From NCBI GenBank assembly GCA_018609195.1, contig JAHCSE010000007.1, forward strand, positions 1-42,357: 42,357 bases of DNA. Direction: 5' to 3'. Numbering within the stretch: position 1 is the stretch's first letter; each line of letters opens with the position of its first letter. Source of the stretch: Patescibacteria group bacterium. Its GTDB lineage: Bacteria; Patescibacteriota; Minisyncoccia; Minisyncoccales; RBG-13-36-15. Below are positions 1 to 42,357 of the stretch, piece after piece. A model generated the notes under the pieces. The model searched no databases, was not told the DNA's origin, and was given only the letters and a program-made list of their open reading frames with translations. Made by a program: the position numbers and the translations under genes.

Positions 1-1
1 C

Positions 2-205
2 TTAATTGAATTAGTGCAGGATACTGTAAAAGAATTGAATTTGGGTGATAAGGTGAGTATTAAAATACGTCCATGGTTTTTATGGGCATGGTTTCCATTT
101 TTTCGTTATTTTGCCTGGCATCCCCCCATGCTTATCATTAATGATGAAGTAATAAGCCAAGGTATAGTTCCAAAAAAGAAACAGGTTGTCGATGCGCTTC
201 AATAG
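2..205 (+). CDS. C-terminal part of a small thioredoxin-like/redox protein, truncated by the left window edge
   Basis: Frame is open to the left edge (LIELVQDTVKEL...); the C-terminus PPMLIINDEVISQGIVPKKKQVVDAL resembles the end of thioredoxin_3-like folds. Confidence 0.45.
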   Translation, partial: LIELVQDTVKELNLGDKVSIKIRPWFLWAWFPFFRYFAWHPPMLIINDEVISQGIVPKKKQVVDALQ

Positions 206-260
206 GATTGATTGTGTGGATGTCTAACATCTATAGCCGCCCTCTTTTCAACTATCTCAA

Positions 261-290
261 ATCAAAAACGCCCATAAAGGGCGTCTTGAT
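261..290. terminator. Hairpin, possible terminator (atcaaaaacgcccataaagggcgtcttgat)
   Basis: Inverted repeat acgccc/gggcgt with A/T flanks, downstream of the left-edge CDS. Confidence 0.45.
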
Positions 291-318
291 TTGTCGGCTC
301 TGCGCTGCTACTCGAACT

Positions 319-346
319 GAGGCCTTTCGGTCACTCGAAAGGCCTC
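319..346. repeat. Perfect 11-bp-stem hairpin gaggcctttcg-gtcact-cgaaaggcctc
   Basis: Read directly; lies in an intergenic stretch with tRNA-like fragments. Confidence 0.85.
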
Positions 347-440
347 ACTAGCCTGCTCTAACCGGCAGGACTCGAACCCCTCTCGGTCGCCCTGTGTACA
401 TAAGCCTCTCGGTCGGCCTCGATACTACGCTGACTGGTGC

Positions 441-516
441 TGGCATCCGCGGTCTAGAACCTGCGTTTTAAGGGAAATTTCGGGCTGTTTTGGGCTCCCC
501 CGCCGACCCGTCTGGT
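441..516 (+). repeat. Intergenic repeat family, copy A
   Basis: tggcatccgcggtctagaacctgcgttttaagggaaatttcgggctgttttggg; matches copies at 2201 and 3868. Confidence 0.8.
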
Positions 517-526
517 CAGGCTTATT

Positions 527-1123
527 TTATACAAAACTCGCAATTTTTTTAGTTAATTCGTCTTTTCCTTCGTTTGTTTTGGCCGAATATCCTAAAACCG
601 GTATATCTCGCGCTTCTTTTTGGATTGAGGAAAGCCGTTTTCCCGCGGCGCCTTTAGTTAATTTATCAATTTTGTTTGCAATAATGACAATTTGATGTTT
701 ATTTGCCTCGAGAATTTCTATCATATCCCGATCGAGGGCAGTCAAACCGACATTAGCGTCAATAATTAAGAAAACTGCTTTGGGCCTCACATTGGAAAAC
801 TCCACATACCAAAAAATCCTTTTGATCATTTTGTTGCGCTTCAATATCGAACTCATCGCATATCCATATCCGGGAAAATCCACAAAATAGAAGGAATCAT
901 TGATGCGGAAAAAATTCGCTTCACGTGTTTTCCCCGGCATCTTGCTTGTTTTTACAAGGTCTTTCTTGCCGACTAAAGAGTTAATCACGCTTGATTTTCC
1001 CGCATTGGAACGGCCAAAAAAAGCGATGTGCGGTAAATTGTCTTCCAAACCGTAATCGTCCCCGATAACACCTTTAACAAATTCTGCTTTTGATATTTTC
1101 ATAATTCTATTTAATTCTACCAA
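527..1123 (-). CDS. engB: Ribosome biogenesis GTP-binding protein EngB/YsxC
   Basis: G1 GRSNAGKSS, G3 DFPGYGYA, G4 NKID. Real start probably MKISKAEF. Confidence 0.93.
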   Translation of the reverse strand: MVELNRIMKISKAEFVKGVIGDDYGLEDNLPHIAFFGRSNAGKSSVINSLVGKKDLVKTSKMPGKTREANFFRINDSFYFVDFPGYGYAMSSILKRNKMIKRIFWYVEFSNVRPKAVFLIIDANVGLTALDRDMIEILEANKHQIVIIANKIDKLTKGAAGKRLSSIQKEARDIPVLGYSAKTNEGKDELTKKIASFV

Positions 1124-1198
1124 AAAACCGTCTTAATGACGATTTTATATTATTTTAGCATTCTGGTAAAATAAAGATGATTAAAATACATTTTAGGT

Positions 1199-2122
1199 AT
1201 GCAATACAAAATCTTTTTTATTCTATTTGGTATATTACTCCTGGTTTTTTTATTCTCTGGGGTTAAAAAGGTTGAAGCTTCTGTCCAAGCAGAAAAAGAT
1301 AGATTGATCCAGCAAATACAAGTCCTTCAACAAAAAATTCAACATCTTCAAGCACTGATTTTAAGTTTACAATCACAACAAGAAATTACAGCTGCATCAT
1401 ATTTGGCAGTAAACCTTTCTCATAATTCAGTGGTTTTAGAGAAAAACGCTAATCAACCGTATCCTACTGCTTCTATTGCCAAGCTCATAAGCGCTGTAGT
1501 TGCTTTTGAAAATATTGATACTGACCAAACAATAACTTTAACAGAAAAAATGCTTGAGCCCTTAGGATATAGCCCATCCCTTTTTCTAGGCTTAAATGTT
1601 AGTGCAAAAAATCTTCTACAAGCCAGCCTTATTCAATCAACGAATGACGCTTCTGAATCTCTAACTTATTTTTTAGGAAAGGAAAAATTTTTGAATCTAA
1701 TGAATCAAAAAGCAAAAGAGCTCGATATGACTAATACCGTTTTTTTTGACGCTCACGGATTAAATCCCGCAAACCGCTCTACTGCCACCGACATAGCAAA
1801 ACTCTTAACTTATATTCATAAGAATCATACAGAAATTTTGAGCATTACTAAAGATAATAACTTTTGGCTTCCAGATCCAACAGGAAGATTACTTAAGTTC
1901 CAAAATGTAAATAATTTTTATGATCTTCCTGAATTTATTGGCGGAAAAACTGGCTACCTACCAGAAGCCAAGCAGACATTAGCATCGTTATTTAATGTAA
2001 ACGAAGAGCCTGTCGCCATCATCTTGCTTTATTCCAGTAATCGCCGATCTGATACATTCAAAATTATTAACCAACTCAAAAATCAAAAATCCCAAGATCA
2101 GGTCTTGGAAATTTCACTTTAG
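1199..2122 (+). CDS. D-alanyl-D-alanine carboxypeptidase-like serine hydrolase (peptidase S11), secreted, with N-terminal coiled coil
   Basis: Signal-like N-terminus; SxxK (TASIAKL), SxN (STNDASE), KTG (GGKTGYLPEA). Confidence 0.9.
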   Translation: MQYKIFFILFGILLLVFLFSGVKKVEASVQAEKDRLIQQIQVLQQKIQHLQALILSLQSQQEITAASYLAVNLSHNSVVLEKNANQPYPTASIAKLISAVVAFENIDTDQTITLTEKMLEPLGYSPSLFLGLNVSAKNLLQASLIQSTNDASESLTYFLGKEKFLNLMNQKAKELDMTNTVFFDAHGLNPANRSTATDIAKLLTYIHKNHTEILSITKDNNFWLPDPTGRLLKFQNVNNFYDLPEFIGGKTGYLPEAKQTLASLFNVNEEPVAIILLYSSNRRSDTFKIINQLKNQKSQDQVLEISL

Positions 2123-2200
2123 AATTCGCTAAGAACAGATTTGAGCTCCATAAAATATAAACATAATACATAGCCATTCTGTAGCCTTGGCGATGGATAG

Positions 2201-2277
2201 TTGGCATCCTCGGTCTAGAACCTGGGTTTTAAGAGGAATTTGGGCGGTTTTTAAGAGTGTCTCATAACGCGTCTCGG
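2201..2277 (+). repeat. Intergenic repeat family, copy B
   Basis: ttggcatcctcggtctagaacctgggttttaagaggaatttgggcggtttttaagagtgtctcataacgcgtctcggt. Confidence 0.85.
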
Positions 2278-2304
2278 TCCTCCTTCGCTAAAGCTACGGA
2301 CGGA
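2278..2304 (-). repeat. Short palindromic element, GCGAAGGAGGA family
   Basis: Minus strand TCCGTCCGTAGCTTTAGCGAAGGAGGA; related copies at 39289, 41171 and 26169. Confidence 0.75.
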
Positions 2305-2382
2305 TAAATCGAGGCTGTTTTAAAACTATAACAACAGTCAAAAATATCTAAAATTAGCGGCGATAAATTTCAAGCAGAAATG

Positions 2383-2408
2383 AAAAATCCCCTTATGGGG
2401 ATTTTTTC
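2383..2408 (-). terminator. Intrinsic terminator for the RRM gene
   Basis: aaaaatccccttatggggattttttc hairpin; T-run on the minus strand. Confidence 0.85.
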
Positions 2409-2415
2409 AACTTTC

Positions 2416-2736
2416 TTACCAGCGATCTCTTCGGTTTCCGCCGAACCCTCGATTTCCGCGATTAAATCCATCTCTTCGAGGACGAGACTCTAAAGGTTTA
2501 GCTTCGTTTACTGTAACGTTTTTTCCGTCAATCTCTTTCCCATTGAACATTTCAGTGGCTTTTTGAGCTTCTTCTTCAGAAGACATTTCAACAAAACCAA
2601 ATCCCTTTGAACGGCCGGACATTTTATCGATAATCACAGTTGCCGATTCAACAGTTCCAGCCTGAGAAAAAGTCTCTTTTAAAGTCGCTTCGGTGGTTTC
2701 GTAAGATAATCCACCGACAAACAATTTTTTTGCCAT
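2416..2736 (-). CDS. RNA-binding protein with one RRM domain and RG-rich tail
   Basis: RNP2 KLFVGGLSY and RNP1 KGFGFVEM; C-terminal GFNRGNRGFGGNRR. Confidence 0.93.
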   Translation of the reverse strand: MAKKLFVGGLSYETTEATLKETFSQAGTVESATVIIDKMSGRSKGFGFVEMSSEEEAQKATEMFNGKEIDGKNVTVNEAKPLESRPRRDGFNRGNRGFGGNRRDRW

Positions 2737-3034
2737 AATACAAGCGAAGTGAAAATTATCTCTAGAATTATAATTTTGTAGTAAAAAATATCCCTAGAGG
2801 TATAATTGTTCCTTACACTATTTATTTACAAGTAAGCCGACCGCTGTTTTTCTTCTCTTTCAAAGCTTACATAATTAATAAATACGTAAGGAAAGGAAAA
2901 TTAACAGAAACTTACCTTATTATAATAGCTTACTGTCGACAAAAAGTCAAGTGGTTATTTTTTATTTCTGTGTTTTTTCAAAAATCTGCGATGTTTTGTT
3001 CTGTTTCTATTTCTATTCGGGTTGTGTGAGTTTT

Positions 3035-3250
3035 TTATATTTTCTCCTTCTTAATTTTTTCTTTTTCTCCTGATGGTAAAGAAGTAAGCCATGAAATAAA
3101 TGGCCTCCGAAGTTTATCTATAGGCCAGTCATCGTTTTTAAAGAGTGATGCCTTATCTATTCTAAAACGAGAAAGTAAAGCTATTGTAACTTGCAGATTT
3201 AAAGGAGATAATCTGTTATGTTCTGATAAAAATTGTTCTTTTGTAGCCAT
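3035..3250 (-). CDS. Hypothetical protein (MATKEQFLSEHNRLSPLNL...), start probably at 3250
   Basis: The longer ORF start (3289) would translate a terminator-like hairpin; the internal ATG at 3250 is more natural. Confidence 0.4.
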   Translation of the reverse strand: MATKEQFLSEHNRLSPLNLQVTIALLSRFRIDKASLFKNDDWPIDKLRRPFISWLTSLPSGEKEKIKKEKI

Positions 3251-3261
3251 TTTAAAATAAA

Positions 3262-3286
3262 AAGCAACTCTTAATCGCATGAGTTG
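3262..3286 (-). terminator. Terminator-like hairpin directly upstream of the 3250 start
   Basis: Minus strand GCAACTC...GAGTTGCTTTTTATTTT. Confidence 0.55.
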
Positions 3287-3431
3287 CAAATAGCATTATT
3301 TATTATCCATCCGGAATAACAAATATACCTATTTGTGATCCAGGCTCTCAACTGGTTCTATCTTACATTAATTCTTTCAAAAAATCAACCCTTGAATTAA
3401 AAAACCGCCTTCTTGGCGATTGATAAAAAGA

Positions 3432-3465
3432 ATTACGTATTAAATTACGTAATTTAATACGTAAT
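3432..3465. repeat. Perfect 34-bp palindrome attacgtattaaattacgtaatttaatacgtaat
   Basis: Identical to its own reverse complement; contains three TACGTA/TACGT cores. Confidence 0.95.
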
Positions 3466-3547
3466 AAAATTGCTCCGAGGACTGGACGATGTTAGAACCT
3501 CGCTTATTGTTCTTTGACAATTCTTTTAAACAACCGTCGTAAGATAT

Positions 3548-3576
3548 TTGACAAGTGATTTGCGCTTTTATATACT
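3548..3576 (+). promoter_or_regulatory. Sigma-70-type promoter TTGACA-17 nt-TATACT
   Basis: ttgacaagtgatttgcgcttttatatact; 17-nt spacer. Confidence 0.8.
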
Positions 3577-3615
3577 ATTGCTATAGTTCCTATTCAAAAG
3601 AAAGGAGGATGCGTC

Positions 3616-3771
3616 ATGGATATGACTGCCAAAGAGCTGGCTAACTACATCCTGAGGCTCATCAAGGAAGGAAAGCTCGCTCCTGATGCATACGTATCTA
3701 CTGCAGAAGGATTTGCTGTGTGGGAACAGAACATCCAAATCCGAGAAAATGGAAAAAGACTCATTCTGTAA
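3616..3771 (+). CDS. 51-aa small protein MDMTAKELANYILRLIKEGKLAPDAYVSTAEGFAVWEQNIQIRENGKRLIL (absent from the ORF track)
   Basis: Preceded by aaaggagg Shine-Dalgarno and a consensus promoter, followed by a terminator. Confidence 0.8.
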   Translation: MDMTAKELANYILRLIKEGKLAPDAYVSTAEGFAVWEQNIQIRENGKRLIL

Positions 3772-3802
3772 CTCCTCTACGTGCAGAGGAACTTGCTAGA
3801 AG

Positions 3803-3841
3803 GTCCCGCTTCTTTACGACTTACTGAGGCGGGACTTTTTT
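3803..3841 (+). terminator. Intrinsic terminator of the 51-aa ORF unit
   Basis: gtcccgc...gcgggac followed by ttttttat. Confidence 0.9.
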
Positions 3842-3867
3842 ATGTATTTAAACAGGGCTCCCGTAGT

Positions 3868-3936
3868 CGGTCTAGAACCTGCGTTTTAAGGGGGAATTCG
3901 GTGGCTTTCAAGGGTGTCTCATAACGCGTCTCGGTT
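3868..3936 (+). repeat. Intergenic repeat family, copy C
   Basis: cggtctagaacctgcgttttaagggggaattcggtggctttcaagggtgtctcataacgcgtctcggt. Confidence 0.85.
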
Positions 3937-4022
3937 GGGGTTAAGAACTAAAATTTAAGTCTCCTTCCCGTTTATAATCATAATCCTCTTTTAAACAAAA
4001 ATACTTTTGTTTAGTTTTTTTA

Positions 4023-5312
4023 TTAGCCTTTTTTAATCTTATGCGATTTTTCAACCCTTTTATAAAGTTTAAATAGTTCTTGCTGACTTATAAATATAAG
4101 AGGAGAGACGTTTTGTATTTCTTTCAATAATACTTTAATACGACTTTCGCTATATAAAGATTTAACATTAGAAAGCCGTTCTATAAGTAAAAATGCTTCT
4201 TCGTTAGAGAGATTTTTTTTATTATGTTTATCAAAAAAATAATCTGCTGCTGCTTTTATTCCATTAGTATTTTCTGCAAATCTAACAGCTGATAAATATA
4301 TATTTAGTATTTCTTCTTTCGTAAACTTTTTATCTAACCAAAATAATGAAAGGAGAATCTCTATAATTTTCCTTCTGATGAATTTATTATAATCTTCAGC
4401 TTGTATAAATAGAGTTCTAGCAAGTTGCATCGTTAAAGTAGAACCACCACTTTTTAAATAACCCTTTCTTAATCTAAAATAAGAAAAATTTGATAAAAAT
4501 CCTCTTATTAAAGCTCTAAAATCAATTCCTCTATGTTCATAAAATCTTTTATCCTCGATTGCTATTAAGATTTTTTTTATATTTAATCTATTTATTTCAA
4601 GACGATCAAGTTCATTAACAGATAATTTTGCTCTATAGATTATATACTCAAAGTTTTTAACCAAACGTAGTCCAATAATGGACGATAAAACTTTAATAAA
4701 TGAAAGCCAGAATGTTTCATGTGTATCATATAATTTTTTTCTGAATTGATATGTAAAAAATCCAGAAACTAGAATATTAAAGTAATACCAAGGGATATAA
4801 AAATTATGGAATACAATATATAAAATTACATTAATTGAAATCAATAATATCCAAAAAGGAAAACTTATTAGATTAATCCAACCGGGAAACATCTTGATCG
4901 CAAAAGGATTAGTTGCCCCTTCAATTCGCCAATTTGGTAATACTAATTGCAAACTTCCATAATCCAGCCCTAAAATTTTTCTTAAAATAATAGTTTTGCG
5001 TACATTTAAAATGATAGTTTTCTGTAGTTCTGTAAAATAAACAAGAAGTATAAAACTAAAAGATGTATATAATAATACTATTAAATGTAAGTAATTCGGC
5101 AAAAAATTTCCTAATTTAATAACATCGTTAGTTTCATAAAATCTCAAGAATAATGTAAAGGATATCGCAACAATTCCAAGAAGAATATTTGATAATTGCC
5201 CAAAAAGTTGGCTTTGAGTATTTGCTATTCTTTGGGCATTTTCGAATTCTCTTAAAACAACATCTCTCTCCTTATACCTATATGTAGGATAATGTTGATG
5301 AAAATTGTCCAT
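4023..5312 (-). CDS. Membrane-anchored peptidoglycan glycosyltransferase (GT51) without a transpeptidase domain
   Basis: EDKRFYEHRGIDFRALIRG...GGSTLTMQLARTLF GT51 motifs; several hydrophobic segments in the N-terminal half. Confidence 0.85.
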   Translation of the reverse strand: MDNFHQHYPTYRYKERDVVLREFENAQRIANTQSQLFGQLSNILLGIVAISFTLFLRFYETNDVIKLGNFLPNYLHLIVLLYTSFSFILLVYFTELQKTIILNVRKTIILRKILGLDYGSLQLVLPNWRIEGATNPFAIKMFPGWINLISFPFWILLISINVILYIVFHNFYIPWYYFNILVSGFFTYQFRKKLYDTHETFWLSFIKVLSSIIGLRLVKNFEYIIYRAKLSVNELDRLEINRLNIKKILIAIEDKRFYEHRGIDFRALIRGFLSNFSYFRLRKGYLKSGGSTLTMQLARTLFIQAEDYNKFIRRKIIEILLSLFWLDKKFTKEEILNIYLSAVRFAENTNGIKAAADYFFDKHNKKNLSNEEAFLLIERLSNVKSLYSESRIKVLLKEIQNVSPLIFISQQELFKLYKRVEKSHKIKKG

Positions 5313-5344
5313 TATTATTTAAATCTAAATATTGTGATATTATA

Positions 5345-5374
5345 CCAAAAAATCGCCTTTTTGGCGATTTTTTA
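5345..5374 (-). terminator. Intrinsic terminator downstream of tRNA-Gln
   Basis: aaaaaatcgcctttttggcgatttttt. Confidence 0.8.
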
Positions 5375-5379
5375 ACTAT

Positions 5380-5421
5380 CTCGGTCTCTCGAACCGAGTA
5401 CAAGGTTTTAATTCGGTGACT
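5380..5421 (+). repeat. Possible divergent copy D of the intergenic repeat
   Basis: ctcggtctctcgaaccgagtacaaggttttaattcggtgac compared with cggtctagaacctgcgttttaagggggaattcggtggc. Confidence 0.4.
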
Positions 5422-5468
5422 GGGGCTGGCACAGAACCATACGGTTCGTGCCTAGCCACGCACCGAAT
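5411..5468. repeat. Nested palindromic element flanking the tRNA-Gln 3' side
   Basis: ATTCGGTG/CACCGAAT outer stem with GGCTGGCAC...GTGCCTAGCC and AACC-atac-GGTT inside. Confidence 0.8.
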
Positions 5469-5479
5469 GGTGCTGTGGC

Positions 5480-5548
5480 TGCGGGGCTTGGATTCGAACC
5501 AAGATTAGTTGGACCAAAACCAACCGTCCTACCGTTAGACTACCCCGC
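5480..5548 (-). tRNA. tRNA-Gln(TTG), CCA not encoded
   Basis: GCGGGGTAGTCTAACGGTAGGACGGTTGGTTTTGGTCCAACTAATCTTGGTTCGAATCCAAGCCCCGCA; anticodon loop TTTTGGT. Confidence 0.93.
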
Positions 5549-5789
5549 ATTGGTTAATTTTTTTCATCAACTCCTTTTTACCTTTTGCAGTTTTATAATA
5601 TCTTTCTTTACTAAACGCTTGATGTTTTTCGGAATATTCTTCTTTGAATATTAGATTAAGTGGTTTTCTATGTTTAGTCGATTGAACTTTTCCTGAATTA
5701 TGCTCGGATACTCTCTTATTTAAATTAGAAGTACATCCTATATAAAAATTATTATCCTTTAAACTTTTGAGAATATAAACTATATACAT
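5535..5789 (-). CDS. GIY-YIG family endonuclease; ORF ends inside the tRNA-Gln gene
   Basis: MYIVYILKSLKDNNFYIGCTSNLNKRVSEHNSGKVQSTKHRKP; ORF track start at 5840 is an over-extension. Confidence 0.88.
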   Translation of the reverse strand: MYIVYILKSLKDNNFYIGCTSNLNKRVSEHNSGKVQSTKHRKPLNLIFKEEYSEKHQAFSKERYYKTAKGKKELMKKINQCGVV

Positions 5790-5796
5790 ACAAATT

Positions 5797-5874
5797 AGTC
5801 CTACCGTTAGCCTCGCCCATAGGCTCTGCCCGTGGGGCAACGCCCTAGGGCTACGGCCGAGGGACTACCCCGCA
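5797..5874 (-). other. Duplicated 5' half of tRNA-Gln, split by a 53-nt GC-rich palindromic insert
   Basis: Minus strand TGCGGGGTAGTC-[53 nt]-CTAACGGTAGGAC; joined, it equals the first ~23 nt of the intact tRNA-Gln. Confidence 0.88.
5811..5863. repeat. 53-nt palindromic insert in the tRNA fragment
   Basis: cctcgcccataggctctgcccgtggggcaacgccctagggctacggccgaggg; CCTCG/CGAGG, CCATAG/CTACGG and TGCCC/GGGCA stems. Confidence 0.8.
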
Positions 5875-5880
5875 ATGCGC

Positions 5881-6981
5881 CTATTGCTCTTTTTGTGTTG
5901 CTTCTATTGTAGCTAATTCTAAAGGTAATTGAGGGATTGAGGAGTATTTCATTTTATTTTCAGCCTCCAGAAAGAGAGTTAAAATCTGACTCAGGTCTGC
6001 TTCTTTGAAAGTAAAAGCTTGGTTTTTTAGCTTTTGGTGTTCCTCCTTGGTTAAGCCGGAAATCACAGGGTTTGCGAGATCAGGATTTATTTTTATAATT
6101 AAAATTTGTCTTAAATATTTAATTAAGGCTTTCGTAAATTCCTGGGGATCTAAACTTCGATTAAATGTTTCTTGTAAAAACGTAACGGCTTTTGGAGTCT
6201 CTTTTTTTGAAAGGAAATCAACAAATTGGCTCACCAAGACAGTATCAACAATTCCCAGTAAATCCTTGATATCTTCTGTTTTGATTTCTTTTTCCTTTCC
6301 TGAAAAAGTGATAACCTGATCTAACAAGCTTTCTGCATCCCGGAAAGAGCCTCCGGAATTGAGAGCAATTAACTCCAAAGCTCCCTTCTCGATTTTTAGA
6401 CTTTCCTTTTTGGAAATAATTCCCAATCTTTTTAAAATTTCAGGCAGAGTTAATTTTCGAAAATCAAATCTCTGGCACCTGGAAATAATAGTTGGAATCA
6501 TTTTATGAATTTCGGTGGTGGCTAAGATAAAAATGGCATGGGCCGGCGGTTCTTCTAAAGTTTTCAAAAGGGCATTGGCAGCTTCTTTTGTAATTTGATG
6601 ACTCTCATCGATTATATATACTTTATATTTTGATTTTGAAGGAACAAATCTTATTCCCTCTCTTAATTCTCTTATTTCATCGATTCCCCTGTGCGAGGCG
6701 GCATCAATTTCAATTAAATCCAAAGAGCTGCTTTGATTTATTTCAAGACAGGATTGGCATTTATTGCAAGGCTCGAAATCTTTCTTATCCTCACAATTTA
6801 CAGCTTTGGCTAAAAGACGGGCAATAGTGGTTTTCCCACTTCCTCTTGGGCCAGAAAATAGATAGGCATGGGAAACTATTCCAGCAGAAACGGCATTGGT
6901 GAGAGTTTGAACCACATGTTCTTGACCGACAATCTCAGAAAAGGTTTGCGGCCGATATTTGCGGTATAAAACTAGTGACAT
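5881..6981 (-). CDS. dnaX: DNA polymerase III subunit gamma/tau
   Basis: LYRKYRPQTFSEIVGQEHVV, Walker A GPRGSGKTT, Cys zinc motif, TTEIHKMIPTIISRCQRF. Confidence 0.96.
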   Translation of the reverse strand: MSLVLYRKYRPQTFSEIVGQEHVVQTLTNAVSAGIVSHAYLFSGPRGSGKTTIARLLAKAVNCEDKKDFEPCNKCQSCLEINQSSSLDLIEIDAASHRGIDEIRELREGIRFVPSKSKYKVYIIDESHQITKEAANALLKTLEEPPAHAIFILATTEIHKMIPTIISRCQRFDFRKLTLPEILKRLGIISKKESLKIEKGALELIALNSGGSFRDAESLLDQVITFSGKEKEIKTEDIKDLLGIVDTVLVSQFVDFLSKKETPKAVTFLQETFNRSLDPQEFTKALIKYLRQILIIKINPDLANPVISGLTKEEHQKLKNQAFTFKEADLSQILTLFLEAENKMKYSSIPQLPLELATIEATQKEQ

Positions 6982-6998
6982 ATTTTGTGAAGTAAAAC

Positions 6999-7595
6999 TT
7001 ACTTTTTAAAAACTATAAATTTATAGCCGATGAAATTCCAGATTATGGTACTAAAAGCTGCAATGATAGCTCCAATATTGGCCCAGATTTTTTCTGAAAT
7101 ACCAAACTGAGCGCCAAATACATTCACTATATAGGATGCTACCCCCACGTTGATTATCAAACCACCTAAGGTTACCGCAAAGAATTGACTAAATTCCTTG
7201 CGCATCCCTACTTTCTCCATTTTTTCAAAAGCCCAGAATTTATCTCCAAAATATTTACTACTGGTGGCAATGAGGAAGGAAACCCCTTTGAAGACAGAAA
7301 AGTAAATTCCCGTTGCAATACCGAAAATCCAGAAGAGGAGATTTAATAGGGCAATATCTACTACGGTGGCTAAAGCTCCGATCAAGAAAAATTTAGCTAT
7401 TTGGTAAACAAACAGAAATTTTTTGCCGATTAAGAAAGCTATCCAAAGCCCCAGGACTGAGAGAATTGGGAATAAAATAAGTAAGGCCAAAGACAATATT
7501 CCTATTTCCACCTCTAGATTTTTCAAAATCCCAAAGAAAAACCAGGCAACTATTTCTCCAATAATAAGAGCAAGAATAATATCAATCTTTTTCAT
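6999..7595 (-). CDS. GtrA-like family membrane protein, paralog 1
   Basis: FLIGALATVVDIALLNLLFWIFG...KYFGDKFWAFE; ~198 aa with multiple TM segments. Confidence 0.8.
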   Translation of the reverse strand: MKKIDIILALIIGEIVAWFFFGILKNLEVEIGILSLALLILFPILSVLGLWIAFLIGKKFLFVYQIAKFFLIGALATVVDIALLNLLFWIFGIATGIYFSVFKGVSFLIATSSKYFGDKFWAFEKMEKVGMRKEFSQFFAVTLGGLIINVGVASYIVNVFGAQFGISEKIWANIGAIIAAFSTIIWNFIGYKFIVFKK

Positions 7596-7644
7596 TCTCT
7601 GGTCGATATTCTCTGTATAATATCAGCGACATGCCAATATTTTA

Positions 7645-8235
7645 TTATCTAAAGACAATAAACTTATATCCAAGGAAATTCCAGGTCATCCCAATGAAAG
7701 TTGCAGTGATTGCACCGATGTTTGCCCAAATTTTTTCCGATAAGCCGAATTGGGGACCAATTACGTTAACCACCAGAGAAGCTACTCCAACGTTTATTCC
7801 CAGGCCAATTAAAGCTACGGTGAAAAATTGGACAAATTCTTTGGGGGCTTTGGTAATTTCTCTCTTTTCAAACGTCCAGAATTTGTTCCAAAAATAAGAA
7901 TTTACAACAGCTACTAAGAATGATATTCCCTTAAAAAACGAGAAATTCAAACCGGAAGCTACTCCTGTAATTAAAATTAAAAAATTCAATACTCCCAAAT
8001 CAATCAGAGTGTTCAAAATTCCAACTAAAAGAAATTTAGCTGCCTGGTAAATTATGAAGAGCCGTTTCCCCAAAATTGAAGCAATCCAGAGGCCAATGAG
8101 AGCGAGAATCGGTAATACAATCGGTAATCCCCACCAAAAAGGCAGTTCCAATCGAATATTCTTAAAAATGAGAAGGGTAAGCCAAGCTGAAACCTCTCCA
8201 ATAATTACGGCTGCCAAAATATCAGATTTTTTCAT
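7645..8235 (-). CDS. GtrA-like family membrane protein, paralog 2
   Basis: FLLVGILNTLIDLGVLNFLILITG...NSYFWNKFWTFEK; similar to 6999..7595 along its length. Confidence 0.82.
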   Translation of the reverse strand: MKKSDILAAVIIGEVSAWLTLLIFKNIRLELPFWWGLPIVLPILALIGLWIASILGKRLFIIYQAAKFLLVGILNTLIDLGVLNFLILITGVASGLNFSFFKGISFLVAVVNSYFWNKFWTFEKREITKAPKEFVQFFTVALIGLGINVGVASLVVNVIGPQFGLSEKIWANIGAITATFIGMTWNFLGYKFIVFR

Positions 8236-8302
8236 TGTTTTATTTTAACATGAAACCTAAATTTTTTCAAAGGGTAAAATATGCTAAAGTATATGTATTA
8301 CT

Positions 8303-9712
8303 ATGCTTAAACTCTACAATACCCTATCTCGAAAAAAAGAGAATTTTCGGCCAAGGAAAGGTAAAAAAGTAAATCTTTTTGTTTGTGGAATTACCCCTTA
8401 CGACTTAGCTCATATTGGACATGCAAGAACATATGTTGTATTTGATATGATTGCAAAGTACCTTCGGGAAAAAGATTTTGATGTTTTCTATCTCCAAAAT
8501 ATTACCGACATTGACGACAAGATCATTCAACGAGCCAAAACCAAGAAGATAAAACCTAAAAAGTTAGCCAGCTATTTTGAGAAAAAATATTTGAAGGATA
8601 TGAAGGGTTTAAAGATAGACAGTGTAACAAAGTATGCCCGAGCGACAGACCATATAAAAGAAATAATTAATCAAGTGAAAAAACTTTCGAAAAAGGGTTT
8701 TGCTTATCAAATTAAAGACGGGATTTATTATGATATCAGTAAGTTTAAAGATTATGGGAAATTATCAAGAAGGACAGTTTTGCAAGCAGAAGATGCTGTT
8801 TCCCGAATTGACGAAAGCAAGAAGAAGAAAAACAAAGGAGATTTCTGTTTGTGGAAGTTCTCAAAAAAAGGAGAGCCGAAATGGCCCAGCTCTTTTGGCT
8901 GGGGAAGACCGGGTTGGCATATTGAGGATACGGCTATCACTGAGAAATATTTTGGGCCCAAATATGATATTCACGGCGGAGGGAGAGATTTAATCTTTCC
9001 GCATCACGAAGCAGAAATTGCCCAAATGGAAGCTGTATCTAATAAAAAACCAATGGTAAGATACTGGCTTCATTCCGGTTTCCTTGCTGTAAAAAAACAA
9101 AAAATGGCAAAATCTCTTGGTAATTTTATTACCATAAAAGATTTTTTAAAAAATCATTCTCCCCGAATCCTAAGATTTTTTATCCTCAAAAATCATTATC
9201 GCTCCCCTATTGACTACAGCGAGAAAGTAATTTTACAAACGAAGAGAGAAATTGAAAGAATTGATGGATTTTTAGATAAATTACAGGAAACAGGAAGCAG
9301 GAAACAGGAAATAAATAAAAAGAAGAGGTCAGCTCAAAGCTTAGTTTTGAGAACTCAAAAGGAATTTGAAAAAGCAATGGATAATGATTTTAATACCCCA
9401 GTTGCTTTGGCTGCCCTCTTCCACTTAATTGGTCGAGGAAGTTATCTCCTTGATAAAGATAGATTAACTCCAGCTGATGCCAGAGATATCTTAAGAATCT
9501 TGAGAAAAATAGATAAAGTCTTCAATTTTATCTTTTGGGGGAAGAGAGTAGCTCCGAAAATTCCCGATTTCATCAAAAAAATGGTCAGAGAAAGAGAAGA
9601 TGCTCGAAGAAGAAAAGACTTCAAAAAAGCTGATGAAATGAGAAGGAAAATTAAGCAAAGGGGCTATTGGGTTGAAGATACAAAAGGAGGACCAAAAATT
9701 AAAAAGCTTTAA
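8303..9712 (+). CDS. cysS: Cysteine--tRNA ligase
   Basis: CGITPYDLAHIGHART, GRPGWHIEDTAI, DIHGGGRDLIFPHHEAEIAQ, KMAKS. Confidence 0.95.
   Translation: MLKLYNTLSRKKENFRPRKGKKVNLFVCGITPYDLAHIGHARTYVVFDMIAKYLREKDFDVFYLQNITDIDDKIIQRAKTKKIKPKKLASYFEKKYLKDMKGLKIDSVTKYARATDHIKEIINQVKKLSKKGFAYQIKDGIYYDISKFKDYGKLSRRTVLQAEDAVSRIDESKKKKNKGDFCLWKFSKKGEPKWPSSFGWGRPGWHIEDTAITEKYFGPKYDIHGGGRDLIFPHHEAEIAQMEAVSNKKPMVRYWLHSGFLAVKKQKMAKSLGNFITIKDFLKNHSPRILRFFILKNHYRSPIDYSEKVILQTKREIERIDGFLDKLQETGSRKQEINKKKRSAQSLVLRTQKEFEKAMDNDFNTPVALAALFHLIGRGSYLLDKDRLTPADARDILRILRKIDKVFNFIFWGKRVAPKIPDFIKKMVREREDARRRKDFKKADEMRRKIKQRGYWVEDTKGGPKIKKL
9283..9310 (+). repeat. Heptanucleotide repeat (ACAGGAA)4 inside cysS
   Basis: acaggaa acaggaa gcaggaa acaggaa. 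Confidence 0.9.
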
Positions 9713-9722
9713 ATCATGAATT

Positions 9723-9750
9723 TAAAAAAGGCGCTCTCGAAGCGCCTTTT
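9723..9750. terminator. Bidirectional terminator between convergent cysS and the sigma-region-4 gene
   Basis: aaaaaaggcgctctcgaagcgccttttc. Confidence 0.9.
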
Positions 9751-10535
9751 CATTTGGTTTCCTCCTCTGATATCTCCAGGGTTTTGTGAATCAACCAGAA
9801 AGATTTTTCGCCGATCTGTCTTAGTTCGACAACCCTCCATTCACCTAAATTCATTACTGCCTTCAATTGAGAAAGAGAATTTATTTCACTCCGTACTAAG
9901 GCGTTGTAGGTATTGGTTATAAGGTATGGAGTAATTCCCGGATAACGGGAAGCTGCTTTTTGGAGGGCTTTCCGAAGGTTACTCCTCGTTTGTTCTATTT
10001 TATATCTTGATTCAAATTCTTCTGGCGGAATGCCAAATCTATTTGAGAATCTTTGAAATCTTTCGTTTTCCTCTCTTAGCTTCTTATTTTCTTCTTCCAG
10101 TTGGAGAACTGCTGTTCTTTCTTCTGGAGAAGGAATCAGGAAATTTCTGAGATATCCCGATCGGCTGGGGTGTCGCAACACCCGGAGAATCCTAGCTTCA
10201 ACCTGGCGAACTCTTTCTCGAGTTATTTCAAATTCCTTGCCAACTTTGGCTAATCTCCTTGTTTCTCCATCTTCCAGGCCAAATCTAAGATTTAATAATT
10301 GGATTTGTTTTTCCTTAGTCCACTGGATTTTATACAAACCTGGAAAAATAGGGAGATCAAGCAAGGTTTCTAAAACCCTTTTCACTCCTTCTTCTAAAGA
10401 TACTTCCTCTCCATCTTCAATAATATAAGGATAACAGAGAGGAAGGCGAGGATCTTGCCTTTCACCGAAAATGGCTACCATTAGCCTTTCATAAAGCTGA
10501 TGTTTCTGTTCAGCTGAAAGTTCAGCTTCTCTCAT
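9750..10535 (-). CDS. Transcription regulator with sigma-70 region 4-like HTH, coiled coil and alpha-CTD-like C-terminus
   Basis: [31 protein letters not shown] (region 4); C-terminal [40 protein letters not shown] (alpha-CTD-like). Confidence 0.75.
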
Positions 10536-10654
10536 TCCCTTTCTCCTTCCCTTTTGTTAAACAGCTATTTTCTCTTGATATTAAATTTATATCAGCTATT
10601 AAAGAATTTGTCAAAGTTTTGACAGGGTTTTTTCCTTTTGTTATATTAGAATTA

Positions 10655-12025
10655 ATGACGCAGAATTCCTCTGGCAATTTTGAACTACCAGAAAAGCTTC
10701 CTCCTCAAAGTCTTGAGGCAGAAAGATCTCTTTTGGGAGCATTGATGTTAGATAAATCAGCGATTTTAAAAGTGGTTGATTTTTTAACTCCTCAAGATTT
10801 CTATAAAGGAACTCATCAAGATATCTATCAAAGTATGGTTGAACTTTTTGAAAGAAGAGAGCCAATTGATCTTTTGTCTCTTTCTAACCGTCTTAAAGAA
10901 AAGGGACATATTGAAGAAATTGGAGGAAATAGTTATTTAACTGAACTGATTAATTCTGTGCCAACAGCTTCCAATATTTTAAATTATGCAAAAATTGTCC
11001 AGAGAAAGAGGGTCTTAAGAGATTTGATTTCAGCCAGCTACGAGATAGGACTCATGGGCTACAATGAGGATGAAGATATGGAAGTCCTTCTCGATCGGGC
11101 TGAAAATAGAATTTTTAGTATTGCTCAAAAAAGTCTCAGTCAAGATTTTGTACCCGTGAAAGCCACTCTGGAGGAAGCCTTTGAAAGAATTGAAAGACTC
11201 TCTCGCCAAAAAGGTACTCCCCGGGGAGTAGCTACTGGTTTTACCGATTTAGATAATATACTTTCGGGTTTGCAAAAATCTGATTTGATAGTTTTAGCCT
11301 CAAGGCCAACTCTGGGAAAATCATCCATGGCCTTAGATTTTGCGAGATTTGCTGCAATTCATGGGAAGATACCCGTAGGCCTATTCAGTTTGGAAATGTC
11401 CAAAGATCAGGTTGTAGATAGATTAATTTCAGCTCAAGCAGGGGTAGATTTGTGGAGATTGCGAACTGGTCGGCTTTCCAGTGAAGGAGAAGATAATGAT
11501 TTTTCTCGAATTCAGCAGGCTTTGGGAATTTTGTCTGAGATGCCGCTTTATATTGATGATGCTGCTACCTCTAATATTTTACAAATGAGGGCAATGGCAA
11601 GAAGGCTACAAGCTGATAAGGGCCTGGGATTGCTTATTGTTGATTATTTACAACTAATGGAACCGAGAAACCCGGCAGTCACTATGGTTCAACAGATGAC
11701 TGAAATTTCAAGGTCTCTTAAGGCTTTGGCCAGAGAACTAAATGTTCCGGTTTTAGCTTTATCTCAGTTATCAAGAGCGGTAGAACAAAGATCTCCTCAG
11801 ATTCCCAGATTAGCCGATTTAAGAGAAACAGGAGCAATTGAGCAAGATGCAGATGTCGTTCTTTTTATTTATCGGGAAGATAAATATCGATCAGAGACAA
11901 CCAGAAAAAATGTTGCAGATATCATTATAGCTAAACACAGAAATGGCCCCGTGGGCAAAATTGAGCTTTATTTTGATGAGAGAATCGTTTCCTTTAAGAA
12001 TTTAGAAAAAGAGTATCAAGAATGA
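10655..12025 (+). CDS. dnaB: Replicative DNA helicase DnaB
   Basis: PPQSLEAERSLLGALMLD, Walker A SRPTLGKSS, VDYLQLM. Start taken as ATG at 10655. Confidence 0.95.
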   Translation: MTQNSSGNFELPEKLPPQSLEAERSLLGALMLDKSAILKVVDFLTPQDFYKGTHQDIYQSMVELFERREPIDLLSLSNRLKEKGHIEEIGGNSYLTELINSVPTASNILNYAKIVQRKRVLRDLISASYEIGLMGYNEDEDMEVLLDRAENRIFSIAQKSLSQDFVPVKATLEEAFERIERLSRQKGTPRGVATGFTDLDNILSGLQKSDLIVLASRPTLGKSSMALDFARFAAIHGKIPVGLFSLEMSKDQVVDRLISAQAGVDLWRLRTGRLSSEGEDNDFSRIQQALGILSEMPLYIDDAATSNILQMRAMARRLQADKGLGLLIVDYLQLMEPRNPAVTMVQQMTEISRSLKALARELNVPVLALSQLSRAVEQRSPQIPRLADLRETGAIEQDADVVLFIYREDKYRSETTRKNVADIIIAKHRNGPVGKIELYFDERIVSFKNLEKEYQE

Positions 12026-12030
12026 CTTTT

Positions 12031-12066
12031 CACCCCGACCCCCTTCCGATGTGGGTCGGTCATTTT
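12031..12066 (+). terminator. Terminator-like hairpin after dnaB
   Basis: ccgacccccttccgatgtgggtcggtcattttt. Confidence 0.7.
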
Positions 12067-12075
12067 TAAGCATTT

Positions 12076-12702
12076 ATGTATCCTCCTTCTATCCAAAAAC
12101 TCATTGAGCAATTTTCGAAATTTCCTACTATTGGGCCGCGAACTGCGGCGCGCTTTGTTTTTTATTTGATGAAATTACCAAAAGGAGAAATCGAAAAACT
12201 AATAAAGTCCATTTCTGATCTCAGAAATAAAATCCAGCTTTGCCTTTTTTGTTTTAATCCGTTTGAGGTTGGAAATTCCGAACAAAAACTCTGCTCAATT
12301 TGTGCAAATCCTGCCAGAGATAAATCCTTACTTTGTGTCGTTGAAAAAGAAACTGATTTAATTTCCCTGGAGAAAATAAAAAAATATAAGGGCCTCTATT
12401 TTATCTTAGGGGGAACAGTTTCTACTCTGAAAAAAGAAGATATCAAAAAGCTAAGAGCAAAAGAGTTAATAACAAGAATAAAAAACCCTTCAGATTTTAT
12501 AAAGGGAAGTTTCGGTTTCAAAGAGGTAATTCTTGCTGTAAATCCCACTACGGAAGGAGAAGCTACTACGTTATATTTAGAGAGATTATTGAAATCTTTA
12601 AATACAAAAATCACCCGCCTTGGCCGGGGATTGCCGATTGGGGGAGAACTCGAATATACAGATGAGGAAACCTTAGGTTCAGCCCTCGAAGGAAGGAAAT
12701 AA
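12076..12702 (+). CDS. recR: Recombination protein RecR
   Basis: FPTIGPRTAARFVFYL, zinc finger CLFCFNPF...CSICANPARD, TOPRIM NPTTEGEATTLYL. Confidence 0.95.
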   Translation: MYPPSIQKLIEQFSKFPTIGPRTAARFVFYLMKLPKGEIEKLIKSISDLRNKIQLCLFCFNPFEVGNSEQKLCSICANPARDKSLLCVVEKETDLISLEKIKKYKGLYFILGGTVSTLKKEDIKKLRAKELITRIKNPSDFIKGSFGFKEVILAVNPTTEGEATTLYLERLLKSLNTKITRLGRGLPIGGELEYTDEETLGSALEGRK

Positions 12703-12704
12703 TA

Positions 12705-15182
12705 TTAAAGTTTTTTCATCTCCGCTTCAATAATTTTTGTGGCCTCTTCGTAAGAGGTCCATTTTTTGAAATAAAGTGGTTTGCCAATTTTCACCACTAC
12801 TTTTCCTCTTAATTTTCTTAGTACTTTCCATACTTTCCAATGGATAGGTAAGATTTCTCGAGTTCCTGAAATTTTAACTGGAACTATAGGAGCTTGCATT
12901 TCTACTCCTATTACTCCTGCTCCCATCTTAAGCGGTAAAAGATTTCCAGTTTCTGAAATTCCTCCTTCAGGATAAACTAAAATTGACCAATCCTCATCTA
13001 ATAATTCCCCGGTGTAGATTAATCCTGATTTTATTTGACCCATCCTGGGAAGAGGATAGGTGTTAAATAATAAAGTCACGAGAGGTTGTACGTACCAAAG
13101 TTTCTCATATAAAATATCGGTTGCTGCAGCTACCGCGAACTTTTTTCGAATGAAAGGGGGTAAAACTTTAAAAATTACTGGTGTATCTAAATCACTGATG
13201 TGATTTGGCATTACGATAATCGGGGTTTTAACTCCTTTTATATTTTCTAATCCCTGCACTTTGATTTTGGATAGGAGGTTAAGAATTATTGGGAAGAAAA
13301 TAAGATTTTGTAACATCTTTCGAATTCCATTAATAAAAGATAGACGTGGCCACGCTCTGAGTTTATATTTTACTAATTTTTTTGGTTTTTGTTGAATTAA
13401 TCTTTCCAAATCAGCTACCCTCAAATCTGTGGTAATTGTCGCCTCATCAATTTCAATTCCAAATTCCTCTTCAATTCGAGCCACCAACTCAATTCGCATT
13501 AAAGAATCGAGTTTTAAATCTCTGACGATACTACTTTCTTTGGAAATTAAGGAAGGGTTGGTTTCGGTAATTTGAGAGAGAATACTTATTAAGGGAGGAA
13601 TTTTTTTTTTCAGTGCTTTTACTTCTTCTGGTAAAATTCTTTCCGAAAGATATTTCAGAACTTCGGGCCTCTTTGCTTTTCTCGTGATTGTTCTTGGAAA
13701 ATCAGAAAAGGGCCAAACTGACCAACTTTGAATTTGCTGAAAAGAAGCTAGTTTTTTGTTGACCCTATCGATAATCTCTTGAAGTTTTTCCTCTTTCGTA
13801 TCGCTAAGTAAAGCTGCATGAATTAATACCCTTTTATTTTTCTTTAGCCCCACTACGCAGGAATCCTTTATTTCTTCCTCTTTGTTAAGTTCTGCTTCTA
13901 TATCTTCTGGATAGACATTCTGGCCAGCAGCAGTTAAAATCATAAATTTTTTCCTTCCTTTGATATATAAATATCCCTCTTTGTCAAAATAACCTATGTC
14001 TCCGGTTTTTAACCAACCTGCTTCAAGGGTCTCTTTTGTTTTTAAAGGATTTTTCCAATACCCCTGAGTGATACTTGGGGCCTTAACCAATATTTCTCCG
14101 TCTTTCGCAAGTTTTACTTCAACCCCTTTAATTATTTTCCCAGCTGAAGCCAATTTCTTATCCTTTTCAGTGAGCATACTCACTACCGCTGAGGTTTCAG
14201 TGAGCCCATATCCCTGAACAATGTTAACTCCTAATGCTTGCCACTTTTTTCCAATTTCAAAATCAAGTGGAGCTCCTCCTGAAACCAATAAACGCAATTT
14301 TCCTCCAAATTTTTGATGGATGTTTCGAAATAAAATTCGACGAATTGGAATTGGTAAGCTTGGAGCAATTTTCAAAAGAGCGTTAAATATTTTTTCTTTT
14401 CCTGTTCTTTTAGCCTCCTCTCCGATTCTCTGCACCACCAATTTCAGAAATTCAGGAACTACTGCCATTTTCGTGATTTCATTTTCAAAAAGATTTCTCA
14501 TAATAATTACTGAACTCAAAGCAGGTGTATAAATAATTTTAGCTCCCGCAGATAGTGCCCTGAATTCAATCATTTGCTCAAAAATATGGGAGAGGGGCAA
14601 AATAGATAAAACTCGATCATTCTTTTTGACCTCAATAATATTGAAAACAGCTTCGAGATTAGAAACAATGTTTCGGTGAGTTAAAATTACTCCTTTCGGA
14701 TCCCCTGTCGTGCCAGAAGTATAAAGGATTTCAGCAATATCGTTTTCTTTGATTTGGGGTTGTTCAAATTTATATTTTGTCTCAATAAGATTATCTAAAT
14801 AATCGATATCTACATAAGGGCAACTTATTTCTTCAGGTTTTTTGAATGTTGAAAATTTGAATAAAAGTTTAGCTTCGGTTTGGCGCGCTACTTTGGAAAT
14901 AAATTGAGGGGTATTTTGCAAGTGGAGAGGAACAATAATTACTCCCTTTAAAAGGCAACCAAAAAAGGCTCCCAGCCAATAAGGAGAATTAGGAGCCCAA
15001 AGCAATACTCTATCCCCTTTTTTGATCCCTCTTTCCCTCAGTAATTTAGATATCCCGAAAGCGAAATTATAAAGTTCAGAATAATTCCAAACAATACTTC
15101 GATACCTCGGTTTTATTTTTAAGGCAGGAAATTGGGAAAACCGCTTTCTTCCCTCAATTAAAATATCAAGGAGAGTTTTCAT
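12705..15182 (-). CDS. Fusion: AMP-forming acyl-CoA/ACP synthetase - acyl carrier domain - PlsC-type acyltransferase
   Basis: ILYTSGTTGDPKGV, KTGDIGYFDKEGYLYIKGRKK; carrier motif LKLDSLMRIEL; PNHISDLDTPVI...YPEGGISETG. Confidence 0.9.
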   Translation of the reverse strand: MKTLLDILIEGRKRFSQFPALKIKPRYRSIVWNYSELYNFAFGISKLLRERGIKKGDRVLLWAPNSPYWLGAFFGCLLKGVIIVPLHLQNTPQFISKVARQTEAKLLFKFSTFKKPEEISCPYVDIDYLDNLIETKYKFEQPQIKENDIAEILYTSGTTGDPKGVILTHRNIVSNLEAVFNIIEVKKNDRVLSILPLSHIFEQMIEFRALSAGAKIIYTPALSSVIIMRNLFENEITKMAVVPEFLKLVVQRIGEEAKRTGKEKIFNALLKIAPSLPIPIRRILFRNIHQKFGGKLRLLVSGGAPLDFEIGKKWQALGVNIVQGYGLTETSAVVSMLTEKDKKLASAGKIIKGVEVKLAKDGEILVKAPSITQGYWKNPLKTKETLEAGWLKTGDIGYFDKEGYLYIKGRKKFMILTAAGQNVYPEDIEAELNKEEEIKDSCVVGLKKNKRVLIHAALLSDTKEEKLQEIIDRVNKKLASFQQIQSWSVWPFSDFPRTITRKAKRPEVLKYLSERILPEEVKALKKKIPPLISILSQITETNPSLISKESSIVRDLKLDSLMRIELVARIEEEFGIEIDEATITTDLRVADLERLIQQKPKKLVKYKLRAWPRLSFINGIRKMLQNLIFFPIILNLLSKIKVQGLENIKGVKTPIIVMPNHISDLDTPVIFKVLPPFIRKKFAVAAATDILYEKLWYVQPLVTLLFNTYPLPRMGQIKSGLIYTGELLDEDWSILVYPEGGISETGNLLPLKMGAGVIGVEMQAPIVPVKISGTREILPIHWKVWKVLRKLRGKVVVKIGKPLYFKKWTSYEEATKIIEAEMKKL

Positions 15183-15523
15183 TTTAATATAAATACTGCT
15201 ACTGCAACTACATAATCTCCATGATGGCTAATACTCAGATCGCAACTTTCTATCTTTTGTGGATTTAGTTTTGAGTGAAGGTTTATAAATGGTTTACCAG
15301 ATTTCAGATTCCCAATTTCAATTTCTTTCCAACTTCCTGCTTTTAAATCTAAGGCCTTCATCACTGCTTCTTTAGCTGAAAATATTCCTGCCAAATGCGA
15401 AATTTCTGAGTTTCTTAGTTCTGATTCACAAAAAATATCCCTATTAAATTTCTGGGGATATCTTTGAAAGCTGTTTTGGAATTTTTTGAGCTGTAAAATG
15501 TCGCTACCGATTTTCACCTCCAT
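15179..15523 (-). CDS. acpS: Holo-[acyl-carrier-protein] synthase
   Basis: MEVKIGSDILQL, FSAKEAVMKAL, SISHHGDYVVAVAV; overlaps the fusion gene by 4 nt. Confidence 0.9.
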   Translation of the reverse strand: MEVKIGSDILQLKKFQNSFQRYPQKFNRDIFCESELRNSEISHLAGIFSAKEAVMKALDLKAGSWKEIEIGNLKSGKPFINLHSKLNPQKIESCDLSISHHGDYVVAVAVFILK

Positions 15524-15527
15524 AAAC

Positions 15528-15839
15528 TTACCCAGCTATTTTTAAAATTTCAACCTCCGTATAGGGCTGGCGATGGCCCTTTTTTACTTTGTAACGTTTT
15601 TTTGGTTTGTATTTAAAAACAATTATCTTTTTTCCTTTGCCATGAGATAGAACCTTTCCAGTAACTTTTGCCCCCTTAATATGAGGGGTTCCGATTTCCA
15701 GTTTCTTTCCTTTTTGTAAAAGCAAAACAAAATTGAAGACCATTTCTTGTCCTTCTTTCTTTCCAATTTTCTCAATTTTTATTTTTTGCCCAGGTGAAAC
15801 AATATATTGTTTTCCACCTGTTTTAATCACTGCCAGCAT
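15528..15839 (-). CDS. rplU: 50S ribosomal protein L21
   Basis: MLAVIKTGGKQYIVSPGQKIKIEK...FKYKPKKRYKVKKGHRQPYTEVEI. Confidence 0.96.
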   Translation of the reverse strand: MLAVIKTGGKQYIVSPGQKIKIEKIGKKEGQEMVFNFVLLLQKGKKLEIGTPHIKGAKVTGKVLSHGKGKKIIVFKYKPKKRYKVKKGHRQPYTEVEILKIAG

Positions 15840-15865
15840 ATTAACAATTTAACAATGTAACAATT

Positions 15866-16807
15866 CTATTTTTCTGGCTCTTCCAGTTTCTTTTTTTCTT
15901 CTGGTTCCAGCAACCGCAATCCATCGATTCTTCCTACTAATCTTCCGTATCTTGATTGAACTCTATCTGAGGAGCCTTTTGCATGATCAATATGCAAAAC
16001 TAAAGTATTGAGCTCTTCGCCAAATTTCATTGATTCTTGCTGAATTGCCTTTAACCCTTCCAAAATTTTCTTTGAGGCTTCTTCAATCTTTGATCCTTCC
16101 AGTCCAATCATAATTATCCTTAAAAAGTAATAAAAAGAATTTGGAGAAACAAATATAACTTTTTTATTTTGACCGTATTCTAAAATCTCGGGCTGGTTCA
16201 AAGCAATCTCATAATATACAGGTTCTGAGGGAACATACATTAGGGCAAAATCCACCGTTCCTTCCTGAGGCAAAATATATTTTCTGGAAATATCATTAAT
16301 ATACTTTTTTATCTCTCGGATAAATTCTCGCCCAGCTCTCTCTTTTTCTTCTTCTCTTACCTTATTCATTCTTCTGAAAGTTTCCATGGGAAACTTTGAA
16401 TCAATAGGGATCATCCCCTGCTTTGTTTTAACAATAGCATCAACGATTTGCCCTTCCTGAAATTGATATTGCAAAGAAAAATTACTTTTGGGTAATATCT
16501 GATCCAGTAAATCTCTTAAAATTTGTTCCCCAATATTCCCTCTTAATTTGGGAGATTTTAAAAAATCCTGAAAATCTCTCATTGCGTGGCCAATCTCTTT
16601 CACTCTACCTAACTCTTGGGCCATTTGAGAATAACCTGCTTCAAACCTCTTTCTCATCTCGTTAATGTCTTGTTTGATTAAACCCAGAGCCAAATCTTCT
16701 TTTTTTCCCTTCAAATCTCGCATTTCTTTTTTGATAAAAAGAAAAGATAACCAAAAGCCCCCTGCCACAATTAAAAATATTATCAAAATAAAAAGAAAAT
16801 CTGGCAT
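15866..16807 (-). CDS. rmuC: DNA recombination protein RmuC
   Basis: N-terminal TM, KSPKLRGNIGEQILRDLLDQILP, IPIDSKFPMETFRRM, FALMYVPSEPVYYE. Confidence 0.93.
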   Translation of the reverse strand: MPDFLFILIIFLIVAGGFWLSFLFIKKEMRDLKGKKEDLALGLIKQDINEMRKRFEAGYSQMAQELGRVKEIGHAMRDFQDFLKSPKLRGNIGEQILRDLLDQILPKSNFSLQYQFQEGQIVDAIVKTKQGMIPIDSKFPMETFRRMNKVREEEKERAGREFIREIKKYINDISRKYILPQEGTVDFALMYVPSEPVYYEIALNQPEILEYGQNKKVIFVSPNSFYYFLRIIMIGLEGSKIEEASKKILEGLKAIQQESMKFGEELNTLVLHIDHAKGSSDRVQSRYGRLVGRIDGLRLLEPEEKKKLEEPEK

Positions 16808-16823
16808 TAAATTTATATTATCA

Positions 16824-17780
16824 TTATTTTGTTAAAATTTCAATTATAACAAAAACGATATAAATTGAGAGCAAAAATATTGCCTCTTTTCTGGTGATTT
16901 GCCGACCAGTTCGGACAAATAAGAGGAAAGAGAACGCTGCAATTATGAGGAAAAATCTGGCAATAGCAAAGGGTGAGAAATCAGCAATTTCAATTGGATG
17001 AATGAAAGCCACTATACCCAAAACCAAAGTGGCTGGTATCATAACCGATCCCATCAAATTCCCTAAAATCATCCCGGTTTGGCCTTTTCTGGCTGCGGCA
17101 ATTGCAAAATAGGTTTCAGGAAGGGCATTCCCCAAACCAACAATTAAAATTCCAATCAGAGCCAATGATAAATTGAATCCCTCAGCAAAAAAGGAAGCAG
17201 CTCTAACAATTCCTTCTGCAGCTATCAATAAGAGTATTATTCCAAAAATTACTTTTCCGAGGTCTTTGATAAAGATTCTAAATTCTTTAATAATAGGAAT
17301 TTTTTCATCATCGTAAATTTTGGTAAATCTTTCTTTTTTGGAAAAAAGCCAAACGATATAGAAAAGGAAAACTAAAATTAAAATCATTCCGTCTCCCCTT
17401 CCCAAGGTCCCATCTAAAATTAAAAGTAAGGGTAAAATAGCAATTATTATTGTAAAAATAGAGGTTGTTTGAACCGTCTTGCTCTCAGCGGGAAGACCTT
17501 TCGCAATTAAGGCAGCTAAACCCACAGCCAACGTTAAATCAACGACGTTCCCTCCCATTACGTCCCCAAAAGAAAGTTCGGGAATTTTATGAAGAGCAGA
17601 AGAAATCCCTACAAAAAGATTGGGAATAGTACCAGCAAAGGCAACAACAAAAAAGGCTACCACAAATTCTCTCCATTCTAAAAAGCGAGCAATTCTGGCT
17701 AGGCTGTCAACCAGTAGTCTCCCTGACCAGAAAATCAAAAAAACAGAGATAACGAAAACGAGAATATAAAAGAGGATCAT
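16824..17780 (-). CDS. Sodium/calcium exchanger family protein (CaCA, YrbG-like)
   Basis: Two alpha-repeat-like segments: FAGTIPNLFVGISSALHKIPELSFGDVMGGNVVDLTLA and GLGNALPETYFAIAAARKGQTGMILGNLMGSVM. Confidence 0.88.
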   Translation of the reverse strand: MILFYILVFVISVFLIFWSGRLLVDSLARIARFLEWREFVVAFFVVAFAGTIPNLFVGISSALHKIPELSFGDVMGGNVVDLTLAVGLAALIAKGLPAESKTVQTTSIFTIIIAILPLLLILDGTLGRGDGMILILVFLFYIVWLFSKKERFTKIYDDEKIPIIKEFRIFIKDLGKVIFGIILLLIAAEGIVRAASFFAEGFNLSLALIGILIVGLGNALPETYFAIAAARKGQTGMILGNLMGSVMIPATLVLGIVAFIHPIEIADFSPFAIARFFLIIAAFSFLLFVRTGRQITRKEAIFLLSIYIVFVIIEILTK

Positions 17781-18901
17781 CTAATAAAATAATATATTTG
17801 ATAAATTATTCCGAGAATGAAAATGAAAATCAAAAAAGAGGTTAAAAAGAAAGTGAGAGAAAAACGGGGGATTTTCTTGACTATTTGGTACATTAAAATA
17901 ATTAAAATTCCATTTATGGCTAACATTACTCCTCCAACGAGACCAATCACTGAGATGAAATTTTTAAAGCCAATTAAAAAAAACAAAAGAGGTGGAAAAC
18001 AGGCAATAGCGAAGGCTATATTCTTTGGTACTTTCAAATCATACCAGAAAACTTTTTTCAGGGTAAGTCCTAAAGTAATAAAAGAGGTTAAGGTAACAAA
18101 AATTCCAAAAAGAAGAGCCAATCTAATAACGTCAGCCCCTAAAAAATTTCCTAGGCCCAAAATTGCTTCCTCTGATGTAGCTTTACCAGTAATTCCCAAA
18201 ACGAAAAAGATAAAAATAAGGTAGAGAATTATTGGAATTAAAATAGCAATAGGAATTAATTTTTTAAGAAGAGCTTTCTCTTTGCCTAAAATTTCTTCAA
18301 TCTCTGGAATTAATTCTGCTCCCCATAAAGAAAAGAGAATGGGGCCATAAGGTAAAAAAAGGAGGCTCATTTTTAAAGAGCCTACCGGAAAAAGATTTTC
18401 TATTTTTAACAGAGGAAAACCACGGAAAAATATCACAGTCACAATTATAAAAAATAAAATTAACCCAAAAAGTTCTACCTTTGCAATGGTTTTAATTCCA
18501 AAATAAATAAGAATAGCTCCTAAAGAAAAATAAATAAAGGTATAAGAAATATCATTTCCTCCAAAAACCGGCCTCAATAAAGCTGTTAAAAATTGGCCTC
18601 CAATAATTAAGTAGGCTAGAATTGCTCCCCAAAAACCAAAAATAGCTGAAAGGAGGGCTATTTTCTGACCCCATTTTCCTAAATAAATTTTGGCATATCC
18701 TGGAAGACGCAAAAAATCTGGAGTTTTTAAAGCGACCTCCCCAAAAAGGAGATGGATAATAATAACAATACTTCCTAGGACAAGAAAATACCCCAAAATT
18801 AACCAAATTCCAACTTTGGAAGTAATGTAGGGTAGCGAAAAAAGACCTACACCAATAATTGTTCCTGAAAGGGTAGATAGGGCGTAAATGAATTTAGACA
18901 T
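17777..18901 (-). CDS. Amino acid permease (APC superfamily / aromatic amino acid transporter-like)
   Basis: LSGTIIGVGLFSLPYITSKVG start; ~10-11 TM segments; overlaps the exchanger gene by 4 nt. Confidence 0.8.
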   Translation of the reverse strand: MSKFIYALSTLSGTIIGVGLFSLPYITSKVGIWLILGYFLVLGSIVIIIHLLFGEVALKTPDFLRLPGYAKIYLGKWGQKIALLSAIFGFWGAILAYLIIGGQFLTALLRPVFGGNDISYTFIYFSLGAILIYFGIKTIAKVELFGLILFFIIVTVIFFRGFPLLKIENLFPVGSLKMSLLFLPYGPILFSLWGAELIPEIEEILGKEKALLKKLIPIAILIPIILYLIFIFFVLGITGKATSEEAILGLGNFLGADVIRLALLFGIFVTLTSFITLGLTLKKVFWYDLKVPKNIAFAIACFPPLLFFLIGFKNFISVIGLVGGVMLAINGILIILMYQIVKKIPRFSLTFFLTSFLIFIFILGIIYQIYYFIR

Positions 18902-18906
18902 AGGAT

Positions 18907-21654
18907 TTAGTGCTTAGAACTTCTTGCTTTGATTATGAAGTACCATTTAGTAGCTTCAATTAAAATTAGGTTTATCATTCCTAATCCTAAAATTAAAAAC
19001 CAGCCAAAAAGACTTAAAGGTTGGGTTTTTAATAAGTTTTGAAAGAAGGGAAGATAGACAGCAGCAACTAACATAAGAAGACTGAAAAGTATGGAAACTA
19101 TTAAATATAAATTGGAAAAGGGATTATATTGCCAGATATTTTTTCTCAGATTTTTACAAGAGAAAGCATAAAAGAAAGTGTCAATGGCTAAAACCGCAAA
19201 AATTATGGTTCTGATTTCTGGCAAGCGTTCTCCCCCCCATACATTATAAAGCCACAAAAACACGCCAAAAAGAATAAAACTAGTAACAATCCCAAAACCA
19301 AAAATTATTGTCTTCATTCGTTGAGTCAAAAGTGGCTTTTTGGGATCTTCGGGGGATCTCGCCATCACTCCTTTTTCTTTTGGCTCAAAAGCCAGAGCAA
19401 TTCCCTGAGGACTACCCTCAATTAAGTTTTCCCATAAAATTTGGACTGGCAAGATTGGTAAAGGTAAACCTCCAATAATAGAACCTCCAATCAAAATTAT
19501 TTCCGAAAAAGATTGAGAAAGTAAAAGGGTAACGGTTTTTCTAACATTATCAATAATTACTCTTCCTTCTTCCACCGCTGCCACAATAATTGAGAAGTTA
19601 TCAGTTAGCAAAACTAAATCAGAAACTTCTTTGGCTACATCAGTTCCAGAGCCTAAAGCGACTCCAATGTCAGCTTGCTTTAAAGCTGGGGCATCATTTA
19701 TGCCATCGCCAGTCATTGCCACTACTTCTCCCTTTCTCTGCCAGGCTTCAATAATTTTTATTTTGTGTTTAGGTTCAACTCTGGCATAAATCTGAATTTC
19801 CTTTAATCTCTTTTCAAAATCTGCATCGGATAATTCATCTAAATCCTTCCCCTCAATAATATTTTTTGCTTTAATTTTGAATCCTAGCTCAGTAGCTATA
19901 GCTTTCGCAGTGAGTCTGTGATCTCCGGTGACAATAATTGGTCTCATTCCTGCCTGCTTGCAAATATCGATTGCTTCTTTGACCCCTTTTCTTAAAGGAT
20001 CCTTTAAAGCAATAAATCCAACAAAAACTAAATCATTTACTTCCTCCTCTAAATTTTTGGTTTTTGCCGCCTCTGGCGAGCCTCGCCTCTGGCGGGATTT
20101 TTGGTTTTTGGTTTTTTTGTAAGCCGTAGCTACTACCCTCAATCCTTTACGAGTTAAATTCTCTAATTCTTTATTTAATTTTAAAAGACCTCTTTCCTTT
20201 AAAACTTTCGCCTTACCTTCTTTTTGCAAATGCGAAGAAAGGTTGAGAATTTTCTCAGGGGCCCCGGAAACAAATAAAATTCCCTCTTTCCCTTTCTGGC
20301 GTAGAGAGGCAATAAATTTATTTTGGGGATTGAAAGGAAGTTCATCAATGGTAGGAAATGGTTTCTCCAAATCTGGTTTTTTTAATCCAACCTCGGCCCC
20401 AAACAAAACCAAAGCTCTATCTGTCGGTCTTCCCCTAATTTCCCAATCAGAAATAGGATCTTTAGGATTTTCAACAAAAGCCTCGTTTGCTAAAAGCGAA
20501 ATCTGTAAAGCAAAAGTTTGGTCTTTGGTAGCTTCTTTCTGAAAAATTTTTGGAAAGGAGTCAATGGCTTCGACTGAGCTCATCCGAATGTCTTTAGAAG
20601 AGATACTGCGATTAGCTGTGGAAATCTCAGAAACTACCATTTTCCCTTCCGTTAAAGTCAAAGTTTTATCAGTCGCAATGACTGAAGTTGACCCTAAGGT
20701 TTCAGCTGCCAGAAGTTTTCTCACCAATCCCTTTCTTTTTAAGATTCTCTGCATACCCAGGGCTAAAATTACGGTCATAGCTATTGGTAATCCTTCTGGG
20801 ATGGCAGCTACAGCTACTGCCACCGCCGTTTCAAACATTAATAAAAAATCTTGCTCCCGCAAGATTCCCCCATAAAAAATAAGAGCAGAGGCCATAAAAA
20901 TGATAACCCCTATTAATCTGCTAAGTATCACCAATTTTTTTTGCAGGGGGGTTTTCTCTTCTTTGACCTCCTTCACCATCTCAGCCACCTTGCCAATCTC
21001 GGTTAGGAGCGCAATTCCAGTAACTACCGCTTTTCCTTTTCCGTCTTCAACAATCGTTCCCATATAAATCATATTGTCTCTATCTGCTAAAGAAGTTTCT
21101 TTCGGTAAAATATCAGTCCTCTTTTTAGCTGGTAGCCACTCTCCGGTTAAGGCCATCTCATTAATTTTTAAATTATGGGTCTCAATTAATCTTCCATCAG
21201 CCGGAACCTTATCTCCAGCTGCTAATTCAAAAATATCTCCGGGAACCAAAGCTATGGAATCTACAATTTTCTCGTTTCCTTCTCTTATCACTCTGGCTTT
21301 CTGTTTCACCACTTTTTTCAGTCCCCGCAAAGCTTTGGATGCCTTATTTTCCTGGAAAAAGCCAACAATTGTGTTTAAAATCACTGCCCCAAAAATGACA
21401 ATTGAATCTGTATATTCTCCTAAAATCAGAGTGATAACCCCGGCAATGACCAAAATATAAATGAGAGGACTTCTAAACTGCTCCAGAAAGATTTTCAGAG
21501 AAGGTAAAGGTTTTTCTTCAGGAAGTTTATTCAAACCGAATTTTTTCTGTCTGAATAATATTTCTTTTTCAGATAATCCATTCTTAGAATTCGAGTCTAA
21601 TAATTTAACCGTTTCCTCAAAAGAAAGATTTTGCCAAGAATTTTTTTGAGTCAT
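18907..21654 (-). CDS. Cation-transporting P-type ATPase (P2/calcium type)
   Basis: PEGLP, DKTLTLT (variant of DKTGTLT), TGEW (variant of TGES), MTGDGINDAPALKQADIG. Confidence 0.92.
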   Translation of the reverse strand: MTQKNSWQNLSFEETVKLLDSNSKNGLSEKEILFRQKKFGLNKLPEEKPLPSLKIFLEQFRSPLIYILVIAGVITLILGEYTDSIVIFGAVILNTIVGFFQENKASKALRGLKKVVKQKARVIREGNEKIVDSIALVPGDIFELAAGDKVPADGRLIETHNLKINEMALTGEWLPAKKRTDILPKETSLADRDNMIYMGTIVEDGKGKAVVTGIALLTEIGKVAEMVKEVKEEKTPLQKKLVILSRLIGVIIFMASALIFYGGILREQDFLLMFETAVAVAVAAIPEGLPIAMTVILALGMQRILKRKGLVRKLLAAETLGSTSVIATDKTLTLTEGKMVVSEISTANRSISSKDIRMSSVEAIDSFPKIFQKEATKDQTFALQISLLANEAFVENPKDPISDWEIRGRPTDRALVLFGAEVGLKKPDLEKPFPTIDELPFNPQNKFIASLRQKGKEGILFVSGAPEKILNLSSHLQKEGKAKVLKERGLLKLNKELENLTRKGLRVVATAYKKTKNQKSRQRRGSPEAAKTKNLEEEVNDLVFVGFIALKDPLRKGVKEAIDICKQAGMRPIIVTGDHRLTAKAIATELGFKIKAKNIIEGKDLDELSDADFEKRLKEIQIYARVEPKHKIKIIEAWQRKGEVVAMTGDGINDAPALKQADIGVALGSGTDVAKEVSDLVLLTDNFSIIVAAVEEGRVIIDNVRKTVTLLLSQSFSEIILIGGSIIGGLPLPILPVQILWENLIEGSPQGIALAFEPKEKGVMARSPEDPKKPLLTQRMKTIIFGFGIVTSFILFGVFLWLYNVWGGERLPEIRTIIFAVLAIDTFFYAFSCKNLRKNIWQYNPFSNLYLIVSILFSLLMLVAAVYLPFFQNLLKTQPLSLFGWFLILGLGMINLILIEATKWYFIIKARSSKH
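20067..20095. repeat. Palindromic element in frame within the P-type ATPase gene
   Basis: CCGCC-TCT-GGCGAG-C-CTCGCC-TCT-GGCGG. Confidence 0.85.
20566..20588. repeat. Second palindromic element in the P-type ATPase gene (CTTCGACTGAGC family)
   Basis: ggcttcgactgagctcatccgaa; shares the 14-mer ggcttcgactgagc with 35011. Confidence 0.7.
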
Positions 21655-21667
21655 TATTTCATTATAT

Positions 21668-21697
21668 AAAAAAAGAGGGCTACTCGGTAGCCCCTTT
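21668..21697 (-). terminator. fabF terminator
   Basis: aaaaaaagagggctactcggtagcccctt; T-run on the minus strand. Confidence 0.85.
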
Positions 21698-22946
21698 ACT
21701 CAAATCGCTTAAAAACTAAGCAAGCGTTCGTTCCTCCAAAACCGAAGGAATTAGAAAGAGCAATTCTTATATCTGCTTTTCTGGCTTGATTTGGCACATA
21801 ATCTAAATCACAATCTGCATCAGGATTTTCCAGATTGATAGTTGGGGGCAAAATACCATACTTTAAAACTAATACCGTAAGCGCCGCCTCCACTGCTCCT
21901 GACGCTCCAAATAAATGACCAAGCATTGATTTACTTGAACTCACTGCAAGTTTGAAAGCTTCCTCGCCAAATAGTTCCTTCATGGCCTTGGTTTCACTTA
22001 TGTCACCAACCAGAGTTGAGGTACCGTGAGCATTAATGTAGTCAACCTCCGTCAACTTCACTCCAGCCTCTTCAATTGCTAATCTCATGCACTCGCGTTG
22101 TCCCTCAACACTAGGGTTAATAATATGGTAGGCATCTCCAGTCATCCCAAAACCAATTAGTTCTGCGTAGATATTCCTTGTATTTCTGGATAGCGCATGG
22201 GATAGTTCTTCTAAAATAATCACTCCAGCTCCTTCTGACATAACAAACCCATCTCTTCTTCTGTCAAAAGGACAAGAGGCTTTTTCAGGTTCACTATTGA
22301 AGCAAGAGAGTGCTCTAATCTGATTAAAAGCGCTAAAGATAAGCGGGGTCAGAGGAGCTTCGGTGCCGCCTGCAATCATTATATCTGCTCGACCAAGCCT
22401 GATTTGATCAACGGATAGTCCAATCGCATGGGCGGAGGCTGCACAGGCCGTGCTGGAAGATAAGTTTATTCCTTTAACCCCTAGAAAAATACTGAGATTT
22501 CCACCCGGCATATTTGGACAAAGCAAGGGAACAGTTAAAGGAGCAATTTTGTGCGGCCCTTTTTCAAAAAGGACTTTTGATTGTTCCTCCCAAAGATGAG
22601 CTTCACCCAAATTCGAGCCGACTAGAATACCAACCCGATACATATCTTCTTTCTCAAGTTGAATTTCTGAATCTAAGATTGCCTCAATAGCAGCAGCTAA
22701 AAGGTATCGGCCAACGAGACCTGATCTTCTTATAGTTTTCCTATCCACTCCCTGATCTTTTAAATCGAAGTTCTTTACTTCACCAGCAATCCTTGGGAAA
22801 TTTGACGAGGCTCCATAATCATCGGGGTTAAACCGTGAAAGGCGGCTAATTCCAGATTTCCCTTTTATTAAGTTTCCCCAGGTTTCTTGAGTGTTACCTA
22901 AAGGCGTAATCATTCCTATCCCCGTAATAACTACTCTTCTTTCCAT
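21696..22946 (-). CDS. fabF: Beta-ketoacyl-ACP synthase II
   Basis: Catalytic Cys SSSTACAASAHAIG, His NAHGTST, His SKSMLGHLFGASGAVEA. Confidence 0.95.
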   Translation of the reverse strand: MERRVVITGIGMITPLGNTQETWGNLIKGKSGISRLSRFNPDDYGASSNFPRIAGEVKNFDLKDQGVDRKTIRRSGLVGRYLLAAAIEAILDSEIQLEKEDMYRVGILVGSNLGEAHLWEEQSKVLFEKGPHKIAPLTVPLLCPNMPGGNLSIFLGVKGINLSSSTACAASAHAIGLSVDQIRLGRADIMIAGGTEAPLTPLIFSAFNQIRALSCFNSEPEKASCPFDRRRDGFVMSEGAGVIILEELSHALSRNTRNIYAELIGFGMTGDAYHIINPSVEGQRECMRLAIEEAGVKLTEVDYINAHGTSTLVGDISETKAMKELFGEEAFKLAVSSSKSMLGHLFGASGAVEAALTVLVLKYGILPPTINLENPDADCDLDYVPNQARKADIRIALSNSFGFGGTNACLVFKRFE

Positions 22947-23085
22947 TTTTGTTTTACTCCTTTCACATTATGTTAAGGTGCTTAAGAATATGACCGAAAT
23001 TTCAGTCATTGTCTTATTTTAAAATAAAAAGAGCGAAGTTAAAACCTTTTCTATTTGTGGACTATATTGAAAATAGTTCGAACAT

Positions 23086-23154
23086 TTTTCGCCGCCGCAG
23101 GCGGCGAAAACAAGCCCCCGTAATATGCGGCTCGCCCGCAAGCGGGCTCGCCGC
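23086..23154. repeat. Two adjacent strong palindromes upstream of fabF
   Basis: TTTTCGCCGCC-GCA-GGCGGCGAAAA (23086-23110) and GCGGC-TC-GCCCGC-AA-GCGGGC-TC-GCCGC (23127-23154). Confidence 0.9.
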
Positions 23155-23286
23155 GTTCTTTAACAATTTCAAGTTTTTCTATGAGTTAATCATAACTCAT
23201 TAAAGTAAATTTTCAAGCTCATTTTTTCTTGAAAAATTTACTGCTTTGGCGGTAAACAAAGTTTAAGATTTCATGGAGCGCAAACT

Positions 23287-23311
23287 GAAAACCGCTCCGA
23301 GAGCGGTTTTC
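23287..23311. terminator. Terminator of the 23338..24234 gene
   Basis: gaaaaccgctccgagagcggttttc. Confidence 0.85.
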
Positions 23312-23337
23312 AAAATCCACACAAGGAATGTTATGGG

Positions 23338-24234
23338 TTACCTAACTCTTCCACTACTTGCGATATAGCTTACACACTCACCCTGATTACTGAAGTCCGG
23401 ATTCTCAGATGCAATCCAGCCGCCCTTCTTGCAGTCTTCTTTACTGTTTTCGAAGTCGTATGTTATGCTGTTACCATTTATTCCGATAGTGAAGGCATCA
23501 ACGTTACCATCCCAAGGTGGTGCCCAGCCGCTGCCTGCTTTGAACAAAACACCAGTATAGTCAGCATCTCGAATTCCAATGTTGGGGAAATTAGTTAACA
23601 GTTCATCCCAGGTACATGGATCGCTGATTGAACATTCTGCTTTAATTGGGTTGCGAGTACCCCACCACCATTTACCTTCCTCCTCCATAGGATGCCATGT
23701 TTGCCATTCACCCTTGGTAACTTTGGCTGTCTCACCGTAGTACGGAGGCTCAAATACCAGTCGTCCTTTCCAGTTATTATCGCCGTCCGTTAAATCGTCA
23801 TCTATGTTGAACTGCAAGGCAATGGCTACAGTAACTGTTGAATCTGGTTTAACATAAGTACTGTATTCAAGAGTGTCTATGTCAGCAAGTGGGGTTGCAC
23901 GAAAGTCAATAAGCTGTATTGTCATACCTGCTGTTAATTCTCCAAGTGTTAGATGCACGCTACCTAATCCCATAGGTGGAGTCTCTGGACCTACAACTAA
24001 TTCACCGTTACCGGGAGGAACGTGCTCGTCATCGTGAAAGAACCAGCTTTGCATGCTGTCAGAGGAAATCACTACTGTTGCGACAGTTCCATTGTTTTGC
24101 GCACGCGCAGTACTGAAAACAACTGCCGACAATACTATCGTGAGCATTAATCCGACCATTGCAGCCACTCGGTAAGGAGTAGAAAAGTCTCTTATCTTTT
24201 GTATATACATATTTTTTGAGTAAAAAATTATCAT
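23338..24234 (-). CDS. Secreted protein of unknown function with C-terminal CKKGGW...NQGECVSYIASSGR motif
   Basis: Signal peptide-like N-terminus (VGLMLTIVLSAVVFSTARAQ); start probably at MYIQKIRDF. Confidence 0.75.
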   Translation of the reverse strand: MIIFYSKNMYIQKIRDFSTPYRVAAMVGLMLTIVLSAVVFSTARAQNNGTVATVVISSDSMQSWFFHDDEHVPPGNGELVVGPETPPMGLGSVHLTLGELTAGMTIQLIDFRATPLADIDTLEYSTYVKPDSTVTVAIALQFNIDDDLTDGDNNWKGRLVFEPPYYGETAKVTKGEWQTWHPMEEEGKWWWGTRNPIKAECSISDPCTWDELLTNFPNIGIRDADYTGVLFKAGSGWAPPWDGNVDAFTIGINGNSITYDFENSKEDCKKGGWIASENPDFSNQGECVSYIASSGRVR

Positions 24235-24447
24235 TTACTTGTGAACTTCCCGACCTTTACTATCTACATTGTAGTAAATATGGTTTGAGTGTCAATAGTC
24301 CAAAAAAAGAAATTCTATTAAATTTTCAATGTATAAAAATTTTCTTTTACCAAAATGTGGTTCGAGCCGATATTTTTAACAGGTTCTTTAGCAGTCTTTG
24401 TCTCGCAAAGCGAGGCGACCAATAAGAAATTGACTTTTTCTCGAATG

Positions 24448-24520
24448 TGGCCCTAACGGGATTTGAACCCGTGTTACTAGGTTGAGAACCTAGCGTCCTA
24501 AACCACTAGACGATAGGGCC
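24448..24520 (-). tRNA. tRNA-Glu(CTC)
   Basis: GGCCCTATCGTCTAGTGGTTTAGGACGCTAGGTTCTCAACCTAGTAACACGGGTTCAAATCCCGTTAGGGCCA; loop TTCTCAA. Confidence 0.94.
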
Positions 24521-24540
24521 AGAAAAAGGAGGTTGATGAT

Positions 24541-24933
24541 TCATTGTCTTTCCCTCCTTTCAGATAATTTTTGGGCAAAGCTTTCTAATTGGCCAGTTAA
24601 ATCTTTTTGTAAAACCACTCGATTAATAGCTCGGATTTCAGTCTCGCTAAAGCCTAAACGATGTCCTTCATCTTGATGTCGATTAATTTGCCGAATAATT
24701 TTACTTTTTTCCCCGGCAGTTTCAGCTCTTCGGAAAGAAGCCGCCAAGAGGGCCTGAGTTATTCTCCAATTAGCTTTTTCGTCTAAAATTCGATTATCAT
24801 CCAAGATGCCTTCAATTTCTCCTGTCATCTTCTCGATTGCCTTTTGGGAAAAACTCTCTAAAGAGGGAGTTGGAAATGGTCTTAATCCCCTTTTCATTGT
24901 CCTTGTCTTTTTCGGCTTCACATATTTAGTCAC
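24541..24933 (-). CDS. Hypothetical protein, predicted helical, 130 aa
   Basis: Open reading frame with GTG start; AAGGAG-type SD upstream on the minus strand. Confidence 0.6.
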   Translation of the reverse strand: MTKYVKPKKTRTMKRGLRPFPTPSLESFSQKAIEKMTGEIEGILDDNRILDEKANWRITQALLAASFRRAETAGEKSKIIRQINRHQDEGHRLGFSETEIRAINRVVLQKDLTGQLESFAQKLSERRERQ

Positions 24934-25015
24934 CTTGCCTCATCTCCTTCCTTTCTGGGAATCATTACCCCTTTTTATTTATAGAAAAGAGCTTTTTTAA
25001 ATTTATCATAATTTT

Positions 25016-25068
25016 AACAAAAAGCCAAGGACAAAACCCTGGCTTTAGGCAGTAGAAATTACTGCCTT
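25016..25068 (-). terminator. Two adjacent hairpins ending the small-protein operon
   Basis: aaagccaaggacaaaaccctggcttt and ggcagtagaaattactgcc; T-run on the minus strand. Confidence 0.75.
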
Positions 25069-25069
25069 C

Positions 25070-25222
25070 CTATCGCGAGACTCGCCCTTTCTTGCGGCGA
25101 ACTCTCACAGAAATCTGCGGATTACTTACTTTTACCACCAAAGGAGTATTACAATTAAGACACGTGGGCCTTTTGTTCCTGGTATGCATCGATTGGCTAC
25201 ATACAGGACAATTAAAGGACAT
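25070..25222 (-). CDS. 50-aa zinc-ribbon protein MSFNCPVCSQSMHTRNKRPTCLNCNTPLVVKVSNPQISVRVRRKKGRVSR (absent from the ORF track)
   Basis: Two CxxC knuckles; directly downstream of the 25233..25445 gene. Confidence 0.75.
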   Translation of the reverse strand: MSFNCPVCSQSMHTRNKRPTCLNCNTPLVVKVSNPQISVRVRRKKGRVSR

Positions 25223-25232
25223 CTTTTCTTTT

Positions 25233-25445
25233 CTAATTTTCTCTCCCATTATTCCCCTTTTCTCTCACTGGAAGAAGGTCAGAAATACTAACTTTGGCAA
25301 TAAATCGCTCGCCTTCTCTCATCCCCTCAAACCGGAATCCATCCCTGGTTTCCATGGTTAATCTGCCCAAATATCTTTTTCCTTTTGCTAAGAGTATCAC
25401 CGGTTTTCCTTTTTTCATCGCTTCCATCACCTCTTCTCTATTCAT
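25233..25445 (-). CDS. Hypothetical small protein, 70 aa
   Basis: AAGGAGG SD upstream of ATG; predicted beta-rich sequence KPVILLAKGKRYLGRLTMETRDGFRFEG. Confidence 0.65.
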   Translation of the reverse strand: MNREEVMEAMKKGKPVILLAKGKRYLGRLTMETRDGFRFEGMREGERFIAKVSISDLLPVREKGNNGREN

Positions 25446-25505
25446 TTTTTAAAGTACCTCCTTTCTCCTAAATTCGCATGGGCGTATTCGCATACCCTGA
25501 CCGAA

Positions 25506-25542
25506 GCACCGGAGCACATAAAACGTTATGTGCTCGGTGCTC
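25506..25542. repeat. Long hairpin, 16 bp with one bulge
   Basis: agcacc-g-gagcacataa-aacg-ttatgtgctc-ggtgct. Confidence 0.9.
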
Positions 25543-25858
25543 GGGGGAGGGGTTGCGCTATTCGCATGCCTAAAATTAAAAGACCGATCCTGGGGATCGG
25601 CCGAATTCTCAAAAATTAATTAAAAACTCAGCCTATCCCTTGATCGTTTTTCATAGTGAAAAATTTGTAAATTTTAGAAACTAAATTAGGCATATTTTAC
25701 GTATTAGGCGATTATATTGTTTTTAAAAGTTCTTGTCAAGCCTTCCTAACTTTTTGGGCAGGAGCCTCTGGCTTCGATTTAGCGAAAGCCCTCCCAAGTT
25801 TTCTAGGAAAATTTAGGAGGGCGAAAGCTAGTCCAAAAAATTTGGAGGGCAAGAGTCT

Positions 25859-27046
25859 TTATTGCACAGCCTTGATCTCTTTCACTATCTCACTCATTTT
25901 CATTTCGGTAGAGCCATCGATTAAAATTAAATCATCTTCTTTTATTTCCCTTTTGAGGGCTTGAACTGCTAAATTTATCTCATCAAATTGAAATATTTTT
26001 TCTTCTGGGAAACCTTTATTTTTAGCAGCCTCTCCAATAAATTTTGCTCGAGAACCAATAGTGAAGAGTAAATTAGAGGTAGCGGCCACTTTTTCTCCAA
26101 TTGTTTCATGAGCTTCAATTGTATATTTACCAATTCCTAAAATATCTCCCAAGACCGCAATTTTTCTCCCACCTTCGCCAAGACTTCGGTGGACAAGTTT
26201 TTCTATTTCCGTTTTCCCTAAAATTTCCAAAGCCTCCGTCATTGAAAATACACTCGATGTCGCTGAATCATCTAAAATAAAAGATCTTTTTATCCCTTTT
26301 ATTAGCCTCATTCTTCCGGGAAGGCCTTTATAAAATTTTAGGGCTTGAGAAATTTCAACTAAATTAAGATCAAAAATTATCCCGCAGGCAGCTGCAGCCA
26401 GAGCTGAATAGATTTGTTCTTTCCCAAAAAGAGAATCTAACCATATAGGGACAATGTTTCCCCTATAATTGATTTTAAAATTTACTCCTTTATTTAAGCG
26501 CAAATCAGTAGATTGAAAATCTGCGCCCTCCTGGAACCCAAAAGTCAAAGCAAATACATTTGTTTCCTCAGTAATTTCTCTGACTGTTTCATCGTCAAAA
26601 TTTAAAATTAAACGGGAAAAAGGAGGCAATATTTTAGTCAATTTTTTTATCTCAGTAGTTTCGTTTCTCTCTCCGGCAAAAAAAGCTTTGTCGGGAGGAA
26701 TTTCTCCCACTTGAGTTACTACTAAAATAGGGAGTTTAGAGTTTTTAACAAAAAAACTAAAATTTTTTGCTTTTTCTAATTTCGTCTCAAAAATTAGGAT
26801 CTCCTCTTGTTTCAAGAAACCCAAGTTATCTTCGGTAATTTTTCTTATTTTTCCGCCTGCGCTAGCGGCTACGGCGGATCCATCGTAGCCCCGAATCGTC
26901 GGGGCGGAGGTGGAAAATTTTTGATTCAAAACTTGAAAAATAGCTTCAGCAGTAATATCTCTTCCCTTACCTGTAACAATAATAATTTTTGGTTTTTTCC
27001 AGATAAAGATGAGTTTTGATAAAAGATTCATTTTAATGTTAGACAA
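25859..27046 (-). CDS. Mur ligase family protein (MurF-like) with degenerate P-loop
   Basis: Position after PBP in the dcw cluster; FILDDSATSSVFSMTEAL, AVLGDILGIGKYTIEAHETIGEKVA. Confidence 0.8.
   Translation of the reverse strand: MSNIKMNLLSKLIFIWKKPKIIIVTGKGRDITAEAIFQVLNQKFSTSAPTIRGYDGSAVAASAGGKIRKITEDNLGFLKQEEILIFETKLEKAKNFSFFVKNSKLPILVVTQVGEIPPDKAFFAGERNETTEIKKLTKILPPFSRLILNFDDETVREITEETNVFALTFGFQEGADFQSTDLRLNKGVNFKINYRGNIVPIWLDSLFGKEQIYSALAAAACGIIFDLNLVEISQALKFYKGLPGRMRLIKGIKRSFILDDSATSSVFSMTEALEILGKTEIEKLVHRSLGEGGRKIAVLGDILGIGKYTIEAHETIGEKVAATSNLLFTIGSRAKFIGEAAKNKGFPEEKIFQFDEINLAVQALKREIKEDDLILIDGSTEMKMSEIVKEIKAVQ
26169..26192 (-). repeat. GCGAAGG-family palindrome in frame in the murF-like gene (encodes VHRSLGEGG)
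   Basis: Minus strand CCACC-GAA-GTCTTGGC-GAA-GGTGG. Confidence 0.7.
26849..26917 (-). repeat. ~69-nt palindromic insert in frame in the murF-like gene
   Basis: ttttccgcct...aggtggaaaa outer stem with CCGCC...GGCGG and CCCCGaatcgtCGGGG inside. Confidence 0.8.
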
Positions 27047-28741
27047 TTATTCATACTCAGGCGGTATCTGATAATAATCAATAATGTATTTTGCCAATTC
27101 TCTGAAAATTGGCACGGTTGAGTACTCAGCAGTCTTTGTTCTTGGATTATTCAGCTTGATCAGAATTAAAAATTGGGGATTAAAAGCAGGGGCAAACCCA
27201 ATAAAAGTTTGAATGGTTTTATCTGAATAGCCAGATTTATCAAATCCCAGAGCTCCCCAGGGAATTTGAGCGGTACCTGTTTTGCCAGCAATAAAATAGC
27301 CTGGGATTCCAGCTCCCTTTCCAAAACCATTTTCAACCACGCTCACCAACATTGCGGTTAACTCAGAAGCTGCTCTCTGGGAAATCACCTGAGATTGTGA
27401 AATCGCAGGCTTTATCTCGTTTTCTCTTCCATCAACCATAATCTTCTTTACTAAATAAGGTTTCACCAACTTCCCGCCATTTGCAATTACTGAAAAAGCT
27501 TTAACTAACTGGATAGCTGTCATCTCTATTCCATGACCAAAAGCAGCTGTGGCAAAATTTATTTCATATCCCTCTTTAAAATTTGAATTTAATGAAAAAA
27601 CTTCTCCTTCTAAATCAATATTGGTTTTCTCAAAAATGCCAAATCTTTCAATGTATTCTAAAAAGAGATCGTGGCCAAGTTTTGCTTCAACAAAAATTGC
27701 TCCGGTATTAATTGATTTTTCTAAAACTTCAGTCATTGTCCTCTTTCCCCAGACTCTTCCATCGTAATTATAGATGGTGTAGCCTCCGATTTTAACCAAA
27801 CCTGTATCTTCGTAGGTAGTATCTGGAGTTATTTTTCCCTGATCCAAGGCAGCGGCCATTACAATCGGTTTAAAAACAGATCCTGGTTCAAAAATCTTCT
27901 GGATTGCTCCGTTTTGAAAAATTTCAAAACCTTCCACTTCGGCATATCGATTAGGATTAAAATTTGGGAAATTAGCTAATGCTAAAATCTCTCCAGAATA
28001 AGGATTCATTACAATAATTGTCCCCTCTTCAGCCCCCAGTTCCTCTTTCGCTTCTTCTAATAACTTTTCAGCTTTGAATTGAATATTATAGTCTATGGAT
28101 AGAATAAGATCAGCTCCTTCTTTCGCAGGAGATAAGTTTTCATAAAAAGTTAAAAAAAATCCCTGCGCTGCTCTTTCTCCTTCTCGAAAACCCTTCGTTC
28201 CTTCTAAAATATCATGATGATAGCCTTCAATACCGTAATAAGAATTCCCATCTCCTCCCAAAAAACCTATTACCTGAGAAGCCAAAGATTGCTGAGGATA
28301 ATAGCGTAAAGTCTCTTTACCTAAATAGACTCCGGATAAATTTGAATTTTCAATCTCTTTTACTTCCTCCTCTGACAATTTATTTTTTATGAGCCCATAC
28401 AAACTATTATTCTCGAGTTTAGATAGAATAAGATCTTTTTTTAAATCAAGAATCTTACTGAGAATTTCTGCAGTATCTGTTTTTTCTTTAATTTCATTTG
28501 GGGCAACATAAACTAAATTAGATTTTTTGTTCATTGCCAAAGGATAAAGATTATTATTCACATCTGTCAAGAAAATTTCTCCTCTTTCTCCGGGGATTTG
28601 TAGAAAAACCTTCTGTTGGCCTTTAGCTAAGGCTCTCCAATATTCTTGATTAAGAATTTGGAGAAAAATTAAGCGACTAATAATAACCGCTACAAATAAA
28701 ATGATAAATACGAAAATAAGATTGATACGCCACTGCTTCAT
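27047..28741 (-). CDS. Penicillin-binding protein 2 / FtsI-type transpeptidase
   Basis: RGEIF start region, SxxK (GSVFKPI), SxN (SINTG), KTG (AGKTGTAQIP). Confidence 0.94.
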   Translation of the reverse strand: MKQWRINLIFVFIILFVAVIISRLIFLQILNQEYWRALAKGQQKVFLQIPGERGEIFLTDVNNNLYPLAMNKKSNLVYVAPNEIKEKTDTAEILSKILDLKKDLILSKLENNSLYGLIKNKLSEEEVKEIENSNLSGVYLGKETLRYYPQQSLASQVIGFLGGDGNSYYGIEGYHHDILEGTKGFREGERAAQGFFLTFYENLSPAKEGADLILSIDYNIQFKAEKLLEEAKEELGAEEGTIIVMNPYSGEILALANFPNFNPNRYAEVEGFEIFQNGAIQKIFEPGSVFKPIVMAAALDQGKITPDTTYEDTGLVKIGGYTIYNYDGRVWGKRTMTEVLEKSINTGAIFVEAKLGHDLFLEYIERFGIFEKTNIDLEGEVFSLNSNFKEGYEINFATAAFGHGIEMTAIQLVKAFSVIANGGKLVKPYLVKKIMVDGRENEIKPAISQSQVISQRAASELTAMLVSVVENGFGKGAGIPGYFIAGKTGTAQIPWGALGFDKSGYSDKTIQTFIGFAPAFNPQFLILIKLNNPRTKTAEYSTVPIFRELAKYIIDYYQIPPEYE

Positions 28742-28756
28742 TTTGCAACAAAAAAT

Positions 28757-29104
28757 TTATTTCGTAACAATTTGTCCTCCCAAAACCTGAATATATCTTA
28801 TCTTATCCACTTTTTCATAATTGAGATTTTGAACTAAACTTTCCAGATTCTCTAGAGAATTTAATTCAGTCAACGAAAGTTCTAATTTTTTGTTTTTTTC
28901 TGAAAGCTCCTTTACTTTTTCGTGATAACCTTGAATTAAATAGGTGTTTTGAATTATGGAGTTAATTTGAAAAATATAAAAAACTAAAAGAAAGATTGTT
29001 AGAGAAATAGAAAGAATCCAGAAAGACTTTAAACTCAACTTCCGTTTTAAAATAAGATTACGAGTAATCGAAAAAGGAGGATTAAGAGATAAAGTATTGT
29101 TCAT
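28757..29104 (-). CDS. FtsL-like septum protein (single TM + coiled coil)
   Basis: Position between rsmH and PBP; TM followed by KVKELSEKNKKLELSLTELNSLENL. Confidence 0.7.
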   Translation of the reverse strand: MNNTLSLNPPFSITRNLILKRKLSLKSFWILSISLTIFLLVFYIFQINSIIQNTYLIQGYHEKVKELSEKNKKLELSLTELNSLENLESLVQNLNYEKVDKIRYIQVLGGQIVTK

Positions 29105-29113
29105 ATTGAATTA

Positions 29114-30025
29114 TTAATTATTAGTTATTTTTTCTGCTGCTCTTAATTTAGCCGACCTTGAGCGAGGATTTATTTGAATTTCTATAATTTTCGGCCGAAC
29201 TGGTTTTTTCGTTAAAATCTGAAGAAATCCTTTTTTGGCCTCATCTCTAAAAAAATTTTTCACAATTCGATCCTCTAAAGAATGGAAAGAAATTATCACT
29301 AATCTTCCTCCAGCCTTTAAAGTGGCTAGGGCTTGGGGAAGACTACTTTCTAGATTCTTTAACTCATCATTGACAGCAATTCTTAAGGCCTGGAAAGTTC
29401 GAGCAGCAAAGTGTAGTTTTGATAGCTGATATCTCCTCGGAACTGCTTTTTTGATAATTTCAACTAATCGGGGTGTAGTTTCAATTGGTTTTATTTTTCT
29501 CTCTTCTATAATCTTTTTAGAAATTCTTTGAAAAAATCGCTCTTCTCCGTATTCTCTTAGAATTTTTTCAATTTTTTCTTGAGGCCAGAGGTTAACAATT
29601 TTTTCTGCAGCAAGAGAGATGGTTTTTGGATCATATCTCATATCTAATCTTTCATCTTTCAAGAAAGAAAATCCCCTCTCAGATTCTTCTAAGTGCCAGC
29701 TAGACAAACCAAGATCAAACAAAATTCCAGAGACTGGAAAAAATTTGTATTTTTTCACAATCTTTTCTAAATTTATGTAGGAATTATTAACGAGAACTAA
29801 TCTACTTTTGGTTTTTGGTTTTTGGTTTTTGGTTTCGGCCGCCTGTAATTTCTCGTAAAGCTCGGGGTCTAGTTCAATTCCCACTACTTTCCCTTTGGGT
29901 CCTGTCTTTTTTAGGATGGCAGCTGTATGGCCTCCTTCTCCTATAGTGCAATCAATGAAATTTTCATTTGATTTCGGGTCTAAATAATCTAGAACTTCTT
30001 TTTGTAAAACTGGAATATGAACCAT
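29114..30025 (-). CDS. rsmH: 16S rRNA (cytosine1402-N4)-methyltransferase
   Basis: HIPVLQKEVLDYL, DCTIGEGGHTAAIL, FDLGLSSWHLEESERGFSF, RTFQALRIAVNDEL. Confidence 0.96.
   Translation of the reverse strand: MVHIPVLQKEVLDYLDPKSNENFIDCTIGEGGHTAAILKKTGPKGKVVGIELDPELYEKLQAAETKNQKPKTKSRLVLVNNSYINLEKIVKKYKFFPVSGILFDLGLSSWHLEESERGFSFLKDERLDMRYDPKTISLAAEKIVNLWPQEKIEKILREYGEERFFQRISKKIIEERKIKPIETTPRLVEIIKKAVPRRYQLSKLHFAARTFQALRIAVNDELKNLESSLPQALATLKAGGRLVIISFHSLEDRIVKNFFRDEAKKGFLQILTKKPVRPKIIEIQINPRSRSAKLRAAEKITNN
29806..29835 (+). repeat. Heptanucleotide repeat (TTTTTGG)~4 inside rsmH
   Basis: ttttggtttttggtttttggtttttggttt; encodes TKNQKPKTK. Confidence 0.9.
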
Positions 30026-30072
30026 CTAAGCATTTGAATATACAAATGTATAAACATATAAACAAAAGTGGT

Positions 30073-30504
30073 TTAGACGCCTAACTCCTTCAATCTTTCA
30101 GCTATATCCCCTACTGCTTTCTCAGTTTTCTCTTTATATTCTTGCCATTTCTTTTCATCCCAAATTTCAATTCGGTTATACACTCCAGTAATAACCACTT
30201 TTTTCTTTAAAAATGCATATTGTTTTAAATAATCGGGAACGAGAATTCTTCCCAAATTATCAAAATTTACATCCATAGCTCCAGTAAGCATCACTCTGAC
30301 AAATCCCCGGGCATCTGCCTGGGATAAAGGAAGCTTACTCAGTTTCTCAGCTAAAATTTGCCATTCTTTAATTGGGTAAAGAAAGAGACACTGATCTAAC
30401 CCCCGAGTAATGACCGCTTTTTTACCCAAAATTACCCTGAATTTAGGAGGGATAGCCAATCTCTTTTTTTCGTCTATTGAATATAAATATTCGCCGATGA
30501 ACAT
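30073..30504 (-). CDS. mraZ: Transcriptional regulator MraZ
   Basis: MFIGEYLYSIDEKKRLAIPPKFR, first gene of the dcw cluster. Confidence 0.94.
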   Translation of the reverse strand: MFIGEYLYSIDEKKRLAIPPKFRVILGKKAVITRGLDQCLFLYPIKEWQILAEKLSKLPLSQADARGFVRVMLTGAMDVNFDNLGRILVPDYLKQYAFLKKKVVITGVYNRIEIWDEKKWQEYKEKTEKAVGDIAERLKELGV

Positions 30505-30537
30505 AACTTTTCCTTATTTATACGAGTTCTTACAAAG

Positions 30538-30588
30538 TTATCCACAGAAACATCTACTTATCCCACAGTTATCCACAATTCCCCATTT
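30538..30588 (-). promoter_or_regulatory. Probable MraZ operator; overlaps two TTATCCACA DnaA-box-like sequences
   Basis: Minus strand TGGGGAATTGTGGATAACTGTGGGA: TGGNN units every 10 nt upstream of mraZ. Confidence 0.6.
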
Positions 30589-30699
30589 CATCTTCACTAT
30601 ACCCCACTTTATGAATTTAGGTCAACCCGAATAAAAATAAACATAAAATAGCTTTAAATCTCAAAATTTATCCCCAGAGTATCCCCAAGGCCTAAATCC

Positions 30700-30737
30700 T
30701 AAAAACGGCTAAGTAGGCTTATTTAGCCGTTTTTAAA
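30700..30737. terminator. Strong bidirectional terminator
   Basis: aaaaacggctaagtaggcttatttagccgttttt, 12-bp stem. Confidence 0.9.
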
Positions 30738-30760
30738 GAGGTTTTATCTCTAAGTAAAAC

Positions 30761-30816
30761 AAAAAGGCCTTGAGGTTCTTTAACCCAAGGTTTTCTCTAC
30801 CTTTTTATTTTAGGAA
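30761..30816 (-). terminator. Terminator of the Clp ATPase gene
   Basis: ccttgaggttctttaacccaagg inside aaaaagg...ccttttt. Confidence 0.75.
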
Positions 30817-30829
30817 ACTAAGCAAAAAA

Positions 30830-33391
30830 TCAAGATTTTATTAATAACTTGAATTCTCCTGGATCTACCTCCACACTATCTCCTCTTTTTAACTCCCCTC
30901 TCAGTAAAGCCTCAGCTAAAGGATTCCCTACTTGATCTTGAATTACTCTCCGCATTTCTCTTGCCCCAAAGACTGGGTTATAGCCTAACTCCACTATTTT
31001 TTCTTTTAAGGGCTCAGTGATGATAAATTCAATATCTTTTTCTTTAAGATTTATCTTTAATTTTTTGAGTAAAAGTTCAGCAATATCTGAAAGGTTTTCT
31101 TTACTTAAGGGTCGAAAAACTACTACTGCATCAAATCGATTGATAAATTCTGGACGGAAAATACCTTCAGCGAAAAGAAAATCTAAGAGTTTTTCTTTCA
31201 CTCCCGACCACTCTATTTTTGTTTTTAAAGCTTCCAAAATTACTTTATACCCAGCATTTGAAGTAGCAATAATGATTGTATTTAAAAAGCTTACTTTTCT
31301 TCCTAAACCATCGGTTATATTCCCCTCGTCTAAAACTTGTAAAAATAAATTTAAAATATCAGGATGGGCCTTTTCAATCTCGTCTAAAAGTAAAAGAGAA
31401 AAAGGATCCTCTCTCACTGGAGTAGTTAATAATCCTACTTGAGTAGTAGAGCCTATCAGCCTCGGGATATCGTGTGTTGCCTGAAATTCAGACATATCCA
31501 ATCTTATCATTTTTTCTTCTGAACCAAAATAAATTTCAGATAGCGCCTTTGAAGTCTCAGTTTTTCCCACTCCGGTTGGCCCCAAAAATAAAAAAGCTCC
31601 AATAGGGCCTTTTTTTAAGGTAATGTCAGCTCGAGCTCTTCGTAAAGCTGCCGATACCTCATTTACTGCTTCCGCTTGATTAATAATTCTTTGATGAACT
31701 AAGTTTTCTAAATTTAACAAAACTTCTCTTTCTTTAGTCTCTATTTCCCCTACTGGAATCTGAGTTTTTTCTGAAACAATTTTTGCTACATGTTCTGGCA
31801 AAACCAAGTTGCTTTTGGTGTACCTGGAAACATAGACCATCAATTCATCTAAGAGATCAATAGCCTTTTTAGGAAAGGGAATAGCGGGTAAGTAACGTGC
31901 AGCATGGGAAACAATATCACGGATGGCAGGATAGGTTACGAATTTTTTATATTTCAGTTCAAAAGAGGGAACGAGATTTTCCAAAATCAAAATTGTTTCT
32001 TGCTCAGAAATTTCAGAAACCTCAACCTTTTCAAAGAGATTTAAAATAGAGGGATTTTGTTCAATATATTTATGAAGACCGGTAAAAGAGGTGATAGCCA
32101 CAATCTGAAAAGAGGGTAAATGTAAATAAGAAGAAAGAGATCCTGAAATATCCAAAGCCCCAGGCCTTATTGCTTGAGCAATGTAATTATGAAACTCATC
32201 AATGACCAAGATAATATTCCCAGCTAAGGTCACTTCTTTAAAAATTCTATCTAAAATAATCTCTGCCTCATCAATACCAGTAATTTCAGATAAAAGAGAG
32301 GTTACATCCAACTCCACCACTCTTTTGTAATTTAAATCAGGTAAGCTCTGGCCATAGAGGACTTTCAGGGCTAGCGCATGAATAATGCTCTTTTTTCCTG
32401 TCCCTGGCTCCCCTACGAGCAAGACATTATTAATTTCAGACCGAGCCAAAACTCGCTCAACTTGAGCTAAGGTCTCTTGATGTCCCACAATTTCTTCAAA
32501 GCCTCTCTTTTTTATTATCTCTGTCCAATCAGTGGAGTATTGATCCAAAGTAATGGTATAGCCTGCCATCCAATCTTTCGCCATTGATCCTTTTCTCATT
32601 AAATTTTCCAATGACCAGAATTTTTTAGACCGCTCCTTTCTTTCTTCTAAAATTGTCAGCCACCAGGTCAAATTCTCAATATCTTGGCTTTTCAGTTTAG
32701 TCTCAATTAAAATTTTCTTAAAGAAAGAATCATAGTGAGAAAGAGAAGTGAGAATATCTTCAATTTCTATTCGCGAATGTCCCCTTTCTTTGGCTATCTT
32801 TAAACTCTCAAGGATTGTGTCTTGAAACTCCAGAGAGTAAATTTCCTCAAATTTTTCTCCTCGGAGACTTTTCAAGTATTTTTTTAATTCTGATTTCAGA
32901 ATTTTAAGAGATACATTAGCCCTGGAGAATACAAAATTCAATTTTGGATTATCTCTCAAAAGAAAATAAAAAAGAGGGGTGGAAGGAATTTGAGAAAGTT
33001 TTTTCGATCTTGCAAATTTGATTGTTTTTGAAACGGCTTTAGCTAACTCAAAGCTTAGGAATTCAGCCAAATTAAACTCAAAAGGTTTTTCAATTATCTC
33101 AGAAAGGGAAAGTTCAGTAGGAGGATTTTTTATTTTTATTTGGAAAAAACTATTAAGGAGCCAAAAAGTTGTTCCTAAAGATAAGAAAATTAAAGATAAG
33201 CCAAAGATTTTAGAAGCTATTTCAATAGAGAAAGCATCTGTGAAAAAGCCAAATAAAAATAGTAAAAAAAGGAATACAAATAGAGAAAAAAACGCTCTTC
33301 TTAATACATTGGCATATTTAAAGAGTGAATATCTCTCCCATTTTAAAAGCTGAAAAATAGAAGCCTGTTTTGGGTCAAAGTTAAATTCCAT
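30830..33391 (-). CDS. Membrane-anchored AAA+ Clp ATPase (ClpC/ClpA-like)
   Basis: Two N-terminal hydrophobic segments; Walker A GEPGTGKKS and GPTGVGKTE; RLIGSTTQVG. Start taken as MEFNFDPKQAS at 33391. Confidence 0.9.
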   Translation of the reverse strand: MEFNFDPKQASIFQLLKWERYSLFKYANVLRRAFFSLFVFLFLLFLFGFFTDAFSIEIASKIFGLSLIFLSLGTTFWLLNSFFQIKIKNPPTELSLSEIIEKPFEFNLAEFLSFELAKAVSKTIKFARSKKLSQIPSTPLFYFLLRDNPKLNFVFSRANVSLKILKSELKKYLKSLRGEKFEEIYSLEFQDTILESLKIAKERGHSRIEIEDILTSLSHYDSFFKKILIETKLKSQDIENLTWWLTILEERKERSKKFWSLENLMRKGSMAKDWMAGYTITLDQYSTDWTEIIKKRGFEEIVGHQETLAQVERVLARSEINNVLLVGEPGTGKKSIIHALALKVLYGQSLPDLNYKRVVELDVTSLLSEITGIDEAEIILDRIFKEVTLAGNIILVIDEFHNYIAQAIRPGALDISGSLSSYLHLPSFQIVAITSFTGLHKYIEQNPSILNLFEKVEVSEISEQETILILENLVPSFELKYKKFVTYPAIRDIVSHAARYLPAIPFPKKAIDLLDELMVYVSRYTKSNLVLPEHVAKIVSEKTQIPVGEIETKEREVLLNLENLVHQRIINQAEAVNEVSAALRRARADITLKKGPIGAFLFLGPTGVGKTETSKALSEIYFGSEEKMIRLDMSEFQATHDIPRLIGSTTQVGLLTTPVREDPFSLLLLDEIEKAHPDILNLFLQVLDEGNITDGLGRKVSFLNTIIIATSNAGYKVILEALKTKIEWSGVKEKLLDFLFAEGIFRPEFINRFDAVVVFRPLSKENLSDIAELLLKKLKINLKEKDIEFIITEPLKEKIVELGYNPVFGAREMRRVIQDQVGNPLAEALLRGELKRGDSVEVDPGEFKLLIKS

Positions 33392-33393
33392 AT

Positions 33394-33819
33394 TTAAGAT
33401 AAAATAGCAAAACCTGCTAAAGTTCCTAAAATCAGAAGGAAAGGCAGGAGAAACCATCCCAGAAATATAATCAATCCCAAAAAGAAAATGAAAATTTCAA
33501 AAATTATTCCAACTGAAATTAAAACAATTCTCATTGCAGCTCCTAAAAATCTGGAAATTAAATTAGAAACAAAGACATTGAAATATCTTGCGATATCAAA
33601 TCCTCGACCATAAGACCAAGAATACCTTTTCCAAGGGGAAAAAAGAGTTTTCAAAAGCAAAGGGATAGAAAAGTAGTTAAAGCCAAACCAAAGAAAATTT
33701 CTCCAGCCAGAAATTATATTTTTTGGCACCTCAAAGAAATACCAGAAAACCCAAATCCAGATGATATTTTCCTTGATTACCATCATAATTATTTTAGCAT
33801 AAAAAACAAAAAGTCGCAC
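33394..33819 (-). CDS. Hypothetical membrane protein upstream of the Clp ATPase
   Basis: Hydrophobic; real start probably internal (MVIKENIIWIW). Confidence 0.65.
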   Translation of the reverse strand: MRLFVFYAKIIMMVIKENIIWIWVFWYFFEVPKNIISGWRNFLWFGFNYFSIPLLLKTLFSPWKRYSWSYGRGFDIARYFNVFVSNLISRFLGAAMRIVLISVGIIFEIFIFFLGLIIFLGWFLLPFLLILGTLAGFAILS

Positions 33820-33834
33820 CTATGAAGGTGCGAC
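33808..33834 (-). terminator. Terminator of tRNA-Val
   Basis: aaaaagtcgcacctatgaaggtgcgacc; T-run on the minus strand. Confidence 0.85.
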
Positions 33835-33903
33835 CTGATCTCTTTATAGAGTAAAATCTGACCGAACGAGAGGATTATCACTGTTAATGAGCTTTTCCTC
33901 CAG

Positions 33904-33976
33904 TGGGCAGCACAGGACTCGAACCTGTAACCTCATGCGTGTGATGCATGCACTCTAACCATTGAGCTAGCTGCCC
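33904..33976 (-). tRNA. tRNA-Val(CAC)
   Basis: GGGCAGCTAGCTCAATGGTTAGAGTGCATGCATCACACGCATGAGGTTACAGGTTCGAGTCCTGTGCTGCCCA; loop ATCACAC. Confidence 0.9.
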
Positions 33977-34056
33977 GATTGTTCTTAATCCTTAAAAATA
34001 TTATAATAAAAAAGAGGTAATTGGGCAAGTCTGGGGAATGAGACCAAAACAGAGAT

Positions 34057-34271
34057 GCCCCGCACAGAATTTTGCGAGACATTCCATTGGGAATCCGCTT
34101 CGCCCAACAAGAGATGGGGCTATTCGCCCCACGCGGATTCCGAGAGTTTTGCAAAACAGATATCAAATACTTATTACATATTTATCTATATCTACGGCAA
34201 AATTTTTGCGGGGTGCTCAATTTTGTACGTACTCAGCTTCGTCCTTCGGACTTGCTTCATCGACAAAATTG
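34057..34271. repeat. Cluster of nested inverted repeats at the 5' end of the 34038..36305 ORF
   Basis: GCCCCGCA...TTTTGC / GCAAAATTTTTGCGGGG outer arms; GGAATCCGC/GCGGATTCC and GGGGC/GCCCC inner; then CAATTTTGT...ACAAAATTG. Confidence 0.85.
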
Positions 34272-36305
34272 GCAAAAGTTTTTGAACTTCATTTCAATCC
34301 GAAAGCCAAGGAAGATAAAATCTTCGATAGCTTTTTATTTGAACCAGAAAATATTTTAGAGAGAAGATTGGGAAATTTATATTTAGTAGGAGAGCTTTCG
34401 AATGTTTTACCCCAAAACCTCCAGTTTTTGGAAAGATTAAGTTCTCAAATTAAAAAAGAATACTATAGGGTTTCTGGACGTTCAACTGATTTAGCCCTCA
34501 GAGAAAGCCTAAGAAAGGCCAATGAATTCCTCTCTGCTGAGGCTCAAAAAGGAAATGTCGGTTGGTTGGGAAATTTAAATTTCGCTGCCCTTTCTCTCCA
34601 GAACTCCACCTTCAATTTTACAAAGGTGGGAAGTCTAAAAATTTCCCTTCTGAGATCAGGAGAAGTGTTTGACATCGGAAAGGATTTAGAATTCCAGGAA
34701 ATAGAACCTTATCCTCTAAAGATCTTTGGCAATATTGTTTCTGGAAAGCTGAGCCCGGAAGACAAAATAATAATTTTTACCAAAGATATTTTTGATTTTT
34801 TCTCTAATCAGAATTTAATTGAAGAGATAGCTAAATTGGAAACAATTGAGGAGAAGGGATTAAGTAGATTAGTGAAAAACAAAGAAGATTTTTTTAGAGA
34901 AACATCCGGGGTCTGCCTATTAATTGATTTAAAAGAGGAACCGAAAATTCAAGAAAAAATTACCTTTGGAAAAATTATTCCACTCACCTCTTGGAAAATT
35001 TCCCTCCCAAGGCTTCGACTGAGCAAATTCGTCCTGAGCTCACTGCCGAAGGGCTTAGCCGAACGTCTTTCCAAAATAAAATTTCCGCTTTTTAAATTCC
35101 CGACCTTCAAATTTCCAAAGTTACAAGTGAGTCTTTCCAAGAAATTACTTCTCCCTCTTAAAAACATTTCGAGTCTTAAAAAGGGAATCAAAATCTCAGA
35201 AAATATCAAACTTGTGGTGAGCTTGTTGAACCAAAGAAACTTAATTATAATTTCTGCTTTAATTTTTGTTCTTTTAATTGGGAATTTTATCTTTTCTTTA
35301 GAAAGAGCAAAAGAGATAAAAAGAACGCAATCTATTTTAACCGAGGCCAAATCGAAAATGCTTTTTGCAGAAAATGCCTTTATTTTCAAAGATGAAGAAA
35401 GGGCAAATCTTCTTTATCAAGAAGCTTTGCAGAAAATCCTACCTCAGGTTAAACAAGGAAGAGTGCTAGAAAAAGAAGTTTCCCAATTGAAAAAAGAAAT
35501 TGAGGAAAAGCTTTTTCTTCTTAACAAATTAGAGCAAATCGCAGAACCTGAAATTTTATTTGACTTTCAAGGTCTTAATTTTATTCCTCAGAAAATGGTC
35601 GTACTTCGAGAAAAACTCTATTTTTTTAGCCCGGTCTTAAAAAATTTTTATCAATTCTCAATCTCAGAAAAAAAGGGGGTTTTTATCGAAACTGATCAGA
35701 AACTCAGCCTAGCCGCCCCTATTGAAAACAAACAAATTTTATTTTATTCAAGGCCTGATGTATTGTTCTTTTTTGAAGATAATCAACTGAGAAAGGATGT
35801 TTCATTGAAAATTCCCTATCCCAATTTTTATTTCAATAGTTTTACAAATTTTCAATCAAATCTTTACTTTTTAGACAGTAAAAAAGGAGAAATTATAAAA
35901 TACGTACTCAAGGAAATAGAGGAACTTTCTGGTAATCTTTGGCTCAGCTCCAAAACACAAAAACCAGTGGGAGCGAAATCTTTAGCTGTTGATGGCTCTA
36001 TCTGGATTTTAAACGGGGATAATTCAATTGATCTCTATTATACGGGTCAATATCAAGAGAGCTTAACTTTAGATTTTTTTCCTTATCCCAAAAATTTTTC
36101 AAAAATATTAGCTTTTCCAAATCTGCCTTATCTTTGGCTTTTGGAACCTATTCAAAAAAGAATAGTTATTTTAAATAAATCCGGCCAGGTTATCAAACAA
36201 TTCCAATCTAATCAATTCGACAACTTAAAAGATTTCACGGTTTCGGCAGATGGCAAAACACTTTATCTTCTAAACGGCTTAAAACTCTATCAAATTAAAT
36301 TTTAA
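34269..36305 (+). CDS. PP2C/SpoIIE-like phosphatase-fold N-terminus, one TM, C-terminal propeller-like extracytoplasmic region
   Basis: LYLVGELSNVLPQ...GNLNFAALSLQNSTFNFTKVGSLKISLLRSGEV; TM IIISALIFVLLIGNFIF. TTG start at 34269 proposed; the ORF opens at 34038. Confidence 0.6.
   Translation: MAKVFELHFNPKAKEDKIFDSFLFEPENILERRLGNLYLVGELSNVLPQNLQFLERLSSQIKKEYYRVSGRSTDLALRESLRKANEFLSAEAQKGNVGWLGNLNFAALSLQNSTFNFTKVGSLKISLLRSGEVFDIGKDLEFQEIEPYPLKIFGNIVSGKLSPEDKIIIFTKDIFDFFSNQNLIEEIAKLETIEEKGLSRLVKNKEDFFRETSGVCLLIDLKEEPKIQEKITFGKIIPLTSWKISLPRLRLSKFVLSSLPKGLAERLSKIKFPLFKFPTFKFPKLQVSLSKKLLLPLKNISSLKKGIKISENIKLVVSLLNQRNLIIISALIFVLLIGNFIFSLERAKEIKRTQSILTEAKSKMLFAENAFIFKDEERANLLYQEALQKILPQVKQGRVLEKEVSQLKKEIEEKLFLLNKLEQIAEPEILFDFQGLNFIPQKMVVLREKLYFFSPVLKNFYQFSISEKKGVFIETDQKLSLAAPIENKQILFYSRPDVLFFFEDNQLRKDVSLKIPYPNFYFNSFTNFQSNLYFLDSKKGEIIKYVLKEIEELSGNLWLSSKTQKPVGAKSLAVDGSIWILNGDNSIDLYYTGQYQESLTLDFFPYPKNFSKILAFPNLPYLWLLEPIQKRIVILNKSGQVIKQFQSNQFDNLKDFTVSADGKTLYLLNGLKLYQIKF
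35011..35065. repeat. Palindromic insert (CTTCGACTGAGC family) in frame in the phosphatase-like gene
   Basis: ggcttcgactgagcaaattcgtcctgagctcactgccgaagggcttagccgaacg; shares a 14-mer with 20566. Confidence 0.75.
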
Positions 36306-36353
36306 AGGACAACTGAACGAGGAAATAACATATACGAGGTTCCGCCTCAATGC

Positions 36354-37292
36354 CTATCTCTTACGGACTGCCTTTTTGGTAAAGCTATTTCCGGCAGGCT
36401 TTTTGGATTTTGAAACGACTTTTTCATTAATTTTCTTGACCGCTTCTAAAATTTCGACTTTTATGTTTAAATCGCTTGAGCAGAAAGTTAAAAAGGCAGA
36501 AAGATCCTTGGGCAGGCATTCATCCTGAAACCCAAATTTTAAAAAATCATGTCGACACCACATATCAGTTTTTTTATCCAAACTAAATTTTACTATTGTT
36601 TTGGGGTCAGCACCCAATCTTTCGCAAATTGCTTTCATTTGATTGAAAAGGGAGATTTTGGTGGCAAAGAGACAATTTGAGGTATATTTTATCATTTCCG
36701 CTGTGCTCGGGGTGGTTTTTAGAATTTCATATTTTTTTCCTGCTCTTTTTCCAAGATCGCGATAGAGCTTTTCCAGTATTCTGCCGGCTTTGAAGTCAGA
36801 CTGGCCAATTATTATTGGACACTCTCCGCTTTCAAAATCTTCTTTGGAAGATTCACTTCTTAAAAATTCTGGATTGAAACAAATTCCATAATCTTTGCCT
36901 AAAACTTTTTTCCCCGCTTTTTTGAACCTTCTGATTAACTTTTCGGTGCGGCCTGGCAAAACCGTGCTTTTTATAACAAGAAGATGATAAGAGGGCTTTT
37001 CGACCAAGTATTTAATGAACTTGGCAAAAGTTGACTCTATAATCGAGCCGTCAAATCGATTGTTTATGGTAGGGGTGGGAAGAGTAAAGAAAGAAATGTC
37101 AGAGTTTAAAATTGCCTCTTTCAAATTGAGGACAGTTGAGCCAAATCGAGTAAGACCTCTTAATCTATTTTCATCAATATCAAAAAAGATAACAGGAAAA
37201 CCGTATTTGGCAAAAACTTTTCCGATGGCTTGACCCACAATCCCGCTGCCAATGATTGAGATTCTTGAATTTTCTGTAATTAACGCTTTCAT
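36354..37292 (-). CDS. UDP-glucose/GDP-mannose dehydrogenase-like protein, short form (312 aa)
   Basis: GSGIVGQAIGKVFAKYG Rossmann, VIKSTVLPGRTE, CFNPEFLRS, catalytic-Cys context GFQDECLPKD; ends before the usual C-terminal domain. Confidence 0.85.
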   Translation of the reverse strand: MKALITENSRISIIGSGIVGQAIGKVFAKYGFPVIFFDIDENRLRGLTRFGSTVLNLKEAILNSDISFFTLPTPTINNRFDGSIIESTFAKFIKYLVEKPSYHLLVIKSTVLPGRTEKLIRRFKKAGKKVLGKDYGICFNPEFLRSESSKEDFESGECPIIIGQSDFKAGRILEKLYRDLGKRAGKKYEILKTTPSTAEMIKYTSNCLFATKISLFNQMKAICERLGADPKTIVKFSLDKKTDMWCRHDFLKFGFQDECLPKDLSAFLTFCSSDLNIKVEILEAVKKINEKVVSKSKKPAGNSFTKKAVRKR

Positions 37293-37443
37293 AAAATCAC
37301 TTGATTTTTAAATTCATTAAAAAAACACCTATCACTGAATCTTTTTGCTTAAGAGCCGGAAAAGACAGCTTACTAGATGCGTTTAATTGGTTGGGAATTG
37401 GATTTAATTGTTAACACGTATATTACAATAGCAAGAATAAATG

Positions 37444-38688
37444 TCAAGTGGAATCATTCTCTCCACTATCAGTGCTTCCACTATCATTATTGTTATTAGC
37501 TTCCTCGTCCACGCCAGAGTTTGAAGAATCATCATCAGGCAGATTACTTGAATCGTCTTCAGGAATAGTAGTTGGTTCTGAAAGAGTTTCTTCATCGCCC
37601 GAACTATTGCTCTCTGAACCATTCTCATTAGAATTATTATCTGTTATTTCTTCATTGGTAGATTCTTCAGTTCCTATTATTTCTGGAATATTATCTTCCT
37701 CTATTGTTTCCTCATTAGTTACTTCCTCCTCAGCGCTTATCTCATCTTCCTCAGAATCGCCATTTGTTATTTCTTCCTCTTGATTTCCCCCTTCAGAACC
37801 ATCATTTATTGTTCCATCAGTCGATGTTTCTTCACTTGAGATTTCTTCGTCAGAATTATCACTTACTATTTCTTCATTGACTTCCTCTTCAAGATTATCA
37901 TTTATTGTTTCTTCTTCAGTTACTTCTTCTTGAACGGGTATTTCTTCAGTAATTGTTTCTTGATTAGAATTGTCAGTTATTATTTCTTCATCGATTACTG
38001 GCTCTTCAGAAATAAAATGGGGATTATCGCCGGGATTCGACGAAGTTGAAGCAAAATAACTTTCTATTTCTTCCTGGTCAAAAAAACCTGAAGAGGGATT
38101 AAGGAAATTGGTCTGCCAGCCTTCAAAGACAAATTTTATCTGGCAGATTTTATTTTGAAAACTTGAACTATCAGGTAAAGACACTTTAAAATGCCAGGTA
38201 TCAATACCGGGCGGATCAATTATTTCCATGGCTGAAAGATTGAACCCCATCAAGCCCCTATTATATTTCTCTCCTCCCTCTAAATCAGCGACTAGTTCGA
38301 GGGTATTGCAGAAATCATCATCGCCTAAAATTTTCTCTGTCTCAACAGTGTATTGAAAAGAGAGTGTACCGTCATTTCTTACGTGAATGACCCGATTAAC
38401 CTCATCTCCTGGCTCTAAATTGAGCGTTTTTTGTAAGGGGACAAAATTATCCTGGCCAGAGCTCAAAGAAAAATCCAAAGCTCCAGCTGAAAGAATATTT
38501 CCTTCTGAGGTTTCAAGATCAGAAAAATTAGCCAGCGTTCCGCCAATAGCCAAAAGCCCGGTCCAGTTAAGGCCGATAATAATTAATAAACAGATAATTT
38601 TTATTGGCGCCTTATTCATAAAATATCTTGAAGAGGGGGTTTTTATCTTTAATTTTTCTGGCGGTATGATATCAAAAAATTTTTCCAT
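37444..38688 (-). CDS. SipW-dependent (TasA/camelysin-like) secreted protein with ~180-aa acidic low-complexity tail
   Basis: GLLAIGGTLANFSDLETSEGNILSAGALDFSLSSG; tail rich in E/D/S/T/N. Confidence 0.8.
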   Translation of the reverse strand: MEKFFDIIPPEKLKIKTPSSRYFMNKAPIKIICLLIIIGLNWTGLLAIGGTLANFSDLETSEGNILSAGALDFSLSSGQDNFVPLQKTLNLEPGDEVNRVIHVRNDGTLSFQYTVETEKILGDDDFCNTLELVADLEGGEKYNRGLMGFNLSAMEIIDPPGIDTWHFKVSLPDSSSFQNKICQIKFVFEGWQTNFLNPSSGFFDQEEIESYFASTSSNPGDNPHFISEEPVIDEEIITDNSNQETITEEIPVQEEVTEEETINDNLEEEVNEEIVSDNSDEEISSEETSTDGTINDGSEGGNQEEEITNGDSEEDEISAEEEVTNEETIEEDNIPEIIGTEESTNEEITDNNSNENGSESNSSGDEETLSEPTTIPEDDSSNLPDDDSSNSGVDEEANNNNDSGSTDSGENDST

Positions 38689-38724
38689 AATAAACGAATT
38701 AAAAATAAAGCAATAATTGTCCTA

Positions 38725-39240
38725 TTAGGTTTTTCTTTGCTCTTTCTTTTTTTTCACTTCTTTAAAAATTTTTTTAATTTCATCAAAAATAATGACGGCA
38801 GCTGGGATAATAATTATGGAAGCAAATCCTAAAGGTTTTTTGGCAAAATCCACGGCATAACCAAGATAAGGGACAGAAAATAAAATTTTGCCTATTACCT
38901 CGTCTTTTACTACTTTTCTCGCGTCTGGATCTTCATTAGCATCGCCTTTAGTAATATAAAAAGTCCCGCCTTCGCTAACTTCTAAATCAACAATTCGATG
39001 GCTGATTAGTTCTTGCCGCTTTTTTGGATTTACAAAAGTGATAACATCATTAATTTGGTAATCATCTATCGGTTTCACTATTACCACGCTCCCCATTTTA
39101 ATTGCAGGTTCCATGGAACCTGACTGAACAACCAGCAATTTATAATTACCGGTAATCGGAAAAACTGAAACAACCAGCAAAACCGCAATTGCGGCAATAG
39201 ACGCAATGAAAATATAATAAATAATTTTAAATAATTTCAT
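38725..39240 (-). CDS. Type I signal peptidase, SipW-like
   Basis: VVQSGSMEPAIKMGSVVIVKP, ISHRIVDLE, KGDANEDPDARKV; start taken as MKLFKIIYY. Confidence 0.9.
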   Translation of the reverse strand: MKLFKIIYYIFIASIAAIAVLLVVSVFPITGNYKLLVVQSGSMEPAIKMGSVVIVKPIDDYQINDVITFVNPKKRQELISHRIVDLEVSEGGTFYITKGDANEDPDARKVVKDEVIGKILFSVPYLGYAVDFAKKPLGFASIIIIPAAVIIFDEIKKIFKEVKKKKEQRKT

Positions 39241-39288
39241 ATTTTTTAAAACCTTTACAGGCTGCCCCAAACCGCCCACAAGGATTTA

Positions 39289-39315
39289 TCCTCCGAAGCT
39301 TTTAGCGAAGGAGGA
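39289..39315 (+). repeat. Short palindromic element, GCGAAGGAGGA family
   Basis: TCCTCC-GAA-GCTTTTAGC-GAA-GGAGGA. Confidence 0.8.
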
Positions 39316-39370
39316 AAAGACGTTGAGGCAACCGAAAAGACTTCAAACATTACAGAATCAATGCTTATTA

Positions 39371-40138
39371 TTAGAGCTGGACATCTGAACACTCAAAATC
39401 AGGATTGTTTCTGACCTGCTCACCAAAGAGTACCACGTTAGCGGTAAAGGAATCTGTCTGCACCTCGTCTCCCATACCAGAACCATCACAGGTAACCACA
39501 CCAGTCGTGTTATTGACTGTTTGCGTTCCTGCACACCAGGTCAACGCTATATTTCTGGTAACATTTGGCACGAGCTCGGAAGTATCTGTAGAATTCGAAT
39601 CAAATATAACCACATAGGTTATATCGAAAAATGAATCCACAGCAAAGTTACCATTTGTGAGAAGCGCAGGCTCGTTGTTGCTCGTAGGATCGTAGACTTG
39701 ATTGCCGTTAAGATCCTCCCATGCAAACAAGTCTATGTTCTTAGACATTTCTCCAACAACTGAAGTGGTATCGCCAACTGCTGTTTCAGGTCCAGTCAGG
39801 ACGTTCTCTAAGTCAACCTTGTCATCGAGAAGCAAACAGGCGTACGCAGAATTCTTGGCAACATGCAGACTTATATGCCTTGTTCCATAATCTCCGGGCT
39901 TGATGTCATCAAACACGAAAAACTTCTCGCTCGTCAGGTCTTTGGCAGGGAAATTAGTACCGAGAAGGTCTGTCCCATTATATGAGGAACCATTACTATC
40001 TACAGTAATGTCAATACTCCCTGCGGTAATAATGTTTCCAGTTGAAGTCTCCGTATCATTGAAGAATGCAATCGTACCTCCAGCAACAACACCAGCAGCA
40101 ATCCCTATAATGCTTAAACTAATCAGGATTTTTTTCAT
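39371..40138 (-). CDS. TasA/camelysin-like secreted protein, paralog 2
   Basis: MKKILISLSIIGIAAGVVAGGTIAFFNDTETSTGNIITAGSIDITVD. Confidence 0.85.
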   Translation of the reverse strand: MKKILISLSIIGIAAGVVAGGTIAFFNDTETSTGNIITAGSIDITVDSNGSSYNGTDLLGTNFPAKDLTSEKFFVFDDIKPGDYGTRHISLHVAKNSAYACLLLDDKVDLENVLTGPETAVGDTTSVVGEMSKNIDLFAWEDLNGNQVYDPTSNNEPALLTNGNFAVDSFFDITYVVIFDSNSTDTSELVPNVTRNIALTWCAGTQTVNNTTGVVTCDGSGMGDEVQTDSFTANVVLFGEQVRNNPDFECSDVQL

Positions 40139-40220
40139 GGTAGTTAGTTATCCCTCCCCCACCATTCTTCTTAAGAATGGTGGGAAAAGAGAAAACTTAA
40201 ATCAATCAATTCAGTAAAGG

Positions 40221-41084
40221 TTAGCTGCCACAAACAAAGTTTTCGTTGTTTCGTGACTGAACCGCAGTAAAGGACATATCGCCCATTAAGCTATCTGACT
40301 GAGAAGCATTGTTTACAGATACACCATTACAGATAAATCCAGGGCCCTGTAATCCACCTGGATTTATAGGAAGGCCAGAACCATTTTGTGGGACTGGATT
40401 ACTGAAGTCGAAGCTACCGAAGCAAAATGCCTTGCCGATGTATTTGATTGTATCTCCTCCAGGGAATGGATCACCAATTTTCAGTGGATCGAATAAGTTA
40501 AACCTTGAGTCAACGATTGGGAATGTCTGTCCTGTGTTATTAACAACACCACGTGGAAGGTCGCTTGGAGTTCCTCTGAGCGCTATTTCCTCGCCGACTT
40601 CCAGTACATTATCTCCATCGTCTGCCCAGAAGATAAACTGAAGTTCTTTACCTAACTCACCGTTCCAGTCATCACCTATTGCACAGTTACGATCATCTCC
40701 AACCTCTGGCTCTGTACAAGTAACATCAGAATCCTTGGTGATAGTCAGGTTAGCACACACCCAGGAAGGATTGTTATCAACATGGATGCTAATTGTATCT
40801 TCTTCCCAGTCTCCAGGCTTTAAGTCGGTGTAGTTAAAGAAGAGATATTTACCACCTCCTGATGGTCCCTGACCATCACTAAGATCTGCTAGAGTCCAAG
40901 TAAAGTCGCTTTGCGCTACACCATTGAACCATGCAGTGTTATCAATCTTCAAGTCAATTGAACCTGCGGTGAAGGTGTTTCCTGTTGAAGTTTCTGTGTC
41001 GCTGAAGAAAGCAACAGTTCCACCAACAACAACAGCAGCGGCTAAAGCGATTACGCTCAAACTAATTAGGATTTTCTTGTTCAT
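40221..41084 (-). CDS. TasA/camelysin-like secreted protein, paralog 1
   Basis: MNKKILISLSVIALAAAVVVGGTVAFFSDTETSTGNTFTAGSIDLKID. Confidence 0.85.
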   Translation of the reverse strand: MNKKILISLSVIALAAAVVVGGTVAFFSDTETSTGNTFTAGSIDLKIDNTAWFNGVAQSDFTWTLADLSDGQGPSGGGKYLFFNYTDLKPGDWEEDTISIHVDNNPSWVCANLTITKDSDVTCTEPEVGDDRNCAIGDDWNGELGKELQFIFWADDGDNVLEVGEEIALRGTPSDLPRGVVNNTGQTFPIVDSRFNLFDPLKIGDPFPGGDTIKYIGKAFCFGSFDFSNPVPQNGSGLPINPGGLQGPGFICNGVSVNNASQSDSLMGDMSFTAVQSRNNENFVCGS

Positions 41085-41113
41085 TGTTTTTTTGTTTAAT
41101 ATTAATTGTTACT

Positions 41114-41217
41114 TAAGTGGCTCGCCTTAGGTCCCTCCTACGCTGAAGCCTAAGGACTTCACCCTGTCTATCCTTCAAAAGCTTTTGGCGAAGGAGGACT
41201 TAGGGTAAGCCACTTCT
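41114..41217. repeat. ~100-nt composite palindrome in the leader of the first TasA-like gene
   Basis: AAGTGGCT...AGCCACTT arms; contains tccttcaaaagcttttggcgaaggagga at 41171-41198. Confidence 0.8.
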
Positions 41218-41235
41218 TGATCGACCTTTGCTCCC

Positions 41236-41271
41236 TGCCCCGTAGGATATTGAAAATATTCCTGTGGGGCA
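41236..41271. repeat. Hairpin with symmetric GT/GT internal loop
   Basis: TGCCCC-GT-AGGATATT-gaa-AATATTCCT-GT-GGGGCA. Confidence 0.85.
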
Positions 41272-41344
41272 AATAAAAATGGAGCCCAAGCTTTAACCCA
41301 TAAAAATTACGAGCTAAAACCTGAACTCCTTTCTTGAAAAAACA

Positions 41345-41371
41345 AAAACTTCTCCAGAAGAGGAAGTTTTT
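41345..41371. terminator. Terminator-like hairpin upstream of the TasA cluster
   Basis: aaaaacttctccagaagaggaagttttt. Confidence 0.6.
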
Positions 41372-41513
41372 GCTGAGGAATTATGTTGACCTGACACAAA
41401 AACAGCACTACTTCCTTATCTCGTTCCTCCGCGAGATAGATTTTTGTATGTCATTATATTATTATTAAATAAAGAGAGAGTCAAGAAAGAGTTATCCACA
41501 CCCTGTGAGAAAC

Positions 41514-41603
41514 TTTCTTTGGGCTCCCAAGTCAGGGAGGAATTCCATACCCTATAGGAGAGAAATCTCGCTACTGGGTTTACTAACTGGGCGCCCAAAG
41601 AAA
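41514..41603. repeat. 90-bp element with 11-bp terminal inverted repeats
   Basis: tttctttgggc ... gcccaaagaaa. Confidence 0.7.
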
Positions 41604-41651
41604 ATCTCCCTTGTCCGCCTAAATTTTACAAGATAAATTTTGGCGGGCTTA

Positions 41652-41800
41652 TAAAAATAAAAAAACACAGTCAAAAACTGTGTCAACAAAAAAACCACCT
41701 CCTTTCCTCTCTCCGACTCGGTTCTGTTTTCTGAGATCTCCTTTCATTATCTGAAAATTTCTCTCCTCTATCCCTCCTTGGTGGTTTAATGTTTTCAATA
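41652..41800 (-). ncRNA. Candidate purine-rich small RNA with promoter and intrinsic terminator
   Basis: Promoter TTGACA-16-TATATT at 41831-41804 (minus); AAACCACC...GGTGGTTT closing stem; terminator ACACAG-TTTTTGA-CTGTGT plus T-run. Confidence 0.45.
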
Positions 41801-41803
41801 ATA

Positions 41804-41831
41804 AATATAACAGACTAAGAAACTCTGTCAA
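41804..41831 (-). promoter_or_regulatory. Sigma-70-type promoter TTGACA-16 nt-TATATT
   Basis: Minus strand TTGACAGAGTTTCTTAGTCTGTTATATT. Confidence 0.7.
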
Positions 41832-41857
41832 GGATCTAAAATGTCCTACCTTTTGTC

Positions 41858-42316
41858 CTACTTCAGCTCAACTTTGGCTCCTGCTGTCTCTAATTTCTTT
41901 TTTATTTCCTCTGCCTCTTCTTTTTTGGCATTTTCTTTTACCATCTGAGGAGAACTGGCAGCTGCATCAACTAAATCTTTTGCTTCCTTTAAACCCTTTC
42001 CCGTAACATCCCGGACAACTTTAATCACTTCAATTTTCTTATCTCCAACTTCTTTCAGCTCAATATTGAAAACAGTCTTTTCTTCTGCGGCGGGAGCGGC
42101 CCCCTCAGCTCCTGTGACTGCAGTAGGGGCGGCTACAACCTGAGCTTGAGCGGTCACCCCAAACTTCTTTTCCAAAATCTTCACTAACTCTGCCAAATCC
42201 AAAACCGAAAGTTTTTCAATTTTTTCAACAAGATCTTTAAACTTCTCTGGAACTACTACTTTTTTCTCTGTTTTCGCAGATTTTTCGGAGTCTATTTTTT
42301 CTTTTTTTTCTGCCAT
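41858..42316 (-). CDS. rplL: 50S ribosomal protein L7/L12
   Basis: [74 protein letters not shown]. Confidence 0.96.
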
Positions 42317-42357
42317 ATTAATGATTAATTATTTGATTAACTATTGATTGACCTTTA

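Follow-up and report, generated by a model that had tools for sequence, protein, structure and literature searches.

tRNA genes are classical docking sites of large integrase-driven elements. Among the GIY-YIG proteins, Ssn is a single-stranded-DNA family, and the UPF0213 and SLX1 nucleases, which have a single GIY-YIG domain and are nearest by sequence and fold to the protein described here, are to our knowledge not known as mobile genes.

The segB gene of T-even phages encodes a free-standing GIY-YIG homing endonuclease and lies beside tRNA genes (PMC2988022, PMC13096335); the enzyme cuts within tRNA genes and promotes amplification through recombination (PMC13096335). By analogy, SegB is the closest known system in behaviour to the units described here: in both, a GIY-YIG gene adjoins tRNA genes of several isotypes, there is overlap or microhomology between the tRNA 5' end and the 3' end of the gene, and there are tandem arrays. 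However, SegB is phage-borne and larger, while the present family is chromosomal, consists of proteins of 80-85 amino acids, and is almost missing from phage records. A hairpin-bearing tRNA remnant and strict same-strand abutment are not described for SegB.

Other systems share part of this architecture. Integrase-driven elements of tRNA genes, such as genomic islands and phages (for example PYG1, PMC9897764), likewise leave one complete and one partial tRNA copy after insertion, but they are about 9-23 kb in size and carry integrases (PMC9897764), whereas the units here are about 330 bp with one nuclease gene, their remnants can come from either half of the tRNA, and the remnants contain hairpins. 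In the same bacterial radiation, the GIY-YIG insertion sequences of CPR rRNA genes (PMC11270868) also place a GIY-YIG gene in a structured-RNA gene and are not introns by sequence; unlike the present units, they interrupt the rRNA, a duplication by which an intact copy is retained was not described for them, and their spread was judged by the authors not to occur by homing. REP/RAYT and Rickettsia palindromic elements (PMC3733652) are short GC-rich hairpins that insert cleanly, also inside genes. RAYTs are tyrosine (HUH) transposases, whereas the hairpins here are mainly found in tRNA remnants that adjoin a GIY-YIG gene, and the REP/RAYT system was rejected for this locus since the associated ORF encodes a GIY-YIG protein and not an IS200/IS605-type tyrosine transposase. 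No published account of a chromosomal tRNA-gene GIY-YIG family was found in the searched literature, outside of which most subscription papers fall, and these units are apparently an undescribed family of minimal mobile elements, a novelty that is provisional.

A GIY-YIG gene between a tRNA remnant and an intact tRNA-Gln

The locus lies in the window, which is the whole stretch of 42,357 nucleotides of DNA that was analyzed. On the minus strand the order from 5' to 3' is dnaX, bases 1-12 of tRNA-Gln, a hairpin, tRNA bases 12-24, 8 nt, the GIY-YIG ORF, and an intact tRNA-Gln(TTG). The features, all on the minus strand, are as follows:

5881..6981, minus strand: dnaX (clamp-loader subunit gamma/tau), from Pfam and synteny in relatives; the ancestral upstream neighbour of tRNA-Gln(TTG)
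5883-5881, minus strand: dnaX stop codon, by direct reading
5863..5874, minus strand: part one of the tRNA-Gln remnant, tRNA bases 1-12, TGCGGGGTAGTC, identical to the intact tRNA
5811..5862, minus strand: GC-rich hairpin CCTCGGCCGTAG..GGGCGAGG, 52 nt, inserted in the D-arm of the remnant
5798..5810, minus strand: part two of the tRNA-Gln remnant, tRNA bases 12-24, CTAACGGTAGGAC, identical to the intact tRNA
5535..5789, minus strand: GIY-YIG nuclease gene, 84 amino acids plus stop, ATG at 5789 (PF01541, E=9.6e-16)
5476..5549, minus strand: intact tRNA-Gln(TTG), from ARAGORN and RF00005 (63.4 bits)

This order had been read in a first-pass annotation of the window and was confirmed to the base. 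The fragment, which had been given as the first ~23 nt of the tRNA, is identical to tRNA bases 1-24 once joined (24/24), and the full 24-mer of the joined remnant occurs once in the 854-kb genome. The insertion that splits it is 53 nt when the doubled C is counted. The ORF and tRNA-Gln(TTG) overlap by the last 15 nt of the ORF, so that, as had also been noted, tRNA bases supply the ending CGVV and the stop: the final codons are TGC GGG GTA GTC TAA, with the stop TAA at 5537-5535 inside the tRNA. An AGGA in the second part of the remnant sits 9 nt ahead of the ATG of the GIY-YIG ORF and could be its ribosome-binding site.

The unit is roughly 330 bp in size and its sole gene is the GIY-YIG nuclease. 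There was no integrase gene, as the interval from the remnant to the tRNA holds only the GIY-YIG ORF, and there was no indication of a group I intron, with no intron family match at the locus and a tRNA that is intact and uninterrupted.

Empty and occupied dnaX/tRNA-Gln sites

Comparison with empty tRNA-Gln loci in relatives, a check proposed in the first-pass annotation, identified two genomes of the same family but other genera (G001 and G002) in which dnaX is directly followed by tRNA-Gln, with spacings of 4 nt and 16 nt. The GIY-YIG gene is missing from these related alleles at the same site. dnaX and tRNA-Gln matches adjoin in many relatives, and 0-56 nt separate them in 13 genomes of the order that lack the GIY-YIG gene (G001 and G002 included), against 256-351 nt where it is present. 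The two same-family empty sites, and recurrence at other tRNAs and in other lineages, bear out the part of the initial proposal that described a compact insertion sparing its tRNA; the mobility that was part of the same proposal is something that we infer.

The site is filled by a clade A nuclease in the window and in G038, whose nuclease is a near relative of that of the window, and by a clade B nuclease with another hairpin in G121, L110, and L137, whose families differ from those of the clade A hosts. Two nuclease clades at one locus in different families are as expected for independent insertions, and the occupancy of dnaX/tRNA-Gln is a pattern of repeated insertion and not of a single inherited gene.

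Several related loci depart from the usual structure. One (L010, G049:C98) has a spacing of 295 nt between dnaX and tRNA-Gln without an intact GIY-YIG ORF and is possibly a decayed unit. The same ORF without a tRNA duplication, which had been named as evidence that would count against the initial proposal, was encountered once and in mild form: in L137 (G051) the ORF has no upstream fragment, but a full tRNA-Gln copy bearing a hairpin lies downstream. In L039 (G043), L137 (G051), and L227 (G006), the intact tRNA-Gln is followed downstream by additional copies, with no GIY-YIG gene between, and these copies bear the same hairpins in the D-loop and T-arm.

A tRNA-associated GIY-YIG family in several phyla

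Relatives were collected with a profile of five such proteins (A1) from tRNA-Gln units, and the counts cover relatives of that profile and not all small GIY-YIG proteins. Two retrievals were made with the protein only, blind to tRNAs, from 85,462 species genomes and from 247 genomes of the order. The profile matched in 159 of the 247 genomes, with 0-9 copies per genome, so that about two thirds of the genomes searched in this order of ultra-small bacteria have the family. There were 173 distinct ORFs, 87 from the species genomes and 86 from the order genomes.

A tRNA or tmRNA gene was found no more than 120 bp from the ORF for 106 of the 173 (62/87 and 44/86), and about 40% of family members had no adjoining tRNA. 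The nearby RNA genes were tRNAs in 104 cases and tmRNAs in two, 19 tRNA isotypes were hit, and all 106 were on the same strand as the ORF. Hosts include Patescibacteria, Bacteroidota, Ignavibacteriota, Chlorobiota, Marinimicrobia, Elusimicrobiota, Omnitrophota, Planctomycetota, and Margulisbacteria. Thus, the window unit is one copy of a widespread tRNA-associated GIY-YIG family found in several bacterial phyla. Carriage of the family by phages or plasmids was almost nil, with a member in 3 of 50,697 phage records and 1 of 72,556 plasmid records.

The commonest layout was that of the window, in which the ORF reads directly into the tRNA 5' end (75 of the 102 testable units), and the stop codon of the ORF was inside the tRNA in 30 of 71 ORF-before-tRNA cases. 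In the remaining 27 testable units the ORF was 3' of the intact tRNA.

Some family members were beside tmRNA or SRP RNA genes (L063, L083, L114, L118, L120, and L136) and had no detectable remnant; a tmRNA remnant was sought beside L083, L114, L118, L120, and L136, and none was found. The tmRNA-associated members include one supported clade.

Remnants of the adjoining tRNA

The far side of each ORF was aligned with its own tRNA, using all tRNAs of other isotypes as the control and an empirical p ≤ 0.01. An own-tRNA remnant was detected in 68 of the 102 testable units, 52 of the 75 with the ORF before the tRNA and 16 of the 27 with the ORF after it. Control tRNAs from the same collection without a GIY-YIG neighbour had a remnant in only 1/39 and 2/40 cases. 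Copies therefore do abut tRNA ends together with duplicated tRNA parts, as the first reading had suggested should be checked, and because most units elsewhere carry such a remnant while the controls do not, the remnant at the window locus is not a matter of chance. Duplication of the tRNA 5' half, which had been described for the window, is correct there but is not a general rule, since in the 27 units with the ORF 3' of the tRNA the remnant is mostly a 3' half.

When remnants were compared with same-isotype tRNAs of other hosts, the best match was the unit's own tRNA in 49 of 65 (with 6 additional ties; 9.2 expected), which indicates that remnants are local tRNA copies or that their similarity is kept by gene conversion. 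Hairpin apart, some remnants are perfect (tRNA-Ser, 90/90 in L109; tRNA-Cys, 63/63 in L188). The longest exact repeat between the two tRNA copies had a median of 17 nt. In G136 the remnant (GCGGGG) differs from the neighbouring tRNA (GCCGAG). One control tRNA-Gln (L160) had a significant upstream remnant with no GIY-YIG gene nearby, and is possibly the site of a lost unit.

Hairpins in the remnants

A GC-rich stem of 6 bp or more was present in 42 of the 68 remnants, compared to 17 of 244 (7%) length-matched intergenic windows from the same loci (Fisher p=1e-20). By this strict test 26 of the 68 remnants have no hairpin; a GC-rich hairpin was found in 52 of the 68 once 30 nt on either side were added. 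Many of the hairpins are clean insertions with zero tRNA bases lost, at sites in the D-arm, the anticodon loop (33^34), and the T-arm. Of the clean insertions, about half fall in loops and the remainder in stems, mostly of the D-arm, and a confinement of hairpins to loops was not supported.

In tRNA-Gln units there were four nuclease clades, each with its own hairpin class and position: CCTCGGCCGTAG at 11/12, CCTGCCTGCGCAGGCAGG at 9/10, CCCCGCC..CCCGC at 18/19, and CCTGGCCGG at 11/12. The concordance of clade and hairpin over 14 Gln units had a permutation p of about 3e-6, a figure that still includes host relatedness. The window hairpin class is at the same place in G038, G136, L048, L050, L131, and L133. 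Because class and position follow the nuclease clade in these units, the hairpin looks like part of the unit, and it is probably that and not a later accident. The earlier suggestion that the window unit was later hit by a second palindromic element did not hold up, as a D-arm hairpin is the rule, and a single late palindrome insertion was rejected as a general account. In one remnant (L082/G120) clade A and clade C hairpins occur together and the nuclease is that of the second class, as if one cassette had replaced another.

The strict window hairpin has one copy in its own genome and 0-2 copies per genome in 8 of 147 relatives. It was therefore rejected as a dispersed high-copy repeat of the window genome, although another class is commoner elsewhere. 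Apart from the units, CCTGCCTG..CAGGCAGG is present in 12-15 copies in G120 and G071, and four type-A copies also lie elsewhere. Since hairpin classes are also found elsewhere in the genomes, trans-acting or neutral insertion is a possible source of them. One class is common to Ser, Lys, Asn, and Gln units, and no hairpin was found at the other end of the unit. Folded as RNA by itself, the 52-nt window hairpin reaches -29.3 kcal/mol (z=-3.0 versus shuffles), and the hairpin with its flanks was unexceptional when folded with DNA parameters (z=-0.7). A type-A hairpin within the dnaX coding sequence, in apparent frame, was seen in L045 (G120:C4:129635-129660) and resembles a Rickettsia palindromic element.

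The nuclease and its phylogeny

The window protein belongs to the GIY-YIG superfamily, has the conserved Tyr, Arg, and Glu, and is a minimal UPF0213/SLX1-like domain with no DNA-binding extension. The nearest structures by sequence were of UPF0213 proteins, 1zg2 (E=5e-11) and 1ywl (1.5e-9), and the PHROG homing-endonuclease family gave only a weak match (E=6.5e-4). The AlphaFold model has a confident GIY-YIG fold (pLDDT 94.6), for which UPF0213 and SLX1 were the nearest in structure comparison; 1zg2 was the top match, but this NMR model superposes poorly (rmsd 7.4). Residues Y5, Y16, G18, R26, H30, E62, and K66 are present in 99-100% of the 173 sequences, and this conservation of catalytic residues indicates that nuclease activity is under selection.

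The nuclease tree required 56 changes of tRNA isotype, compared to a shuffled minimum of 76. One clade of tRNA-Ser nucleases (support 79) spans Patescibacteria, Omnitrophota, and Chlorobiota. On the evidence of these sequences, the grouping by isotype fits target specificity with occasional switching, and vertical descent within lineages adds to the clustering.

Possible modes of insertion and spread

The account that we favor, and consider fairly probable, is that the unit is a minimal intron-less homing cassette on tRNA genes. The nuclease would cut a tRNA gene of one particular isotype that lacks the insertion, with the D-arm or the anticodon arm as the probable site of the break. Repair would then copy a cassette-bearing tRNA locus, which would put the nuclease gene next to the tRNA or within it, and a complete tRNA would be preserved by the homologous tRNA portion that the cassette brings along. 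The tRNA half that is displaced would persist beyond the gene as a remnant, no longer functional and with a GC-rich hairpin in one of its arms. This hairpin may mark the outer end of the cassette, or it may keep the remnant from being cut or from being looped out when the two tRNA copies recombine. There is a precedent in SegB, the tRNA-adjoining GIY-YIG homing enzyme, which cleaves within tRNA genes and works through recombination (PMC13096335). Other points speak against homing: for an enzyme that homes to a specific site, an 84-residue domain with no DNA-binding module is small, and UPF0213 and SLX1, its closest relatives of solved structure, do not act in homing. The presumed target sequence is retained in the intact tRNA, which leaves self-immunity unexplained, and about 40% of the family has no tRNA neighbour. 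Furthermore, gene conversion instead of recent insertion could maintain the identity of remnant and tRNA, the G136 remnant mismatches its neighbouring tRNA, and the GIY-YIG insertions of CPR rRNA genes were judged to be outside homing (PMC11270868). If the unit is selfish, then with one 84-residue nuclease and borrowed tRNA sequence it would approach the smallest known autonomous mobile gene in size. It makes testable the idea of a homing gene that lives on an essential gene without destroying it, and the natural tRNA isotype of each nuclease clade provides concrete substrates for this nuclease subgroup.

Amplification of the kind associated with SegB could instead underlie the units: the nuclease would trigger tandem duplication of gene and tRNA via short tRNA repeats, the extra tRNAs would decay, lateral homing would be rare, and the change in tRNA dosage would be a benefit or a by-product. 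Tandem tRNA-ORF-tRNA-ORF arrays with duplicated terminators (L080, L071, L096, L052, L098, and L108) and full-length extra tRNA copies (L078, L096, and L109) argue for this, as does the amplification of tRNA-Tyr by SegB via microhomology of the tRNA 5' end and segB 3' end (PMC13096335), the same overlap that is seen here. Yet the units are mostly single, and amplification accounts neither for the first copy between dnaX and tRNA-Gln, which is empty in G001 and G002, nor for distant hosts grouped by isotype on the nuclease tree, making it unlikely as the main process. The hairpin could instead be the unit's own end in a transposon-like cassette, in which a GIY-YIG protein acting on hairpins (SLX1-like, structure-specific, possibly on single-stranded DNA) would insert hairpin-headed DNA into tRNA arms in a manner comparable to RAYT/REP. 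Clean insertions without loss of tRNA bases, many of them in D-, anticodon, or T-loops, are consistent with this, as are hairpin classes that track the nuclease clade in Gln units, the L082/G120 remnant that resembles two successive invasions, and the nearest folds, UPF0213 and SLX1. We consider it quite doubtful in view of the hairpin classes found away from units, the class common to units of four isotypes, the other end that has no hairpin, and the 26 of 68 remnants that have none by the strict test. A broader formulation, which we regard as tentative and on balance rather unlikely, is a new class of mobile element: a ~330-bp hairpin-headed cassette with a structure-specific GIY-YIG nuclease, for which tRNA-gene arms, possibly in folded single-stranded form, would be both the target and the regenerated own end, with the hairpin, insertion point, and isotype set by the nuclease clade, in several phyla.

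It is very improbable that a housekeeping repair nuclease of the UPF0213 type lies by chance in tRNA operons where unrelated processes produced the tRNA duplications and hairpin repeats. Genes of UPF0213 members, YazA for one, reside stably on chromosomes, and the near absence of the family from phages and plasmids would agree with such a role, but its patchy presence, the clean same-family empty sites, and the range of 0-9 copies per genome do not, and it is most strongly disfavored by tRNA remnants that occur essentially only beside GIY-YIG genes. Most of the assemblies are from metagenomes and such a unit lies at the end of some contigs (G006), as an assembly or annotation artefact would predict; the same architecture in well over 50 independent assemblies from many phyla, including single-contig genomes (G091), with intact reading frames, makes an artefact extremely improbable. 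The units would also account for tRNA fragments of a kind that may be miscalled by annotation tools, and they offer a natural record of hairpin repeats entering tRNA arms.

Related sequences in the window genome

Four paralogues of the window nuclease are encoded in the same genome (G000 C5:565-789, C6:47012-47245, C21:30632-30862, and C4:22659-22889). One of these is behind tRNA-Gln(CTG) and the other three have no tRNA within 400 bp. Directly 3' of tRNA-Gln(TTG), at window positions 5380-5475, there is a hairpin-rich repeat, CACCATTCGGTG..GCACGAACCGTATGGTTCTGTGC. Behind tRNA-Gln(CTG), and ahead of another GIY-YIG gene of this family, the repeat forms a 3-fold tandem array; it also occurs at a third place, which has no tRNA. 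These other occurrences are at G000:C5:792-971 and G000:C18:10604-10704.

Follow-up and report, generated by a model that had tools for sequence, protein, structure and literature searches.

A TasA/SipW-type fibre gene cluster of Patescibacteria with a third substrate that may belong at the fibre end

The Patescibacteria group bacterium of assembly GCA_018609195.1, a tiny, probably host-dependent cell, carries a genuine TasA/SipW-type fibre operon of a kind that is conserved in Patescibacteria. The kind of fibre is known; what is new is a third component, whose build suggests a role at the fibre end. On balance we favour a reading in which the cluster encodes a TasA-type fibre, the third protein acts as a donor only and starts fibres, and its acidic tail is a flexible extension. 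No paper on TasA/SipW systems in Patescibacteria was found in the open-licence literature, which argues only weakly for novelty. Little is known of the surface structures of Patescibacteria, and how such small cells attach to or interact with others is largely an open question; a conserved operon with a known fibre fold, its own peptidase and an end component that can be predicted offers defined proteins for expression, imaging and functional tests.

The gene cluster

The window, that is, the whole 42,357-nucleotide stretch of contig JAHCSE010000007.1 that was analysed, contains the four open reading frames in the order originally claimed for the minus strand: two TasA/camelysin-like proteins, a SipW-type signal peptidase and a third substrate (Table 1). 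On that strand the cluster lies downstream of what we read from the sequence as probably rplL (41858-42316) and upstream of a putative sugar-nucleotide dehydrogenase gene (36354-37292). The peptidase reading frame opens at a GTG at 39279, a possible alternative start. The genome comprises 854,499 bases and is given as 98.8% complete; it has no camelysin-type match besides the three substrates, and a separate LepB-type peptidase (145 bits) is encoded on another contig. For these two reasons the SipW-type enzyme looks dedicated.

Table 1. Features of the cluster, in coordinates of the window
Feature	Position	Strand	Remarks
TasA/camelysin-like fibre subunit A (P0001)	40221..41084	-	287 aa; SipW-type signal, N-terminal donor segment, beta-sandwich
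Putative N-terminal donor segment of subunit A	within 40221..41084	-	AFFSDTETSTGN
Strong predicted hairpin between the TasA-like genes	40155..40192	-	no T run; RNA fold z -5.56 for 40139-40205
TasA/camelysin-like fibre subunit B (P0002)	39371..40138	-	255 aa
Second predicted stem-loop, between the subunit B and peptidase genes	39245..39345	-	RNA fold z -4.19 for 39241-39345
SipW-type (archaeal/ER-type) signal peptidase (P0003)	38725..39240	-	171 aa from ATG
Third SipW substrate (P0004), proposed donor-only fibre-end component	37444..38688	-	414 aa
Putative N-terminal donor segment of the third protein	38482..38529	-	residues 54-69, NFSDLETSEGN..., F-x-D-x-E motif
TasA-like beta-sandwich domain of the third protein	38089..38481	-	residues 70-200; AlphaFold2, Foldseek
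Repeated donor-like strand at the C-terminal end of the domain	38047..38088	-	residues 201-214; GFFDQEEIESYFAS
Acidic tail of the third protein, degenerate repeats	37447..38013	-	residues 226-414; DNA repeat family D1

The TasA-like subunits and the peptidase

Subunits A and B, which are 30% identical in the TasA-like alignment, deserve their original description as TasA/camelysin-like, both passing the curated cut-offs of Pfam Peptidase_M73 (PF12389, the camelysin/TasA superfamily; 37.1 and 27.2 bits, cut-off 22.5) and of the SipW-dependent signal TIGR04088 (35.6 and 33.6 bits, cut-off 19). The equivalog for TasA proper (NF046066, cut-off 450 bits) is missed by both (20 and 15.2 bits) and by the third protein (22.4 bits). 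Sequence searches against the PDB yielded nothing useful with P0001 or P0002, and a profile of the 48-row TasA-like alignment had no matches there. The AlphaFold2 model of mature subunit A (48 sequences; pLDDT 84.6), in which residues 1-16 are disordered, has the TasA fibre 8AUR as its best Foldseek match in the PDB (E 1.1e-4); VIA-align gives Z 8.2 to 8AUR (rmsd 4.2, 166 aligned), and Z 6.6 for the next non-TasA row.

The TasA filament contact involves Phe29, Pro62, Phe200 and Gln232 (PMC10151520). Among the residues that match these by our own reading of the alignment, the Pro of a K-P-G-D sequence is present in 48/48 TasA-likes and the Gln in 46/48, the Gln also being kept in 38/45 aligned third members. 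F-x-D-x-E is found at the N-terminus of 43/48 TasA-likes and 36/45 third members when the pattern is applied strictly, and F/Y-x-D-x-E opens the mature protein in the TasA-likes of relatives.

The prediction of a SipW-type signal peptidase also stands, in the sense of an archaeal/ER-type enzyme near SipW: P0003 scores 118 bits with TIGR02228 (cut-off 51.85) and 119 bits with the model for SipW of Bacillus (NF046067), which is below the cut-off of 190. Residues S42, H81, D100 and D106 are invariant in all 13 aligned peptidase sequences.

The third protein

P0004 likewise exceeds the cut-offs for Peptidase_M73 (29.5 bits) and for the TIGR04088 signal (20.4 bits), as expected of the third substrate first described, and its E/D/S/T/N tail, put at about 180 residues, measures 189. 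The tail contains 49 E, 21 D, 26 S, 24 N and 19 T (70 D/E, or 37%) and is devoid of K, R, F, Y, W, H, M and C. Such a tail is more than chance in third members: an acidic stretch, defined as net acidity of 0.25 or more over 80 residues, occurs in 44/65 downstream third members of related loci vs 1/204 unrelated genes of 250 aa or more from the same loci. It persists in relatives even after loss of the folded domain.

Residues 50-222 were modelled with AlphaFold2 from 45 sequences (pLDDT 86.5), the first ten residues of the model having a mean pLDDT of 48. Here too 8AUR ranks first in Foldseek against the PDB (E 1.4e-5), so that the predicted TasA-like fold was recovered for the two substrates checked of the three, subunit A and the third protein. 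VIA aligns the model to 8AUR with Z 9.7 (rmsd 2.3, 125 aligned, 20% identity), a score that several unrelated Ig-like domains equal, so that specificity cannot be claimed from the fold by itself. The VIA matches listed for this model include no TapA structure. A sequence search of the PDB with the third-member profile retrieves 8AUR (E 0.001) and 5OF1 (E 0.0048).

At the C-terminal end of the domain F-x-D-x-E recurs. The second motif is present in 41 of 45 aligned third members, rows that were picked by coverage of the second-motif region, and in 44/65 third members overall (39/43 in the alignment, 5/22 outside it); it is present in none of the 48 aligned TasA-likes and none of 79 in a wider check. 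Shuffling predicts 0.71 occurrences per 45, and the background is 17 of 2130 30-residue windows (0.8%). In the model the motif forms an extra predicted strand (model residues 154-165) with mean pLDDT of 94 over residues 151-160 and 84 over 161-170. Model residues 20-169, with the extra strand inside the aligned part, align to 2HB0, an adhesin to whose C-terminus a stabilising donor strand has been joined (PMC8401227). The simplest reading is that the second copy fills the protein's own groove, which would make this a self-complemented domain that gives a strand and takes none.

Conservation in relatives

With the peptidase alone as query, matches were obtained in 19 of 60 relatives (E up to 0.001), and with the peptidase alignment in 81 of 379 genomes of the phylum (E up to 1e-15); weaker matches may be other archaeal-type peptidases. 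Spread is patchy: the three further genomes in this bacterium's own family include two with only weak peptidase matches and one with none. One of these three (L043) has a different peptidase cluster behind rplL.

Eighty loci were fetched from species genomes by the peptidase alone, most of them titled as Patescibacteria groups. The original prediction had made co-occurrence in relatives a point to check, and a third-type gene, camelysin- or LTD-type, does lie just downstream of the peptidase gene on the same strand in 65 of the 80. The remaining 15 comprise eleven with a peptidase reading frame longer than 270 aa and four with neither. Peptidase frames of that length number twelve; in nine of ten examined the peptidase is followed by a donor motif of the third type, and the tenth (L111) is fused to a protein resembling the fifth protein described below, with an LPETG end. 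Four of the SipW fusions (L093, L101, L102 and L123) retain signal, donor strand and acidic tail, without a TasA-like domain and without the second motif. The third gene overlaps the SipW gene in 48/65 loci, in 22 by 4 bases. Upstream of the peptidase there are one to four TasA-likes per locus, with two in 30 of the 56 loci that have at least 2,500 bases upstream.

The third proteins of relatives are large and variable (186-1353 aa), mostly longer than that of the window, and are laid out as a TasA-like domain, a lamin-tail domain (LTD, PF00932) and then the acidic tail. Sixty-one loci were scored, 4 of the 65 having been dropped because of a contig end or too short a remainder. The LTD was detected in 47 of the 61 scored third members; of five that were scanned, one has a CBM96/DNRLRE domain. 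Behind the third gene, 44 of the 61 loci have a fifth gene, whose product combines a domain related to that of the third protein with C-terminal hydrophobic segments; both fifth proteins scanned also have a purple-acid-phosphatase-N/Fn3-like domain. The fifth and third protein domains are homologous by hhalign (probability 97.2, E 3.6e-11), the fifth protein domain starting behind the donor strand and stopping before the second motif. In a set of 49 fifth proteins that includes at least two wrong picks (L062, L111), F-x-D-x-E occurs near the N-terminus in one and behind the domain in two, and a hydrophobic segment lies beyond residue 200 in 46. Presence of the LTD is associated with presence of the fifth gene (40/7/4/10; Fisher P 1.2e-4, relatedness being ignored).

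The protein of the window is the short form, with no LTD found and no fifth gene found. For the fifth gene, a one-protein query of this genome gave a best E of 0.067, and an alignment query gave E 6.7e-5 on another contig, covering only the Fn3-like part (190-290); on these results the gene is taken as absent from a genome given as 98.8% complete.

Proposed assembly of the fibre

For this system we infer cleavage, strand exchange, self-complementation, a starter role and a job for the tail. The SipW-type peptidase would cleave the signals of the three substrates, and signal removal would free an N-terminal strand starting near A/F-F-S-D-x-E. In Bacillus subtilis TasA, the N-terminal strand completes the sandwich of the next subunit (PMC9674648). 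By donor-strand exchange, subunits A and B would each insert this strand into the following subunit's groove and receive that of the preceding one, yielding a homo- or heteropolymer. The unstructured N-terminal segments in both models fit a free donor. The third protein would donate its N-terminal strand too, its own groove being occupied by the repeated donor strand at the end of the domain; with the groove filled it could not accept a strand, which would restrict it to one fibre end and therefore make it the fibre starter, as is TapA in B. subtilis. The fusions fit a donor-only role because the second motif has been lost together with the domain that it would complete. A filled groove need not mean that no strand can be accepted, however, since in the TasA monomer another strand (48-61) fills the groove and is displaced (PMC9674648).

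The acidic tail would be a flexible, charged and disordered outward extension. Candidate jobs for it are those of a spacer, an ion-binding region, or a device acting on solubility or electrostatics. Its importance may be smaller than its appearance suggests, because the disordered C-terminal parts of TapA and CapP are dispensable for biofilm in the tests described (PMC10151520, PMC13082335). The original prediction of a fibre or surface layer stands as regards the fibre, for which donor-strand exchange is the best reading. It left the choice between a spacer or anchor and a calcium-binding tip open; the sequence points to a donor-only fibre end, and calcium binding and host attachment, which were also raised there, are at present conjecture.

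The other readings concern mainly the job of the third protein. It may be a fibre tip or surface adhesin whose TasA-like domain docks while a variable part binds a partner cell or surface, a possibility we regard as live if distinctly the less probable. The size and variability of the third proteins of relatives, their LTDs and the CBM96/DNRLRE domain speak for it, as would a far-end position if the fifth protein accepts the last strand; the window protein, however, lacks an LTD or carbohydrate-binding module and offers the tail only, and no binding partner is known. This reading is compatible with the donor-only one, differing from it in the job of the end component. Rather unlikely is a role as anchor or nucleator on the cell side, with the tail keeping the protein close to the membrane or wall. 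The fusions to SipW would place third-type sequence at the membrane, at least until cleaved, and TapA co-localises with the membrane (PMC10151520), but P0004 is without a C-terminal membrane segment, SipW should release the protein, and in relatives the fifth protein is the better anchor. As to polarity, the SipW fusions would put the third protein at the cell, whereas the fifth protein, which looks like a pure acceptor, would put it at the far end.

It is improbable that the C-terminal F-x-D-x-E strand is a second donor, offered to a neighbour so that the third protein joins or branches fibres: motif and spacing are the same as in the true donor, yet the model folds this strand with good confidence and leaves the N-terminal donor loose, and four fusions have lost strand and domain alike. 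Most improbable of all, despite a Pfam family named after a peptidase, is that the proteins are camelysin-type metallopeptidases and not fibre subunits, the Pfam model matching only about 40-70 residues near the N-terminus and the modelled domains resembling the TasA fibre; camelysin peptidase activity was rejected on these grounds as the main function.

The preferred donor-only reading can be extended, tentatively and with some doubt, to a strand bookkeeping among three related domain classes: a donor-only starter (the third protein), a shaft of donor and acceptor subunits (the TasA-likes) and an acceptor-only, membrane-anchored end (the fifth protein). Such a fibre would be pilus-like, without usher or sortase, and of fixed polarity, the third protein far and the fifth at the cell; if so, the form in the present genome is reduced and lacks the anchor. 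From the repeated donor strand one would gain a simple way of distinguishing, by sequence, the shaft, start and anchor subunits of TasA-type systems.

Relation to known systems

The closest comparison is tapA-sipW-tasA of B. subtilis, which shares a SipW-type peptidase with TasA-fold subunits, tight coupling to sipW, and a further substrate with a long N-terminal region, an Ig-like domain and an unstructured C-terminal tail. TapA has a complete Ig fold with an unstructured, dispensable C-terminal region, and its residues 44-57 alone suffice for biofilm (PMC10151520); a donor-only role has been proposed for it as well. In the present cluster, by contrast, the third domain is of the TasA/camelysin family with a second donor-like strand, there are two TasA-likes, the gene order is reversed and the tail is acidic. 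The TapA family model TIGR04087 had no match in the genome at E up to 10, the B. subtilis control being positive, and a sequence-level link to TapA was rejected accordingly; we regard the third protein as probably an analogue, not a homologue, of TapA. The TasA-CalY-CapP system of Bacillus cereus similarly joins two TasA-type subunits to an assembly protein with a disordered, repetitive C-terminal domain, but CapP is described as having a DUF4047 N-domain and QKKV/AEE repeats in place of a TasA-like domain (PMC13082335).

Subunit A also matches in fold the archaeal threads (7pnb; Z 5.8, rmsd 4.9, 153 aligned) and the bundling pili (7ueg; Z 5.9, rmsd 6.0, 151 aligned), which differ in having no sequence match with the TasA-like profile. 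Both are donor-strand polymers. Chaperone-usher and class 5 pili (CfaE, 2hb0, 3f83) share strand complementation, the donor-complemented CfaE adhesin aligning with the third protein in a stretch that includes its extra strand (Z 9.7, rmsd 3.1, 134 aligned); here, in contrast, no usher or PapD-type chaperone gene was seen in the cluster, and the proposed strand polarity is opposite.

RNA features

Rfam identified only three tRNAs in the window. The hairpin between the two TasA-like genes is absent from the terminator listing. Both predicted stem-loops (Table 1) could lessen the downstream message and so leave subunit A in excess.

Lamin-tail domain of the third substrate and ends of the fifth protein

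Across the compared loci L047-L126, the lamin-tail domain (LTD, PF00932) of the third SipW substrate co-occurs with the fifth gene, which encodes a membrane-anchored relative of the third-protein domain, as if domain and gene functioned as a pair. The fifth protein of one relative, L107, terminates in a sorting-like LPITG signal, and a fusion protein in another (L111:6899-8227) joins a SipW-type peptidase to a fifth-like Ig protein that ends in LPETG and a membrane segment.

Repeats and hairpins in the operon gaps

Several DNA features lie in the gaps of the operon and in the long gap that separates it from rplL; the inverted repeat in the latter has no match in Rfam.

DNA features in and near the operon
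Feature	Window position	Location	Remarks
Stable hairpin	40155-40192	operon gap	without terminator T run
Stable hairpin	39245-39345	operon gap	without terminator T run
20-nt repeat, two copies	39296-39315 and 41179-41198	two operon gaps	95% identity
Inverted repeat, 21-bp	41509-41608	long gap, rplL to first TasA-like gene	86% complementary

Peptidase clusters in other genomes

One genome from the same family as the window carries, at the site downstream of rplL, a different archaeal-type signal peptidase cluster (L043:5273-9509). The substrates of this cluster, found also at L027:628-5626, have N-termini of the type ...AYEAHIINVTA and match no NCBIfam family above cut-off; both cluster types seem to be present in L027. 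Similar peptidases and TasA-like matches occur on contigs titled Methanocellales (L098), Bathyarchaeota (L122) and Omnitrophota (L088), and these occurrences would reflect wrong binning or transfer.
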